Made by a program: the position numbers and the translations under genes
Assembly: GCA_008501635.1 (NCBI GenBank)
Contig: QQUJ01000022.1
Location: forward strand, 62,001-126,000
Length of the DNA: 64,000 bases
Reading direction: 5' to 3'
From: Pseudomonadota bacterium
Lineage (GTDB): Bacteria; Pseudomonadota; Gammaproteobacteria; QQUJ01
In this document: positions 1-64,000 of the stretch, piece by piece
Numbering within the stretch: the first letter of the stretch is position 1
How the letters are laid out: each line of letters starts with the position of its first letter
The notes under the pieces: generated by a model
The model's input: only the letters and a program-made list of their open reading frames with translations
Databases searched by the model: none
What the model was told of the DNA's origin: nothing

Positions 1-305
1 CTCCTTGTCAATTGTTAGAGCTTGGCCAATTAACGTCATCGATTCAGGAAAATAATTCTGCCCCATTATTCTGCGCGCACTTTTAAACAGCGGCTAAAAG
101 ACGAACTGCCCATTTACCACGAAGTACACTAAGTTCACGAAGTTGTGAAAAATCCGGTTAGTGTCGTTCGACAGCACATCACTGTGCAGCGGTAATTGGA
201 CACCAACCAGTCCATTCCGCTTTTTACTTTGTGTACTTCGTGTACTTTGTGGTGAAAAGTTGTCTCTTCAACTGTCGTGGATTCAACTTGCAAGTGCAAC
301 CCTCT
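1..305. repeat. Left copy of ~300 bp duplication
   Basis: This stretch is repeated almost base for base at about 2457-2760, beginning in both places with the words CTCCTTGTCA and TTGGCCAAT and ending at GTGCAACCCTCTAACGTC. It contains one palindromic repeat unit (113-258) plus a leader (about 1-110) that the other tandem units lack. It is probably truncated by the window edge. No gene is visible in it. Confidence 0.8.
113..258. repeat. Nested palindromic repeat unit, copy 1
   Basis: The outer arms are TTTACCACGAAGTACAC... and the near reverse complement ...GTACTTTGTGGTGAAA. The inner arms are GGTTAGTGTC (156-165) and GACACCAACC (199-208). Each outer arm is built of ~9-base steps (CTTTGTGTA/CTTCGTGTA), which gives the meaningless KVHEVHKVK-like translation common in intergenic repeats. 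The unit is non-coding. Confidence 0.85.
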
Positions 306-365
306 AACGTCATCGATTCAGGAAAATAATTCCGTCCCCATTATTCGGAAAAGACGAACTGCCCA

Positions 366-512
366 TTTACCACGAAGTACACTGAGTTCACGAAGTTGTG
401 AAAAATCCGCTTAGTGTCATTCGACAGCACATCACAGTGCAGCGGTAATCGGACACCAACCAGCCCAATCCGTTTTTTTACTTTGTGTACTTCGTGTACT
501 TTGTGGTGAAAA
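366..512. repeat. Nested palindromic repeat unit, copy 2
   Basis: Same architecture as copy 1, starting 253 bases after it. Homology to the other copies stops abruptly at about 512, where the sequence changes to TCTTTTTCGGATAG. This edge marks the left boundary of the 1.9 kb segment that separates the two halves of the array. Confidence 0.85.
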
Positions 513-822
513 GCCGTCTCTTTTTCGGATAGAGGGCAAGCTGCGGTAGCATCGTAGCTTTCTCGTGCGGAGTCGAGGGCGGACCCATAATGCCGTATCC
601 ACAACAAAAGCCAAGACAGCCACATTTCATCCTCTCCGGTTTAGTGAGAACCGATTGTATTTGCGTTAGTTTCTTTGGAGCGAATTATGGCTGTCCGTGT
701 ATAGGTATTTGAGATGCTGCTTGTCATGAAACCAAATAAAGCATTTAATCCAATCCACATAAGTTTGCTCGGCGCGAATGGTATAGTGCTTGAATGGAAC
801 AGTACACCCGGATGAATCGACG
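513..822. other. Gene-free stretch before the hemerythrin-like gene
   Basis: I see no convincing coding sequence on either strand. Short open frames have no recognisable motif or ribosome-binding site. The sequence is unrelated to the flanking repeats and becomes AT-richer near 640-780, which probably contains the promoter of the downstream gene, although no clear hexamers stand out. Confidence 0.5.
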
Positions 823-1473
823 ATGAAGTTGATCGACACACTCCAAGACGAACACGAGCGGATCGATCAGGTGCTCGGAGCCTTTCGTGCGTACGTCGGC
901 GGACTCGTCGACGGGACTGCGGACCCGAGTGACGGCAGACGGTTCGTCGCATTCTTCACCGAGTTTGCCGGCCATTTCCATCACGATCGCGAAGAGCGAG
1001 TGCTCTTCGATGCGCTCATGACGGAGGCGGAACTACCGGGCGACCGCGGACCAGTATCCGCCCTCACGCACGAGCACGCCCAGATGGAGGAGTGGCTGAG
1101 CGAGATGGCTCCGTTTCTCGAACAGAGGCCGCAGTCCGAGGACGATCGTGTTCGGCTTCGGACCCTCGCAACACGCTACTCGCACACGCTCTGGCGTCAT
1201 ATCGACGCGGAGAACTCCGTCCTGTACCCGGAGGGCGCGGAGCGGCTTCGCCGGTGCGGCATTCGCGAGTTGTCGGATCGGCCGATGAACGAGGCAGAGG
1301 CGGCCGCGCTTGAGGATACCGCGGCCCTGCTGGTCCGTTATCCGCCGGTAGAGGACGATGCGCTCACGCGCGGTGACGGTTGTTCCATGTGCCGAGCCTA
1401 CGGTGAGACCTGCGACGGACTCGAGGCCGAGTGGTGGACCGAGATTGAGTGGGAAGAGTTTTACATCAGGTGA
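823..1473 (+). CDS. Hemerythrin HHE-domain protein
   Basis: A 216-residue protein with the spaced His and Glu pattern of an HHE four-helix bundle: DEHERID near the start, then HFHHDREERVLF, HEHAQME and HIDAENSVLYP. These fit the ligands of a di-iron site that binds oxygen or handles iron or NO. The C-terminal ~60 residues form an acidic tail with a CSMCRAYGETC cysteine cluster that is not part of the core fold and may bind metal. I chose the ATG at 823 because the family starts just before the first helix; a TTG at 790 in frame would add 11 residues. Neither has a strong Shine-Dalgarno sequence. The gene sits alone between repeats and pseudogenes. Substrate and role are inferred from the family only. 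Confidence 0.8.
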   Translation: MKLIDTLQDEHERIDQVLGAFRAYVGGLVDGTADPSDGRRFVAFFTEFAGHFHHDREERVLFDALMTEAELPGDRGPVSALTHEHAQMEEWLSEMAPFLEQRPQSEDDRVRLRTLATRYSHTLWRHIDAENSVLYPEGAERLRRCGIRELSDRPMNEAEAAALEDTAALLVRYPPVEDDALTRGDGCSMCRAYGETCDGLEAEWWTEIEWEEFYIR

Positions 1474-1626
1474 CACAAGCGACTGAAACTTCTGGTACAC
1501 CATGAAGGCCAAGCCCATCTTCGACACTTCAAGGAAGACGCAGGCACCTCAAACCGCCGCGATGGTGCCCTTAGTCTCGGTGCGCAGCCAATAGTCCTCG
1601 CCCTGCACCTCACCCGGCGACGGACA

Positions 1627-1741
1627 AAATTACCGGGTCGAGGCTGGCGACGGCTGGCGCGAGAACGGGCCGACGGATCCGGGCTACTATGCCAACGTCA
1701 ACGGCGAGGACCGTCTGCTCGTGCCCGAGCGATCGGAGTAA
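1627..1741 (+). pseudogene. C-terminal fragment of an unidentified gene
   Basis: An open frame without a start reads YRVEAGDGWRENGPTDPGYY, then ANVNGEDRLLVPERSE and a TAA at 1739-1741. It has the codon use and composition of a real GC-rich coding sequence, but upstream the frame is lost. I read it as the tail of a decayed gene and cannot name the family. Its place beside the DHFR-family remnant suggests a patch of gene debris. Confidence 0.35.
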
Positions 1742-1821
1742 ACTAACGATCCGATTGAAGCAATCCGCTTCATTATTCGAAGTGGGATGGCCAAGGCACG
1801 GGAACGAACATTGAGAAGCGC

Positions 1822-2314
1822 ATGCGAAAGCTCCTCGTTACCGAATTCAACAGCCTCGATGGCCCCATGCAAGCTCCTCACAATCAACAGTACTTCCGCG
1901 AGAACCTCAAGCTTGGCCCAGAGGGAGAGACCGGCCCGGCCAATGACCTGCGTCGCAGGTACCACGGAGCGCATCGGTGGCAACATTATGGGCAAGCGAA
2001 TGTTCTAAGCCAGCAAGCACGGCCGGCCAGAGAAGGCTCCGTTTGACACACCGGTATACGATCTAGTCCATGAGAAACGCGAACCCCGGGTGCACCCGGG
2101 TGGAACGACCTTTTATTTCATCAATGACGGGCCGGGGCGTGCCCTTGAGTTGACTCAGGAGTCGCGCGCAGGAAGAATCAACGCCCTTTTGCTCAGATCC
2201 ATCGGTAATTCGCCAGCCATTGCCCGCCGCCTCGCCATCTTCGCGCAGGATATCACCCACACCGTCAGCATCTGCCAGTGTAAGCTCTACATTCAGCCCC
2301 ACGCTTGCCCTTAA
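1822..2314 (+). pseudogene. Decayed dihydrofolate reductase/RibD-C family gene
   Basis: The start MRKLLVTEFNSLDGPMQAP is the typical N-terminus of the DHFR-like RibD C-terminal family (NADPH-dependent reductases of unknown substrate). The next recognisable block, GGNIMGKRMF, lies in another frame. After an in-frame TAA at 2006-2008 that frame continues with PFDTPVYDLVHEKREPRVHP and GGTTFYFINDG, the family's middle motif. Between these blocks expected residues are missing, and the C-terminal half after about 2150 no longer resembles the family. So there is at least one frameshift, one stop and internal loss. Confidence 0.7.
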
Positions 2315-2456
2315 GGCCGAACCGATCCCCCACCGCACAGTTTATACGTAGTCAATGGGCATTGAAGCCGAGTCTTCAACAGGAGACCGGGACAAATTAA
2401 TTTTCTGCCCAGGGAATACCGGTAGCACGATACGCCCCCTCCCTGGTAACGGTTGA

Positions 2457-2760
2457 CTCCTTGTCAGTTGTTAGGTCTTGGCCAATCAACATCATCGATT
2501 CAGGGAAACAATTCTGCCCCATTATTCTGCGCGCACTTTTAAACAGCGGCTAAAAGACGAACTGCCTGTTCACCACGAAGCACACAAAGGTCACGAAGCT
2601 GGGAAAATCCGGTTAGTGTCGTTCGACGGCACATCACTGTGCAGCGGTAATTGGACACCAACCAGTCCATTCCGCTTTTTACTTTGTGTACTTCGTGTAC
2701 TTTGTGGTGAAAAGTTGTCTCTTCAACTGTCGTGGATTCTACTTGCAAGTGCAACCCTCT
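2457..2760. repeat. Right copy of ~300 bp duplication
   Basis: Near-identical to 1-305, including the leader absent from the other tandem units. Small differences (for example CACCACGAAGCACACAAAGGTC in place of the usual arm) show that the copies have diverged. It starts right after unrelated sequence, marking the right boundary of the intervening 1.9 kb segment. Confidence 0.8.
2569..2713. repeat. Nested palindromic repeat unit, copy 3
   Basis: Fully framed palindrome as in copies 1, 4 and 5. Its left outer arm is the most divergent of the set, so the outer stem would be weaker than in the other copies. Confidence 0.85.
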
Positions 2761-2820
2761 AACGTCTTCGATTCAGGAAAATAATTCCGTCCCTATTATT
2801 CGGAAAAGACGAACTGCCCA

Positions 2821-2967
2821 TTTACCACGAAGTACACTAAGTTCACGAAGTTGTGAAAAATCCGGTTGGTGTCATTCGACAGCACATCACAGTGCAGCGG
2901 TAATCGGACACCAACCAGCCCAATCCGTTTTTTTACTTTGTGTACTTCGTGTACTTTGTGGTGAAAA
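2821..2967. repeat. Nested palindromic repeat unit, copy 4
   Basis: In this copy the inner arms are perfect: GGTTGGTGTC and GACACCAACC. The spacing from copy 3 is 252 bases and to copy 5 is 254 bases, so copies 3-5 form a tandem array whose ~253 bp unit comprises the palindrome plus a ~107 bp spacer. Confidence 0.85.
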
Positions 2968-3074
2968 GTTGTCTCTTCAACTGTCGTGGATTCAACTTGC
3001 AAGTGCAACCCTCTAACGTCATCGATTCAGGAAAATAATTCCGTCCCCATTATTCGGAAAAGACGAACTGCCCA

Positions 3075-3222
3075 TTTACCACGAAGTACACTAAGTTCAC
3101 GAAGTTGTGAAAAATCCGCTTAGTGTCATTCGACAGCACATCACAGTGCAGCGGTAATCGGACACCAACCAGCCCAATCCGTTTTTTTACTTTGTGTACT
3201 TCGTGTACTTTGTGGTGACAAA
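3075..3222. repeat. Nested palindromic repeat unit, copy 5
   Basis: Last unit of the array. Its right arm ends in GTGGTGACAAACC, where the other copies have GTGGTGAAAAG. The following spacer is present up to about 3300 and then the repeat ends in AT-rich sequence that leads to the next gene. Confidence 0.85.
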
Positions 3223-3410
3223 CCGTCTCTTCCACTGTCGTGGATTCAACTTGTAAGTGCAACTCTCTAACGTCATCGATTCAGAAAAATAATTCCGTCC
3301 CCATATTTTCAGAGCTTTGTTGATAAATAATCTTTATGATTACAAAAATAATTGAACCGATGGATTGTTTCGCTCGACTCACAAAAACATAAACACATGG
3401 GGAGATGGTA

Positions 3411-4619
3411 ATGGCTGCATCTGATCTGATTCGACTGAAAAGCAGTAAAACCATAAATAGGCGGCGCTTGTTAAGTCCGCCAACACCCGTTACCGGATTG
3501 GTTCGTTTTTTTCCCGAAATCAAGACGAGTGTTTTGCCATGCTTAGCGCTGGTTTGTGCAGCTCTTTCGCCGACATCTTCACTTGCGTGGACAAGTAGTG
3601 GGCATGCACAAGATCTGTCATTCGACGGGGTTGCGCCCGATTCCTTAACTGTAATCAGTCAAAATCACGAATACACGGAGCTGTTAAATGGCGGTGCAGT
3701 ACGAATCATGGCTAATTTTGGCGTTGCAGCGAATGGGGATGGCGTTCCTCTTGATCACGTTTCTCTTAATTTCAGAGTAATGTCGAGTTCCCGCGATAGA
3801 GCCGCTCTTGAGTACCCCCTCGAATGGTCAAAGCGGTATAGCGGATTGAATCAGGACCGAGATCGCGACTCAGCAGCTATAAATATTCCGAGAGATGTCA
3901 TAGCGCAATTCGCCATCAGAGAATGTAATAAAGAAAAAGAGAGGATGCTGAGCGATGGTAATCGTGCCGTTGATATTTTTGCGAGAGACCGTAGATTGCC
4001 ACTTATCATTTCTTTGACGGGTGAATGGGGCCACCGGCAGTTCCGGGGCGACAGCGTAGAGGGGCATTCATTTCCTCCAGTAGAAGCATTACGAGCTATG
4101 GAGATTGTCTGCGCTGCTGATACTGATTTCTATGTGAAACGGGCAACCCTTCAGACCAGCCCGGTTACGCGTGCTGACGGAACCTGTGAAATTGCAGCGC
4201 AGGTGGGGATCAGTACGACTCGCCCAAATGAGCGGCTATCTTACAGGCTGGAGAATCACCTGGGACGCAAGAGTACGGTCTATCGTGTCGTAACTGATCG
4301 CAATGGGGATGCAATAGGAAACCACAAGTTCAAGGTGGAGAACAAGGCGGGGCTTGAGACCGGGCGTTTACATGTTGTTGGATTCGAGCCCAAATATTTT
4401 ATTTCCAATGTTGTACATTACTCAATAAATTGCCCTATTGGACATGGCTTGAAATCCAAAGACGTTGGCGTTACGCCTCCACGAGATATTCCAGGAATTG
4501 AAAAGCCGAAGACGGTTGGCACTACACCGTCGTCGGATGTTCCACAAAGCGAAAAGTCGAATGTTCCTGGCATCAAACCCCCCCCGGGAATTCCACTAAA
4601 TCATCTGCTCAAAAAATAG
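3411..4619 (+). CDS. Exported protein of unknown function, 402 residues
   Basis: I do not recognise this protein. The ATG at 3411 follows GGGGAG at a good distance, so it is preferred to an ATG at 3405. After a basic, Ser/Pro-containing stretch there is a hydrophobic segment (VLPCLALVCAALSPTSSLAW, about residues 41-60), consistent with a long signal peptide and export. The middle 300 residues look globular, with a few cysteines (around IRECNKE, EIVCAAD, GTCEIAA, INCPIGH) that could form disulphides in the periplasm. The last ~50 residues are imperfect Pro/Lys repeats (VGVTPPRDIPGIEKPK, VGTTPSSDVPQSEKS, VPGIKPPPGIP), a likely unstructured linker or surface-tethering tail. Base composition is clearly less GC-rich than in the core genes to the right, consistent with acquisition by transfer. 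The next two genes share export signals and unknown function. Confidence 0.7.
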   Translation: MAASDLIRLKSSKTINRRRLLSPPTPVTGLVRFFPEIKTSVLPCLALVCAALSPTSSLAWTSSGHAQDLSFDGVAPDSLTVISQNHEYTELLNGGAVRIMANFGVAANGDGVPLDHVSLNFRVMSSSRDRAALEYPLEWSKRYSGLNQDRDRDSAAINIPRDVIAQFAIRECNKEKERMLSDGNRAVDIFARDRRLPLIISLTGEWGHRQFRGDSVEGHSFPPVEALRAMEIVCAADTDFYVKRATLQTSPVTRADGTCEIAAQVGISTTRPNERLSYRLENHLGRKSTVYRVVTDRNGDAIGNHKFKVENKAGLETGRLHVVGFEPKYFISNVVHYSINCPIGHGLKSKDVGVTPPRDIPGIEKPKTVGTTPSSDVPQSEKSNVPGIKPPPGIPLNHLLKK

Positions 4620-4717
4620 TACCGGGGCAAACCGGGCGCCTATAGTAAGGCTTCATGATTTATTTTATGAAGGGTGTTACAGGTGGCTGACTTCATTGGT
4701 TGGATGCGGTTCATCCA

Positions 4718-4879
4718 GGGAACCTCTGATCAAGTCGTGTTCAGTGATTCTGTTGCCCAGAAGCGACGATTTCGGTGTTGGAAAGCTGGACAATAGCGGG
4801 TTATTAGCTGCACTTTCTGCCTTGAGCTCACCGCCTCTGAACAACACTCGCATCTAAACAGACTTAATCGGAGGTTCCC
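4718..4879. mobile_element. Short inverted-repeat element (MITE-like or IS remnant)
   Basis: 162 bases bounded by GGGAACCTCTGATCAAGTC on the left and, as reverse complement, GGGAACCTCCGATTAAGTC on the right (17 of 19 match). There is no open frame inside long enough for a transposase. No clear target-site duplication flanks it (TCATCCA to the left, TAATAAG to the right). A related pair of ends recurs at 6776-6810. Confidence 0.55.
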
Positions 4880-5120
4880 TAATAAGCAATCCCATGCCGC
4901 ACCTTGCTGATTTGCCGTAACGTGCCGGGCAAAACATATCGCGGTAGCTGCGTGCGATCCAGACGATCCCTGCAGCGACACGAGACGGCCCAAGGTCAGT
5001 TGGGAGGCTGCAAAAAAACGATGGCCCCGTGTGAACCTTTTAGATGCGGGTAGCGACTTAAGAATAACACTTTGCCTGCGTTGGTTCGATCAGGCGGCAT
5101 TCACGGAGAGACGTAGCAAC
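4880..5120. other. Gene-free upstream region of the acidic exported protein
   Basis: Together with 4620-4717 this makes about 500 bases without a gene apart from the inverted-repeat element. An in-frame upstream ATG-like start near 5031 would extend the next protein by 30 residues, but those residues do not resemble a signal peptide. No terminator for the preceding gene is evident. Confidence 0.4.
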
Positions 5121-6761
5121 ATGCAAATTTTCAAGCTTACGGCAACGGCTGCAGCAGTGTTGGTACTGTGTTCCTATAGCCTTTCTAGTTGGGGTGCAGA
5201 CAGTGCCACCGCCATCAGCTCCAAAAAAAGAGCTAATAGTGTAGCGCTGCAGCCGCAGGTGAGTAGTGATCAGCCGAACAAGCAACTGACCGGGCAATCG
5301 ATACCCCCAAGCAAAGCACCAACTGGCACCCATCCCGCAATTAGCGAGGGCCTGCAAACGCTACCCCCGGTGCCAGCAGCGCCAATCAAGCAACCGCCAG
5401 CCTCAGTTCGGACGCTTCCAGAGATCCAGCAAGGCGCGCCGTCGCAAGGAATTAGGACTCGCCCTTCCGCAGTACCGCCCAAAGGCGCACCGACCAATTC
5501 GGCTCGCAACCCCGGTTCACAAGCGCCAGGAAATCCTCGCATTGCTACGCCAGGAGGCTTTCAGTCGCCGATTTCTGTCGGTACGTCACCCACCTCCCCA
5601 AACCCAGGTCGTGATCAGAATAACAATGCCTCCGGCCGATCAGACATGCGTCCCGGAGCGACGGATGTACCGGCAGCTCCTGCGTCACAGCAAAATGGCG
5701 GCACTGACAACACTGCAAGGGGGGGCGGATTTGCTCAACCTTCCCGAGCCCATGATGGTACGCACACATACACCTTGAGCAACGGCCAACAAGTTCCTGC
5801 CACTTCACCCGATGGATCACCGGCTACGATTCACCGAGACGGTAGCGTGAGTTATAACGACGGTACTTCTGTTTCAGCGAATGGCGATGGTGAAACGGTC
5901 ACAACGACACCGGACGGTAGTCAACATACCAGTACACCGCGGACGGTCGGGACAGGATTTGCCACACCTGCGACTACGGTTGAAGGGGAAAGCGTTTATG
6001 TCCTTTCGAATGGTGAGCATGTTGCTGCGGGTGACGGTGTGCGTGTTAACCGCGATGGCAGCCTAACCGGTAGCGATGGTACGCATATCTTTGTGGATCC
6101 GACAACCAATGAAACGGTCGTGCTAAATCCAGACGGCACTGAAAGATCAAGAGAGAGACGGCCATCAGAGCGTCAGAGTACGGAATCAGGTGGCAGTCAA
6201 TCCGGTAGCACTGAAAATGATGACAACGACGATGATGATGAAGATAACGAAGATGGTAAAGGCGATGATGGGGACGCTGGTGATGATGGTGAAAATAGCG
6301 AAGATGGGGAAAGCGAAGATGATGCAGATGATGAAGGTAGTAGCGACGCAGCAAAATCGGGTGTTGGACTATCCGATGCAGGTAGCCAACCTGAAAGCAA
6401 GACAGCTGCAGATGACTTTGTAGCAAAAAAGAAAGGCGAAAAAAGGGAGCCTGAAGATACAACACCGCAAACTTGTGACGAAAATGGTTCTGCACCACCC
6501 CGGACTGCAGGCGAACCTCAGCCTGGCGAGAATGGAAATTGTGTACCGGCGGGGCTATTGTCTCCAGAAGCGGACGAGGAAGAAGAGCAACCGGACGATA
6601 ATGGATTTTCCACACCAAGTATTGACGATCTTCGTCGATCAAGTAATAGAGGCGGAGTGAATATCGACGCGACTGGAGTGGAAGATAATATGCGAGGAGA
6701 GGGACCATCCTTTGAGGAGAAGCTTGAAGATATTGGCAATACCGTAAACCCCGGGAGATAG
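5121..6761 (+). CDS. Exported low-complexity acidic protein, unknown
   Basis: A 546-residue protein that I cannot assign. The ATG at 5121 follows GGAGAG and opens a clear signal peptide (MQIFKLTATAAAVLVLCSYS, then SSWGADS). Residues ~30-210 are rich in Pro, Gln, Ser and Asn. About 215-345 contains two repeats of the type YxLSNGxxVxA...DGS...NxDGS, followed by DPTTNETVVLNPDGTE, i.e. short beta-turn repeats centred on NGDG/PDG. About 365-420 is extremely acidic (long Asp/Glu/Gly/Ser runs), which would bind cations such as calcium. A TCDENG...NGNC pair near 485-510 may form a disulphide. The protein looks extracellular or surface-bound. Inverted-repeat elements flank it on both sides, suggesting mobile cargo. 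Confidence 0.65.
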   Translation: MQIFKLTATAAAVLVLCSYSLSSWGADSATAISSKKRANSVALQPQVSSDQPNKQLTGQSIPPSKAPTGTHPAISEGLQTLPPVPAAPIKQPPASVRTLPEIQQGAPSQGIRTRPSAVPPKGAPTNSARNPGSQAPGNPRIATPGGFQSPISVGTSPTSPNPGRDQNNNASGRSDMRPGATDVPAAPASQQNGGTDNTARGGGFAQPSRAHDGTHTYTLSNGQQVPATSPDGSPATIHRDGSVSYNDGTSVSANGDGETVTTTPDGSQHTSTPRTVGTGFATPATTVEGESVYVLSNGEHVAAGDGVRVNRDGSLTGSDGTHIFVDPTTNETVVLNPDGTERSRERRPSERQSTESGGSQSGSTENDDNDDDDEDNEDGKGDDGDAGDDGENSEDGESEDDADDEGSSDAAKSGVGLSDAGSQPESKTAADDFVAKKKGEKREPEDTTPQTCDENGSAPPRTAGEPQPGENGNCVPAGLLSPEADEEEEQPDDNGFSTPSIDDLRRSSNRGGVNIDATGVEDNMRGEGPSFEEKLEDIGNTVNPGR

Positions 6762-6775
6762 CGACGAATTATTTA

Positions 6776-6810
6776 GGGGGCCTCGGATTGAGTTGTGCTC
6801 AGAGGTTCCC
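6776..6810. mobile_element. Collapsed pair of inverted-repeat element ends
   Basis: The plus strand reads CCTCGGATTGAGTTGTG, a diverged copy of the left end at 4718 (CCTCTGATCAAGTCGTG, 13 of 17 match). It is followed at once by CTCAGAGGTTCCC, the reverse complement of the other end. The two ends face each other with nothing between, as in an internally deleted copy. It lies 15 bases after the stop of the acidic exported protein. Confidence 0.45.
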
Positions 6811-6877
6811 CAACTGCCCAAACGGTCGAGCATTCGCAGAGACATTGTCCTGTATGCTCGGTGAGGAGTGACGATAA

Positions 6878-7657
6878 ATGAACGGACAACAGTCGAAAAA
6901 ACAGGTACTGATCACCGCATGTTTTGGCGCCGTGCTCTATCTCTACGGGGTGGGCGATCTCGCCGCAGCGGGGCGCGGATCGACGGCGATTCCGCCCTCT
7001 CTGCAACAGGCCGACCGATTGCAGCGGCAACTTTCGGACCACAAAACATTAACCGCCACCCAGATCAATCGCGTAAACATGGCGCTTACAAGTGACCAAC
7101 AACAGGAACTCAACCAAATCGGCAAACTGTTGGCGAAAGACCCCAATTCCAGGCTTGCCCAGAAGAGATGGCAATCATTGATTCACAGCATGGCGACAGC
7201 AAAGCCAGCGCTTGATGTCAATGCGTTAGTGCAGTGGGTGATGCAGGAAAGCTACCTACAAGCCTCCTCCAGTCTGCGATCGCATGCCGACAAAGTGAAA
7301 TTCTTCAACGAACAAAAAGATCGAATCAGGGATGAAATCAATCGAGCTCGGGCGCACACGACCGGGCATTCAAGGAGAGGCGGCAACTCCCTGTCAAGTG
7401 CTTTCGCGCCAGATGACCGCTTGTATAAAAACAGGCTGATTCCCGCACGAAGACCGATCGTGGAGAAGTCAATCCTGACGACCTACATTAGCGGGTTGGA
7501 AGCGAAGCTGGTCTCCACATCGAACGACGGGCAACTCGCCAACGTGGAGCTACAGAACGCGCTACAGAAGCAGCAGCAATTATTGCAAACACTGTCCCAC
7601 ATCTCGAAGAGATTGCACGACACAGCGATGGCCATAATCCGCAAGATTGGTGGATAG
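6878..7657 (+). CDS. Exported helical protein of unknown function
   Basis: 259 residues, not recognised. The start is preceded by GAGGAGTGA. A basic N-terminus and the hydrophobic stretch VLITACFGAVLYLYGVGDLA (residues 10-29) indicate a signal peptide or anchor. The rest is predicted by eye to be almost all helical with few hydrophobic clusters: a first part to ~110, a block LVQWVMQESYLQASSSLRSH and KVKFFNEQKDRIRDEINRAR (~118-160), a Ser/Gly/Arg linker, and a C-terminal heptad-like region (NVELQNALQKQQQLLQTLSH, then ISKRLHDTAMAIIRKIGG) suited to coiled-coil packing. Such a plan is seen in oligomerising secreted or translocon-type proteins, but I have no family match. It may be co-transcribed with nothing: 116 bases and an inverted-repeat remnant separate it from the gene before. 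Confidence 0.65.
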   Translation: MNGQQSKKQVLITACFGAVLYLYGVGDLAAAGRGSTAIPPSLQQADRLQRQLSDHKTLTATQINRVNMALTSDQQQELNQIGKLLAKDPNSRLAQKRWQSLIHSMATAKPALDVNALVQWVMQESYLQASSSLRSHADKVKFFNEQKDRIRDEINRARAHTTGHSRRGGNSLSSAFAPDDRLYKNRLIPARRPIVEKSILTTYISGLEAKLVSTSNDGQLANVELQNALQKQQQLLQTLSHISKRLHDTAMAIIRKIGG

Positions 7658-7719
7658 CTTGCATCGAGGCTCGCAAAGATAAATCAAAGGGAACAAATTT
7701 ATTTTCTACCGCCGGGGTA

Positions 7720-7925
7720 ATGCGATGCTGCCCGGGCGCGTCAACTGCCGGCACGAGTGGTGCGACATCCGCCACCGCGCCGTCGCGCTCGTTCCGCTCC
7801 AATCCCTTCGGACTGCACGACATGCTCGGCAATGTCTGGGAACGAGCCGCACACTGCTATGCAGCCGCTGTCCGTCAGTGCGATCACTTGAACACGCTCC
7901 GCAGAGGGTGGCGCCGGGCGGATCC
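7720..7925 (+). pseudogene. Formylglycine-generating-enzyme-like (SUMF1) remnant
   Basis: The frame reads SFRSNPFGLHDMLGNVWERA, which is the signature NPFGLxDMxGNVWEW of the FGE-sulfatase/SUMF1 family. Just upstream, GRVNCRHEWCD in another frame corresponds to the preceding ANCxGC...WD block, so there is a frameshift between them. The N-terminal part and the C-terminal RGGSW block are absent. It ends one base before the 3' end of the convergent ATPase gene. A decayed fragment. Confidence 0.7.
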
Positions 7926-7926
7926 G

Positions 7927-10572
7927 TCAGCCCGTCGCGGCGTACAGCCAACCCCGTTTGAACAGCCATTTTTCCAGTTCCACGGCCACCAGCACCAATG
8001 AAGCCAAGCCAAAGCAGACCATCAGTTCGAGTGCCGACAGCGGCTGGGTCTTGAAGATGACGTTCAGCGCCGGGACGTAGATCACCGCCAGCTGCAGCCC
8101 CACCGTCAGCAGCACCGCGCCGAGCAGCGCCGGATTGCTGAACAGACCGACGGTGAGCAGCGAGTCGCGCTCGGAGCGAATGGCAAGCACGTGGAACAGC
8201 TGCGCGAGGGTAAGTACGGTAAACACCACCGTCTGCCAGTGACCCGCATCGCCACGGTAGGCCCAGGACTGTCCGATCAGCGACAGCGCGCCGATCAGCA
8301 GACCCACCCAGACCATGTGCTGCCACATGCCGTGGGCGAAGATGCTCTCATCGGGCGGGCGTGGCGGACGGCGCATCAGGTTGCGCTCGGCGGGTTCCAT
8401 GGAGAGCGCGAGGCCGGGCAGACCGTCAGTCACCAGATTGATCCACAGAATGTGGATCGGCAGCAGCGGGATGGGCAGCCCGAGAAACGGCGCCAGCAGC
8501 AGCGTCCAGATCTCGCCGGAGTTGCTGGTCATGGTGTATTTGATGAACTTGCGGATGTTGTCGAAGATGCGTCGCCCGTCGCGCACGGCGGCGACGATGG
8601 TGGCAAAGTTATCATCGAGCAGCACCATGTCCGCCGCCTCGCGCGCCACATCGGTTCCCGTCTGCCCCATGGCGACGCCGATCCCGGCGCGCTTCAAGGC
8701 CGGCGCATCGTTGACCCCGTCACCGGTCATGGCGACGAACTGCCCCTGCGACTGCAGCGCGGTGACGATGCGGATCTTCTGCTCCGGCGTGACCCGTGCA
8801 TAGACTCTGATGTCGCGCACCTGCGCCGCGAAGGCCGGGTCGGACAGTTCACCCAGTTCCGGGCCGGTCAGCACCTGATCGCCCTCCTCGGCGATACCGA
8901 GCCGTACCGCGATCGCCCACGCCGTTCCCGGATGATCACCGGTGATCATCACCGGGGTGATCCCCGCCGATTTACAGTCCGCCACCGCCGCGGGCGCCTC
9001 GTCGCGCGGCAGGTCGATGAGTGCCACGAGACCCAGCAGGATCAGCTCCGACTCCAAAGCCGCCGCGTTGATCTCAACGGGCAGAGCGGGTAGTTCACGA
9101 TAGGCGATGGCCAGGACGCGATAACCCTCACTGGCGAGCGCTTCAGCTTCGCTCAGATACAGCGCCCGATCCAGGGGCTGTGCACCGTCGTTGGTGAGCA
9201 GCGCCTGGCAGCAGGGCAGTACGGCTTCCGGAGCCCCTTTGACGAAGACGACGAAATGATCCCCTTCCGGATGGACGGTGGTCATGCACTTGCGCTCGGC
9301 GTCGAAGGGCAGTTCCCCCGCGCGCGGCAGATCCGCCGTCAGTGCCGCCTTATCGAACCCCGCCTCGCGCGCGGCGAGGTACAGCGCCACCTCGGTGGGA
9401 TCGCCCAGCGGCGCGGCTTGCGCGTCGTCGGCGCTCACATCGTTGTTCAGCGCCAGCGCCTGACCCAGCCGCCGGGCCAGCGCATCGTCCCGCCCCCCCA
9501 GGGCCGCGACCGGATGCCTTGCGCCGTGCAGGAACAGCGTCTCCAGGGTCATGCGGTTCTGCGTCAGAGTGCCGGTCTTGTCGCTACAGATGTAGGTCAC
9601 CGATCCCAGGGTCTCCACCGCCGGCAGGCGCCGCACCAGGGCGTTGCGCCGGCCGAGTTTGCGCGCGCCGAGCGCCAGGGAGACGGTCACCACCGCCGGG
9701 AGCGCTTCGGGGATGGCGGCGACAGCCAGACTGATGGCGGTGAGGAACATGAGCAGCATGGGCTGACCCTGCAACAGCCCGACGCTGAAGATGAGGGCGC
9801 AGATCGCCAGTATCGCCAGTGAGAGGTGACGACCGAAGCGGGTCAGGCGCTTTTGCAAAGGCGTCCTGGCCGGACGTTCTGCGCGCAACAGCTCGGCGAT
9901 GCGTCCCAACTCGGTGGCCATGCCGGTGGCCACCACCACGCCGGCCCCACGGCCGCGGGTCACCTGGGTGCCTTTGTAGGCCATGTTGATGCGGTCGCCA
10001 AGGGGCAGATCGGGTTCGCTCAGGACCGCGCTGCCCTTTTCCACGGTCTGCGATTCGCCGGTCAGTGCCGACTCGTCGGTCTGCAGCTCGACCGCCTCGA
10101 TCAGACGCAGGTCGGCGGGCACCACGCTGCCCGCCTCCAGCAGCACCCGATCGCCGGGGACCAACTCCATCGCCGGGCAGGTGATCGTCGCGCCATCCCG
10201 GACCACCTGGGCCTCGGGCGCGGCCATCAACCGCAGCGCGGCCACCGCACGCTCGGCGCGGTACTCCTGCACCGCACCGATGATCGCGTTGAGAATCACG
10301 ATGACGATGATGGCAATGGTGTCCTGGATTTCGCCGATGAAACCCGAGATCACGGCCGCCGCCACCAGTACCAGGATCATGAAATCGGTGAACTGACCGA
10401 ACAGAATGCCCAGCAGCGTGCGCGGCGCGGCCTCGGCGATGGCGTTGGGCCCGTGGGCTGCCAACCGTTCCACCGCCTCTGCCTGGCTGAGGCCGCTGCG
10501 GCTATCACTGCCCAGTTCAGCGACCGCGGCTGCAGGGGTCTGCAGGTGCCAGCGCGTAGCCGTCTCCGCCAT
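7927..10572 (-). CDS. P2A-type cation-transporting P-type ATPase
   Basis: 881 residues, full length for PacL/SERCA-like bacterial calcium (or related cation) pumps of the inner membrane. In order: cation ATPase N domain (~10-80), first membrane hairpins, actuator domain with TDESALTGES, the PEALP membrane motif, phosphorylation site CSDKTGTLTQN with Asp331, nucleotide domain with KGAPE, the hinge MTGDGVNDAPALKRAGIGVAMG, and a C-terminal six-helix cation ATPase domain. The ATG follows the stop of the upstream VIT-like gene directly, so the two are one transcription unit. No MgtA/KdpB signatures. Ion specificity is inferred from the family; Ca2+ is likeliest, Mn2+ or Na+/K+ possible. The context (Hsp20, CBS, PilZ, two-component system) suggests stress physiology. 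Confidence 0.93.
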   Translation of the reverse strand: MAETATRWHLQTPAAAVAELGSDSRSGLSQAEAVERLAAHGPNAIAEAAPRTLLGILFGQFTDFMILVLVAAAVISGFIGEIQDTIAIIVIVILNAIIGAVQEYRAERAVAALRLMAAPEAQVVRDGATITCPAMELVPGDRVLLEAGSVVPADLRLIEAVELQTDESALTGESQTVEKGSAVLSEPDLPLGDRINMAYKGTQVTRGRGAGVVVATGMATELGRIAELLRAERPARTPLQKRLTRFGRHLSLAILAICALIFSVGLLQGQPMLLMFLTAISLAVAAIPEALPAVVTVSLALGARKLGRRNALVRRLPAVETLGSVTYICSDKTGTLTQNRMTLETLFLHGARHPVAALGGRDDALARRLGQALALNNDVSADDAQAAPLGDPTEVALYLAAREAGFDKAALTADLPRAGELPFDAERKCMTTVHPEGDHFVVFVKGAPEAVLPCCQALLTNDGAQPLDRALYLSEAEALASEGYRVLAIAYRELPALPVEINAAALESELILLGLVALIDLPRDEAPAAVADCKSAGITPVMITGDHPGTAWAIAVRLGIAEEGDQVLTGPELGELSDPAFAAQVRDIRVYARVTPEQKIRIVTALQSQGQFVAMTGDGVNDAPALKRAGIGVAMGQTGTDVAREAADMVLLDDNFATIVAAVRDGRRIFDNIRKFIKYTMTSNSGEIWTLLLAPFLGLPIPLLPIHILWINLVTDGLPGLALSMEPAERNLMRRPPRPPDESIFAHGMWQHMVWVGLLIGALSLIGQSWAYRGDAGHWQTVVFTVLTLAQLFHVLAIRSERDSLLTVGLFSNPALLGAVLLTVGLQLAVIYVPALNVIFKTQPLSALELMVCFGLASLVLVAVELEKWLFKRGWLYAATG

Positions 10573-11157
10573 TCAATCACCCACCAGCCAGATGATCGCT
10601 ACCGTGACCACCGCGATCAGCACTGCCTTGATCCCGCTCCACAACCACGACGAATCACTGACGCGTCCAAGGAAGACACCAAGGCCGAACATTGCGATGA
10701 AAGCCAGTCCGATTGCAGCCACGACAGGATCCGGCCACGGCCGAATATCGGCCAGAGCCAGCCAGAACGGCACGGTGATGGCAAGCGAAATCAGGAATGG
10801 CGCCGCGCCGTTCACCAGCGCCACCAGCAGCGGGACGATGCGCGCCGCTCTGCCGTGCGCCGAGGATGTCAGATCCCTGACCATGGCCTCCTCCAACTCC
10901 CGCAGCCAGAGCTGACGCTCGGCGGATTCGCTGATGTAGGCGCTGGTGAGACCGCTCATCCCGAGGGCGATGGCCGCGCCGAGGCAGGCGCTCAGCGCCA
11001 CGGAGGCTTCGACGCCGCCACCGACATAGAATCCCATGTTGAGGCCAAGCATGGTGAGCGCCCCGTCAAAGCCGTTGACCACGAAGTAGCGGCGCACGAT
11101 GCCGTGCGAGCGGGTGATATGCAGCAGGAACAGGAGTTGTTGGATGGGATTCGCCAT
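10573..11157 (-). CDS. VIT1/CCC1-like integral membrane protein
   Basis: 194 residues with about five membrane segments. FVVNGFDGALTMLGLNMGFY near the start matches the first helix of VIT1/CCC1 family iron/manganese transporters (usual NDGlxsxLG-like block). SGLTSAYISESAERQLWLRELE corresponds to the region after helix 2, though the glutamate-rich metal-binding loop is shorter than in true vacuolar iron transporters. It lies directly upstream of the P-type ATPase with no gap, so it is likely co-translated. Role: metal ion export or membrane partner, inferred. A second, different VIT-like gene lies at 22973. Confidence 0.75.
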   Translation of the reverse strand: MANPIQQLLFLLHITRSHGIVRRYFVVNGFDGALTMLGLNMGFYVGGGVEASVALSACLGAAIALGMSGLTSAYISESAERQLWLRELEEAMVRDLTSSAHGRAARIVPLLVALVNGAAPFLISLAITVPFWLALADIRPWPDPVVAAIGLAFIAMFGLGVFLGRVSDSSWLWSGIKAVLIAVVTVAIIWLVGD

Positions 11158-11203
11158 GCATCGGATCCGCGCCGCGCGGTCACGCGACGGTCATGGTCAA
11201 GCG

Positions 11204-11476
11204 CTATTGAGCGGCACCCGGTGCGCTCGCCACCTCCACCTCGTCGATACTGTGCAGCGAGGCCCCCATGCGCCCGATGACCTCCTGAAGGCTGTCGAAA
11301 TCGATGTTTCCCGCCTCCACCACCACCTTCAGGGTTTGGGTTTTCTCATCCATCTCCTGCACGGTGAGTTTGACGCGGTAGTCCGGTCCGATCTCGGCGA
11401 TGTGCCGGCAGAACTCCAACGCATTGGGATGGTGAGGCTTCAACACATCCAGCACCACACGATTGACATGAATCAT
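11204..11476 (-). CDS. DUF211 family protein
   Basis: 90 residues matching the small ferredoxin-fold family DUF211: VNRVVLDVLKPHHPNALEFC at the start and GNIDFDSLQEVIGRMGASLH then SIDEV at the end are typical. A GAGGGGAG element precedes the ATG. Family members are small oligomeric proteins of unknown function, sometimes proposed to bind divalent cations. The position at the head of a VIT-ATPase transcription unit fits a link to metal ions. Confidence 0.85.
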   Translation of the reverse strand: MIHVNRVVLDVLKPHHPNALEFCRHIAEIGPDYRVKLTVQEMDEKTQTLKVVVEAGNIDFDSLQEVIGRMGASLHSIDEVEVASAPGAAQ

Positions 11477-11512
11477 TAACCAGCTCCCCTCGCTAGAAAT
11501 ATCCGCGAGCCC

Positions 11513-11574
11513 TATCGTCGGTGTTGCACCCGGCTGCGGAATCGAACCCTTCCGCGCCGCCGCCCGACGATAGC
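11513..11574. promoter_or_regulatory. Inverted repeat in divergent region
   Basis: CTATCGTCGG (11513-11522) and its exact reverse complement CCGACGATAG (11565-11574) enclose 42 bases. It lies between the DUF211-VIT-ATPase unit and the divergent phosphoribosyltransferase remnant, where it could be a looped operator or an mRNA hairpin. There is no poly-T after either arm, so it is not a simple terminator. Confidence 0.35.
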
Positions 11575-11684
11575 GCCCGTGTTGTCACGCCCTTCTCAAA
11601 GCGCTTGCGTATCACCGTACACTAACATCTATCTGCGTCGGGATCGTCTAACACACGTTGGAAACCACCCGGGAAATACCTCAC

Positions 11685-12300
11685 ATGGGCATACCCTGCG
11701 AACCGCTCTGTTGGAATCGGTGCCACGGACTGTGTTGGCGACTTGCCGAACGAATTCGATCCAGCGGCTACGATCCCGACATCATTGTCGCCATCGGGCG
11801 CGGCGGCTGGGTGCCAGGCCGCATCCCCTCGCCGATGCGCCTGGCCTGATGGATCTGACCAGTTTCAGGATCGAGCACTACCACGGCCCGCATAAGCAGT
11901 CCGCAGCGGTGGTCAAATATCCGCTGGCGGCGGACCTCGGGGGCCGACGGGTGTTGCTGGTGGATGATGTCAGCGACAGCGGCGCCACCTTCGAAGTCGC
12001 GCTCGACCACCTGCGCACCCCTGGCACGGTCACAGCCATCCGCACTGCCGCCGTCCATCACAAGATCCAGTCGCGTTTCACGCCCGATTTCCACGTCGCC
12101 GGAATCCTGAAATGGCGTTGGCTGACTTATCCGTGGGCGCTACTGGAGGACCTGACGACTTTCGTGGGCGAAATGCGGCCGGTTCCGTAGGAAGGTGCGG
12201 CGATCGCCCGACGCTTGGACGAAGAACACGGCATCCGGCTGACCGATCGTCTGCTCCGCGATCTCTTTGCTGCGCTCGAAACTCCGTCTGCCGGTCTTCC
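11685..12300 (+). pseudogene. Broken phosphoribosyltransferase
   Basis: The sequence begins MGIPCEPLCWNRCHGLCWRL and AERIRSSGYDPDIIVAIGRG, the N-terminus of hypoxanthine/xanthine-type phosphoribosyltransferase-like proteins. In the C-run near 11822 the frame is lost (frame 1 ends at LA-stop). Another frame takes over with LMDLTSFRIEHYHGPHKQSA, the PRPP-binding motif VLLVDDVSDSG, and WRWLTYPWALLED. A TAG at 12188-12190 then interrupts the same frame, which continues with EGAAIARRLDEEHGIRLTDR and LLRDLFAALE, the expected C-terminus. So there is one frameshift and one in-frame amber codon. The catalytic loop itself is intact. It may be a recent pseudogene or, for the C-run, a sequencing error. 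Confidence 0.8.
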
Positions 12301-12750
12301 TCAGGGCCGCCGCTCACGCTCGCGCCGCTGTTCCAGCCGGATCAGCGCGGCAAGCCCGGAGATCTGCTCGGCCACGAGTTCGATCATATCGTCCACGCTG
12401 AGGATACCTTGCAGCGCGCCCGCCACGTCGACCACCGGAATCCGGCGCACGCCTTTGGTGTGCATGCGCGGGATCGCCTCGAGCAGCTCTTCATCTTCAC
12501 GCACCGTCAGCAGATCGAGGCTCATGATGTCGCCTACCGTGAGCCGATCCGGATCGACCGACGCGGCCATCACCCCCACCACCAGATCGCGGTCGGTCAC
12601 TATCCCCACGGGTACGCGATCACCCTGCCGCTCCTCAACCACCACGATGTCGCCGACATGGGCGTCGCGCATCAACCGCGCAGCATCGCGCACGGATTCG
12701 CCCTTCTCCATGACCACGACATCTCGATTACACAGCTCTCCCGCGCTCAT
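12301..12750 (-). CDS. Two-CBS-domain protein
   Basis: 149 residues made of a tandem CBS pair (a Bateman module): first repeat ~8-65 with GIVTDRDLVVGVMA, second ~73-130 with VRRIPVVDVAGALQGILSVD. Stand-alone CBS pairs sense adenine nucleotides or related ligands and act on partners. The C-terminal ~20 residues are highly basic (RLEQRRERERRP). It runs convergent to the phosphoribosyltransferase remnant, and follows Hsp20 on the same strand after a terminator. The pairing with Hsp20 recalls hypoxia-response CBS proteins of the Hrp1 type. Confidence 0.9.
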   Translation of the reverse strand: MSAGELCNRDVVVMEKGESVRDAARLMRDAHVGDIVVVEERQGDRVPVGIVTDRDLVVGVMAASVDPDRLTVGDIMSLDLLTVREDEELLEAIPRMHTKGVRRIPVVDVAGALQGILSVDDMIELVAEQISGLAALIRLEQRRERERRP

Positions 12751-12778
12751 AGATCACCACACCTTTTGCATCGCTATG

Positions 12779-12807
12779 AAAAAAAAAAGCCGGCGGGCGC
12801 CGGCTGA
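12779..12807 (-). terminator. Rho-independent terminator of the Hsp20 unit
   Basis: Read on the minus strand: AGCCGGC, loop GCCC, GCCGGCT, then a run of ten T residues. It lies 25 bases after the Hsp20 stop codon and upstream of the CBS gene, so CBS needs its own promoter or read-through. Confidence 0.85.
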
Positions 12808-12832
12808 ATCTTGCTGACGGAACGTTGGCACC

Positions 12833-13348
12833 CTACTCGACTTTGACCGTATGCCGTCTGGTCGTCTCAAGCTTGGGCAGATGCAACTCCAGCAATCCGT
12901 CCACAAGGGAGGCCTTTACCTTGGTTCCATCGATCGAGGCAGGCAGTGGCACGGTGCGCGAAAAAGAACCTTGCACCCGCTCGCAACGGTAATAATCCTC
13001 TTTCTCTTCCTTCGATTCGTGGTTCACCTTGCCCCTGATGGTCACCGATCCGTCCGTCACGGATACCTCCAGGTCCTTCTTTTCAACGCCGGGCAACTCC
13101 GCACGCAGCACGATCTCCTTGTCCCGATCGATGAGATCCACGCAGGGGGCACGCTCACCGAAGGGCAATGCCACATCGCGCCGCAGCGGCGCGTGCCAAC
13201 GAAAGGGATGCGCGAGACCCGAAGGTAGCCACGATTCCATCGCGCGCTCCATGTCGTTGAACAAACTCCATAGGTGCAGGGGTGCCGCCGGCTGCAATTC
13301 GCCTTCCCCCCCGGTGGCGGCTAAATTTTTCTTGGCTCCCTTTACCAT
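12833..13348 (-). CDS. Hsp20/alpha-crystallin small heat-shock protein
   Basis: 171 residues. The ATG at 13348 follows a perfect AGGAGG, which excludes the longer frame upstream. The alpha-crystallin domain covers ~65-165: DLIDRDKEIVLRAELPGVEK, VTIRGKVNHE, and the closing GLLELHLPKLE. Instead of the usual C-terminal I-x-I anchor it ends TRRHTVKVE, with VKV probably taking that role. Small heat-shock proteins hold unfolding proteins in oligomers in the cytoplasm. It is co-directional with DUF2934 (40 bases upstream) and ends at a strong terminator. No sigma-32 promoter is obvious in the short gap. Confidence 0.93.
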   Translation of the reverse strand: MVKGAKKNLAATGGEGELQPAAPLHLWSLFNDMERAMESWLPSGLAHPFRWHAPLRRDVALPFGERAPCVDLIDRDKEIVLRAELPGVEKKDLEVSVTDGSVTIRGKVNHESKEEKEDYYRCERVQGSFSRTVPLPASIDGTKVKASLVDGLLELHLPKLETTRRHTVKVE

Positions 13349-13388
13349 TTGTGTCGCCTCCTGAATTGACGTGGCCCTGTTAAGGGGT

Positions 13389-13643
13389 TCAGTCGCTACT
13401 CGACAAAAACTGTGTGTCGATCGCGCTTTCAGCGGCCAGCCAGTCGGCCTCCTCGAGACCCGGCGCAAATCCCCGCGTCTCGGCCCGGTAGTAGGCCGCT
13501 TCGGCTATCATCGAGCGCCGGGTTTCGGAGTCGATCGGCACCACCGGATCACGCGATCGCGAAGTGCGGCTGCGAACGGTTTTCCCGGTCGCCTTTTTCT
13601 TGGTCTGCCTCGAAGTGACTTTCGTGGGTGTCGCCTGCGTCAT
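13389..13643 (-). CDS. DUF2934 domain protein
   Basis: 84 residues. The ATG at 13643 is preceded by AGGAG. The N-terminal half is basic (KVTSRQTKKKATGKTVRSRT); the C-terminal half carries the DUF2934 signature IAEAAYYRAETRGFAPGLEE followed by DWLAAE. This short helical domain is found in proteobacterial proteins of unknown function and often occurs beside stress genes. It is followed by Hsp20 in the same unit. Function unknown. Confidence 0.8.
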   Translation of the reverse strand: MTQATPTKVTSRQTKKKATGKTVRSRTSRSRDPVVPIDSETRRSMIAEAAYYRAETRGFAPGLEEADWLAAESAIDTQFLSSSD

Positions 13644-13665
13644 GGCTGCTGACTCCTGCTTGTCG

Positions 13666-14037
13666 TTATAGATCGATACAGACAGCGAACCCCGCTGTCC
13701 ACGGAAATCCCCGCGGGTGCAATGATTCCGCTGCACCCACGCGCGCCCGGGGGTGATAGCGCCACCACTCCACCGCCTCGTTGCCCGCCAACATCAGTCC
13801 CGCGCCCGCCGCATCGCGATGCACGACCAGCGCCGGAAGCTCGTGCAAACGCTCCTCGCCGCGGCGAGTCGGTTTCACTACGACGGCAACGTAGGCGTGA
13901 GTCCTTAGCACGCGGGGCGTCTCGACGTACAATCCACCTTCGCTCATGTTGCGCATCACTGCGGGTATCCACTGTCCACTGACCCGCAGCAATACGGGTA
14001 GGCGGGTGTCGGTTCTAACGCTGCATCGATGATCCAT
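13666..14037 (-). CDS. PilZ domain protein 1
   Basis: 123 residues, a single PilZ domain with both c-di-GMP motifs: RCSVR (RxxxR, residues 4-8) and NMSEGGLYVET (N-x-S-x-x-G). It would bind cyclic di-GMP in the cytoplasm and alter a partner's activity. It is the third in a row of PilZ genes on this strand. The gap upstream contains a palindrome and a motif shared with another gene of the locus (see 14359-14384). The stop lies 22 bases before the DUF2934 start, so they may be co-transcribed. Confidence 0.87.
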   Translation of the reverse strand: MDHRCSVRTDTRLPVLLRVSGQWIPAVMRNMSEGGLYVETPRVLRTHAYVAVVVKPTRRGEERLHELPALVVHRDAAGAGLMLAGNEAVEWWRYHPRARVGAAESLHPRGFPWTAGFAVCIDL

Positions 14038-14501
14038 CGGTTTCCCTCTCTCATATCAACGTTATGGTCTGGTTATCGAGATCGTGAGGTGCCACCAGCC
14101 CTCGGCCTGATCCGCCGAAATTTCACCGGAAGAGAGCGGAAGAGTCCGTCGCTGCGAGCCTGTCCGTGGTCATCTTCACGGGGCTTGCGCGATCCGGGTA
14201 ACAGGGTGGGCACCCTCCTCCAACAGCGTGCGCCCCTTGTTGCCCGGCCCAGGCGAGCGCTTTCCGAGCAACGCCGTTGCGATCGGTTCGAAACGGTGGT
14301 GTGCGGGTAAAGCACGGGAACGATCAACGCTAACAAACATGCTAGGAGGGGTGTGGATGGCGGTAAATACGTGCGAGCACGTATGACGCTGTCGTCGATA
14401 CCCGCGACCCGGGCGGTCACCCTCTACAGACGGTGCACTCCGAGTCGGTCAGCGGCCTCGAAAACGAATCGGAGTCGATTCCGTCCTCAAGGCAGAACAA
14501 C
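14038..14501. other. Intergenic stretch between PilZ genes
   Basis: 464 bases without a convincing gene; frames on both strands lack family motifs and ribosome-binding sites. It holds the regulatory palindrome at 14367-14384. The rest is featureless to my reading. Confidence 0.45.
14359..14384. promoter_or_regulatory. Palindrome and shared motif upstream of PilZ 1
   Basis: ATACGTGC-GA-GCACGTAT is a perfect 8-base inverted repeat (14367-14384). Its left part overlaps GCGGTAAATACGTG (14360-14373), which matches GCGATAAATACGTG at 16221-16234 in 13 of 14 positions. Candidate binding site for the locus's FixJ-type regulator or another dimeric factor; inference only. Confidence 0.45.
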
Positions 14502-14828
14502 TCACCCCAGAGTAGTAAATTCGAGCGTGGGTTTCGCCTGGCACAACGCGGCCACTATGTGCCCAGCCCCTTCGGGGAGCATCACCCCGATACCCTGGTC
14601 ATCGCGGTGAACCACCAGCGCGGCCGTCTGGTAGAGGCATTTTTCGGGGTTATCACCGGCCATCAGGCTGACCAGCGCGCAGGATGCAACCTGAAGGGGG
14701 TGCGCCGTTTCCACATACAGACCCCGGTGGCTGATATTGCGAATGGCGCCCTGTGTTTCGCCGCCCCCGAACTGCCCGAAGACCACCGGCGCTTGCAGTA
14801 AGTCACGTTTTCCCCAGCGCGCATCCAT
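14502..14828 (-). CDS. PilZ domain protein 2
   Basis: 108 residues from the ATG at 14828, which has GAGGAG nine bases upstream; a longer frame exists but lacks this signal. RWGKR (RxxxR) and NISHRGLYVET (NxSxxG) are both present, so c-di-GMP binding is likely. The C-terminal part LVVHRDDQGIGVMLPEG is the usual last strand of the PilZ barrel. Separate promoter or long leader likely, since gaps of 250 and 464 bases flank it. Confidence 0.86.
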   Translation of the reverse strand: MDARWGKRDLLQAPVVFGQFGGGETQGAIRNISHRGLYVETAHPLQVASCALVSLMAGDNPEKCLYQTAALVVHRDDQGIGVMLPEGAGHIVAALCQAKPTLEFTTLG

Positions 14829-15078
14829 CACACCCGTCTCCTCGACTCGATGAAAGAACCGTTTGGTTGCCGCGTTGAGCTCAGCGGTAAACCGCCATCC
14901 CGTGCTTTCCAATCAGCTTGCCGCATGCCCGACGGCACCGGAATGACCCAGAGGCGACCCAACCACGCCTCCTGACGCAACCTTCACGTCTGCCTGCCGC
15001 GCAACGCGCCGCGGCGGGCACCCATCTCGTCGACGATGATACCGAGTCCCAGCGTGTCGCCGGCCAGGGCACTCACGG

Positions 15079-15459
15079 CTAACTCTCGGAGCCGAACCAC
15101 CGTGTTTGCGCTTTAGCGTCGGTGGCAGCCACGGCGTGCCGCGGTGCAACTGCGGAGTGGGGCATCAGCGCCTTTATGGCCGGCAGGGTTGATCTATCCA
15201 CGACCGACAACATCAGCCCCATGCCCTGGTGACTGTTGTGAATCACCGAACAGGGAAACTCCTGGATCCAGTGTTTCCCCTCGTCACCCAACACGATCCG
15301 CACCACAACATCGGTGTAGGGCAAAGAGTTGCGTCGGGTCTCGACGTACATGCCGCCGACGCTGATATCCCGCATCTGACCGGATAGCCAGCCACCTGCG
15401 CCGCTCTTCACGAGCACCGGCGCATCGGTTTTCCAGCGCTCACACCATCTCTGTTCCAT
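15079..15459 (-). CDS. PilZ domain protein 3
   Basis: 126 residues. RWCER (RxxxR) at residues 4-8 and DISVGGMYVET (DxSxxG) are both intact, followed by CSVIHNSHQGMGLMLSVVDR. After the barrel there is a ~35-residue Ala-rich tail with a helix-like character, longer than in its two neighbours. First of the three PilZ genes in transcription order. The three share the same core plan, which points to duplication followed by divergence. Confidence 0.87.
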   Translation of the reverse strand: MEQRWCERWKTDAPVLVKSGAGGWLSGQMRDISVGGMYVETRRNSLPYTDVVVRIVLGDEGKHWIQEFPCSVIHNSHQGMGLMLSVVDRSTLPAIKALMPHSAVAPRHAVAATDAKAQTRWFGSES

Positions 15460-15567
15460 CGTAGGCTCCTTTTCGCCCGTACCGCATCTCTGCCGGATCG
15501 AGTGGCGAAGACTATCGCGCCGATCGGCAATCTTCGCCGCAGAATCGACAGGCTCCCATGGCGCGCC

Positions 15568-16077
15568 TCAGGCGCTTATCGTGCCGGCCAGCGGCTGCAT
15601 CCCGAGGCCTTCGATGGCCTCCTCCAGCACCTCCGCACGTTTTCCGTCGCTTTCACTGAAGCGGCGATAAAGCTGATGCAACTGGGGAACGCGTTCAAGC
15701 GCGGCACAACGGTTGTGAAAACGGCCGGCGCAGCGCTCGAACCGCACGGCCCTGCCCATCAGCGCAGTCGCATCGTTCGGGCTGAGGACGAAGAAGTGGT
15801 CGATTGCGGGATAGCGGGCGCGCCGCCGGCAGGGACCACTGACGATACGCAGGGCACCAAACATCGCCTGGGCCAACGACCCGAGCTCCCGGCGCTGCTG
15901 CTCACGCTCCAGCACCAACATGTCCAGCAAATGGCTGATTCCGAGATCGAAGGGCCGGAGCCGGTTGGCTGATTCCCGGTAAAAGCGGGCCAGACGCAGT
16001 TCGGCGCCGATCGCCAGCCCCACCGTTTTCTGGGGTAGGTACAGCGCTGGCCCATCGCTGTTTGTGCTGCCGTCCAT
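15568..16077 (-). CDS. Degenerate ferritin-like protein, unknown role
   Basis: 169 residues from the ATG at 16077, which has GGAGAG six bases upstream (an ATG at 16083 overlaps that signal). Residues ~25-75 (ELRLARFYRESANRLR...LLDMLVLEREQQRREL) follow the rubrerythrin/ferritin-like pattern of E..A..FY....R......LL..L..ER..., but the usual E-x-x-H metal ligands are replaced by EREQQR. The second helix pair around 120-160 (CAALERVPQLHQLYRRFSES) is similarly degenerate. It may be a structural or stress protein that lost iron binding. It sits between the PilZ genes and the response regulator, with a shared motif in its upstream region. Confidence 0.5.
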   Translation of the reverse strand: MDGSTNSDGPALYLPQKTVGLAIGAELRLARFYRESANRLRPFDLGISHLLDMLVLEREQQRRELGSLAQAMFGALRIVSGPCRRRARYPAIDHFFVLSPNDATALMGRAVRFERCAGRFHNRCAALERVPQLHQLYRRFSESDGKRAEVLEEAIEGLGMQPLAGTISA

Positions 16078-16220
16078 ATTCATCTCTCCCTGGATACAGC
16101 GGGCGGGCGCCGCAGCGCAAAGTACTACCGTGGGGAGGATGCGGATGCGCGCTGTCGCACTGTTGACGGCGAACGCCCCTCCCTCGGGCTATGGAGAGAG
16201 CATAAGGGCGCGGATAGGGT

Positions 16221-16234
16221 GCGATAAATACGTG
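16221..16234. promoter_or_regulatory. Shared 14-base motif upstream of ferritin-like gene
   Basis: GCGATAAATACGTG, matching the site upstream of PilZ 1 in 13 of 14 bases. On the minus strand it reads CACGTATTTATCGC and lies ~145 bases before the start at 16077. A weaker relative (CGCATAAGTAC at 19564-19574) lies upstream of the MASE1 kinase. Presumed regulator site; inference. Confidence 0.4.
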
Positions 16235-16286
16235 TCATAACCTATGCCACTGGGCGCTGCGGGCCGGGAAGTGGCAGTGCGTACGC

Positions 16287-16910
16287 TCAGGCCTCCGCTC
16301 CGCACAGGCCGAAGCGCACCGCCAGGGCCGTCAGTTCCTGCGGGCTGTTGACCGCCATCTTCTCCATCACCCGCGCCCGCTGGATATCGACCGTGCGGTG
16401 ACTGGTGCCGAGGATGCGCCCGATCTCCTTGTTCGACTTGCCCGCGACGACCAGCGCCATCACCTCCCGCTCGCGCGGGGTGAGGTGCGCCAGGCGCTCC
16501 AGCACCCGGCGGCGCTCCACCTGCCCGGCGTGCAACCGCTCGGCCCTTGCCAGCGCCTCGTGGATGCGTTGCAGCAACTGCTCCTTGCGGAAGGGTTTTT
16601 CCAGAAAATCCAGCGCACCGCTGCGCATCGCGGAGACCGAGGTCGGTACATCGGCGTGGCCGGAGATGAAGATGATGGGCAACGCGACACCGCGTTCGGC
16701 GAGCCGCTTCTGCAGCTCCAGGCCGCTCATCCCCGGCATGCGCACATCGAGCAACAGGCAGGCGGGGCGATCGTCCTGATAGGCATCCAGAAACGCTTCC
16801 GCGCTGGCGTAGTCCTCCACCGCCCAACCGGCCACTTCGAGAATCAGGCTGAGCGACTCGCGCACGGCGCGATCATCGTCGACGATAAAGACCACCGACG
16901 TTTCGCTCAT
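16287..16910 (-). CDS. FixJ-family response regulator
   Basis: 207 residues: receiver domain (1-125) with acidic pocket DDD at 11-13, phosphoacceptor Asp55 in LLLDVRMPG, and Lys105 in DFLEKPF, then a LuxR-type HTH (~140-200) with LTPREREVMALVVAGKSNKE and RTVDIQRARVMEKM. This is the FixJ/StyR type of transcription activator. The start overlaps the end of the kinase gene by ATGA, so the pair is translated together. Likely targets are the neighbouring stress genes, which is inferred from position and shared motifs. Confidence 0.93.
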   Translation of the reverse strand: MSETSVVFIVDDDRAVRESLSLILEVAGWAVEDYASAEAFLDAYQDDRPACLLLDVRMPGMSGLELQKRLAERGVALPIIFISGHADVPTSVSAMRSGALDFLEKPFRKEQLLQRIHEALARAERLHAGQVERRRVLERLAHLTPREREVMALVVAGKSNKEIGRILGTSHRTVDIQRARVMEKMAVNSPQELTALAVRFGLCGAEA

Positions 16911-19450
16911 GGGCCGATCGGCACCGCTTCGTTGGGCGTCAGCGGCAGCACGACGCTCAATCTCGCACCTTCCTCACCGCCGGACCTGGCGCGCAGCCGG
17001 CCACCGTGGGCTTCGACGACGGACCGGCAGACGGCCAGGTTGATCCCGGCGCCCCGGTGACGGCCGGACCCCCAGAGATCGAACAGCTCCGCATCCGCGA
17101 CCGCCAAGAGACCCGGGCCGGTGTCCTGCACCGTCACCTCGGCCCACCCCTGATGGTGCGCCGTGTCGACCGTGACCTCCCGCCGCGGACTGGCGCTGCG
17201 TTGCATCGCCTCGAGGCTGTTGTACAACAGCGCGCTCAGCACCTGCTCGATCTGGTGCCGGTCTACCGTGACGCGGATCGCCGGCCTCGCCTCCGGGTAG
17301 TGGATACGCGTCCCGCTGCGCTCGGCCGCGGGGCTTACCTGCGCGATGGCGTACGTGATCATCGTGTCCAGGACCTCCGTCGTCCGCTCCCCTGCCCCCG
17401 CGCCAACCGCATCGCGCAGGCGGCGTGCAACCGCACTGGCACGCTGCGCCTCGTCGCAAGCCTGTTGCAGCACCTTCGGGAGCCGCTCGGAGGCGACGCC
17501 CTCCGCGGCGCTTGTCATCAACCGGGCGGCCTCGCAATAGTTGGTGAGGGCTGTCAGGGGCTGATTGAGTTCGTGGGCGAGGCTGGTGGCGATCTCCGCA
17601 ACCAGCGCGTGCTGCTCGGCCAGCGCCTGGTCGGCCCGCCCGCGCAGTTCCGCCTCCTGCGCCTCGCGCCGGGCGGTGACATCGACGAAGGTCCCGAGAA
17701 TCCGGCGCGCCGACCCGTCGGCTTCGCGCTCGAGCACTGAGTCGTGGGACAGCAGCCAGATCCAACGCCCGTCCGATCGGCGCAAGCGATATTCGATCTC
17801 CCGGGCATCGGCATCGCCGGTATTGGCGAGGGCCTCGCGGTGTCGAACAATGCGCGCGACGTCGTCGGGATGAAACAGGGCTAGGAACCGCTCGGCGGTC
17901 AGACTGTTGAGATCCTGCAGCGTGTAACCGGTCAGCGTGGTGTATTGGCTGTTGATGAACTCGAACCGATGGGCCTTCAGGTCATAGAGGCACAGGCCGT
18001 TCAAGGATCCCTCCAGCACCTTGTCCTTGAAGGCCTCGCTGGCGCGCAGCTCGGCGGCGGCAGTCTCGGCATCGCGCCGCGCCGAATCGAGCCGTTGGTA
18101 AAGGTCGATGTTGCCCAGCCCGACCGCGGCGGCCTCCGCCACGGCCTGAGCCAACGCCAGCTCCTCGCTGCTGGCCCGATGTCTGGCCGACCAGTAGCTG
18201 CCGATAGCGCCGCGCGGCTCGCCGTGGCCGATCGGCACCATGGCGAGGCTGCGCACGAAGGTCGCACGGTAGTGCTCATGGGGTAGGCGCGGGTCGGCAT
18301 AGACATCCTCGATGACGACCGGAGGCTCGTGGGGCATGCCCCACCCGGCGCTGTACGACTCAAGCGGGACGCGTTGCCCCTTCCACAGCGGACCGACGGC
18401 GTCCTCGTCGACGTAGTTGCACTCGGCGCCTTGGCGCAGGACGAAGGTCACGCCGTCGGCGCCGGTCAGCTCGCGGGTGGCACGGCATACGATCGTGGTC
18501 AGTTCGCGCAGGCTGCGCACGGCGCCGATCCGCTCGACGACCCTTGCCAGCTGCCGCAGCCGGTCGATGGCGCGGCGCTTGCCATCGACCGCTATCCCCA
18601 GCAGCAGGGTCGTCATACCCACCGTGGTCGCGAAGGTCCACAGCAACAGCTGGCGCTCCGTTGTTCTGAACAAGGCGAACGGCCCATGGCCGTTGGCGGT
18701 GGCGATCCCGGCGATCAGCACGGTGAGCGCGACGGCGAGCGCACTCCACCGCAAGGGCAGCCGCAAGGCGATCCATACCAGCAGCGGAACCGGCGCGAAG
18801 CCTAGCGGCAAGCCCATGTCCTCGCCCAGGGTCAGCAGCCCGAAACCGATCGCGGTGGCGAGCGCCAGCAACACCAGGGAGGCGATTGTCTCGCCGGCAG
18901 GATGCGGCAGCCGCCAGGCGCTACCGTCGCCCACCCAGAGCAGCACCAGGGGGGCCATCAGCAACACGCCGCTGGCATTGCCGAGCCAGCCGAACAATCC
19001 GACGGAGAGGGCATCCAGTGAATCCGCTCCCGCGAACAGAACCCCGAAGGCGACAATGCCCGCACCCACCAGTCCGGCGACGACGCCACCATGAAAGGTG
19101 AGGGCGAGCGCGTGGTTCACGTGCCGCAGCTGTGCGTTGAAGCGCGCGCTGCGGCTTAACAGCCACGCACCTGCGAGCGCCATGAGGGTGCCACTCAGAA
19201 TCGCCGCAACGATCTCTCCTCCCGAATGCCCGGCTTCCCAGGTCACCAGCGCGCTGCCCAGCGCAACGCCTGGCCACAGACCGATACCGAAACGCAACAA
19301 CACCGCGAGCGCCACGCCCGCGGGTGGCCAGATTGCTCCTGCTGCATGCCCGGGTTCGAGGGCGTCGATAGCCAGCCCGACTTGTCCGGCCAGGAAGTAA
19401 CCGAGGCCGAGCGCGGCAATGCCGAATGGATAGCTCAACGCTTTGGGCAT
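16907..19450 (-). CDS. MASE1-GAF-PAS sensor histidine kinase
   Basis: 847 residues. Residues 1-300 form a MASE1 membrane sensor with about eight helices (AGAIWPPAGVALAVLLRFG, then WLGNASGVLLMAPLVLLW). About 310-460 is a GAF domain, 470-600 a PAS-PAC module (ITLTGYTL-like, ending GTFVDVTARREAQ). The HisKA part has His626 in SLAHELNQPLTAL; the ATPase part has N744 (LLYNSLEAM), DTGPGL and an RHRGAGINLAVCRSVVEAHG lid. The FixL-like HELNQPL box fits the FixJ-type partner. No heme-ligand motif is evident, so the signal is unknown. The closing domain lacks the usual FxxF box (ELFDLWGSG instead). Confidence 0.92.
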   Translation of the reverse strand: MPKALSYPFGIAALGLGYFLAGQVGLAIDALEPGHAAGAIWPPAGVALAVLLRFGIGLWPGVALGSALVTWEAGHSGGEIVAAILSGTLMALAGAWLLSRSARFNAQLRHVNHALALTFHGGVVAGLVGAGIVAFGVLFAGADSLDALSVGLFGWLGNASGVLLMAPLVLLWVGDGSAWRLPHPAGETIASLVLLALATAIGFGLLTLGEDMGLPLGFAPVPLLVWIALRLPLRWSALAVALTVLIAGIATANGHGPFALFRTTERQLLLWTFATTVGMTTLLLGIAVDGKRRAIDRLRQLARVVERIGAVRSLRELTTIVCRATRELTGADGVTFVLRQGAECNYVDEDAVGPLWKGQRVPLESYSAGWGMPHEPPVVIEDVYADPRLPHEHYRATFVRSLAMVPIGHGEPRGAIGSYWSARHRASSEELALAQAVAEAAAVGLGNIDLYQRLDSARRDAETAAAELRASEAFKDKVLEGSLNGLCLYDLKAHRFEFINSQYTTLTGYTLQDLNSLTAERFLALFHPDDVARIVRHREALANTGDADAREIEYRLRRSDGRWIWLLSHDSVLEREADGSARRILGTFVDVTARREAQEAELRGRADQALAEQHALVAEIATSLAHELNQPLTALTNYCEAARLMTSAAEGVASERLPKVLQQACDEAQRASAVARRLRDAVGAGAGERTTEVLDTMITYAIAQVSPAAERSGTRIHYPEARPAIRVTVDRHQIEQVLSALLYNSLEAMQRSASPRREVTVDTAHHQGWAEVTVQDTGPGLLAVADAELFDLWGSGRHRGAGINLAVCRSVVEAHGGRLRARSGGEEGARLSVVLPLTPNEAVPIGP

Positions 19451-19667
19451 GGCGTCAAGAGCACGGTGGCGTACGGTGATGTGACTTTATTCGGTCTGAC
19501 CGGCATAGGTTTCACCCATGGTGACAGCTGAAGGTACGATCGAAACCCGAAGCGGCGCAATTCGCATAAGTACCTATACAGCTGCGATCCGTAAATGGTT
19601 ACACCGCTCACCCCAGCAGGTTGCTTCGAGCCCGACACGAGCTCGCTTTCACCGATCGGCCCGATCG

Positions 19668-21827
19668 TTACCGAATCGGCGCCCTGTTGCCGTTCAACGG
19701 CAAATCGAAACTCAGGGTCGTGCCCTCGCCCGGCACCGACGCCACCGTCAGACGCCCGCCGTGGGCCTCGATGATGGAACGGCTGATGGCGAGCCCCATG
19801 CCTATACCGTGCTCTTTGGTGCTAAAGAAGGGCTCGAAGATCTGCGGTAATGATTCCGCGGCAATCCCCGGACCAGTGTCCACGAACTCCGCCCGTACCT
19901 TGCCCCCCGGCTGGCGCAGGGTGCGTATGGTCAAGATCCGCCGGGCCGGGGGGTTTTCCCGCATCGCCTCCAGCGCGTTGTGCACGATGTTGAGAATGAC
20001 CTGTTCGATCTGCACGTCATCAACGGCCACGGGGGGCAGCTCAGCGCTCAATTCGTAGCACAGGCGCAAGCCGGCCCGATCGATGTCGCTGGTGAGGAAC
20101 TGCAGCACCTCCTCGATCAGGAAATTGATACTGGTACGTTTGCGCTGGGGCGGCTCCCGGCGCACAAAGCTGCGGATGCGGCGAATGATCTCCCCGGCGC
20201 GGTTGGCCTGACCGGCGATATCCCGCAAGGCCCCGCGCAGGGTTGGCGCATCGGCAGCACCGGCCGCGGTCATCTCCAGGCACGCTTCGGCGTAGTTCGA
20301 GATCGCCATCAGCGGCTGGTTCACCTCGTGCGCCAGGCTGGTCGCCATCTCGCCCAGGGTGGTGAGACGCGCCACGTGGGCCAGTTCGTTCTGGCGGCGG
20401 CGCGCCTCTTCGCGGGCCAACCGCTCCCGGGTCATATCCTGGTCCTGCACCACGATTTCGACGATGTCGCCGCCCATGCGGATCGGGTGGATGTGCAGGC
20501 GCGCCCACCACTTGCGCCCGACGGCGCCGAACCGTGCGTCAGCGTCGTATTCGAATTCGGGAGTCGTCACCGCCTCGCCGCCAAATCCTCTGCGCAGGGT
20601 GGGCAGGATGCCCAAGGCTTGCAGCTGCAGATCTTCGAGGATGTTGTAGTTTCGCAGCTGTTCGACAGTGACACCCCAGCGGGACAGACAAGCGGGATTC
20701 GCCTCCTTGAACGTACCGTCCGGTGCATACAGGACAGTGCTCACCGGCGACTGCTCGAGCAGCGCACGAAAGCGCTGCTCCGAGACGCGCAGCGCCCGCT
20801 CCGCCGCCAGACGCTGGGTGATGTCGACCATGGCGACCACGATGCGCCCGAGGGTGTGCCCGTGATCGGGTGCGACATGGACGTGCATGATCACATCGCG
20901 CACCGCGCCGTCACAACAGCGCAGCGAGGTTTCGATGACGAACTGAGACCCTCCCCGCCACAGCAGTCCAAAGGCCTTGGCCAGTGCGCGCCAGGAGCGG
21001 GCGGTCAGCAGGGCGGCGATACCCTGCAGAAGATGATCCTTGCGCGGCATCGCCACCAGCTCCAGCGCCGCCTGGTTGACATCGACGATGCGCATGCGGC
21101 GGATGCATTGGTGGATGATCGGTCGATCGCGACGCGGAACATCGCCCAGGCTCATCGACTGCGGTTCCGGCAATCCGGCGAGCAAATCGCGAACCGCAAA
21201 GAGATCGACTTCCCAGAGCGGCAGCGGCGAATCATCGAACAGGCTGCGATAACGCCTCTCGCTCCCCCGCAGCGCCTGCTCGGCGTTATGACTGGTGGTG
21301 ATATCGATCAGCGCGATGCGAAACCGGGGGGGCGCCTCCTCTCCGTTCTCGATCGTGGTTCCCTTCAACCGCAGGTGGCGATTGGGAGACGCCCGGGTGA
21401 CCAGCTGCAGCCCGCTGACGGTGAGCCGCCCGGCACCCCCCAGTGCACGCAGGAAATCGAAGAAACGCTTGATATCCGGGCTCCGCAACCAGCCTGTCAA
21501 TGGCAGGCCGATGAGGTTGGCGCGCGGCTGGTCGAGCATGCTTGCCGCGGTAAGGTTGATCTCGTCGATGCGGCCCCGCTGGTCTACGATCAGGTATCCG
21601 ACCGGCGCGAAATCGTAGAGATCGGCGTAGCGGACGCGCGCCTCCTCGAGCAGCTGCTGCGATTCGCGCAGCTCGCGGTTCTGCATCTCCAGTTCGACCT
21701 GATGGACCCGAAGCTCCTCGGCGAGTTGCGCGGCCCGCCCCTGGTCCTCAGCCTGCTGCGAGTGGCGTTGCAGCTGCTGCAGTTCCTCGATCAGCGCCTC
21801 GCGGGACAGCTTTGAGTAATCCGTCAT
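19668..21827 (-). CDS. PAS-domain sensor histidine kinase, soluble
   Basis: 719 residues with no membrane segment. An N-terminal coiled coil (~5-70, LIEELQQLQRHSQQAEDQGR) is followed by three PAS-type modules (about 75-195, 195-355 and 360-490, each joined by ERALR/EQALRGSERRYRSLF linkers). The kinase core has His500 in SLAHEVNQPLMAISNYAEAC, N617 (IVHNALEAM), DTGPGI, FEPFFSTKEHGIGMGLAISR. The HEVNQPL box puts it in the FixL-like group. It has no receiver gene next to it other than the FixJ-type regulator 3 kb downstream, so both kinases may feed the same regulator. 217 bases separate it from the MASE1 kinase. Confidence 0.92.
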   Translation of the reverse strand: MTDYSKLSREALIEELQQLQRHSQQAEDQGRAAQLAEELRVHQVELEMQNRELRESQQLLEEARVRYADLYDFAPVGYLIVDQRGRIDEINLTAASMLDQPRANLIGLPLTGWLRSPDIKRFFDFLRALGGAGRLTVSGLQLVTRASPNRHLRLKGTTIENGEEAPPRFRIALIDITTSHNAEQALRGSERRYRSLFDDSPLPLWEVDLFAVRDLLAGLPEPQSMSLGDVPRRDRPIIHQCIRRMRIVDVNQAALELVAMPRKDHLLQGIAALLTARSWRALAKAFGLLWRGGSQFVIETSLRCCDGAVRDVIMHVHVAPDHGHTLGRIVVAMVDITQRLAAERALRVSEQRFRALLEQSPVSTVLYAPDGTFKEANPACLSRWGVTVEQLRNYNILEDLQLQALGILPTLRRGFGGEAVTTPEFEYDADARFGAVGRKWWARLHIHPIRMGGDIVEIVVQDQDMTRERLAREEARRRQNELAHVARLTTLGEMATSLAHEVNQPLMAISNYAEACLEMTAAGAADAPTLRGALRDIAGQANRAGEIIRRIRSFVRREPPQRKRTSINFLIEEVLQFLTSDIDRAGLRLCYELSAELPPVAVDDVQIEQVILNIVHNALEAMRENPPARRILTIRTLRQPGGKVRAEFVDTGPGIAAESLPQIFEPFFSTKEHGIGMGLAISRSIIEAHGGRLTVASVPGEGTTLSFDLPLNGNRAPIR

Positions 21828-21861
21828 GATTCCCCCGTGAATCCGCGTTACCCCGACGCCG

Positions 21862-22026
21862 TCATTCGTGGCGGCCTTCGCGGATGCTGCGCGCTCTCCC
21901 TTCGGTCAGCGTCGCTGAACGAGGGGCGGGGGGCCTTTTCTTCGGAGCAGTACGCTTCGCGGCAACAGACTTTTTCCTGGCGGGTGGCTTTTTGACGGTG
22001 CTCTTGTCGGTCTTCATTATGGCCAT
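21862..22026 (-). CDS. Small basic Lys/Ala/Pro protein
   Basis: A 54-residue frame: MAIMKTDKSTVKKPPARKKS, then VAAKRTAPKKRPPAPRSATL and a short end rich in Arg. The KKPPARKK/AAKR/APKK pattern is that of histone-H1-like tails that bind DNA. There is no strong ribosome-binding site, and a start at 22017 is equally possible. It lies just upstream of the PAS kinase on the same strand. Could be a chance frame, but the composition is unlike non-coding DNA here. Confidence 0.45.
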   Translation of the reverse strand: MAIMKTDKSTVKKPPARKKSVAAKRTAPKKRPPAPRSATLTEGRARSIREGRHE

Positions 22027-22197
22027 GACGTGCGCAGTCGCTTTTCCGGTGGGCCGGATCAGAATAACGCCTATTGAGCTGCGACACATCGGATAAACCG
22101 CAAGATCCTGCCGCGCGATGCCCTGTCCGGCATGGCCAGGAGCGCTCACTTCGCGGACTGCAATGTTGTTGCTGGTACGCAACGAGTGCCATCGCAG

Positions 22198-22908
22198 TCA
22201 GTCCGCGCTGTGCTTGCTACGCGCCCTTCTGTGGCACCTGTAGACCATCCACCCATAGGCCGCGAGCAGCACCGGCGAGAGCATCACCGAAACATAGGTG
22301 ATCAGCAGCAGGATCACGTAGGCGGCATCATTCGCTGATTTTTCATGTTCCTCCAGCCCCGCCATTAGTCTGAAAACCACATGTTCGAGATTGAGCGCGG
22401 TCAGCGCGCTGACGATCAGGGTGAGCGGCAGAAAGCAGGCGACGAAAATCGTGAATCCCGACAGCTTTGCAGACCGTTTGAGGTAGAGATAAAGCAGCAC
22501 CACGCGCCATGCGGCCACCACGGCCAGGAACCACACATTGATGGTTTGAGCCGTTTCCAACGTGAAGACACGCTCCACGGGAATGGCGTAGAGCAGGGCC
22601 GGAGGCGAGGTCAGCGTCACGAACAGCAACACGCCTCGGTACGACCAGTTCTGCGGTTTCAGCGGATGGATGATCCCCCACAGAACCAGTGCCAGAAAGA
22701 AGACATAGACCACCGATCCCAAACCGAGGGTTTGCCATAGATCGGCGCGCGGATTGTCCCAATAACGCCCTACCCCGCAGAGCCAGGTAACCAGCAATCC
22801 GAAGGCCAGGTAGTGATTGAACAATGATGGATCGGGCTGGAACGGGCGAAAGCTCAGGAGCCGAAACTCGTCGGAGAGAATCTTATTCAGTACGGCAGAT
22901 TGGGACAT
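22198..22908 (-). CDS. Multi-pass membrane protein, unknown (Yip1-like?)
   Basis: 236 residues from the ATG at 22908, which has GAGAG eight bases upstream. About six hydrophobic helices: near 45, 68, 96, 128, 160 and 205. The start SDEFRLLSFRPFQPDPSLFN and the helix arrangement recall Yip1-type proteins, but I see no decisive motif. Charged loops are short. Same strand as its VIT-like neighbour upstream and the kinases downstream. Confidence 0.6.
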   Translation of the reverse strand: MSQSAVLNKILSDEFRLLSFRPFQPDPSLFNHYLAFGLLVTWLCGVGRYWDNPRADLWQTLGLGSVVYVFFLALVLWGIIHPLKPQNWSYRGVLLFVTLTSPPALLYAIPVERVFTLETAQTINVWFLAVVAAWRVVLLYLYLKRSAKLSGFTIFVACFLPLTLIVSALTALNLEHVVFRLMAGLEEHEKSANDAAYVILLLITYVSVMLSPVLLAAYGWMVYRCHRRARSKHSAD

Positions 22909-22972
22909 CGCCAACGCTCTCGATTCCATAAATATGGGTGTGCTACGCCCACTCTACGAATGACCCGTTTGA

Positions 22973-23455
22973 CTATGCAAACGCTATTGCCACCCAATCT
23001 CCGACATAGTGGGTGGCGACAATGACGACAACGGCAATCAGCAGGTGCTCACCCACCACCGGGAGCGCGGACTCGCCGCGATGACGGGCCAGGCGCCAGG
23101 AGAGCACGGTCAGCAGCAGCAACCCCCACACCACAGCGACGACGATGGCGGTACTCAGTTCGAACAGAAAGATCGGCACCAGAAAGGTCAGCGCCACCGC
23201 CATCTTAGTGATCAAGGTGGCAATGGTGGCTTCCCAGATGGCCAGCGTGTTACGCGTCGCTCTGGACTCCTCGGCGACGTGGATGCCCAGCGCATCGGAA
23301 CAGGCATCGGCAATGGCGATGGTGATGACGCCGCCGGCGACCGCCAACGTGGAGTGCGTACCCGAGTGCAGACCCACCATCAGGCCCAGCGTGGTGATCA
23401 CACCGGAGGTAAGTCCGAAGCTCAGTCCAGTAATCCACGATTGCTTCAGGTCCAT
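22973..23455 (-). CDS. VIT family membrane protein 2
   Basis: 160 residues with about five helices. WITGLSFGLTSGVITTLGLM and AIADACSDALGIHVAEESRA match the first two blocks of VIT1/CCC1-type transporters, including the small-residue motif and the conserved acidic residues (D in helix 2, EES after it). The start at 23455 opens with the usual short hydrophilic MDLKQSW; a TTG at 23479 is also possible. It probably transports Fe2+ or Mn2+ across the inner membrane, as in the family. It differs clearly from the VIT-like gene at 10573. Confidence 0.8.
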   Translation of the reverse strand: MDLKQSWITGLSFGLTSGVITTLGLMVGLHSGTHSTLAVAGGVITIAIADACSDALGIHVAEESRATRNTLAIWEATIATLITKMAVALTFLVPIFLFELSTAIVVAVVWGLLLLTVLSWRLARHRGESALPVVGEHLLIAVVVIVATHYVGDWVAIAFA

Positions 23456-23987
23456 CGCAACAGCTCGATTTTCACTCAACAGGTAGGGTGGATCCTGGGG
23501 TAACGGTAAATCCTCCTTGCCTATGCACGCTACCCCGCAAACCCTGTTGCCGGTCTCTACCGTGAGGGCAAAAAGACGAAACCACTCCTCTTCCTAGCTT
23601 CTCGACTCGGGTTCCAAACTTCGTTCTACCTCCTCCATCCATGGAATCGTCCCCAATGGAGAAGGGACTCGGTTGCAGGATGCTATCTGGCGCCCCGCTT
23701 ATTGGCACGTGATTCCGTTGAGCGGGAAAAGAACACTTCAGTGCCTTCGGCTATTGCGCGACCTTCCCCTTCGCTGCGTTCGCGGTAGAACTTACCGGAC
23801 GACGGGAGGAGGCGGTAATGCATGAACCGGCAGTGCACTTGCAGGATGGGCGCAGCCCAAGCTACCGATCGGTTCACGAGCAAGACCGCGAAGTCGGAAT
23901 CGACGAGTCCGGGGAGTTGGCAACCTGACCCGGCAGTGATCCGCGGCAAGCCGCGCCACGGGTGGAGATCGATACCGAACGGCCCTG
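23456..23987. other. Gene-free stretch
   Basis: About 530 bases without a convincing gene on either strand. Open frames here are low in coding character and match nothing I know. No clear repeat, RNA gene or terminator is seen. Confidence 0.45.
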
Positions 23988-24581
23988 CTACGCGCCCATC
24001 TTCTGCCAGTGGAAGACACGCATGGGAGGAATATTGAGGAACTCCGTCACCATCTCTCCCGGGCCCAGGAGCGGCCGACACAACCGGGCGACCTGCGGAC
24101 TCACCTGATACGCCACAAAACGACCATGGGGAGCGAGCGAGGCCGCGACGGCCTCGAGTATTCGGGAACCGATGCCCGGATCCATGGTGGAGAAGGGGAT
24201 ACCGGAGACGATGGCATCCGGTGCACCCAGATCATAGCGCGCCATGATCTGCTTCAGGTCGCACGCACTGCCCAAGTGCGCAATCAGGCGCTCATCCTCG
24301 ACACGACTTATTAGTGAGTGGAAATGCGGGTTGATCTCGATGGTGAGCAGTCTGGCATGGCGCGGCATCGCTTTCAGCAAAGCACGGGTGGTCCCTCCCG
24401 TGCCGGGACCCAGTTCGACTATCACGTTGGCAGAAGCGATCCTCGCCGCCGCGACGACGCGCCGTTCGAGAAAACGTGAACTGGGAATGATCGAGCCGAT
24501 CTGCAGGGGGTGTTTGAGGAATTGCCGGATAAAAACGAAATGGCCGTTCAACAGGCGGGCAATGGGCTGTGTGTCTGGCAT
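23988..24581 (-). CDS. PmtA-like SAM-dependent methyltransferase
   Basis: 197 residues. FIRQFLKHPLQIGSIIPSSR at the start and VIVELGPGTGGTTRALL (SAM motif I) are the hallmarks of the short phospholipid N-methyltransferase/rRNA adenine dimethylase-like family. Later motifs: LLTIEINPHFHSLI (acidic loop) and DAIVSGIPFSTMD (motif IV). The reaction would be SAM-dependent methylation, perhaps of phosphatidylethanolamine at the membrane face; this is family inference. It stands alone between two gene-poor stretches. Confidence 0.8.
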   Translation of the reverse strand: MPDTQPIARLLNGHFVFIRQFLKHPLQIGSIIPSSRFLERRVVAAARIASANVIVELGPGTGGTTRALLKAMPRHARLLTIEINPHFHSLISRVEDERLIAHLGSACDLKQIMARYDLGAPDAIVSGIPFSTMDPGIGSRILEAVAASLAPHGRFVAYQVSPQVARLCRPLLGPGEMVTEFLNIPPMRVFHWQKMGA

Positions 24582-24840
24582 CGGGCAGTTTCCGAGGTAT
24601 TGTTGCTTTTAGGATCGATCCCAAAACCACTCAACTACAAAACAAAAATCTTCCCCACAAAAACTCAGATCATCGAAGCCCATTCAATCACAATACTTCA
24701 AGGGTAAACAACCAGCACCACAGTCAGGCGGCGGAACCGCTCGATCTCCCCGGGAGGCGATCAAAGTTCACCGTTGCAGGAACGCCGCACACTGCGACCC
24801 GTCCCTTTTCCCGTTCTGGCGGCACGCGCACAACTTCGGG

Positions 24841-25224
24841 TCAGAGCACCATCACCCCTTCGACTTCCACGTCCACACCTTTCGGTAGTTCCTTCACACC
24901 CACCGCCGCACGCGCCGGATAAGGTTCCTGGAAGTAGCGCATCATCACTTCGTTGACGGCGCCGAAGTTGGTGAGATCAGTGAGGTAGATGTTGAGTTTG
25001 ACGAAATCGGCCAGAGTGCCACCCGCGGCGGCGGCGACTGCGGCTAGATTGTCGAATACGCGCACCGCCTGCGCCTCGAAGCTGTCCATGACCAATTCCA
25101 TGGTGGCGGGGTCGAGGGGGATCTGACCGGAGCAGTAGACCGTGTTGCCTGCCCTGACCGCTTGCGAGTAAGGACCGATGGCGGCGGGGGCCTTATCGGT
25201 CTGAATGATTGTTTTTTCTGTCAT
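24841..25224 (-). CDS. ridA: RidA family 2-iminobutanoate/2-iminopropanoate deaminase
   Basis: 127 residues from the ATG at 25224, the usual length. Family motifs are present: [44 protein letters not shown] and the C-terminal catalytic-pocket block [21 protein letters not shown], including the Arg needed for substrate binding. RidA hydrolyses reactive imines from amino-acid oxidation. It follows dadA on the same strand, which makes sense because DadA produces imino acids. Confidence 0.93.
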
Positions 25225-25397
25225 GGGGCGTCGCTCTCCGCTGGGTGAGTTGATGCAAACACCAATAAGACCGCAACTCTCGCAGAGACGCAAAGAGTGC
25301 AAAGAAATTCACAAATGATTGACGTGGCGCTCTATGCGGCTTGGCGAGAGACAAGCTTCGTTCAGCCTAGCTGAAAAAAGTCGACAAGAGCGAACCG

Positions 25398-26699
25398 TCA
25401 GACCGCCGGTGCCTGATGACCGTTTGCCGGCAGCGGCGTTGGCTTGCGCTGGTAGCGCTCGATACCCAACCCCTCGGCATGGATCTCCGGGGTGCGGCCC
25501 GAGATGATGTCCGCCAGCAGGCGGCCGGAGCCGCAGGACATGGTCCAGCCCAGGGTGCCGTGCCCGGTATTGAGATAGAGATTGGCAATGCGGGTGGCGC
25601 CCACCAGCGGCGTGCCGTCCGGGGTCATGGGCCGCAGCCCGCACCAGAACTCGCCCTGCGCCACGTCGCCGCCGGTGGGGAAGAGATCGCGCACTACGTG
25701 ATCGACCGTCTTGCGGCGTGATTCGCGCAGAGTGGTATCGTAGCCGCCCAGTTCCGCGGTGCCCGCGGCTCTGATGCGATCGCCGAGGCGGGTGACGGCC
25801 ACCTTGTGGCTCTCGTCCATGACCGTGGAGACCGGGGCGCCGGCGGCGTCGCTGATGGGCACCGTGATCGAGTAGCCCTTCACCGGATAGACCGGGATGG
25901 TGATGCCCAGCGGCTTGAGGAGTAGCGGCGAGTAGCTGCCCAGCGCCATCACGTAGCTGTCGGCCTGCAGTCGGCCGGCGGCGGTGTGCACGCCGGTGAC
26001 GCGGCCGCCTTCGGCTTCGAGCCCGTGGATCGCGGTGTCGTAGCGGAACACCACGCCCAACTCGGCGGCGAGTGCCGCCAGGCTCTGGGTGAACTGGAAG
26101 CAGTCGCCCGTCTCGTCGTTGGGCAGGCGCAGGCCGCCGGCGATCTTTTCGCGCACCAGGCCGAGGGCGGGCTCGGCGGCCACGCAACCGGCAGGATCCA
26201 GCAATTCGTAGGGCACGCCGCACTCTTCCAGAATAGCAATGTCCTGGGCGGCATCGTCGACCTGTTTCCGGGTGCGAAACAGTTGCAATGTGCCCTGGGT
26301 ACGCTCGTCGTAACGGATGCCGGTCTCGGCGCGCAGGGCGCCAAAGCATTCGCGGCTGTAGCTGGCCAGGCGCAGCATGCGGCCTTTGTTGATGGCATAG
26401 GCGCTGCTGGTGCAGTTGCGCAGCATCCGCGCCACCCACAGCCACTGCCTGGGATCGGCTCTGGGACGGATCACCAGCGGGGAGTGTTTGCTGAGCAGCC
26501 ACTTGATGGCCTTCACCGGGATGCCGGGTGCCGCCCAGGGTGCGGAGTAGCCGGGGGAGATCTGCCCGGCATTGGCGAAGCTGGTCTCCAACGCCGCGGC
26601 CGGCTGACGATCCACCACCTCCACTTCGTGCCCCTGGCGGGCCAGGTAATAAGCCGTGGTGACACCGATGACGCCGCTACCCAGAACAATGACTTTCAT
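25398..26699 (-). CDS. dadA: D-amino acid dehydrogenase
   Basis: 433 residues from ATG 26699. The N-terminus [20 protein letters not shown] has the FAD dinucleotide-binding GxGxxG, followed by [20 protein letters not shown], the DadA signature, and the C-terminal [20 protein letters not shown] block. It oxidises D-amino acids, chiefly D-alanine, to oxo acids at the membrane and passes electrons to the quinone pool. ridA lies downstream on the same strand and lrp is divergent upstream. There is no alanine racemase dadX in this unit. Confidence 0.95.
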
Positions 26700-26780
26700 A
26701 CCGCACTCCTCCAGCACTCAGCTGACCTCAAAAGAGATTCCGCTATATTAGTGAAGTAACATCGGATTTGTTTTGCATTT

Positions 26781-26819
26781 ATTGCTACATCCCGGAAAAT
26801 ATTCCGGCGTTTTAGCAAT
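26781..26819. promoter_or_regulatory. Nested dyad, probable Lrp operator
   Basis: Two concentric inverted repeats: ATTGCTA (26781-26787) with TAGCAAT (26813-26819), and CCGGAA-AATA-TTCCGG (26792-26807). Both share a centre at about 26800. It lies in the AT-rich divergent region between dadA and lrp, 14 bases before the lrp start. An Lrp-family site is the natural reading; inference from position. Confidence 0.65.
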
Positions 26820-26832
26820 CGGACAGCAAATC

Positions 26833-27327
26833 ATGAGAAAACAGCGAAAAGGGGCAACACCGCGCGAGCTCGACCGTATCGATCGCAACATTCTGCGCAG
26901 CCTGCAGAAAAACGGTCGGGTCTCGTTTGTCGAGCTGGGCGAGAGCGTCGGCCTCAGCACCTCCCCGTGCCTGGAACGGGTACGGCGTCTGGAACAGGCC
27001 GGCTATATCACCGGCTACACCGCCATCCTCGATCCCAAGCTGCTCGACGCCGGTCTGCTGGTCTACGTCGAGATCAGTCTGGAATACACCACGCCGGACA
27101 TCTTCGAGCAGTTCAGCGACGCGGTGAAGTTCATCCCTCAGGTACTGGAGTGTCACCTGGTGTCGGGCGAGTTCGACTTCCTGCTCAAGGTGCGCATCGC
27201 CGACATGGCCGCCTACCGCGAGTTGCTGGGCGAGATCCTCCACCGCCTGCCCGGCGTGCGCGATTCCAAGAGCTATGTGGTGATGGAGGAGGTGAAGGAG
27301 TCGCTCAGTCTGGATATTCCCGACTGA
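26833..27327 (+). CDS. lrp: Lrp family transcriptional regulator
   Basis: 164 residues from ATG 26833. N-terminal helix-turn-helix (~10-65): LDRIDRNILRSLQKNGRVSF, LGESVGLSTSPCLERVRRLE, QAGYITGYTAILDP, very close to Lrp of enteric bacteria. The C-terminal RAM domain (~75-155) includes VLECHLVSGEFDFLLKVRIA, the ligand-binding and oligomerising part. It is divergent from dadA and probably regulates it, as Lrp-type DadR does elsewhere, and itself. Confidence 0.93.
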   Translation: MRKQRKGATPRELDRIDRNILRSLQKNGRVSFVELGESVGLSTSPCLERVRRLEQAGYITGYTAILDPKLLDAGLLVYVEISLEYTTPDIFEQFSDAVKFIPQVLECHLVSGEFDFLLKVRIADMAAYRELLGEILHRLPGVRDSKSYVVMEEVKESLSLDIPD

Positions 27328-27449
27328 GCACTCCGCGCCCGATGCAGCCCAGCATCGGGTGCCAAGCCGAAAGGCTCTCCGCAAAAGATGTTTGAATTGC
27401 ATTGATTCGGGGTGCCTAATAGCCGTTGTCTATAGCATCGACCGTTGTC

Positions 27450-28376
27450 ATGAACCTCAATGAACTTCGTTACATCGTCGCCGTCGCGCGGGAGCGCCAC
27501 TTTGGCCGCGCCGCCGAGGCCTGCTTCGTCAGTCAGCCGACCATGAGCGTGGCGGTGAAAAAACTCGAAGAGGAGCTGGGTGTGCTGCTTTTCGAACGCA
27601 GCAAGAGCGAAGTGTCCATCACCCCCATTGGCCGGGAGGTGGTCGAGCACGCGCAACGGGTGCTGGAAGAGGTGGAGGGGCTGCGCGCGGCCGCCACGCA
27701 GCACCAGGATCCGCTTCAGGGTTTACTGCACCTGGGCGTGATCTACACCATCGGCCCCTATCTGCTGCCGCATCTGTTGCCGGAGCTGCACGACAGTGCA
27801 CCAAAAATGCCGCTGCATATCGTCGAGGACTACACGGCGAACCTGCGCCAGCGGCTGAAACTGGGCGAACTGGATGCCATCATCATAGCGCTGCCCTTCG
27901 ACGAACCGGGCGTGGTGACGCTACCGCTCTACGAAGAGCCGTTCGTCGCCGTACTGCCCACCGCCCACCCGTTGACCCAGCGCAAGCAGGTACGCCTCAG
28001 TGAACTGGCCGACGAACAGCTGTTGCTGCTGGGGGCAGGCCACTGCTTTCGCGATCAGGTGATCGAGGCATGCCCCACCTGCGAACAACCGCAGAGCCGT
28101 GGCGCCTCGATACAGCACCGGGTGGAAGGCACTTCGCTGGAGACGCTGCGGCACATGGTAGCTTCGGGTATGGGGGTAACCGTTTTACCCAGTACCGCGG
28201 CTGGAGCCGATCGGTACGCCGAACGGCTGCTCGCAATTCGGCGCCTTTATGATCCGACACCCAAACGGACGGTGGCGCTCGCGTGGCGTGTGACGTACCC
28301 GCGCCCCGGGGCGATCGAAGCCCTGCGCCAGGCGATCCTACGCTCACCGCTGAGCGGGGTGAACCTATTGAAATAG
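27450..28376 (+). CDS. oxyR: Hydrogen peroxide sensor regulator OxyR
   Basis: 308 residues, LysR type. The start MNLNELRYIVAVARERHFGR opens the winged HTH (1-60). The effector domain has GAGHCFRDQVIEAC: two cysteines with eight residues between them, exactly the spacing of the redox pair Cys199/Cys208 in E. coli OxyR. This supports oxidative activation by H2O2. ATG 27450 is chosen; eight upstream residues in the longer frame are not family-like. Targets are likely catalase/peroxidase genes elsewhere. Confidence 0.95.
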   Translation: MNLNELRYIVAVARERHFGRAAEACFVSQPTMSVAVKKLEEELGVLLFERSKSEVSITPIGREVVEHAQRVLEEVEGLRAAATQHQDPLQGLLHLGVIYTIGPYLLPHLLPELHDSAPKMPLHIVEDYTANLRQRLKLGELDAIIIALPFDEPGVVTLPLYEEPFVAVLPTAHPLTQRKQVRLSELADEQLLLLGAGHCFRDQVIEACPTCEQPQSRGASIQHRVEGTSLETLRHMVASGMGVTVLPSTAAGADRYAERLLAIRRLYDPTPKRTVALAWRVTYPRPGAIEALRQAILRSPLSGVNLLK

Positions 28377-28387
28377 AACCAACGCAC

Positions 28388-29182
28388 TCAAGTGAACTCC
28401 GCACTATCGCGATAGGCAGCCACACTGGCATAGGCCAACACCGGAAATACCACCACGAAGGCCGGCAGAAACAGGAGGATCGACCCAATGATCGCCGCCG
28501 TCAGCAAGCAGCCCCACACCACCATGACACCAAGATTGGCAAACACCGCGCGCACACTGCGCCCGACGGCGACGGTGAGCGGAATCCGTTGAAAATAGAG
28601 CAGCGGCAGCGAAAACGCGCAGATCGCGAAGACGATCAGCGCCAGCAGTGAACCTATCAGCGTACAGAAGACGAAGTAGACCCAAAGATCGCTGCGCAGC
28701 GCCGGGTCGGCGAGCAGATCCCAGCCGAGATAGACCGGTTCGCGGCCGAAGTAGAGGCCGTAGATAATCGCCGCATCGGTCAACCAGACCACCAACAGAA
28801 ACGCCGACAGCAGCCCCAGCACCCACAACCCAGGCGGGCTGCGGCGAAACCCCTGCCACAGCGCCGTGCCGCTGGCCGCTTCACCGCGATCTATACGTCG
28901 TGCCAGCTCGAAGTAACCGCACAACAGCGCCGGCCCTACCAGCATGAAGCCGCCGGCCCACGGGTAGACCAGGGGCGTCATGCCCGCGCCGACCAGCAGT
29001 ACGAGTCCGGCGAGACCGATCAGCGCGAAGACGGCGGCAAAGGCTGAACTGATCAGCGCCGATGCACGATAGGTGCTCCACCCGTAACGCAGCCATTGAC
29101 TGAGGTGCTTATGATCGATCCCGGCAACCGGGGATCGGGCATGCGAAGGCGCCGCAGTACCTCGCGAAGCGCTGGATCCCAT
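28388..29182 (-). CDS. DUF2189-like multi-pass membrane protein
   Basis: 264 residues from ATG 29182, about six membrane helices. The block HLSQWLRYGWSTYRASALIS near residue 25 and the VYPWAGGFMLVGPALLCGYF then ELARRIDRGE block match the DUF2189 family, an inner-membrane family of unknown function frequent in proteobacteria. The long hydrophobic C-terminal part has Tyr/Phe-rich helices ending AYRDSAEFT. Convergent with oxyR, 11 bases apart. Confidence 0.75.
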   Translation of the reverse strand: MGSSASRGTAAPSHARSPVAGIDHKHLSQWLRYGWSTYRASALISSAFAAVFALIGLAGLVLLVGAGMTPLVYPWAGGFMLVGPALLCGYFELARRIDRGEAASGTALWQGFRRSPPGLWVLGLLSAFLLVVWLTDAAIIYGLYFGREPVYLGWDLLADPALRSDLWVYFVFCTLIGSLLALIVFAICAFSLPLLYFQRIPLTVAVGRSVRAVFANLGVMVVWGCLLTAAIIGSILLFLPAFVVVFPVLAYASVAAYRDSAEFT

Positions 29183-29287
29183 GACTCCCCTCCCCTGTCC
29201 CAGACCGGTCAACTCTACGCCTCACGCGGCACCACGGCCAAAACCGACAGGGCTGGAAAATCGTGGAGCGCCACCGATTATTGCAGA

Positions 29288-29800
29288 CTACGATGGCAGG
29301 ACGCGATGAGTCACCCCGATGGCAACGGGTGCTGCAAGCGTCTGGTAGACCACGCAGTACCGCTCGGTAAGTCGCAGCAGCGTTGCCAGCTGCTCATCGG
29401 TCGCGTCGGTATCGAGATCGAAATAGAGCCGGATTTGTTGAAAACCGACCGGCGCCTCCTTCGAGACGCCCAGGGTGCCGCGAAAGTCGAGGTCACCTTC
29501 TGCGCGAACTGTCGCATCACGCAGGGGAATCTCAAGACCGGTGGCCACGGCTCCCAGCGTGACCCCGGCGCAGGCCACCAGCGCTTCGAGCAGCATGTCG
29601 CCCGAGCATACGCTGAGTCCGTCACCACCCGTGGCGGGGTGCAGACCTGCAGCGACCAGCGCCTTGCCGGTATCGACCTTGCAGCTGACGCCTTCGCCGA
29701 GTCTTCCCTGCGCTCGAAGCGTGATCAGCGCCGCATCCGGTTGCTGCCGGTAATGCTTTTTCAGGGGTGCCTGCAGGGAGCGCAGCTCTTCGGATTTCAT
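29288..29800 (-). CDS. OsmC family peroxiredoxin-like protein
   Basis: 170 residues from ATG 29800. The typical OsmC core: PATGGDGLSVCSGDMLLEAL with a conserved cysteine, then ACAGVTLGAVATGLEIPLRD, where the second cysteine lies, and a C-terminal ERYCVVYQTLAAPVAIGV. The two cysteines suggest thiol-dependent reduction of organic hydroperoxides, as in OsmC/Ohr. Located near oxyR. The family also includes non-peroxidase members, so the reaction is inferred. Confidence 0.85.
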   Translation of the reverse strand: MKSEELRSLQAPLKKHYRQQPDAALITLRAQGRLGEGVSCKVDTGKALVAAGLHPATGGDGLSVCSGDMLLEALVACAGVTLGAVATGLEIPLRDATVRAEGDLDFRGTLGVSKEAPVGFQQIRLYFDLDTDATDEQLATLLRLTERYCVVYQTLAAPVAIGVTHRVLPS

Positions 29801-29896
29801 CGCTCGGTCTCCTCGAAGATGGCGGCCAGGCGCTGTCCGCCTCATGTTACCGATCAGGATAGACAGCTAAGCGCTTGGGCGCTCGCGCGCCGCCGC

Positions 29897-31576
29897 TCAT
29901 CGCACCTCGGCAGCGCCCATGCCGCGCGGATCACTGGCCGCCTCGACCTCGCCGCTGCGCCGATCCCACACCACCGCCTGCATATTGCCCCAGGGGCGTT
30001 CCTTCACCTCGAGACGGTGACCCAGCAGCTGTAACGCCTGGCGTTCGGCCGCGCTCAACGCATCCGGCTCCAACTGCACCACATCGGGCAGGTACTGGTG
30101 ATGCAAACGTGGCCGCGTGACGATCTCCTCTGCCCGCTCTCCTTCGGCAAACGCCAACACACCCTGCAACACCATGGTGATGATGCGACTGCCTCCCGGG
30201 GTGCCGAGGATGGCGACGCGGCCGTCACCTTCGACAAAGGCGGGTGTCATGCTGGAGAGCATGCGCTTGCCCGGCGCGATGGCGTTGGCCTCGGCGCCCA
30301 CGAGTCCGTAGACGTTGGGAATTCCGGGCTTGGCGGAGAAGTCGTCCATCTCGTCGTTGAGCAGAACGCCGGTTCCCGGCGGCACGAAGCCCGAGCCGAA
30401 GGGGTAGTTGACGCTCAATGTGGCGGCGACCCGATTGCCCTCGCGATCGATAATCGAGAAGTGCGTGGTATGGGGCCCCTCCGCTTGCGGAATCACCCCA
30501 GGCAGCCCAGTGCTTGGGGTAGCGCGGTCAGGCACGACAGTGGCAGCCATTTCGCGTGCGTAGCCCGCACTGAGCAGGCGCCGCAGCGGCATGGTCACGA
30601 AATCGGGATCGCCGAGATAGAGCGCGCGATCGCGGTAGGCGCGGCGCATCGTCTCAATCAGGCGATGCCGGGTTATCGTCGAATCCAGGGGGGCCCGGGC
30701 AAACTGTGCCAGCTGGTTGAGGATCGACACCAGCACCACGCCACCCGAAGAGGGCGGGGCGGCCGCGGTGATGCGCAGGCCACGATAGGCGCCACGGATC
30801 GGTTCGCGCTCTACGAGGCGGTAGTCGGCGAGATCCTCCTGCGTCCAGATGCCGCCCGCAGCCCGGGTGCCCGCTACCAGACGCTGCGCCAGATCACCGC
30901 TGTAGAATCCTGCCGCACCGCGTTCGGCCACCGTAACGAGGGTCTGCGCCAACTCCGGCTGGCGCAACGGATAACCCGCTGCAGGCACTTCATCATCCAC
31001 CAGAAACTGGCGCGCCGCCGCGGGCGATGCGCGCAGCGGTTGCAGCCGGAACTCGGCGAGGCGCCGATAATGTTCGTCGATGGGAAAGCCTTCGCGGGCC
31101 AGTCGTATGGCCGGCTGCAGGCTCGCCGCCAAAGGCAGGCGACCGTAGTGCCGCGCCAGATGATCGAGCGCAGCAGGCACCCCTGGAATACCCGCTGCGA
31201 GCGGGCCATCCACCGAGAGACCCGGGATCACATTGCCGCGATCATCGAGGTAGAGATCGCGATGCGCGGCCAGCGGGGCGCGCTCGCGCCCATCGAGCAT
31301 AGTCTCGTACCCGTCATGCGATCGGTGCAGCAGCCAGAATCCGCCGCCGCCGATGCCGGAGCTGTACGGTTCGACCACCGCCAGCGCTGCGGTTACCGCA
31401 ACGGCGGCATCGAAGGCGTTACCGCCCTGATCGAGAACCGCAAAACCGGCCTCGGTGGCCAGCGGATGTGCCGTGGCGATTGCCGCGCCGGCCGGGTGCG
31501 CTGTGGAATCCGGGGGTGGTAGGCCGCACGCCGAACAGATCAGCAGCAGGGCAAGGGTAATCGTCACCTTGGGCAT
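29897..31576 (-). CDS. ggt: Gamma-glutamyltransferase
   Basis: 559 residues from ATG 31576, with a lipoprotein-like signal (LALLLICSACG). Two-part GGT fold: large subunit from AIATAHPLATEAGFAVLDQG and GGNAFDAAVAVTAALAVVEP; small subunit starting at the autocleavage threonine in GPHTTHFSIIDREGNRVAAT. The binding loop LNDEMDDF and the PGGSRIITMVLQG motif are present. It cleaves glutathione gamma-glutamyl bonds in the periplasm. The catalytic residues are in place. It is separated from the ferredoxin unit by a terminator that works in both directions. Confidence 0.94.
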   Translation of the reverse strand: MPKVTITLALLLICSACGLPPPDSTAHPAGAAIATAHPLATEAGFAVLDQGGNAFDAAVAVTAALAVVEPYSSGIGGGGFWLLHRSHDGYETMLDGRERAPLAAHRDLYLDDRGNVIPGLSVDGPLAAGIPGVPAALDHLARHYGRLPLAASLQPAIRLAREGFPIDEHYRRLAEFRLQPLRASPAAARQFLVDDEVPAAGYPLRQPELAQTLVTVAERGAAGFYSGDLAQRLVAGTRAAGGIWTQEDLADYRLVEREPIRGAYRGLRITAAAPPSSGGVVLVSILNQLAQFARAPLDSTITRHRLIETMRRAYRDRALYLGDPDFVTMPLRRLLSAGYAREMAATVVPDRATPSTGLPGVIPQAEGPHTTHFSIIDREGNRVAATLSVNYPFGSGFVPPGTGVLLNDEMDDFSAKPGIPNVYGLVGAEANAIAPGKRMLSSMTPAFVEGDGRVAILGTPGGSRIITMVLQGVLAFAEGERAEEIVTRPRLHHQYLPDVVQLEPDALSAAERQALQLLGHRLEVKERPWGNMQAVVWDRRSGEVEAASDPRGMGAAEVR

Positions 31577-31612
31577 ACCACTTAGCCTAGCGGTTGTTGG
31601 CGGTTCAGGCGC

Positions 31613-31642
31613 AAAAAAAAACGGCCCCGAGAGGCCGTTTTT
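31613..31642 (-). terminator. Terminator after the ferredoxin gene
   Basis: Stem AAAACGGCC / GGCCGTTTT around a loop of about six bases, with poly-T on the minus-strand side (and shorter T-run on the other). It ends the ferredoxin/coaD unit. ggt starts at 31576, just beyond it. Confidence 0.8.
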
Positions 31643-31664
31643 GGAACAATGGGTAATACTAGGC

Positions 31665-32489
<825 letters not shown>

Positions 32490-32541
32490 CTACTATCTCA
32501 CAAATGGTGCAGTGCGCAAAATACGGCGGTGCACCCGCCCG

Positions 32542-33120
32542 TTAACCTGCCTCTACGAGATGATAGCCGACCTGCGCGGCGCGCTTGCTGCGATGGTAAC
32601 GCCAACCGATGGGCAACTCCGGCGGTTTCTCGCGCGCATCGTGCTCGATGTAGACCCAGCCACCCGTTTTCACCCATGCCCCCTCATGCAGTAGCGCGAG
32701 TGTGGCGGGGAGCAGCTGGGCGGCATAGGGCGGATCGAGAAAGACGATATCGCAGGGCTCTGCAGTATCGCGTAGAAACGCCAGCACCTCTGATTGCGCG
32801 ATCTCGACGTTGGCCGCGTTGAGCCGCACGGCCTCCTGGCGCAGCAGCTCCGTCACTGCCCGTTCCCGATCGACCAGCATCACGTGCCCGGCGCCCCGGG
32901 AGGCCGCCTCGAAACCGAGCGCACCGGCGCCGGCAAAAAGATCAAGGCACCGCGCGCCGGGCAGCGTCGGCGCCAGCCAGTTGAAGAGCGTCTCGCGGAC
33001 CCGGTCCGGCGTCGGCCGCAACCCTGGCAGATCGGGGATCGGCAGGCGCCGTCCGCGCCACTCGCCGGCAATGATCCGATAGTTGCCCGGCGGCATTCGC
33101 GAACTTGCTCGACGGCTCAC
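32542..33120 (-). CDS. rsmD: 16S rRNA (guanine966-N2)-methyltransferase
   Basis: 192 residues. RIIAGEWRGRRLPIPDLPGL, RPTPDRVRETLFNWL, CLDLFAGAGALGFEAASRGA (SAM motif I) and FLDPPYAAQLL (the catalytic DPPY motif) identify RsmD, which methylates G966 of the small-subunit rRNA. The ATG overlaps the end of the M16 peptidase gene by ATGA, so translation is coupled. Compact methyltransferase, cytoplasmic. Confidence 0.95.
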   Translation of the reverse strand: MSRRASSRMPPGNYRIIAGEWRGRRLPIPDLPGLRPTPDRVRETLFNWLAPTLPGARCLDLFAGAGALGFEAASRGAGHVMLVDRERAVTELLRQEAVRLNAANVEIAQSEVLAFLRDTAEPCDIVFLDPPYAAQLLPATLALLHEGAWVKTGGWVYIEHDAREKPPELPIGWRYHRSKRAAQVGYHLVEAG

Positions 33121-34487
33121 TGTGTTGCTGCGTCTTTGGCTTGTGCTGTCGCCGATCCGCCAACGACGACGGTGATCATCCTGCGCGGATCGATGCGCCG
33201 GCGGAAAGCTTCGTGAACCGTTTCGCGTTCCAGCGCATCGATGCGCGCCGGAAAACGTTCCAGATAATCGAGAGGCAGCCCGTAGAAACCGATCATACCC
33301 AGATAGCCGACGATCTTGCGGTTGTTGTCGATGTTGAGTGGAAAACCGCCCGTGATGTTGCGTTTGACCGCCTCCAACTCGGCAGCGGTCGGGCCGTTGG
33401 CGTGGTAGAGGGCAAGCGTTTCACGCACCACCCGCAGCGCCTCGTCCACCTGGTCGTTGCGTGTCTGCAGACCCATCTGAAACGGGCCGTACTGCGCCAG
33501 GGGCGCAAAGTAGCTATAGACGCTGTAGGCGAGACCGCGCTGTTCACGGATCGAGGCATTGAGCCGCGATACCAGTCCGCCACCACCCAGCACCTGATTG
33601 GCCACATAGAGTGCAAAGTAATCCGGATCACCGCGGCGCATGCCGATCTGCCCCATGATGATGTGCGATTGCTGCGACGGGTGCTCGATCCGGATGACCT
33701 TTGCTGCGGTGAGCTCCGGTACCGGCGGCAGCGCCGGAGCGCGCTCGCCCTGCGGCAGCCGGCCAACCACCTGTTCCGCGATCGCCGCGGCCTGCTCGCG
33801 ACTTACCGCGCCGACGATCGAGATCTGCGCGTTACGCGCCACATAGTAGCGCCGATGAAAACGCACCAGATCGTCGCGGTTCAACGCTGCCACCGTGGTT
33901 TCGTCCCCCTCGGGTTGCGCGGCATAGGGATGTGTACCGTAGAGCGCCTTGAAAAACGCCTTGCTGGCGATAGCGCCCGGCGATTCGCGCTCGGACTGCA
34001 ACCCCACCAGCAGTCGGTTGCGCTCGCGCTCCAGATCCGCCGCCGCGAAACGCGGTTCACGCACTATCATCGCCACCAGCTCCAACGCCGGTTCAAGCAC
34101 CTCGGGATCGCTGAGAGTGCGCAGTGAAACGGTGGAAGATTCGCGGTCGGCATCGTTGCCGAAGGAGACGCCGAGGGCAGCGAACCGCTCGGCGATGGCA
34201 TCCGCATCCAGCTCCCCCGCGCCCTCGGCAAGCAGCGCATTGGTCATCACCGCGACACCACCCTGCTCGCCGTCACGCACGCTCCCGGCATCAAAGGTGA
34301 CGCGCAGATCCACCATGGGTATCTCCGGCGCGGCCACAAAGTAGACACGCGCCCCGTTGGCGGTTTGCCAATGCTCGATGGGCGGGCTGGCCGCCACCGG
34401 CCACGCGATGCCCGCCGTGCCGACCACAACCACCCCGAACAGCCAGGCACGCAGGCGACGCTCCGTACCGCTTCGTCTAGCCACCAT
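33117..34487 (-). CDS. M16-family protein, probable non-catalytic partner
   Basis: 456 residues from ATG 34487 with a signal peptide (AWLFGVVVVGTAGIAWPVAA). The M16 fold is clear, but the HxxEH zinc motif is absent: the corresponding block reads AVMTNALLAEGAGELDADAI. The second half has NIDNNRKIVGYLGMIGFYGL and the RxxY-type block REQRGLAYSVYSYFA. Such proteins pair with an active M16 peptidase; its gene lies just upstream, overlapping by 11 bases. Periplasmic. Confidence 0.87.
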   Translation of the reverse strand: MVARRSGTERRLRAWLFGVVVVGTAGIAWPVAASPPIEHWQTANGARVYFVAAPEIPMVDLRVTFDAGSVRDGEQGGVAVMTNALLAEGAGELDADAIAERFAALGVSFGNDADRESSTVSLRTLSDPEVLEPALELVAMIVREPRFAAADLERERNRLLVGLQSERESPGAIASKAFFKALYGTHPYAAQPEGDETTVAALNRDDLVRFHRRYYVARNAQISIVGAVSREQAAAIAEQVVGRLPQGERAPALPPVPELTAAKVIRIEHPSQQSHIIMGQIGMRRGDPDYFALYVANQVLGGGGLVSRLNASIREQRGLAYSVYSYFAPLAQYGPFQMGLQTRNDQVDEALRVVRETLALYHANGPTAAELEAVKRNITGGFPLNIDNNRKIVGYLGMIGFYGLPLDYLERFPARIDALERETVHEAFRRRIDPRRMITVVVGGSATAQAKDAATQ

Positions 34488-35841
34488 GACGCCCTCCCGC
34501 GACGGGTGAGGGCGGTGTTCCCGCCGCCATGGATTGCGGTTCCAGCACGGCAACCGTCAACGCATCTTCCACCAGGTATTTCTCGGCAACGGCCTGCACC
34601 TGCTCGGCCGTCACCGCCTGGATGCGCGCGACGTACTCATCGAGCACTTCGTGGCCCAGTCCGATGGTCTCGGTCGTTCCGATCTGCATCGCTTGATAAA
34701 AGAGCGAATCGCGCTGGTAGACCGCACTCGCGACCACCGCGGTCTTGACCCGCTTCAGTTCATCCGCGGTCGCAGGTTCTGTGCGTATCCGTTCGATCTC
34801 GGCCCGCAACGCGCGTTCAACCGCCGCCACCTCGTGGCCATTGCCCGGTACCGCGCTGAACGTGAACAGGCCCGGCAGGCGCGAGTAGAGGCTGTAACCC
34901 GCCCCGGCACTGGTGGCGATCTGCTGGCCGCGCACCAGATTGCGCGCCAGTCGCGCGCTGGCCCCGCCATCGAGCACACCGGCCAATACCTCCAGGGCAT
35001 AGGGCTCCCAGGGTGCATCGGCGGTTGCTATGTTGGGCGTCTTGTAGCCCATCACCAGCACCGGCAACTGCGCCGGCGCCTTGACGGTTATCCGCCTCAG
35101 ACCGCGCTGCACGGGTTCACGGCGTGGCTTGAGGTCCTCGATCCTGGCCGCCGGGAGCGGCCCGAAATGGGTGCGCGCCAGGGCCAGCACGCGTTGCGGA
35201 TCCACATCCCCCACCACGACCAGAGTGGCGTTGTTGGGCGCGTACCAGCGACGATACCAGGCTTGCAGATCCTCTATCGCGAGGTTTTTCAGGTCATCCA
35301 TCCAGCCGATGATGGGATTGCGATTGGGGCTGACCTGAAAGGCCGCGGCGTTGAACTGTTCAAAGGTCAGCGCCTGGGGGTCGTCCTCGGTGCGCAGGCG
35401 CCGCTCCTCCATCACCACCTGCACCTCCTTGGCGAACTCGGCGGTGGGCAATTGCAGATTGCGCATGCGATCCGCCTCCAGCTCCAGAGCAATGGGCAGG
35501 CGGTCCTTGTGCAACTGCTGAAAGTACGCGGTGTAATCGCGGGCGGTGAAGGCATTCTCGCGGCCCCCGTTCTCGGCGATGATGCGCGAGAACTCGCCGG
35601 CCGGGTGACGAGCGGTACCCTTGAACATCATGTGCTCCAGCACGTGCGATACGCCGGTGATGCCATTGTGCTCGTAAGTGGAACCCACCTTGTACCAGAT
35701 CTGGCTCACCACCACCGGCGCGCGGTGATCCTCTTTGACGATCACTTTCATTCCATTGCTGAGTTCGAACTCGTTCACCCTGGCCTGCACCGGGAGTGAG
35801 AAAACGACCAGCAAGAGCGTTATTACTAAGGGTCTTGGCAT
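34477..35841 (-). CDS. Periplasmic M16 zinc peptidase
   Basis: 454 residues from ATG 35841, with a signal peptide (MPRPLVITLLLVVFSLPVQA). The active site HVLEHMMFKG (HxxEH) and the distal glutamate (ENAFTARDYTAYFQ...ELEADRM) are intact, so this is the catalytic member of the M16 pair. It probably degrades misfolded or released peptides in the periplasm. Divergent from ftsY, 111 bases away, with a shared promoter region. Confidence 0.92.
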   Translation of the reverse strand: MPRPLVITLLLVVFSLPVQARVNEFELSNGMKVIVKEDHRAPVVVSQIWYKVGSTYEHNGITGVSHVLEHMMFKGTARHPAGEFSRIIAENGGRENAFTARDYTAYFQQLHKDRLPIALELEADRMRNLQLPTAEFAKEVQVVMEERRLRTEDDPQALTFEQFNAAAFQVSPNRNPIIGWMDDLKNLAIEDLQAWYRRWYAPNNATLVVVGDVDPQRVLALARTHFGPLPAARIEDLKPRREPVQRGLRRITVKAPAQLPVLVMGYKTPNIATADAPWEPYALEVLAGVLDGGASARLARNLVRGQQIATSAGAGYSLYSRLPGLFTFSAVPGNGHEVAAVERALRAEIERIRTEPATADELKRVKTAVVASAVYQRDSLFYQAMQIGTTETIGLGHEVLDEYVARIQAVTAEQVQAVAEKYLVEDALTVAVLEPQSMAAGTPPSPVAGGRHGG

Positions 35842-35952
35842 CGAGACTATGTCCTGTGATGGAGCGATGTGGAAAAAAATCGGGGATGGTAGGATACCCC
35901 ATCCCGAAGATGGGCCCGCTGGCCCGACTGCCACACTAAGACCGGATCATTC

Positions 35953-36969
35953 ATGTTTGGTTTCAAGCGCAACAAATCCGATCAATCAGCGCACGAGCAC
36001 GTTCCGCCGCCTGCCACGGAGAACGCCGCCGACGCCACACCCACCCGGGAGGGGTTGCTCACCCGCCTGAAGCGCGGCCTTGGCAAGACTCGCGCCGGTC
36101 TCGCCGAAGGGCTGATCGGCGTGGTGCGCGGGCGCAAGGCCATCGACGCCGACCTGCTCGAAGAGATCGAAACCCTGCTGCTGACCGCCGATCTTGGTGT
36201 CGAAGCCACCCAGGCGATCATCACCGACCTTACCGCGCGCGTCTCCCGCAAGGAACTGACCGACGCGGCGACCCTGCTCGAAGCGCTGCGGGCAGAGATG
36301 CGATCCCTCCTGGAGCCGTGCGCGATACCCTTGCGGCTCGCCGACTCCCCAACGACTTTCGTTATCCTGATGGTCGGTGTCAATGGCGCCGGCAAGACCA
36401 CAACCATCGGCAAACTGGCGCGCAACTTTCTCGCCCAGGGCAAGAGCGTGATGCTGGCCGCCGGTGACACTTTCCGCGCGGCGGCGGTTGAGCAACTGCA
36501 GGTGTGGGGAGCGCGCAACGGAGTGCCCGTGGTAGCGCAGCACAGCGGCGCCGATTCGGCCGCAGTGATTTTCGATGCGCTGCAGTCCGCACGTGCGCGC
36601 GGCATCGACGTGCTGATCGCCGACACCGCCGGACGCCTGCACAACAAGGCGAATCTGATGGAGGAGTTGAAGAAGATCCGCCGCGTCATGGGCAAGATCG
36701 ACGCCGCCGCCCCCCACGAGGTGATGCTGGTCCTCGACGCCGGCACCGGGCAGAACGCGCTCAGCCAGGCGCGCGAGTTTCACAATGCCGTCGGCGTCAC
36801 CGGTATCACCCTGACCAAGCTCGATGGCACCGCCAAAGGCGGCGTGATCTTCGCGATCGCCAAGGCGATGGGGCTGCCAATCCGTTACATCGGCGTCGGC
36901 GAACAGGCCGAGGATTTGCGCGAGTTCGACGCCACAGCGTTTGTCGATGCCCTGTTCGACTCGGATTGA
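35953..36969 (+). CDS. ftsY: Signal recognition particle receptor FtsY
   Basis: 338 residues, in the short FtsY range. A charged N-terminal A domain (~1-45) leads to the NG domain: helical N part (LLTADLGVEATQAIITDLTA), GVNGAGKTTTIGKLA (G1), DTFRAAAVEQLQVW, DTAGRLHNKANLM (G3), TKLDGTAKGG (G4) and IGVGEQAEDLREF at the end. This GTPase delivers the SRP-ribosome complex to the inner membrane. First gene of the ftsYEX unit. Confidence 0.97.
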   Translation: MFGFKRNKSDQSAHEHVPPPATENAADATPTREGLLTRLKRGLGKTRAGLAEGLIGVVRGRKAIDADLLEEIETLLLTADLGVEATQAIITDLTARVSRKELTDAATLLEALRAEMRSLLEPCAIPLRLADSPTTFVILMVGVNGAGKTTTIGKLARNFLAQGKSVMLAAGDTFRAAAVEQLQVWGARNGVPVVAQHSGADSAAVIFDALQSARARGIDVLIADTAGRLHNKANLMEELKKIRRVMGKIDAAAPHEVMLVLDAGTGQNALSQAREFHNAVGVTGITLTKLDGTAKGGVIFAIAKAMGLPIRYIGVGEQAEDLREFDATAFVDALFDSD

Positions 36970-36981
36970 TGCGCGGCACCC

Positions 36982-37677
36982 ATGATCCAGTTTGACAATG
37001 TCAGCAAGCGTTACGCCGGAGGCGGCAGCGATGCGCTCTCGCACATCTCGTTTCATCTTGAGAAGGGTGAGATGGCGTTTCTGACCGGTCATTCGGGGGC
37101 CGGCAAGAGCTCGCTGCTCAAGCTGATCTCAATGATCGAGCGCACCACGCGCGGACAGATCCTTTTCGACGGCGAAAATGTCACCAAGGTGCGCCACGGC
37201 CGGATCCCCTACCTGCGGCGCAAGATCGGCATCATCTTCCAGAATCATCAGTTGCTCTACGATCGCACGGTGTTCGACAACGTCGCCCTGCCGCTGGTGA
37301 TTGCGGGCATGCGCCACCAGGAGATCAGCCGCCGCGTACGTGCCGCGCTGGACAAGGTGGGCCTGCTCGGCAAGGAGGGCATGGAGCCGATTCGCCTCTC
37401 GGGCGGTGAACAGCAACGTGTCGGCATCGCCCGTGCGGTGGTCAACAAACCACCCCTGCTGCTGGCCGACGAACCGACCGGCAACCTGGATCCCGAGCTG
37501 GCGCGCGAAATCATGAATCTGTTTCAGAGTTTCAACGATGTAGGAGTAACTGTTTTGATCGCCAGTCACGCCCTCGATCTGATCCGCGCGTACGGCAAAC
37601 GCACCTTCGTGCTCAAACAGGGACGATTGATCGCCGGCGGTTCGCGCCCCCATGCCTACACCCAAAGCCATGCGTAG
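36982..37677 (+). CDS. ftsE: Cell division ATP-binding protein FtsE
   Basis: 231 residues. Walker [14 protein letters not shown], signature [14 protein letters not shown], Walker [13 protein letters not shown], and the switch histidine in SHALDLI. Pairs with FtsX in the membrane and drives septal cell-wall hydrolase activation. The ATG is 12 bases after ftsY and ftsX starts within its last 26 bases. Confidence 0.97.
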
Positions 37678-38686
37678 CCGCACCCGCTCAGCCATCGATC
37701 GCGCCCGCCCACGCACCAGGACCGAAGCCAAGCGCCATGCCGCCTCGGGCAGACCATCGATCACGACGCGTTTTCAAGCGTATTGGATCAACCACCTGCA
37801 AACCCTGCTCGCCAGCCTCGGCAGGCTATGGCGCACCCCCTTTGCCAGTCTCATGACCGCGGCGGTGATCGGCATCGCCCTGGCGCTTCCCGCGGGCATG
37901 CACCTGTTGCTCGACAATGCCCAGCGCCTCAGCGCCAACTGGGACGGCTCGGCGCGGATCTCGGTATTTCTCAAGGATTCGGTGGGCGACAGCCAGGCGC
38001 GCACCCTCGCCGACAAGCTGCGCAGCCGCCAGGAGGTAGCCGACACGGAGTTCATTTCACGCAACGCCGCGCTGGAGGAGTTTCGCACCCTTTCCGGCTT
38101 TGGCGACGCGTTGAAGGCGCTGGACAAAAACCCGCTCCCTGCCGTGCTCGTGATCCGCCCCTCCATGGCCGCCAGCGACCCCGCACGCATCGAGCAACTG
38201 GTCAGTGAGTTACAGACCCTGCCGGAGGTGGATTTCGCACAGCTCGACATGCAGTGGGTACGGCGCCTCCACGCCATCATGGAGATTGCCCAGCGCGGCG
38301 TATTTGTCCTTGGCGGTCTGCTGGCCCTTGCGGTGCTGTTGATCGTCGGCAATACCATCCGGCTCGACATCTTCAACCGCCGCCAGGAGATCGAGGTGAT
38401 CAAGATGGTGGGCGGCACCGACGCCTTCATTCGCCGCCCCTTTCTCTACGGCGGCATGTGGTACGGACTGCTGGGTGGCGTGATCGCCTGGCTGATGGTG
38501 GGCGTCTCCTGGTGGTTGTTGCAGAATCCGGTGCGCGGGCTCGCCAGTCTCTATCACAGCGGTTTCGGGCTGGAAATGCTGGGCGTTGGCAGCAGTCTGC
38601 TCCTCTTTGCCCTGGCGGGGCTGCTGGGTTGGCTCGGCTCCTGGCTGGCGGTCGGGCGACATCTACGGGCCATCGAACCCGCCTAA
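37652..38686 (+). CDS. ftsX: Cell division protein FtsX
   Basis: 344 residues with a basic N-terminal tail, a first membrane helix near 65 (LMTAAVIGIALALPAGMHLL), a periplasmic domain (~85-215) and three C-terminal helices of the MacB/FtsX type, ending in AIEPA. It transmits FtsE ATPase cycles to periplasmic amidase activators. The start at 37652 overlaps ftsE; a later ATG at 37670 is possible. Confidence 0.95.
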   Translation: MPTPKAMRSRTRSAIDRARPRTRTEAKRHAASGRPSITTRFQAYWINHLQTLLASLGRLWRTPFASLMTAAVIGIALALPAGMHLLLDNAQRLSANWDGSARISVFLKDSVGDSQARTLADKLRSRQEVADTEFISRNAALEEFRTLSGFGDALKALDKNPLPAVLVIRPSMAASDPARIEQLVSELQTLPEVDFAQLDMQWVRRLHAIMEIAQRGVFVLGGLLALAVLLIVGNTIRLDIFNRRQEIEVIKMVGGTDAFIRRPFLYGGMWYGLLGGVIAWLMVGVSWWLLQNPVRGLASLYHSGFGLEMLGVGSSLLLFALAGLLGWLGSWLAVGRHLRAIEPA

Positions 38687-38742
38687 ACCATTAACCACGT
38701 ATTATCAGTGGGTTATCCGCGATTCAGGAACTTTCCCCACGA

Positions 38743-38769
38743 TTAGCACTCTCACGCAACGAGTGCTAA
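38743..38769. promoter_or_regulatory. CIRCE operator (HrcA site) at rpoH
   Basis: TTAGCACTC, nine bases, GAGTGCTAA: a perfect match to the CIRCE inverted repeat that HrcA represses from. It starts 60 bases before the rpoH start codon. Its right arm runs into TAAGAT (38767-38772), a plausible -10 hexamer, and TTAGCA of the left arm fits a -35 at 18 bases, so HrcA would block promoter access directly. Confidence 0.9.
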
Positions 38770-38802
38770 GATAGACACCAGTTTCTAGGGAGGAATTCAT
38801 CC

Positions 38803-39660
38803 GTGAGTAACGCTATCGCAACCCTGCGCCTGCCCGTTCCGGTCGGCAGCATCGATGCCTATATTCAGTCCGTCAACACCTTCCCCATGCTCAGCGAGGA
38901 GGAGGAGAAACGGTTGGCGCGGCAACTGCGCGACCATGAGGACCTGGATGCCGCATGGCAGATGGTAACCTCCCATCTGCGCTTTGTGGTGCGTATCGCC
39001 CGCGGGTATATGGGTTACGGGCTACCGCTACCGGACCTGATCCAGGAGGGCAACATTGGCCTGATGAAGGCGGTCAAGCGCTTCGACCCCGAGCAGGGGG
39101 TGCGGCTGGTCTCATTTGCCGTCCACTGGGTACGCGCCGAAATTCACGAATTCGTTCTGCGCAACTGGCGCATCGTCAAAGTGGCCACTACCAAGGCCCA
39201 GCGCAAACTGTTCTTCAACCTGCGCAAATCCAAGAAACGCCTCGGCTGGATGAACCAGGACGAGGTCAACGCCGTGGCGCAGGACCTGGGCGTAAAGCCC
39301 GAGACGGTGCTGGAGATGGAACGCAGGCTCAGCAGCCACGATGTGGCCTTCGACATGCCGCTGAACGCCGATGACGATGACTCGGCGAGTTTCGCTCCCG
39401 CCGGCTACCTGGCGGACCGCAGCGCCGATCCTGCCGCGGTGATCGAACGTGAGGACTGGGAGCAAACCAGCCACAACCGCCTCGCCACCGCTTTGGAGGG
39501 CCTCAACGCGCGCAGCCGCGACATCGTCGCACGCCGCTGGCTGCATGACGACAAGGTCACACTCCAGGAATTGGCGAGCGAGTACGGCGTTTCGGTGGAG
39601 CGCATTCGCCAGATCGAACAGCAGGCCATGAAAAAGCTCCGCGGTGTCATGGACGCCTGA
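38803..39660 (+). CDS. rpoH: RNA polymerase sigma-32 factor RpoH
   Basis: 285 residues from a GTG with AGGGAGGAA upstream. Region 2 has [20 protein letters not shown] and [20 protein letters not shown]; the RpoH-specific box is [16 protein letters not shown]; region 4 ends in [20 protein letters not shown]. It directs heat-shock transcription. The CIRCE operator upstream adds HrcA control. Terminator follows 25 bases after the stop. Confidence 0.97.
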
Positions 39661-39684
39661 ACAAGCGAGTTCCATGGATCGAGA

Positions 39685-39709
39685 AGCCCGCCCCGACGGC
39701 GGGCTTTTT
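39685..39709 (+). terminator. Terminator after rpoH
   Basis: AGCCCGCC, a short CCGA-type loop, GGCGGGCT, then five T residues. It begins 25 bases after the rpoH stop codon and closes the transcription unit before cca. Confidence 0.88.
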
Positions 39710-39760
39710 CGTTTCCGCCATGATCATCATCGGCTGTCGATTTCGGCTACCATCCGCACC

Positions 39761-40996
39761 ATGAACACCTATCTGGTCGGCGGCGCGGTGCGCGATGAAC
39801 TCCTGGGGCTTCCCGTGCGGGAGCGGGACTGGGTGGTCGTCGGCGCCACCGTCGAGGCGATGAAGTCACAGGGTTATCGCCAGGTGGGTGCCGATTTTCC
39901 GGTCTTTCTTCATCCCGAGACCCACGAGGAGTACGCGCTCGCCCGTACCGAGCGCAAGAGCGCGCCCGGATACCACGGATTCATGGTACACGCCGACCCC
40001 GGCGTCACCCTTGAGGAAGATCTGCTGCGCCGCGATCTGACCATCAACGCCATGGCACGCGACAGCGACCAGCGCCTGATCGATCCCTACGGCGGGGCTC
40101 GAGACCTGAAAAAACGTCTGCTGCGCCATGTGTCACCCGCCTTCAGCGAGGACCCTGTGCGCATCCTGCGGGTGGCGCGGTTCGCGGCGCGTTTTGCGCC
40201 ACTGGGGTTTACGGTAGCCCCCGAAACCATGGCGTTGATGCGTGTCATGGTCGCCAGCGGTGAAGTCGACGCCCTGGTGGCAGAGCGGGTGTGGAACGAG
40301 CTGACCCGTGCTCTGATGGAGGCACAGCCGGTGCGCTTCTTCGAAACCTTGCGCGAATGTGGCGCCCTGGCGCGCCTGCTGCCCGAAATCGACCGTCTGT
40401 TCGGCGTCCCGCAGCGGGCCGATCACCACCCCGAGATCGATTGCGGCATTCATTCACTCATGGTCCTGGAGCAGGCGACAAAACTCAGCACTTCGGCCGA
40501 GGTGCGTTTCGCCGCGCTCACCCATGACCTGGGCAAAGCCGACACGCCAGCCGATATTCTGCCCAACCATCACGGTCACGAGCGGCGCAGCATCCGGCGT
40601 TTGCGCGAACTCTGCGACCGCTTCAAGGCGCCGCGGGCATTTCGTGAGCTCGCCGAGTTGGGTGCGCGCTTCCATAGTCACTGCCACCGCCTGGGGGAGC
40701 TGCGTCCCGCGACCATCCTCGATACCCTGGAAAAACTCGACGCCTTTCGCCGCCCCGAACGTTTCGCGCAGTTTCTTCTCGTCTGTGAAGCCGACAGTCG
40801 CGGTCGCAAGGGCTTCGAGGATCGGCCCTACCCGCAGGCCCAATGGTTTCACCAGGCGCACGCCGCTGCGGCAGCGGTGGATCCACGCCCGATGGTGGCC
40901 ATAGGCCTGCAGGGAAAAGCCGTTGCGCAGGCGCTGCGTCGCGAACGGCTCAGCGCGATTCGGGTGATTCGCCGGGAGTGGGCGCCAACCCCATAA
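39761..40996 (+). CDS. cca: CCA tRNA nucleotidyltransferase
   Basis: 411 residues from ATG 39761. Class II CCA enzyme: [20 protein letters not shown], then [20 protein letters not shown] with the catalytic carboxylates, [11 protein letters not shown], and the RNA-binding [21 protein letters not shown]-terminal HD domain ([12 protein letters not shown]...LTHDLGKA) as in gammaproteobacteria gives phosphohydrolase activity. It adds or repairs the CCA end of tRNAs. Its 3' end overlaps the convergent VanZ-like gene by 47 bases. Confidence 0.96.
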
Positions 40997-41375
40997 CGCG
41001 CCGTTCGAACCAGGCCAGTAGCTGATCACCCCCTCTGCGCAACACGATCCACGCAAGCAGTACGCCGAAGGTGTTGGCGAACATATCGGCCACCTCAAAG
41101 GCGCGTTGTCCGCTCAAGCCCTGTGCGAACTCCAGCACCACACCCATCAGGACAAACGAGAAGGCGTAGCCGAGGCGCATCATGGGGCGTTGATAGAGCT
41201 GGCCGAACCAGCCCATCAAAACGGCGTAGGCAAGTGCGTGTTGCAACTTGTCGGAGACATTGATGACCGGGATGGAAACCGGATCCGGGATCAACGAGAG
41301 CCAGATCACCAGGGCAATCTGCAGGCAACCGATTGCCAACCAGATTGGCCGCCGTTGCAGTTTGAGTTCATTCAC
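40950..41375 (-). CDS. VanZ-like membrane protein
   Basis: 141 residues from a GTG at 41375 that overlaps the uppP stop (GTGA), a strong sign of coupled translation; longer starts upstream would run into uppP. Four membrane helices; [20 protein letters not shown] and [20 protein letters not shown] match the VanZ-like family (YgaP/VanZ domain) with its conserved His and Glu/Asp. Function unknown; coupling to uppP suggests a cell-envelope role. Confidence 0.85.
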
Positions 41376-42166
41376 AGAAATATCATCAACAGCACCGCAC
41401 CAAGCACCAGACGGTAGATGACAAACGGCGCCATGCCCACCCGTTGCAGCAGCGCGATAAAAAGCCGAATACAGAGATAGGCGCTCAGCGCGGAGATCAC
41501 CACCCCGAGAGCCAGCGCCCCCCACTCTACCGTTTCGCTGGAACGGACCAGTTTCATGGTCTCCAGACCGCCGGCCAGCACAATGACGGGTATCGAGAGC
41601 AGAAACGAGAAGCGCGCCGCCCCGACCCGATCGAGACCCATGAACAGCGCGGCAGTGATGGTGATACCCGAGCGGGAAGTGCCGGGTATCAGCGCAATGG
41701 CCTGCGCCACCCCGACGACCAACACGTCACGCCAGGTGAGGGTATGTTCGTCGCGTTCGCGCCGCCCGACCCGATCCGACCACCACAACAGGAGCCCGAA
41801 GCCGAGGGTGGTGACTGCGATGACCAACGGCGAACGCAGATGCAACTCAATCAGATCGTTGAAGGCAAGACCGGCGACTCCCACCGGAATGGTGCCGAGC
41901 AACACCGCCCACGCCAGGCGACTGTCGGGGCTGTGCCGCCCGCGCAGCGAACCGAACCAGTCACGACCCATGGGCGTCAGTTCGTGGCGGAAGTACCAGA
42001 CCACCGCCGAGAGCGTTCCCACATGCACCGCCACGTCAAAGGCGAGCCCCTGATCCTCCCAGCCGGCGATTTTCGGCAGCAGAATGAGGTGCGCCGAACT
42101 GGAAATGGGCAGAAATTCGGTCAATCCCTGCACCAGCGCCAACAGCCCGAGCCTGAACCATTCCAT
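41372..42166 (-). CDS. uppP: Undecaprenyl-diphosphatase UppP (BacA)
   Basis: 264 residues, eight membrane helices. The catalytic motif GLTEFLPISSSAHLIL and the second active-site block ALIPGTSRSGITITAALFMG with its Ser and Arg are both present. It recycles the lipid carrier for peptidoglycan and other cell-wall polymers by dephosphorylating undecaprenyl diphosphate. Coupled to the VanZ-like gene downstream. Confidence 0.97.
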   Translation of the reverse strand: MEWFRLGLLALVQGLTEFLPISSSAHLILLPKIAGWEDQGLAFDVAVHVGTLSAVVWYFRHELTPMGRDWFGSLRGRHSPDSRLAWAVLLGTIPVGVAGLAFNDLIELHLRSPLVIAVTTLGFGLLLWWSDRVGRRERDEHTLTWRDVLVVGVAQAIALIPGTSRSGITITAALFMGLDRVGAARFSFLLSIPVIVLAGGLETMKLVRSSETVEWGALALGVVISALSAYLCIRLFIALLQRVGMAPFVIYRLVLGAVLLMIFL

Positions 42167-42192
42167 GTATCGCTACGCCCCTTATGTTCGCG

Positions 42193-43395
42193 TCAGAGTT
42201 TGTGCCGCAGATCATTCAGCGCAAAACCGGCGAGCGGTTGCGCGCCCAGATTACGCGTAAGCCCTATCACCTTGAACAGCTCTCCCATCTCTGAGGGCAG
42301 CAGCAGTTTCTTGATGCCCTGAGCCAAGATAAACCGCTCCTCCATCCCCAGATCGGGCGCATCAAGCAGGGCGTTGATTCCCGCTCCGAGCAAAAAATAG
42401 GTCTGCGTGGTGTAACCCGCCACCGTCAGCCCCGCGCCGTGCGCAGCCTCTGCCACGGCGGTGAAATCGACATGCGCCGTAATATCCTGCAGGCCCGCCA
42501 GGATCAGCGGATCGGGGTGGGCGCGGTGGCGATAGTGGCACATCAGGGTGCCGTCGTTTCGATCGGGGTGGTAATACTCGTGACGCGGAAAGCCATAGTC
42601 GATGAGCAGGAGAAGACCGGTATCCAGGGTCGCGGCCAGGGTGGCGATCCAGGGTGACAGCGCCAGGCAGATCTCTGATTCATAGCCTCGCGGCCATTGC
42701 GCCCTCAGACACTCGGGCAACGCCTCGATCGCTGCCTGCAGGGAGGGACTCAACTCAGTATCCTGCCATGCGAAGGAATGGCCTTGCTGACGAACATGCC
42801 GTGCTTTCAAACCCTCGGCGGTGACGCGAAACCGCTCGACCGGCAGCGCATCCATTACCTCGTTGCCGACGATAACACCTCGAAAACCGGCCTCCGGCAG
42901 AGTGTCCAGCCACTCGACGCGTTCCACGAGATGCGGCAGATCGCGTTCGATCGTCTCGTGCTGGCGCTGGCGTAATTCGCCGCTCAGTTCGAGGATGCGA
43001 TAGCGCTGTGGCAACGCCTCGAGCCGCTCCAACTCGGCAAGGCTGTCGGCTGCCATGCGCCCGCTGCCAGCGCCGATCTCCAGTACCTCGCCACCGTCCA
43101 GTTCATCGAGCACCGCGCGATACTGATGCGCCAGGGTGCGGGAGAAAAGCGGCGAGATCTCCGGTGCGGTGACAAAATCCCCAGCCGCGCCAAACTTGCG
43201 GCTGCCCGCGCTGTAGTACCCCAGCCCCGGCGCATAGAGACTAAGCTCCATAAACCGCGCAAAAGGGATCGCGCCGCCAGCACTCCTCATTGCGTTGCGC
43301 AGCTGCTCCACCACACGCGCCGAGTGCTGCGCGGCATCCTTGTCAGGGGGCGGTAGATTATTGGGCGGGTTCTTCACGGTGACGGGTCGCGACAA
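42193..43395 (-). CDS. MidA/NDUFAF7-type SAM-dependent methyltransferase
   Basis: 400 residues with the COG1565 plan: PFARFMELSLYAPGLGYYSA, FVTAPEISPLFSRTLAHQYR, VLEIGAGSGRMAADSLAELE (SAM motif I), RGVIVGNEVMDALPVERF and IDYGFPRHEYYHPDRNDGTL, then MCHYRHRAHPDPLI. The mitochondrial counterpart methylates an arginine in complex I; the bacterial substrate is not known to me, a protein arginine being the first guess. It is upstream of uppP on the same strand. Confidence 0.9.
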   Translation of the reverse strand: MSRPVTVKNPPNNLPPPDKDAAQHSARVVEQLRNAMRSAGGAIPFARFMELSLYAPGLGYYSAGSRKFGAAGDFVTAPEISPLFSRTLAHQYRAVLDELDGGEVLEIGAGSGRMAADSLAELERLEALPQRYRILELSGELRQRQHETIERDLPHLVERVEWLDTLPEAGFRGVIVGNEVMDALPVERFRVTAEGLKARHVRQQGHSFAWQDTELSPSLQAAIEALPECLRAQWPRGYESEICLALSPWIATLAATLDTGLLLLIDYGFPRHEYYHPDRNDGTLMCHYRHRAHPDPLILAGLQDITAHVDFTAVAEAAHGAGLTVAGYTTQTYFLLGAGINALLDAPDLGMEERFILAQGIKKLLLPSEMGELFKVIGLTRNLGAQPLAGFALNDLRHKL

Positions 43396-43445
43396 GCGGG
43401 GATTGTGTATTAGAGTGGCAGCAATTCGAGGCAGGGAGGTTCGCA

Positions 43446-44201
43446 GTGGACGACTCGACAGTCAAGCTCAACGGCCGTGTTGCCCTGATCACCGGCGCGG
43501 CACACCGCATTGGTGCCGCCATCGCGCGCCGCCTGCACGATTGCGAGATGAATCTGGTGCTGCACTACCGCAGCTCACACACCGAAGCGGCGGCATTGCG
43601 CGAAGAACTTCTGGCACGGCGCGCGGAGTCGGTGCACCTCATCCAAGCCGATCTGCTCGACACCGGGTCGCTTGGCGCTATTGTCGAGGAGGCCCGTGGC
43701 GCGTGGAACCGGCTCGATGCCCTGGTCAACAACGCCTCAAGTTTCTATCCGACGCCGGTCGGGCAGGTGACGCTGGAGCAGTGGGAGGATCTGCTGGGCA
43801 CCAACCTGCGTGCCCCCTTCTTTCTTTCGCAGGCTGCGGCGCGCTGGCTGCGCGGTGAAGGAGGCGTGATCGTCAATATTGTCGATATCCACGCCGACCG
43901 CCCGTTGAAGGAACATCCCACCTACAGTATCGCCAAGGCGGGATTGGTCATGCTGACCAAGGCGCTGGCGCGGGAGCTGGGTCCTACCATCCGCGTCAAT
44001 GCCGTGGCGCCGGGTGTCATCCTCTGGCCGGAGCGGGGCACCAGCGAAGAGGAGCGCCGCAAGATCATCAGCTCCACGCTGTTGCAACGCCAGGGAACGC
44101 CGGACGATATTGCACGTGCGGTACTGTTCCTGATCCGTGACGCCGACTACATGAGTGGTCAGGTACTGACAGTGGATGGCGGCCGTACGATTGTCCTGTA
44201 G
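43446..44201 (+). CDS. Pteridine reductase-like short-chain dehydrogenase
   Basis: 251 residues from a GTG with GGGAGG seven bases upstream. The cofactor motif TGAAHRIGAAIA has the arginine (TGxxxRxG) typical of pteridine reductases, where other SDRs have glycine. The catalytic YSIAK and LVNNASSFYPT are in place. It would reduce dihydropterins or dihydrofolate with NADPH. It lies next to folK and folB, which supports a folate/pterin role. Compare FolM of E. coli. Confidence 0.88.
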   Translation: MDDSTVKLNGRVALITGAAHRIGAAIARRLHDCEMNLVLHYRSSHTEAAALREELLARRAESVHLIQADLLDTGSLGAIVEEARGAWNRLDALVNNASSFYPTPVGQVTLEQWEDLLGTNLRAPFFLSQAAARWLRGEGGVIVNIVDIHADRPLKEHPTYSIAKAGLVMLTKALARELGPTIRVNAVAPGVILWPERGTSEEERRKIISSTLLQRQGTPDDIARAVLFLIRDADYMSGQVLTVDGGRTIVL

Positions 44202-44296
44202 GCCGGTTATTGCGGCGGGCCACCCGACCCTGTCCGCAAGATGCGCCTCGCGGCACGAACTTTTTCCCGCTGACCGGCCGCCCTGCGCAGCCGTTA

Positions 44297-44818
44297 TCAT
44301 CGCTCCGCCTGCACCAATCCGGCGTGAGCCCCCCAATCGACTGTTACCGGGTGCAGTGTTTGCGTGGGATCATTGAATTCGCGCCACAGTTCACGGTAAC
44401 TGCGGTGCAGCGACGGGTGTACCTCGGCACCTGCCAGATCGGCCAACGGGCGCAACACAAACGCGTAGCGGAGAATCTCTTCGCGGGGCACCTGCAAGCC
44501 TGGGCGCTGCAGCACACAGTCGCCAAACAGCAGCAGATCGATATCCAGAGTGCGCGGCGCAAAACGCTCTTCGCCACGCACGCGACCATGCGCCTCTTCG
44601 ATGCGTGACAGCACGGCATCCACCGCCTCGATGCTTTGTGCGGTAACAAAGGCAGCGACGAGATTGAGGAAAGGCTCGCCATCGAAGCCCACCGCCTTGC
44701 TCTCGTAGACAGGGGACAGCGCCAGCTCGCCAAATTCCAGGCGCAGGTCGTCCAACCCTCCGCGCAGGTGGCGCTCGCGATCGACATTACTGCCCAGGCT
44801 GACATAGACGCGCCGCAT
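44297..44818 (-). CDS. folK: HPPK (6-hydroxymethyl-dihydropterin pyrophosphokinase)
   Basis: 173 residues. VYVSLGSNVDRERHL at the start and RFAPRTLDIDLLLFGD are the HPPK signatures, with the Asp pair that binds magnesium. It transfers diphosphate from ATP to 6-hydroxymethyl-7,8-dihydropterin in folate synthesis. Its start overlaps the folB stop by one base. Confidence 0.96.
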   Translation of the reverse strand: MRRVYVSLGSNVDRERHLRGGLDDLRLEFGELALSPVYESKAVGFDGEPFLNLVAAFVTAQSIEAVDAVLSRIEEAHGRVRGEERFAPRTLDIDLLLFGDCVLQRPGLQVPREEILRYAFVLRPLADLAGAEVHPSLHRSYRELWREFNDPTQTLHPVTVDWGAHAGLVQAER

Positions 44819-45171
44819 CAGCGCTGGCCGCGTTCGATGATCACACCGACGTCCCTGGAACCGCGCACTGCACCGGGTTTGTGCAACGTCACCCGTACCC
44901 AGCTCACGCCGAACTCTGCGCGAAGGATCGTTGCAATGTGTTCGGCCAGGGTCTCGATCAGTTGAAAGCGACTCTCACTGACAAAAGCCTGCAGACGCTT
45001 GGCGACGGCTTTGTAGTCGAGTGTGTCGGCGATATTGTCACTCGCTGCGGCCCGCGCGGTGTCCCAGGCCATCTCCAGATCGACGCTGACCGTCTGCGGC
45101 GTGGTGCGCTCCCAGTCGTAGATGCCAATGATGGTTTCAACGCGCAGATCGTGCAGAAAGATGGTATCCAT
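44818..45171 (-). CDS. folB: Dihydroneopterin aldolase
   Basis: 117 residues. IFLHDLRVETIIGIYDWERT, the substrate-binding IETLAEHIATILRAEFGVSW and VRVTLHKPGAVRGSRDVGVI with the conserved Lys and Glu are typical. It forms 6-hydroxymethyl-dihydropterin, the substrate of FolK, whose gene follows directly. Divergent from plsY. Confidence 0.95.
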   Translation of the reverse strand: MDTIFLHDLRVETIIGIYDWERTTPQTVSVDLEMAWDTARAAASDNIADTLDYKAVAKRLQAFVSESRFQLIETLAEHIATILRAEFGVSWVRVTLHKPGAVRGSRDVGVIIERGQR

Positions 45172-45279
45172 GATCTATCGTAAGGTGGCGGTGACAGCGG
45201 AAAACTATAGCCGCTCATCCGCGGCAGACCAAACCCTGCACCTTGACCTGATCACCCGGAGGAAGTCCAATAGCGAGCC

Positions 45280-45903
45280 ATGATCGCCGCCGCCCTCATT
45301 GTCTTCGGCTATTTGTTGGGCTCCATCTCGAGCGCCATCATCGCCTGCCGTCTAATGGGTCTGCCGGACCCGCGCACCGAGGGTTCGCGCAATCCCGGCG
45401 CCACCAACGTGCTGCGCTTCGGCGGCAAGAAGGCGGGTGCGGTCAGCCTCGCCGGTGACATGCTCAAAGGCGTCATCCCGGTGGTGGTCGCTCATCTCGT
45501 GGGTGTCGAACCACTGATCGTCGGGCTCACCGCGCTGGCGGCGTTTCTTGGCCACCTCTACCCCGTCTTCTTCGGCTTCAAAGGCGGCAAAGGGGTTGCC
45601 ACCATGCTGGGTGCACTGCTCGGCATCCACTTCTGGGTGGGCCTGGCCACCTGCGGTGTCTGGCTATTCATGGCCTTCGTCGTGAAGGTCTCGTCTGCCG
45701 CGGCCCTGGTTGCCACGGCCAGCGCGCCGTTTTGGATGTGGTGGCTGACAGGCTCTGCGGAGTGGGTAGTGGTCACCGCGGCGATGACGGTAATGCTCTA
45801 CTGGCGGCATCGCAGCAACATCCGGAACCTGATAGAAGGCACGGAGGGCAAGATTCAAGGCCCCGATCAGGAACCTCCCGCTGACTCAGGGGGTACAAGC
45901 TGA
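45280..45903 (+). CDS. plsY: Glycerol-3-phosphate acyltransferase PlsY
   Basis: 207 residues, five membrane helices. Motif 1 [12 protein letters not shown], motif 2 [19 protein letters not shown] and motif 3 [15 protein letters not shown] match PlsY, which uses acyl-phosphate to make lysophosphatidate at the inner membrane. It overlaps the 3' end of the convergent tsaD by 37 bases. Confidence 0.96.
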
Positions 45904-46898
45904 TCCAGCGTCCAGCGTGGATCGGCGGAAAACCAGAGCGGTTCACGCTGTCCGGCCTGCAGACGAAGACATCCCGCGTAGGCGATCATCGCCCCGTTGT
46001 CGGTACAAAACTCCAGGCGCGGGAATGCAACCCGCGCGTTCTCCGCCTGCGCCATCCCCACCAGCCCCTTTCGCAACGCCTGATTGGCACCCACGCCACC
46101 GGCAACGATCAGGGTGCTCATGCCGGTCTCGCGTAACGCTCGACGACACTTGATCACCAGGGTTTCGACCACCGCATCCTGAAAGGCCCGGGCTATATCG
46201 GCCCTGGTCTGGGGATCATCACCGGAGCTCTGGATGGTGTTCAACGCAAAGGTTTTGAGCCCGCTAAAGCTGAATTCGAGCCCAGGTCGATTGATCATCG
46301 GGCGCGGGAAGGTGAAGCGCTGCGGATCACCCTGCTCTGCCAGTCGCGCCAGCGCCGGACCGCCCGGGTACCCCAGGCCCAAGAGCTTGGCCGTCTTATC
46401 GAAAGCCTCGCCAACGGCATCGTCAAGCGTATCGCCCAGTACCCGATAGCGCCCGACCCCGAGAACCTCTACCAGTTGGGAGTGTCCACCGGAAACTAGT
46501 AGCGCAATAAAGGGAAACCGGGGCGGGTTCTCCTCCAACATTGGCGCGAGCAGGTGTCCTTCCATGTGATGAACCCCGACTGCGGGGACTCCACAGGCCC
46601 ACGCGAGACTGCGCCCGATGGCACCCCCTACCAGTAAGGCGCCGACCAGACCCGGTCCCGCGGTATAGGCCACTCCGGCTATCTGTTCGGTCCGGCAACC
46701 TGCCGCGGCCAGAACCTGCCTCAACAAGGGCAATGTCTTGCGCACATGATCACGGCTGGCCAGCTCCGGGACCACCCCGCCATACTCGGCGTGCAGGGAC
46801 ACCTGGCTGTGCAATGCGTGAGCCAGAAGCCCCCGCTTCGAGTCATAGAGTGCGACACCCGTCTCGTCGCAGGAGGTTTCGATTCCGAGAACTAACAT
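45867..46898 (-). CDS. tsaD: tRNA threonylcarbamoyladenosine transferase TsaD
   Basis: 343 residues. [17 protein letters not shown], the metal-binding [33 protein letters not shown] and [17 protein letters not shown] are TsaD blocks. With TsaB/E/C it forms the t6A modification at position 37 of ANN-decoding tRNAs. Divergent from rpsU, the classical arrangement. Confidence 0.97.
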
Positions 46899-47012
46899 TG
46901 GGCAGGCAAAATGGGTCGCATCTTTACAGTAGGTGGCTGAGGACAGTAGAATTCACGGTTCTTTGCACCCTGGCGGGTGCGTTGGCACCAATGGAAAAAG
47001 GTAATCATACGT

Positions 47013-47228
47013 ATGCCGAGTGTTCGCGTAAAAGAGAACGAACCCTTCGATGTCGCCCTGCGCCGCTTCAAGCGCGCCTGTGAAAAGGCCGGTACCCTCA
47101 CGGAAGTGCGTCGTCGCGAGTTCTACGAAAAGCCCACTGAGATCCGCAAGCGCAAAGCCGCCGCCGCGGTGAAACGCCACCAGAAGAAGCTGTTCAAGGA
47201 AGTGGCCCGCCGCGAGCGTCTTTACTAG
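47013..47228 (+). CDS. rpsU: 30S ribosomal protein S21
   Basis: 71 residues from ATG 47013: [20 protein letters not shown], the middle [20 protein letters not shown] and the basic end matching gammaproteobacterial S21. Needed for base pairing of the mRNA leader with 16S rRNA. First gene of the macromolecular synthesis operon. Confidence 0.97.
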
Positions 47229-47240
47229 CCTCCCGCACCC

Positions 47241-47693
47241 ATGAGCGAAGCGCTCAAACAGCGCGTTCAATCCGATATGAAGACCGCCCTCAAGGCCGGA
47301 GACAAGCGCCGGCTGGGGGTGATCCGCCTATTGATGGCGGCGATCAAACAACGCGAGGTTGACGAACGTATCGAGCTCGACGATGCCGACGTGCTGGCGG
47401 TGATCGATAAGATGGTCAAACAACGCCGCGACTCGATCACTCAGTACCAGGATGCCGGCCGCCAGGAACTCGCCGACCAGGAGCAGTACGAGATCGAGGT
47501 ACTTGGCGAGTACCTGCCAGAGGCCCTGGGCGAGGCGGAGATCGCGGCCCTCATCGAGACCGCCATTGCCCAATCCGGCGCTCTATCGATGCGCGACATG
47601 GGTAAGGTAATGGGGATTCTGAAACCTCAACTGCAAGGCCGGGCTGATGTCGGTGCCGTCAGCGCCGAGGTTAAAAAGCGACTGGCTGGCTAA
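47241..47693 (+). CDS. YqeY-like (GatB/YqeY domain) protein
   Basis: 150 residues. LKQRVQSDMKTALKAGDKRR, VIRLLMAAIKQREVDERIEL and the C-terminal DMGKVMGILKPQLQGRADVG match the GatB/YqeY tail domain, which resembles the tRNA-binding part of GatB. It follows rpsU by 12 bases; its exact role is unknown. A hairpin terminator follows. Confidence 0.94.
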   Translation: MSEALKQRVQSDMKTALKAGDKRRLGVIRLLMAAIKQREVDERIELDDADVLAVIDKMVKQRRDSITQYQDAGRQELADQEQYEIEVLGEYLPEALGEAEIAALIETAIAQSGALSMRDMGKVMGILKPQLQGRADVGAVSAEVKKRLAG

Positions 47694-47718
47694 CCGTATT
47701 CGCAGCCCCAACTGTAAG

Positions 47719-47746
47719 AAACCGCCGCTTGACAGGCGGTTTTTTG
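47719..47746 (+). terminator. Internal terminator between yqeY and dnaG
   Basis: ACCGCC, loop of eight, GGCGGT and six T residues; the hairpin lies 28 bases after the yqeY stop and about 55 before the dnaG start. Partial read-through here would lower dnaG expression relative to rpsU, like the T1 terminator of the E. coli rpsU-dnaG-rpoD operon. Confidence 0.8.
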
Positions 47747-47800
47747 TCTCCGGCACTCCCGGCGTTTCAGCGCCCGCTCGCATACCGTACCATTGCCGCT

Positions 47801-49624
47801 ATGGCCGGCCTGATCCCCAAATCGTTTATCCATGACCTGCTCCAGCGCGTCGATATCGTCGACGTGATCGACGCGCGCGTGCCCCTGAAAAAGGCCGGCC
47901 GCGATCACAAGGCCTGCTGCCCCTTCCACCAGGAAAAGACCGCGTCGTTCACCGTCAGTGCCGAGAAACAGTTCTACCATTGCTTCGGCTGCGGAGCGCA
48001 CGGCAACGCACTGGATTTCCTGATGGAATTCGACCGCCTGGGCTTCGTCGAGGCCGTGGAGGATCTGGCGCAAAGCGTCAATCTACCGGTACCCCGCGAA
48101 GAATCGGCTGCCATCCCACCTCCTCCCGAAAAGGGCCTCTATGAATTGCTCGATCAGGCCGCGGCCTACTACCGTCGCGCGCTGCGCGAGCACCCGGCCG
48201 CACCGGAAGCCGTTTCCTACCTCAAGGGGCGCGGGTTGACGGGCGATATTGCCGCCCGCTTCGAGATGGGTTTTGCGCCACCGGGTTGGGACAACCTCAT
48301 TCGCCAGCTGGGAACCGGCGCGACAGCGCGGGAGGCTCTGCTGAAGCTCGGCTTGGTAGTGCGCAACGACCAGGGCCGAGAGTATGACCGCTTCCGCAAC
48401 CGTGCCATGTTCCCGATTCGCGACCGCCGTGGTCGCATCGTGGGTTTCGGTGGGCGGGCACTGGATGACGATGGCCCCAAGTACATGAACTCACCGGAAA
48501 GCCCCGTATTTCACAAAGGCCGCGAGCTCTACGGGCTTTATGAAGCGCTGCAGCACAAGGGGCGGCCCGAGCACCTGTTGGTGGTCGAGGGGTATATGGA
48601 TGTGGTGGCGCTGACGCAGCACGGCATCGACGGTGCGGTCGGCACCCTTGGCACTGCAACCACTCGCGAGCACCTAGAGGCGCTATACCGATGCACCAGT
48701 CACCTGGTCTTTTGTTTCGACGGTGATCGCGCCGGTCGCCAAGCGGCTTGGCGGGCATTGGAGAACACCCTGCCTACGCTGCGTGATGGCCGCCAGGCCC
48801 ATTTTCTATTCCTTCCGGAGGGTGAAGACCCCGATAGCCTGGTGCGAAACGAGGGACAGACTGCCTTTCGCAAGCGATTGAGCGAGGCACTTGCGCTCTC
48901 AGAGTTCCTGTTTCGCACCCTGCAAGAGCAAACCAACGTCGCCACCCTTGATGGTCGCGCCCGTTTTGTGGATCTCGCGCGCCCGCTGCTCAATACCGTA
49001 CCCGGGGGAGCCCTGCATCAATTGCTGATCAATCAAACGGCACAAATCGCCGGTCTGCGGCCGGAACAACTGACAAAACTTCTCGACAACCCAACCTCGT
49101 CCGTCAAGCAGCCGGATTCATCCCACCGCAAGGGCTCGTCGACACCTTCAGCGGTAAGGTCCGCGATTAGCGCCCTGTTGCATCGTCCCAGCCTGGGCGA
49201 GCGTGTGGTTAACCCTCCAAGCTGGCAAGAATTGCAGTTGCCAGGCGTGAAATTGCTCGCCGATCTGCTTGAATTAACCAAAGTTCAACCACATATAACA
49301 ACAGGCGGCATCCTGGAGCATTGGCGGGGCAGTGAAGAGGGGAAGCATCTCGCCAAACTGGCGAGCAGCGAGCCTCACCTCGACAATAGCGGGCTCGAAA
49401 AGGAGTTCCTCGATGCATTGGAACGCTTGAACGAACTTGTACGCCGAGAGTCCGATATCTCGACACGAGCCTTTAGTCCATCGGAACTTAGCGATTCGCA
49501 AAAGCATGGCTTACGACGGCAATTTCGTGTGCGGGCGCTCAAGGACAAACTGAAGGCAAGATCGATTTCCGATGAAGAATTTGAGGAACTGCATAAACTG
49601 CTGGCCGAAGAAGCCGATAGTTAG
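47801..49624 (+). CDS. dnaG: DNA primase
   Basis: 607 residues from ATG 47801. Zinc finger CCPFHQEKTASFTVS...YHCFGCGAHGN (CHC2), RNA polymerase domain with TOPRIM LVVEGYMDVVALTQHGIDGA and DGDRAGRQAAWR, and a C-terminal DnaB-binding helical domain. It makes primers for replication. Upstream in-frame ATG at 47729 lies within the terminator region and is not used. Confidence 0.97.
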   Translation: MAGLIPKSFIHDLLQRVDIVDVIDARVPLKKAGRDHKACCPFHQEKTASFTVSAEKQFYHCFGCGAHGNALDFLMEFDRLGFVEAVEDLAQSVNLPVPREESAAIPPPPEKGLYELLDQAAAYYRRALREHPAAPEAVSYLKGRGLTGDIAARFEMGFAPPGWDNLIRQLGTGATAREALLKLGLVVRNDQGREYDRFRNRAMFPIRDRRGRIVGFGGRALDDDGPKYMNSPESPVFHKGRELYGLYEALQHKGRPEHLLVVEGYMDVVALTQHGIDGAVGTLGTATTREHLEALYRCTSHLVFCFDGDRAGRQAAWRALENTLPTLRDGRQAHFLFLPEGEDPDSLVRNEGQTAFRKRLSEALALSEFLFRTLQEQTNVATLDGRARFVDLARPLLNTVPGGALHQLLINQTAQIAGLRPEQLTKLLDNPTSSVKQPDSSHRKGSSTPSAVRSAISALLHRPSLGERVVNPPSWQELQLPGVKLLADLLELTKVQPHITTGGILEHWRGSEEGKHLAKLASSEPHLDNSGLEKEFLDALERLNELVRRESDISTRAFSPSELSDSQKHGLRRQFRVRALKDKLKARSISDEEFEELHKLLAEEADS

Positions 49625-49733
49625 TCAACCTGAATCCGCCAGATCATCCCGTGCTAGACCGGATACCGGTATTTTTGGTATTCTGGCAAATTCGTTTCGT
49701 TCACCGTAATCGTACGCCCGGCATAAAGACCGC

Positions 49734-51608
<1,875 letters not shown>

Positions 51609-51646
51609 GATCGACCCATCCCAGGTTGTCAGCGATTTACAGCGCA

Positions 51647-51723
<77 letters not shown>

Positions 51724-51819
51724 TACCCCCTCGCTCCGGTTTGGCGCGGAATGCCGTTACAGACTGCAACGCCAACTCCGACGATGCACCGCCTGATATT
51801 GCCCGCTAGCGCGTTCGGT

Positions 51820-52383
51820 TCAGAAAATCAGTTTGAGCCCGACGTACATACCCTTTTCCACATCGACGTCGCTGCGACGGTCCAGCTCCACCTCGATGGC
51901 CCGATAGCCGACGAATACGTGTGCATTGCGGGTCAGTTCGTATTCACCCTGCACTGACCAGTCACTGTAACCCTCGCTGTCAAGAAACGCGGTTATTTCG
52001 GGGGCGAAATAGCCCTGTGCCGTAATGGCGAAGCGATTGGCCTCGGGGAAGATGTAGCGAATCCGCGCACCCAGGCCGATGGCCAGCAGATCCTCACCAC
52101 CGGCATCACCCACGACCAGACTGACACCGGCTCCCGCGTGCAAGCCCGAACCGGCCGCGGCGGCATCACCGAACACGGAGAGCTGGGCCCCTCCCAACCA
52201 ATCGTTATCATCGTTATAGGTGATGCTGAAGGCAAGGTCGGCGTTGTTCAAACCCAAGCCCGTATAGGTGGTTTGGAACTCGAAGCGAGCTGCGTCATTG
52301 CTCAGAGCCACGCCGAGGGAGTTCGCCTGGGCAACCGCCGGTCCAATCAGCATTCCAGCTACACACACCGCTCGTAAAATCAT
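51820..52383 (-). CDS. YfaZ-family outer-membrane protein
   Basis: 187 residues with a signal peptide (MILRAVCVAGMLIGPAVAQA). The rest is alternating strands with aromatic edges typical of a small outer-membrane barrel: FEFQTTYTGLGLNNADLAFS, LLAIGLGARIRYIFPEANRF, and the end GMYVGLKLIF with a C-terminal Phe. Similar to YfaZ of enterobacteria, function unknown. The ATG is near the divergent RND adaptor. Confidence 0.8.
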   Translation of the reverse strand: MILRAVCVAGMLIGPAVAQANSLGVALSNDAARFEFQTTYTGLGLNNADLAFSITYNDDNDWLGGAQLSVFGDAAAAGSGLHAGAGVSLVVGDAGGEDLLAIGLGARIRYIFPEANRFAITAQGYFAPEITAFLDSEGYSDWSVQGEYELTRNAHVFVGYRAIEVELDRRSDVDVEKGMYVGLKLIF

Positions 52384-52559
52384 TGATCGAGAGTCCTTCT
52401 ATAAGGAAGAATATTCTGACGACCACCACTGTCGCCGACGTAAGCTTTGGCATATTGTACTTTAGCGCTGCGACGACTTCAGGACGGTGGCCGTTTTTAA
52501 TTACTCAAAACCCACCTCAGAACATTGCGATCTTCACCAACCCGGAGTGATCTCCCTTC

Positions 52560-53687
52560 ATGGCTATAGCCCAAACTGCGCTTCGATACTGCCTAGGCAT
52601 CGCTATCTGCCTGGGCGCGGGCGCAACATTGTCCGCTTGCTCCCCTCCCGCGGAAAACGGCAAAACCACCGCCAAGTCAGTGCGGCCGCCGCATCTCGTC
52701 GCTACAGCGCCGGTACTGCGTGGCGCAGGGCGCTACACCACGGTGCGCACAGGCACGCTGCGGGCGCGACGCACGGTACGCATCTTCAACCAGGAGGAGG
52801 GCCGTATTACCCAGGTCACTTCCTTCGAGGGTGATACAGTGCCTGTCGGCGCCCCCCTGATCCTGATGGACGACGCGTTGCTCAGGGCTCAGCTCGATAA
52901 GGCCGCCGCCACCCGGCGTCAAGCCGAGCAGGAGATTCGTCGCTTGCGGGAACTGGAACGGCGCAATCTGGCAACCGACGAGGGACTGACGCGCGCCAGC
53001 ACAACGCTGGAGGTCGCGCAGGCCGAGGAGGTCCTGCTGCGCACGCGCATCGGCTATACGCGCATACTGGCCCCCTTCGAAGGCGTCGTCACCGAGCGCC
53101 TGGTCGAACCTGGCGACGTCGTACCGCGCTACAGTCATCTCGCTACTCTGAGCGACCCTTCATCCCTGGTCACCGACGTCCCGGTATCTGAGCTGCTGAT
53201 CCCGTATCTCAAGGAGGGTGATGCGGTTGAGGTACGCATCGATGCCCTCGCAGATGTCGGTAATTCCGGGCGCATTCAACGTATCTACCCCAACATCGAC
53301 CCCAAGACCCGCACCGGTACGGTAGAAATCGCCCTGGACCCGGTGCCTGCGGGCGCCCGTCCCGGGCAACTGTGTCGTGTCACGCTGACCCTCCCCGCCA
53401 TCGAACGCAAACTGATCCCCTTCGCCGCGGTGCGCCACGATGCCGCGGGCGAATACGTCTACGTGCTGGGGGACAACGAAAAGGTGAAACGTCAGCCGGT
53501 GCGCAGCGGTCTGATCTTTGGTGATCAGATCGCGGTCCTGGACGGGCTCAGCGAAGGGGAGCAGATCGTTGTAAAGGGATTCCTGGGGTTGAGCGATGGA
53601 AAATCGGTAAAGCGTGTCACCGAACCAACCCCGGGTGCCAAGCAACCCCAACCCGACAAGAGCATGGAGCAGGCAAGTGGCCAATAG
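52560..53687 (+). CDS. RND efflux periplasmic adaptor subunit
   Basis: 375 residues with a lipoprotein signal peptide (LGAGATLSAC). Membrane fusion protein plan: barrel-sandwich hybrid and lipoyl-like part (RITQVTSFEGDTVPVGAPLI, YTRILAPFEGVVTERLVEPG), a helical hairpin shorter than usual, a beta-barrel (VPVSELLIPYLKEGDAVEVR) and a membrane-proximal domain. It links the inner-membrane pump to the outer-membrane channel. The C-terminal end overlaps the pump gene. Confidence 0.93.
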   Translation: MAIAQTALRYCLGIAICLGAGATLSACSPPAENGKTTAKSVRPPHLVATAPVLRGAGRYTTVRTGTLRARRTVRIFNQEEGRITQVTSFEGDTVPVGAPLILMDDALLRAQLDKAAATRRQAEQEIRRLRELERRNLATDEGLTRASTTLEVAQAEEVLLRTRIGYTRILAPFEGVVTERLVEPGDVVPRYSHLATLSDPSSLVTDVPVSELLIPYLKEGDAVEVRIDALADVGNSGRIQRIYPNIDPKTRTGTVEIALDPVPAGARPGQLCRVTLTLPAIERKLIPFAAVRHDAAGEYVYVLGDNEKVKRQPVRSGLIFGDQIAVLDGLSEGEQIVVKGFLGLSDGKSVKRVTEPTPGAKQPQPDKSMEQASGQ

Positions 53688-56600
53688 GCAACATCTGCAA
53701 TCCCTGGGTGGCGGTCTGGCTGCGTGGTCGATCCGTCATCCCGTGGGGGTGACCATGATCGCGCTGGCCCTGGTGGTGCTGGGCGCGGTGTCGCTGCAGC
53801 GATTGACCGTCGATCTGCTGCCGAAAATCATCTACCCCAGCATCGGGGTGCGCATCATCGATCCCGGCGTTCCGGCCACCATCATGGAGGATGTCATCAC
53901 CCGCCAGCTGGAGGAGCAGCTCGCGATCACCGAAGACGCGATTTCCGTGGAATCGACAACCACCGAGGGGCGCAGCGCCCTGGAGCTCAACTTCCCCTAC
54001 GGCACCGACATCGACACGGCGCTGCGCGATGCCAGCTCACGCCTCGATCGCGCCAAGCGCTTTCTGCCCGATACCATCGAACCTCCTGTCGTCTTCAAGC
54101 GCGATCCCTCGCAGATTCCTGCCATCGAGTACGTGGTGCGCTCGCCGTTGCGCGATCCCGTGGAACTCTCCACCTGGGTCGACGATGTATTCGCGAAATG
54201 GTTTCTCAATCTGCCAGGCGTCGCCGCCATCGAGGTCGGCGGGGGCATTGAACGCGAGATCCAGGTGCTGCCAGACATCAAGCGCCTTGCCGCCCTGGGA
54301 CTGGACTACGACGACCTGATCAACGCCCTGCGCCAGGGCAACCTCGACGAGGCTGCCGGACGGCTCGATATGCAGCGCCAGACCTTCCCCGGACGCACCC
54401 GCGGCCGTTTCACCAGTCTTGAGCAGATCGCCCAGCTACCGATACAACTGGCCGATGGCGGTGTGATCCGTCTGGAGGATGTGGCCTCCGTGGTTGACAG
54501 CCACGAACAGCAACGCCTCTACATCCGGGTCAATGGCGTGCAGGGCATCAAATTATCCGTTCAAAAGCAGCCCACCGCCAACACGGTGACCGTAGTCGAC
54601 GCTGTAGAGGCACGGCTCGCCTGGCTCCGCGAGCAGCGCGTGATACCGGACGATGTCGAGGTCTACAAAGTCGAGGACGAATCCCTGTTCATCCGCAACG
54701 CCCTGAATAATGCCTGGGGCGCAGCGCTCGCCGGCGGATTTCTGGCGATGGTAGTCGTCTATCTGTTTCTCGGAAATCTGCGCCGCACGCTGATTATCGG
54801 TTCGGCGATCCCCATCGCCCTGATGGTGACCTTCTCGTGCATGGCCTTGGGCGATTTGACTCTCAACGTCATGACCCTGGGGGGACTGGCTGTGGGTGTC
54901 GGCATGCTTGTCGACAGCACCATCGTCATGCTGGAGAACATCGTGCGCCACCAGCGCCAACCGGATTTTGACGCCGATGCCGCCACTGCGGCAGCCGCAG
55001 AGGTCAATAGCCCTATCGTCGCCTCGACCAGCACCAACCTCGCGGCCATTCTGCCGTTTCTCTTCGTCGGCGGTCTGGTGGGACTGCTGTTTCGCGAACT
55101 GATATTCACCATCTCGGCGGCGATCTTCGCCTCGATGGTGGTGGCACTCACCCTGGTGCCCGCCTGGGCTGCGCGGGTTTCTGACAACGAGCAAGGCCGT
55201 GTGCGCAGGACGATCGATGCGGGCATGCGTGGGCTGGAGAGGGGTTACGGTCACCTGGTGGACGCCCTGCTCAACCACGGCTGGTTGCGCTGGGGGGTGG
55301 TGGCGCTGTTCGTCGCTGGCTTGGTATCTGCGTTGCCGGCATTCAAAGCGGACAAGCAGATTTTTCTGCCCAACCTTGACGATGGACGCATCTATATTCG
55401 CATCGTGGCCGATCCCGGCGTTTCGCTGGAAGAGCTCGATCGCAGCGTGGCACGTATTGAACGATTGATCGAAGCGCGGCCGGAGACCGTTTCGGTTTTC
55501 ACCATCAGCGGTGGCAACGTCTTCGGCCGCTCCCAGTACGAATCCCCCAACCGGGCCTCGTTGAAGATCCAGCTCGTACCGCGTAGCGAGCGTGCCCTGG
55601 GAACCGAGGCGTGGATACAGGAGATGCGCCGTGTGATCGCCAGGGAGCGACTGGCCGGGGTCAGCGTGCGCATCGCCAACCGCGGTATCCGCGGTATTCG
55701 CATCGGTCGCGGCGAGGAACAGATCAGCCTGCGCATTCAGGGGCCCGAACTGGCGGTGCTGCGCCAATTGGGTGAACGTGTCGCCGAGGCGTTGCGTGTC
55801 ATCCCCGGCCTGACCAACGTTGAGCACAGCGGAGAAGAGGTAACCCAGGAGATCACCATAACGCCGGACCGGGATCGTCTTGCGGTGCTGCGCCTGGACC
55901 AGGAGGCGTTGGGGCAGGCGTTGCGCATCGCACTCAGCGGATTGGCAGTCACCGATTACCTGGATGGCGATCGCAGTTTCACCATCCGCCTGCAGCTGCC
56001 CGCAGCGGCCACCCGCAATCCGCGGGATCTCGAGTCGCTGCTGCTGTTCCCCGGAGAGGCCAGCCGTCCGGCTGTACACCTTGGGGATGTCGCCAGTGTC
56101 AGCGTACATGCGGCATCCGCGGAAATCCGCCGCGACAATCAACGCCGCATCACGGAAATCGGCGCAGGACTCGAAGAAGGGACAACGTTGGGCAACGTTC
56201 GACCCGCCATCGAGGCTGCGCTGGAGGGAGTTCCCTTTCCCGACGGCTACACGTTGTACGATGCGGGCGCCGCCGAGGCCCTGCAGGAAGGACGGCGCAT
56301 GACCGGAATTCTGCTCCCTCTGGCGCTGTTTCTGGTTTTTGTGGTGATGGCGGTGCAGTACGAATCGCTGCGCAACCCCCTGGTGATACTCGTGGGTGTG
56401 CCCTTCGCCGCCATTGGCGTCGCGTTGGGGCTCACCCTCACCAAGGTACCCCTCTCCATGCCGGTCTGGTTGGGGATGATCATGCTCGCCGGCATTGTGG
56501 TGAACAACGCCATCGTTCTGGTTGAGTACATCGATCTCGTACGCGCCCGTGGCCACACCCTGACCGAATCGATTATCGAAGCCGCGCGTCTGCGGTTGCG

Positions 56601-56844
56601 CCCTATCCTGATGACCACACTGACCACCGTGATGGGCATGCTGCCGCTTGCCTTAGGGTTGGGCGAAGGCGCCGAGTTGCTCCAGCCACTCGCTGTGACG
56701 ATCGTTTCAGGACTGAGTTTCTCTCTGCTCGTGTCCCTGCTGTTCATTCCGGTGTGCTACTCCCTGTTTCACAAGTACTCGAAGGATTACACCCGACAAA
56801 TCAATAATTTAAAAAATACTGCATTTACAGAACAGAATAATTGA
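53677..56844 (+). CDS. RND efflux pump inner-membrane subunit
   Basis: 1055 residues from a GTG at 53677 that overlaps the adaptor stop by 11 bases (a start at 53614 would overlap much more). Twelve membrane helices in two halves; helix 4 GGLAVGVGMLVDSTIVMLEN carries a single conserved Asp where AcrB has two. The porter region contains the usual two large periplasmic loops. HAE-type efflux pump driven by the proton gradient. Its substrate is not clear. No outer-membrane channel gene follows. Confidence 0.93.
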   Translation: MANRQHLQSLGGGLAAWSIRHPVGVTMIALALVVLGAVSLQRLTVDLLPKIIYPSIGVRIIDPGVPATIMEDVITRQLEEQLAITEDAISVESTTTEGRSALELNFPYGTDIDTALRDASSRLDRAKRFLPDTIEPPVVFKRDPSQIPAIEYVVRSPLRDPVELSTWVDDVFAKWFLNLPGVAAIEVGGGIEREIQVLPDIKRLAALGLDYDDLINALRQGNLDEAAGRLDMQRQTFPGRTRGRFTSLEQIAQLPIQLADGGVIRLEDVASVVDSHEQQRLYIRVNGVQGIKLSVQKQPTANTVTVVDAVEARLAWLREQRVIPDDVEVYKVEDESLFIRNALNNAWGAALAGGFLAMVVVYLFLGNLRRTLIIGSAIPIALMVTFSCMALGDLTLNVMTLGGLAVGVGMLVDSTIVMLENIVRHQRQPDFDADAATAAAAEVNSPIVASTSTNLAAILPFLFVGGLVGLLFRELIFTISAAIFASMVVALTLVPAWAARVSDNEQGRVRRTIDAGMRGLERGYGHLVDALLNHGWLRWGVVALFVAGLVSALPAFKADKQIFLPNLDDGRIYIRIVADPGVSLEELDRSVARIERLIEARPETVSVFTISGGNVFGRSQYESPNRASLKIQLVPRSERALGTEAWIQEMRRVIARERLAGVSVRIANRGIRGIRIGRGEEQISLRIQGPELAVLRQLGERVAEALRVIPGLTNVEHSGEEVTQEITITPDRDRLAVLRLDQEALGQALRIALSGLAVTDYLDGDRSFTIRLQLPAAATRNPRDLESLLLFPGEASRPAVHLGDVASVSVHAASAEIRRDNQRRITEIGAGLEEGTTLGNVRPAIEAALEGVPFPDGYTLYDAGAAEALQEGRRMTGILLPLALFLVFVVMAVQYESLRNPLVILVGVPFAAIGVALGLTLTKVPLSMPVWLGMIMLAGIVVNNAIVLVEYIDLVRARGHTLTESIIEAARLRLRPILMTTLTTVMGMLPLALGLGEGAELLQPLAVTIVSGLSFSLLVSLLFIPVCYSLFHKYSKDYTRQINNLKNTAFTEQNN

Positions 56845-56935
56845 TTAATACTCTCCGGGAGATCAACCGAATAAGAATGGCGTGCCCTGAAAGTAGCCCT
56901 GGCCCGCAGACTCAAGCGCAGGTTTTGGATAGAAG

Positions 56936-58720
56936 ATGAATGTCCCCCGATTGAACATACCAGTGCGGAAGCCAGGCTCCGAAAACACGCTTCCCACACA
57001 ATTGAACCGCATCCCCCAGTGGCTGGAGAGCCTACCGGTTGCCAATACCGCAGAGGCCACCTCCCGCCTCCTGACCCTGCTGCAGCGGCTCAACCATACC
57101 GCGGTAAGTGCAACCGACCGGGAGGCGGTACTGACCCAGTGCGAACCCCTGGTAGCGAACCTGATCGCAGCTCTTTGCAGGCAACCCCAGCGCACCGCTT
57201 TCCCAATGACCGCAAAACCGGCGCAGACTGCCACTCTGGTCGGCGATTTGCTGCGCACGCTCGCCACCGCCTATAAGATCATCGTCGTCGAACTCGCCAA
57301 CGCCCGGCTCGTGCCAGGAAAAAAGGGCCGCCTCCGCACCGCAACGCATAAGGCCAGTCACTATCTGGCTGAGTTGGTAGTCCATAGCTACAGCTGTTAC
57401 GCACCGGTGCAGGAAGGGATATGGAGCGATATCCATCAGCTCTTTGCCTTTGCCCGCGACGAGGGATATCACAACCCGGAGTCGATGGCCGATGAGATCA
57501 CCCACCTCTACCTCACTATCTCGCTGTTGGCACTCTCCAACCCCTACCAGCTGATGAGCGGTGAAGCGCGCAAAGTCTACCAGTGGCTCAATGACTGGGC
57601 GCCGCAAGCAACGCTCACTCAGATGGCAGGCCCACGCCCACCCGAGGGCGTGTACTACGTCGATCTGGCGACCGATGCGCCCCCGCGCTATGCGCTGAGT
57701 GCGGACAATCCGGATATCGAGGACGCTTACGCCTTTGGGCTGGATGGTTTGCTGCGGCAGATTTCGTTGCGCCTCAAAGAGATCATTGCCGCGGGGGATC
57801 TCGCGAATTCGCGCGCATCACGTCAGGAACGCGACCTCCTGTTGCGCTTGGAGCGGGCGTGGACGGTACGCAGACGGCGTCGGTTTCCGCGTACCCAGCA
57901 TCTCTCGGAGATCACCCTGGCCAGTTCGCTGAGCGCCTGCCACTATTACATCAGCGCCGAGCAACCCTTTGAGCCCGAAAGGACCGAGCTGGAGATTCGC
58001 CAAAAGAGCAGCAGCAACCTGGAATTGGTACCCGAAGATTTTCAACCGTGGCGTCAAGACGGCTTTACAGACCACAAGGACAGGTTGAGTTCGGGAAATC
58101 ATGGCGCAAGCTATACGGCGCGCGATCGATCGTCGGACGTCTGGCATCAGATCTACGTCACCAAGAACCGCGAGCCCGATGAGTCACCCGCCGATCCGGC
58201 CTTTCCTGCCGCACCGTTGTTTCAATTGGATGAAAGCGTCGGTGGATTGTGCGTACGCTGCAGCCCCAGCTCGCCGCTGAAGCTTCAGGTAGGCGAGCTC
58301 GTGGTCTACGAAATCGGCCCGCTCCGCGACCCTGCCAACTGGCGGGTGGGTGCGATCCGCTGGCTCCTACAGCGCAAGGATGGAGACCTGGAGATCGGTA
58401 TCAAGCGGCTTTCGCGAAACGCCCTGGCCGTCGCTACGCGCTCGGTCCAGGGCGTTGGCAAGGGCGGTGGATTTTTTCGCTCGCTCCTGATACCGCGCGC
58501 AGATCCACGCGAGAAGGCCACGGCGATTATCGTACCGGCCGGTGTCTATGATGTCGGCAGTTTACTCGCGTTGGAGATGGGCGATGTGATAATCCACATC
58601 AGTTTGACCAAGATGCTCGAAACCACCGGCAGTTATACCGTCTTCGCGTTTCGCCTGGCCGAAGCACCGGGTGAACTGATCCGCCGCAGCGCCGCCGATC
58701 CGGTCCGCAAGGTTCCCTGA
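56936..58720 (+). CDS. Unknown 594-residue cytoplasmic protein
   Basis: I cannot assign it with certainty. There is no signal or membrane segment. Residues ~25-240 are mainly helical with Ala/Leu-rich blocks (RLLTLLQRLNHTAVSATDRE, ATLVGDLLRTLATAYKIIVV). From ~430 there is a beta-rich part: LFQLDESVGGLCVRCSPSSP, VGELVVYEIGPLRDPANWRV and GAIRWLLQRKDGDLEIGIKR. The last two look like a PilZ-related barrel, without the RxxxR motif, which is a guess. It follows the RND pump by 91 bases on the same strand and precedes the phoU remnant. No strong ribosome-binding site. Confidence 0.55.
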   Translation: MNVPRLNIPVRKPGSENTLPTQLNRIPQWLESLPVANTAEATSRLLTLLQRLNHTAVSATDREAVLTQCEPLVANLIAALCRQPQRTAFPMTAKPAQTATLVGDLLRTLATAYKIIVVELANARLVPGKKGRLRTATHKASHYLAELVVHSYSCYAPVQEGIWSDIHQLFAFARDEGYHNPESMADEITHLYLTISLLALSNPYQLMSGEARKVYQWLNDWAPQATLTQMAGPRPPEGVYYVDLATDAPPRYALSADNPDIEDAYAFGLDGLLRQISLRLKEIIAAGDLANSRASRQERDLLLRLERAWTVRRRRRFPRTQHLSEITLASSLSACHYYISAEQPFEPERTELEIRQKSSSNLELVPEDFQPWRQDGFTDHKDRLSSGNHGASYTARDRSSDVWHQIYVTKNREPDESPADPAFPAAPLFQLDESVGGLCVRCSPSSPLKLQVGELVVYEIGPLRDPANWRVGAIRWLLQRKDGDLEIGIKRLSRNALAVATRSVQGVGKGGGFFRSLLIPRADPREKATAIIVPAGVYDVGSLLALEMGDVIIHISLTKMLETTGSYTVFAFRLAEAPGELIRRSAADPVRKVP

Positions 58721-58726
58721 GCGCAC

Positions 58727-59081
58727 TCACTCGTGGGCGCGAACGATCGCCTCGACCTTGTCGAGTGAGGTATGGCGGATGTCTTTTCCCCCTGCCGGAT
58801 GGATGATGTACTCGCGGATATTGCGTGCATGATCCCCAATGCACTCCAGTGCGCGTGCCAACCAGATGATATCCAGGCAACGGCCACGGGTGCGTTGATC
58901 CTCCATCATGAAGGTGATCGCCTGACGCATAATGGCCCCCTATTCACGATCGATCTGCCGCTCGCTCCTCACCACGGCCAAGGCGGCCACCGCATCGATG
59001 CCCGCGATGCGCTCGGCGTCATCGCCGATACGCTTCCAATCGGTAATGGCCTTGATCACGGCCAACACCAGATGTGGGCAA
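58727..59081 (-). pseudogene. phoU: Remnant of phosphate regulator PhoU
   Basis: On the minus strand: HLVLAVIKAITDWKRIGDDA, ERIAGIDAVAALAVVRSERQ, IDRE, a TAG at 58940-58942, then GAIMRQAITFMMEDQRTRGR and CLDIIWLARALECIGDHARN, IREYIIHPAGGKDIRHT. This is the C-terminal half of PhoU with the tyrosine of REYEAIMR changed to an amber codon. About 60 residues between the two blocks are missing, as is everything N-terminal. Upstream the frame has stops. Confidence 0.85.
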
Positions 59082-59200
59082 TGACATTATCAGCACTTGT
59101 TTTCAGCCATATGACACGGCAGTCCTCGAGATTCGCTGTCGCAGCGGGTGATATACTGCGCCGCTACCCAAATTGAACCGCAATCTAAAAGCAAGCATTT

Positions 59201-59878
59201 ATGGCCTCCAACTACTTTAGTCGACTGTTCGGCAAATCGCCCGTCAGCCCGCTGCAGCGCCATATGGAGAAAGTGTGCGCCTGCGTCGAAGAGCTGATTC
59301 CCTATTTTGAAGCCGTGCTGGCTGAGGACTGGCCCGCCGTCGAAGAACGCTACAACCTGATCTCCCAACGCGAAGAAGAGGCCGACACGCTTAAAAAGGA
59401 GCTGCGTCTGCAGCTGCCCAAAGGGATGATGCTGCCGGTATCACGCCGCGACCTGCTGGAAGTGCTCACGATGCAGGACAAGATCGCCAATAAAGCCAAA
59501 GACATCGCGGGGATAATTTTGGGTCGCAAGATGGTGATACCGCCCTCCGTGGCGGGACTGATGCGCGAGTTCGTGCAACGTTCGGTTGACGCGGCCTCCC
59601 AGGCCCAGCGCGCCATCAACGAACTCGACGAACTGGTCGAAACCGGCTTCCGCGGTCATGAGGTGGACATTGTCGAATCCATGCTCAAAGAGCTCGATCG
59701 CGTCGAGAGCGACACCGACACGATCCAGATCCAGGTGCGCGCCGAGCTGTACAAGATCGAGGATACCTGGCCGCCGGTAAAGGTGATGTTCCTCTATCAG
59801 ATCATCGACTGGATTGGCGATCTGGGCGACCGCGCGCAACGCGTGGGTAGTCGTCTCCAACTCATGCTGGCACGCTGA
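59201..59878 (+). CDS. DUF47 (TIGR00153) PhoU-like protein
   Basis: 225 residues. FSRLFGKSPVSPLQRHMEKV, EVLTMQDKIANKAKDIAGIIL and DWIGDLGDRAQRVGSRLQLM are typical of the DUF47/TIGR00153 family of six-helix PhoU-like proteins that accompany Pit transporters. The pairing with pit, 12 bases downstream, is conserved. It likely modulates phosphate uptake; mechanism unknown. Confidence 0.93.
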   Translation: MASNYFSRLFGKSPVSPLQRHMEKVCACVEELIPYFEAVLAEDWPAVEERYNLISQREEEADTLKKELRLQLPKGMMLPVSRRDLLEVLTMQDKIANKAKDIAGIILGRKMVIPPSVAGLMREFVQRSVDAASQAQRAINELDELVETGFRGHEVDIVESMLKELDRVESDTDTIQIQVRAELYKIEDTWPPVKVMFLYQIIDWIGDLGDRAQRVGSRLQLMLAR

Positions 59879-59890
59879 CGGAGAACGACC

Positions 59891-61141
59891 ATGGAACACG
59901 ATGTCGCTCTTCTTGTCCTCGCAGGAGTATTCGGCTTGTTCATGGCCTGGGGCATTGGCGCCAATGATGTCGCCAACGCCATGGGCACCTCGGTGGGTTC
60001 CAAGGCGGTCACTATCAGGCAGGCCGTGATCATTGCCGCCGTATTCGAATTCGCGGGGGCGTTTCTCGCCGGCGGGCAGGTCACCGCCACCATCCGCCAG
60101 AGTATCGTCGATGCCAGCCTGTTCGTTGACCAACCCGAATTATTGGTCTTCGGCATGCTGGCTGCGCTGTTGGCAGCGGGCATCTGGTTACTGGTGGCCA
60201 CGCGTTTCGGATGGCCCGTTTCCACGACCCACTCCATTGTCGGCGCGGTGGTGGGGTTTGCAGCGGTCGGAGTAGGTATCGAGGCGGTTAAATGGGGGAA
60301 GATCATCTCCATCGCCATGAGCTGGGTGATCTCGCCGCTGATGGCGGGAACCATCGCCTTTCTGCTCTTCACCAGCGTGCAACGCCTGATACTGGAAACC
60401 GAAGACCCGCTGCGCAACGCCCGTCGATACGCGCCCGGTTACATCTTTCTGGTCGGATTCGTCATTGCCCTGGTGACCCTGCTCAAGGGACTCAAGCACA
60501 TCGGCTTGCACCTTTCGAGTGCCGAGTCCTATACCCTGGCTGTGGTAGTGGGTGTTGCCGTCGCTATCGTCGGTCACATCGCGATCAAGCGCCTGAAGAT
60601 CGATCCCAGCGCGGATCGCGCGTTTCACTTCACCAATGTCGAGAAGGTATTCGGCGTGCTGATGATAGTCACGGCCTGCGCCATGGCTTTTGCTCACGGT
60701 TCCAACGATGTTGCCAATGCCATCGGCCCGGTGGCAGCGGTGGTGAGCATCATTCAAAGCGGGCAAGTGGGCTCGGAGGCCAGGCTCAGCACCTGGATAC
60801 TGCTGCTCGGCGGGGGCGGCATCGTGCTGGGGCTCATCACCTACGGTCAGCGCGTCATCGCTACAATGGGTAGCGGCATTACCGATCTCACCCCAAGCCG
60901 TGGATTTGCTGCCACCTTGGCCGCGGCCATCACCGTCGTCTTGGCTTCAGGTACAGGGCTTCCCATCTCCACCACGCACACCCTGGTGGGGGGCGTACTG
61001 GGCGTCGGCATGGCCCGCGGAATCGGGGCGCTCAATATGCGGGTAGTACGCATGATCTTCATGTCGTGGATCGTGACTTTGCCGGCCGGCGCCATCCTGG
61101 CGGTGCTCTTCTTTTACATCCTCAAGGGGATATTCAGCTAG
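59891..61141 (+). CDS. Low-affinity inorganic phosphate transporter (Pit)
   Basis: 416 residues with about ten helices. The two signature repeats GIGANDVANAMGTSVGSKAV and AHGSNDVANAIGPVAAVVSI of the PiT family are intact, as are the paired PVSTTHSIVGAVVG and LPISTTHTLVGGVLG. It imports phosphate as metal-phosphate with protons through the inner membrane. Downstream of DUF47. Confidence 0.95.
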   Translation: MEHDVALLVLAGVFGLFMAWGIGANDVANAMGTSVGSKAVTIRQAVIIAAVFEFAGAFLAGGQVTATIRQSIVDASLFVDQPELLVFGMLAALLAAGIWLLVATRFGWPVSTTHSIVGAVVGFAAVGVGIEAVKWGKIISIAMSWVISPLMAGTIAFLLFTSVQRLILETEDPLRNARRYAPGYIFLVGFVIALVTLLKGLKHIGLHLSSAESYTLAVVVGVAVAIVGHIAIKRLKIDPSADRAFHFTNVEKVFGVLMIVTACAMAFAHGSNDVANAIGPVAAVVSIIQSGQVGSEARLSTWILLLGGGGIVLGLITYGQRVIATMGSGITDLTPSRGFAATLAAAITVVLASGTGLPISTTHTLVGGVLGVGMARGIGALNMRVVRMIFMSWIVTLPAGAILAVLFFYILKGIFS

Positions 61142-61266
61142 TCGGCCGTCGCGCTCAGGGGACGTTTCAAGCGCTGCGCAGTTCGCTGTCCACGCCAGGC
61201 AAGCACTGCGATTGATCCACTTCCCGCACAAAGGTGTGGCGTCCGCCGCTCATCAGTTGCGCACCC

Positions 61267-61751
61267 TCACACACGTCGCTCTGCCTTGTCGGTATGGCCA
61301 CTGGCGACAGAGATGGCAACCCACCCCCCCTCGGCATCCAAGTGCGACGGCAGCAACAGATCCTCCGGCAGTCGCTCCATGCGACGCGACCGCTGTTCCA
61401 TGATCTGGAATAGCACCTTACGCTTGGTGGGAGGCAGCTTGTCCTCCGTTTCGCTCAGGGTTTCGAGGTAGCCGCGGATTTCATCATGCTCCTCGACGCA
61501 CGCCGTGAGCATCATGACGGGCACCTCGCGAATCAGCCCTTCACGACGCAGGCGCCGGACAAACTCCAGTCCGCTGACACCGGCAGCATCCCATCCAGAA
61601 GAATCAGATCGGGGAGCCGGTCATTGATCTTCTCCCGCGCCAACGTGGCATTATCGGCTTCGTCAACTTCGAGCCCCGCCTGTTCCAGGGCGAGAGCGGT
61701 CATGGCGCCTATGGCTGCTTCGTCTTCGACGATCAAGACCCGAGTCATCAT
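61267..61751 (-). pseudogene. Broken PhoB-like response regulator remnant
   Basis: The start MMTRVLIVEDEAAIGAMTAL, then ALEQAGLEVDEADNATLARE and LPDLILLDGMLP, is a receiver domain of PhoB type. Near 61585 the frame is lost; a second frame continues with VSGLEFVRRLRREGLIREVP and VMMLTACVEEHDEIRG. The lysine motif and the DNA-binding domain are missing. What follows (LETLSETEDKLPPTKRKVLF...LPEDLLLPSHLDAEGGWVAI) belongs to something else and is unknown. Other short frames up to 61142 hold no identifiable gene. Confidence 0.7.
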
Positions 61752-61846
61752 CGAAAACCCTCTCTTTCAGCGTTGTTGCGCGCGGATTACAACAAGGAAC
61801 TATGACAGAGGGATGACAGGGCTGTTGCAGCCCGGTGGAGCAACGA

Positions 61847-62869
61847 CTAACGATTGCCCTCTTCCGTGGGGCCCTTTTTGACATCCGCAGCATCACTGCC
61901 CATGTCTCCGAGTTCGTTCAGCTCATCTTCGATGCCCACCTGAGTGTAGCGTTTTTCATCTTCCGCGGTCGGCTCGCGGCCCTCGGCACGCGCCAACTCC
62001 TCGGCCAAATCCTTACGATTTCGGGGATGGTTGGCTGCATCGAGATCCTCCACCACGCCGGTATCGACTACCGCATCCGGTGAAAGGTCGTCATCGGGCT
62101 CTTCCTCACTCGCGTCATCGGCCTCCTTGGGTTCGTAGAAGCGCGCGAACAGCACACCCAGTTCGAACAGCACCCACATGGGCAATGCCAGCAAGGTCTG
62201 CGAGATAACATCGGGCGGCGTCAGCAGCATCCCGATCACGAAGGCACCGACAATGATGTAGGGTCGCTTGGCCAACAGGCTTTTGCGGGTCGTTGCGCCC
62301 GTCCACACCAGCACGATGGTGGCGATGGGAACCTCGAAGGCCACGCCGAACGCGAAGAAAATGGTGAGCACAAAGTCGAGATAGCGGTTGATATCGGTCA
62401 TCATCTCGACGCCCACCGGCGCCACGCTGGTCATGAACGCAAAAACCAGCGGGAAGACGACAAAGTATGCGAACGCGATGCCGAGGTAGAACAGAACCGA
62501 GCTGGTTGCCAGCAACGGCACAATCAGACGTTTTTCGTGGAGATAGAGGCCAGGCGCCACGAAAGACCACATCTGGTAAAGAATCCACGGCATGGTGATG
62601 AAGATCGCCCCCACCATGGCGAGCTTGAACGGCGTTAGAAACGGGGTCGCCACGTCGATGGCGATCATGGTGCTGCCTTCGGGCAGATGTCGGAGCAGCG
62701 GGCCCGCGACGAACGTGTAGATCTCGTTGGCGAAAGGGTAAACGCCGATAAAGACGATGAAAACGCCGATCAGCGCACGCATCAAACGATCACGCAGCTC
62801 CACCAGGTGGGAGAGGAAAGGTTGCTCGGTTTCCGGTTCTTTCTCCGGCGGCGTTGACTTCTTGCTCAT
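61847..62869 (-). CDS. tatC: Sec-independent translocase subunit TatC, long tail
   Basis: 340 residues. Six-helix TatC core (1-250): the N-terminal FLSHLVELRDRLMRALIGVF with the conserved Glu, FVAPGLYLHEKRLIVPLLAT, PYIIVGAFVIGMLLTPPDVI. After the core there is a charged tail of ~90 residues (acidic, then EELARAEGREPTAEDEKRYT and a short end) that standard TatC lacks. It recognises twin-arginine signal peptides. Start overlaps tatB by four bases (ATGA). Confidence 0.96.
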   Translation of the reverse strand: MSKKSTPPEKEPETEQPFLSHLVELRDRLMRALIGVFIVFIGVYPFANEIYTFVAGPLLRHLPEGSTMIAIDVATPFLTPFKLAMVGAIFITMPWILYQMWSFVAPGLYLHEKRLIVPLLATSSVLFYLGIAFAYFVVFPLVFAFMTSVAPVGVEMMTDINRYLDFVLTIFFAFGVAFEVPIATIVLVWTGATTRKSLLAKRPYIIVGAFVIGMLLTPPDVISQTLLALPMWVLFELGVLFARFYEPKEADDASEEEPDDDLSPDAVVDTGVVEDLDAANHPRNRKDLAEELARAEGREPTAEDEKRYTQVGIEDELNELGDMGSDAADVKKGPTEEGNR

Positions 62870-63219
62870 TCGATCGGATCGGAAGCGGATTTGGGCTTGG
62901 CGGTTGTTTCGGTTTCCGACGATGGCGCCTCGTCCAGCCCCTTTTCGGGCCCGGGATCACCGTCAAAGTCGATGGTCTTGCTGGTCTCTTGAACAAAGTC
63001 CTGCAACTCGGGCATGTCGGCACGTTTGTCCATCATCGCTTTGAGCTCTTCGGCTTTGAGTTCACGGTCAATATCGGCCTTGACCGAGGAGAGCACCTGG
63101 CGCGCCTTGCCCGCCCACAGACCCACGGTGCGCGCCGCACGCGGCAGGCGCTCCGGGCCGAGTACAATCAGCGCCACTATAAAAATGAGGGAAAGCTCCC
63201 AAAAGCCGACATCGAACAT
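62866..63219 (-). CDS. tatB: Twin-arginine translocase subunit TatB
   Basis: 117 residues. An N-terminal membrane helix (MFDVGFWELSLIFIVALIVL) with the Glu and the GPERLP hinge, an amphipathic helix, then an extended charged tail. Its tail is rich in Glu and Lys. It forms the receptor with TatC. Sits between tatA and tatC. Confidence 0.94.
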   Translation of the reverse strand: MFDVGFWELSLIFIVALIVLGPERLPRAARTVGLWAGKARQVLSSVKADIDRELKAEELKAMMDKRADMPELQDFVQETSKTIDFDGDPGPEKGLDEAPSSETETTAKPKSASDPIE

Positions 63220-63284
63220 CGTGTGAAATTCCGCTGGCTAACCGACCGGCGCGGTGGGCATCGCCACCGCCCCAGTGCGAAGAA

Positions 63285-63518
63285 TCAGGCGCGATCCTTG
63301 TCTTTTGACTCCACCGTTTCTTCGGCAGTGTCTTCGGTCTGTTCCAGCTTTTCCGCGTCGTTCTCCTTGCTGGCTTCCTCGCCCTCTTTGACCGCTTTAC
63401 GGAAGCTCTTGATGGAGGAACCCAGGTCACCGCCCAGATTGCGCAGCTTCTTGGTGCCAAATAACAACAGCACGATTACCAGAACGATGAGTAACTGCCA
63501 AATACTGATGCCGCCCAT
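63285..63518 (-). CDS. tatA: Twin-arginine translocase subunit TatA
   Basis: 77 residues. [40 protein letters not shown] is the standard TatA helix-hinge-amphipathic helix, followed by a charged tail. It forms the pore for folded proteins. First of the three tat genes. Confidence 0.95.
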
Positions 63519-63629
63519 TATTGAAGCCTCTCCACTTTGAAAACCAAAACTTATGCCGCAATCACCTTAAGAGAGATTGCGACCCGTGATTCGTTTGCGC
63601 TGCTCCGCGACCCGACCAAGGGCGCGAAC

Positions 63630-63977
63630 TCAGCCGCTTTCGTCGGAACTGCGCCGTGCCTTCTCCACCAGCCCGGACAAACCCATGCGGCGCTCCAGCT
63701 CGGCAAGCACCTCCGCGGGCCCGACACCCAGATGGGCAAGCATAACCAAGCTATGAAACCACAAATCGGCCGTTTCATAAACGATCGCTACCCGATCTCC
63801 ATCTTTAGCGGCCAGGACCGTTTCCGTGGCCTCTTCACCAATCTTCTTGAGAATGGCGTCGAGTCCCTGGTCGTAGAGTTTGGCGACGTAGGAACTTCCG
63901 GGATCGGCACCCTTACGCTGCTCGAGCACCTCGGCCAGTTTTTCCAGGATATCCGCCATGGGGGGGTCGTTAGTCAT
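63630..63977 (-). CDS. hisE: Phosphoribosyl-ATP pyrophosphatase HisE
   Basis: 115 residues. [52 protein letters not shown] and [18 protein letters not shown] match HisE with its metal-binding Glu/Asp. It hydrolyses phosphoribosyl-ATP in histidine synthesis. The ATG at 63977 overlaps the hisF stop (ATGA), which supports that start over the ATG at 63959. Confidence 0.95.
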
Positions 63978-64000
63978 AACCGCACCTGGATACCCGCCGC
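63974..64000 (-). CDS. hisF: Last codons of hisF (partial)
   Basis: The final nine codons in frame read AAGIQVRL and a TGA. This C-terminus fits imidazole glycerol phosphate synthase HisF and the position immediately before hisE is standard for the his operon. The gene runs off the window. Confidence 0.65.

Follow-up and report, generated by a model that had tools for sequence, protein, structure and literature searches.

In Escherichia coli, the P3 promoter of rpoH, the gene for sigma-32, is transcribed by RpoE (sigma-E) (PMC8103513), whose canonical motifs are GGAACTT and TCAAA (PMC4890791). In this regard, the region upstream of rpoH in E. coli K-12 contains the string GAACTT-N16-TCTGA. 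A second described case concerns CIRCE, the operator of the repressor HrcA, which was predicted computationally before rpoH in Geobacter sulfurreducens in 2004 (PMC545781, Table 8). The locus presented here carries motifs of both kinds upstream of a single rpoH gene. It lies in a 64-kb stretch of DNA, analysed as a whole and referred to as the window, from a 3.93 Mb genome that is 98% complete. The gene at 38803-39660 is identified as RpoH (TIGR02392, 414.7 bits; cut-off 323.1), and it is preceded by the following features, listed with the evidence on which each is placed:

38727..38733, + strand: putative sigma-E (RpoE) -35 element GGAACTT (sequence, register alignment, genome pattern search)
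38743..38748, + strand: sigma-70-like -35 element TTAGCA, in the left CIRCE arm, weak (sequence)
38743..38769, + strand: CIRCE operator TTAGCACTC-N9-GAGTGCTAA (sequence, pattern search)
38750..38754, + strand: putative sigma-E -10 element TCTCA, spanning the junction between the left CIRCE arm and the loop, spacer 16 nt (sequence, register alignment)
38767..38772, + strand: sigma-70-like -10 element TAAGAT, comprising the last bases of the right CIRCE arm and the 3 nt that follow it; its position is conserved among relatives (sequence, alignment)
38787..38793, + strand: Shine-Dalgarno-like AGGGAGG (seen in the sequence)
38803..39660, + strand: rpoH, sigma-32, 285 aa, GTG start (TIGR02392 match)

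The CIRCE operator and its partners in the genome

The segment 38743-38769 reads TTAGCACTC-TCACGCAAC-GAGTGCTAA, a perfect CIRCE inverted repeat with zero mismatches, as the sequence-only reading of this DNA had proposed, and ends 33 nt ahead of the rpoH start codon. It is the sole match at up to 3 mismatches within the window, where 0 are expected, and 100 shuffles of the sequence gave 0 matches. The same genome encodes one hrcA (E 3.9e-64) and contains exactly three CIRCE-like sites at up to 3 mismatches, located at rpoH (0 mismatches), at groES (0 mismatches, 83 nt before the start) and at hrcA itself (2 mismatches, 42 nt before the start). The expected elements of a CIRCE/HrcA regulon, namely the repressor gene, the inverted repeat upstream of a target gene and further operators at groESL and hrcA, are thus all present in this genome. 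Additionally, the genome encodes rpoE (TIGR02939, E 4.1e-91), the sigma factor that a sigma-E promoter at rpoH would call for.

Conservation of the operator and its dependence on hrcA

Conservation was examined at 80 rpoH loci of named genomes, with few exceptions from Gammaproteobacteria as defined by GTDB, a class that includes the beta-proteobacteria. CIRCE at up to 3 mismatches stands some 50-150 nt before the matched RpoH start in 55 of these loci, and 2 others come without upstream sequence. A counting pattern that combined CIRCE, a Shine-Dalgarno sequence and a start codon was dropped, having failed on the window itself.

Of 185 genomes sampled across the class, 130 have hrcA, and some CIRCE occurs in 128 of these 130 as against 10 of the 55 hrcA-negative ones. 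At rpoH in particular, CIRCE is present in 61/65 hrcA-positive and 3/25 hrcA-negative genomes (p 5e-14), these 90 upstream regions coming from a non-random set, drawn from the highest RpoH scores, the hrcA-negative genomes being selected for the comparison, most of the set coming from different families and none from the genus or family of the source. Two of the three hrcA-negative exceptions are assemblies only 62-73% complete, and the third carries a remnant with 3 mismatches; conversely, the rpoH copy examined has no CIRCE in four of the 65 hrcA-positive genomes. The presence of the site at rpoH thus depends on hrcA, and on this comparison CIRCE at rpoH is the rule in the class where hrcA has been retained, not an oddity. 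Absence of hrcA from the genome or of the site from relatives would have spoken against the sequence-only reading, and neither is the case. A study of beta-, gamma- and epsilon-proteobacteria by Permina and Gelfand from 2003, cited in PMC545781, may well have described this arrangement for the class before.

Two genomes carry two rpoH-like genes each: CIRCE is found at one of the two in G031 and at neither of the copies listed for G176.

As for the hrcA-negative genomes, a sigma-E-like site is found at rpoH in 8/24, two of which also have CIRCE, while about 10% is reached in shuffles; these sites are suggestive only. One hrcA-negative genome has kept a decayed CIRCE at rpoH. A simple reading would be that CIRCE was lost together with hrcA, with the sigma-E promoter retained.

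Promoter motifs in and across the operator

The sequence-only reading had further proposed that CIRCE lies within the likely rpoH promoter, a view borne out by promoter motifs predicted in and across the operator. The promoter it had named, TTAGCA and TAAGAT separated by 18 nt (38743-38772), is indeed present, although weak: each hexamer agrees at 4/6 positions with the consensus (TTGACA, 16-18 nt, TATAAT), and the promoter scanner did not call the pair. As an account of the promoter region it is also incomplete, for a better-matching and conserved sigma-E promoter motif, GGAACTT-N16-TCTCA, is found at 38727-38754 with its -10 element nested in CIRCE. This segment has the GGAACTT and TCnnA elements of a sigma-E promoter, its 16-nt spacer lies within the 15-17 nt range, and its register is conserved. 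The string GGAACTT-N16-TCnnA by itself is no evidence, because it is rarer in the genome (only 3 copies) than a reversed control pattern (six per strand); what counts as evidence, from the aligned sites, is its register relative to CIRCE. Another copy of the string occurs near the junction of mlaD-like and mlaC-like genes (about 1501-1528 of locus L240; G000:C30:207990-208017), where it is a possible candidate sigma-E promoter within a lipid-transport operon.

When rpoH sites are aligned, GGAAC(TT) appears upstream of CIRCE and the loop tends to start with TAA, TCA or TTA, giving GGAACTT-N16-TCTnA. The start of GAAC lies 14-16 nt ahead of CIRCE in 82/117 rpoH sites and in 1/42 groESL/hrcA sites (p 9e-16), and a sigma-70 type -10 element, TAnnnT, lies across the right arm in 112/117 and 8/42, respectively (p 9e-22), p-values that overstate independence given the shared descent of the sites, an effect limited by their spread across families. 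The spacer of the sigma-E motif is 16 in 71 of the 82 rpoH sites with an in-register -35 element. GAAC at position -15 occurs in 50/81 sites, the maximum in base shuffles being 4 at any single position, and a loop starting with TnA is found in 52/117 rpoH sites versus 8/84 control orientations. In addition, the left arm has TTG instead of TTA, nearer to the -35 consensus TTGACA, in 25/117 rpoH sites, the symmetrical substitution in the right arm occurring in 2. On these motif counts the rpoH layout is specific and unlike that of groESL, because the promoter elements of groESL (TTGA followed by a -10 element like TAnnn(n) or TATnnT) stand directly upstream of CIRCE in 27/29 sites.

These data bear on whether HrcA might act solely through the sigma-70-like promoter, as in the model first proposed for this locus, with the upstream GGAACTT being no working sigma-E promoter here. 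The right-arm -10 position is the more constant of the two features, and about 30% of rpoH CIRCE sites have no in-register sigma-E -35 element, both of which fit such a model. However, the register of GAAC is strongly non-random, the window combines a full GGAACTT with an ideal 16-nt spacer in one of only three such strings in its genome, RpoE is encoded there, and the same motif is used at rpoH of E. coli, which makes a purely sigma-70-dependent arrangement rather unlikely.

The position of the promoter motifs also bears on whether the inverted repeat acts chiefly in the mRNA, as a stem for stability or translation, and not as a DNA operator. A transcribed CIRCE can form a stem, and the groESL CIRCE sits downstream of its promoter; at rpoH, however, the full stem would be left out of the transcript because the predicted starts lie within or after CIRCE. 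Moreover, the presence of CIRCE tracks hrcA, and the predicted folding of the 5' region from 38760 is not stronger than that of shuffled sequences (z 0.52). A role mainly in the mRNA is in our estimate extremely unlikely.

A few further sites showed related layouts. A composite pattern of sigma-E motif plus CIRCE, run over the phylum, matched in 14/398 genomes, and was too strict to be used for frequencies; some of its matches, L226 and L235 for example, resemble groESL sites in which a GAAC occurs by chance. In L227 (about 1501-1542; G071), a sigma-E -35 element and CIRCE (GAACTTCTCCTGGCGTTAGCACTCTTATTGACAGAGTGCTAA) precede a gene with a ClpB-like start, not rpoH. One family (f13), represented by L112 (G012) and L231-L234 (G457, G270, G475, G566), has behind the sigma-E -35 element a variant operator, TTAGCAGTC-N9-GACTGCTAA, with both arms altered symmetrically; at rpoH in L112 it reads TTAGCAGTC...GATTGCTAA. 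This variant suggests, from its arms, a shifted specificity of HrcA.

In the window, ftsY, ftsE, ftsX and rpoH follow each other on a single strand, and read-through across the ftsX-rpoH gap might yield HrcA-insensitive rpoH mRNA, since no terminator-like site is found in 38500-38900, the region covering this gap. The same gene order and missing terminator would suit a situation in which rpoH is expressed mostly by read-through from ftsEX, with HrcA on CIRCE being a roadblock or of little effect; against this stands the conserved pair of promoter motifs at the operator, and we consider it very unlikely.

Proposed control of rpoH and comparison with known systems

The findings presented here lead us to propose, as a likely though not certain model, that the HrcA operator overlaps two rpoH promoters and occludes both, with rpoH integrating envelope stress and chaperonin load. 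The observed basis of this model comprises the operator, the promoter motifs, their conservation, the dependence on hrcA and the different layout at groESL, whereas HrcA binding, GroEL titration, occlusion and the use of sigma-E rest on what is already established about HrcA/CIRCE and RpoE; repression of rpoH by HrcA is thus something we infer. In the unstressed cell, HrcA supported by GroEL would sit on CIRCE and block polymerase carrying either sigma-E or sigma-70, keeping rpoH low. When unfolded proteins fill GroEL, HrcA would become inactive and leave CIRCE free, and rpoH would then be transcribed by the sigma-70 holoenzyme and, under envelope stress, also by the sigma-E holoenzyme. Chaperonin supply would feed back on all three loci, because groESL and hrcA bear the same operator as rpoH.

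More broadly, and with confidence only slightly above even, we propose that Gammaproteobacteria with HrcA, taken as GTDB defines the class and thus with the beta-proteobacteria, share one compact, conserved element in which an HrcA operator is combined with a sigma-E promoter and a housekeeping promoter. Transcription of rpoH from either promoter would require that HrcA be released, which would couple sigma-32 to envelope stress and to chaperonin supply, and the E. coli layout would be a remnant after HrcA loss. Textbook accounts of the heat-shock response are built on E. coli, a species without HrcA. Should the composite element function as proposed, the master heat-shock sigma factor of many related bacteria would be controlled by a repressor responsive to GroEL supply, with transcription of rpoH by the housekeeping sigma factor and by sigma-E both under its gate; how two heat-shock circuits came together, and how lineages were rewired after losing HrcA, would then become testable.

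No literature combining sigma-E or RpoE, rpoH and HrcA was found in a search that was thin on subscription journals. HrcA control over sigma-32, whose possible novelty had been raised by the sequence-only reading, is not new, given the conservation in the class described above and the Geobacter sulfurreducens prediction: the available portion of that report (PMC545781) gives a perfect TTAGCACTC-N9-GAGTGCTAA at -51 of rpoH, alongside sites for hrcA and groESL of the same genome. The differences are that Geobacter sulfurreducens is a delta-proteobacterium and that this portion mentions no sigma-E promoter for rpoH. The operator at rpoH is therefore of a known kind, and its compact composite with a sigma-E promoter is apparently undescribed. 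With HrcA/CIRCE control of groESL the locus shares the operator and the genome, and it differs in having its promoter elements in and across CIRCE instead of just upstream. With the P3 promoter of E. coli it shares a sigma-E promoter motif upstream of rpoH and the N16 spacer, and it differs from E. coli K-12 in the presence of CIRCE, which is absent upstream of rpoH there, and in that of HrcA, for which the control search of E. coli gave no match.
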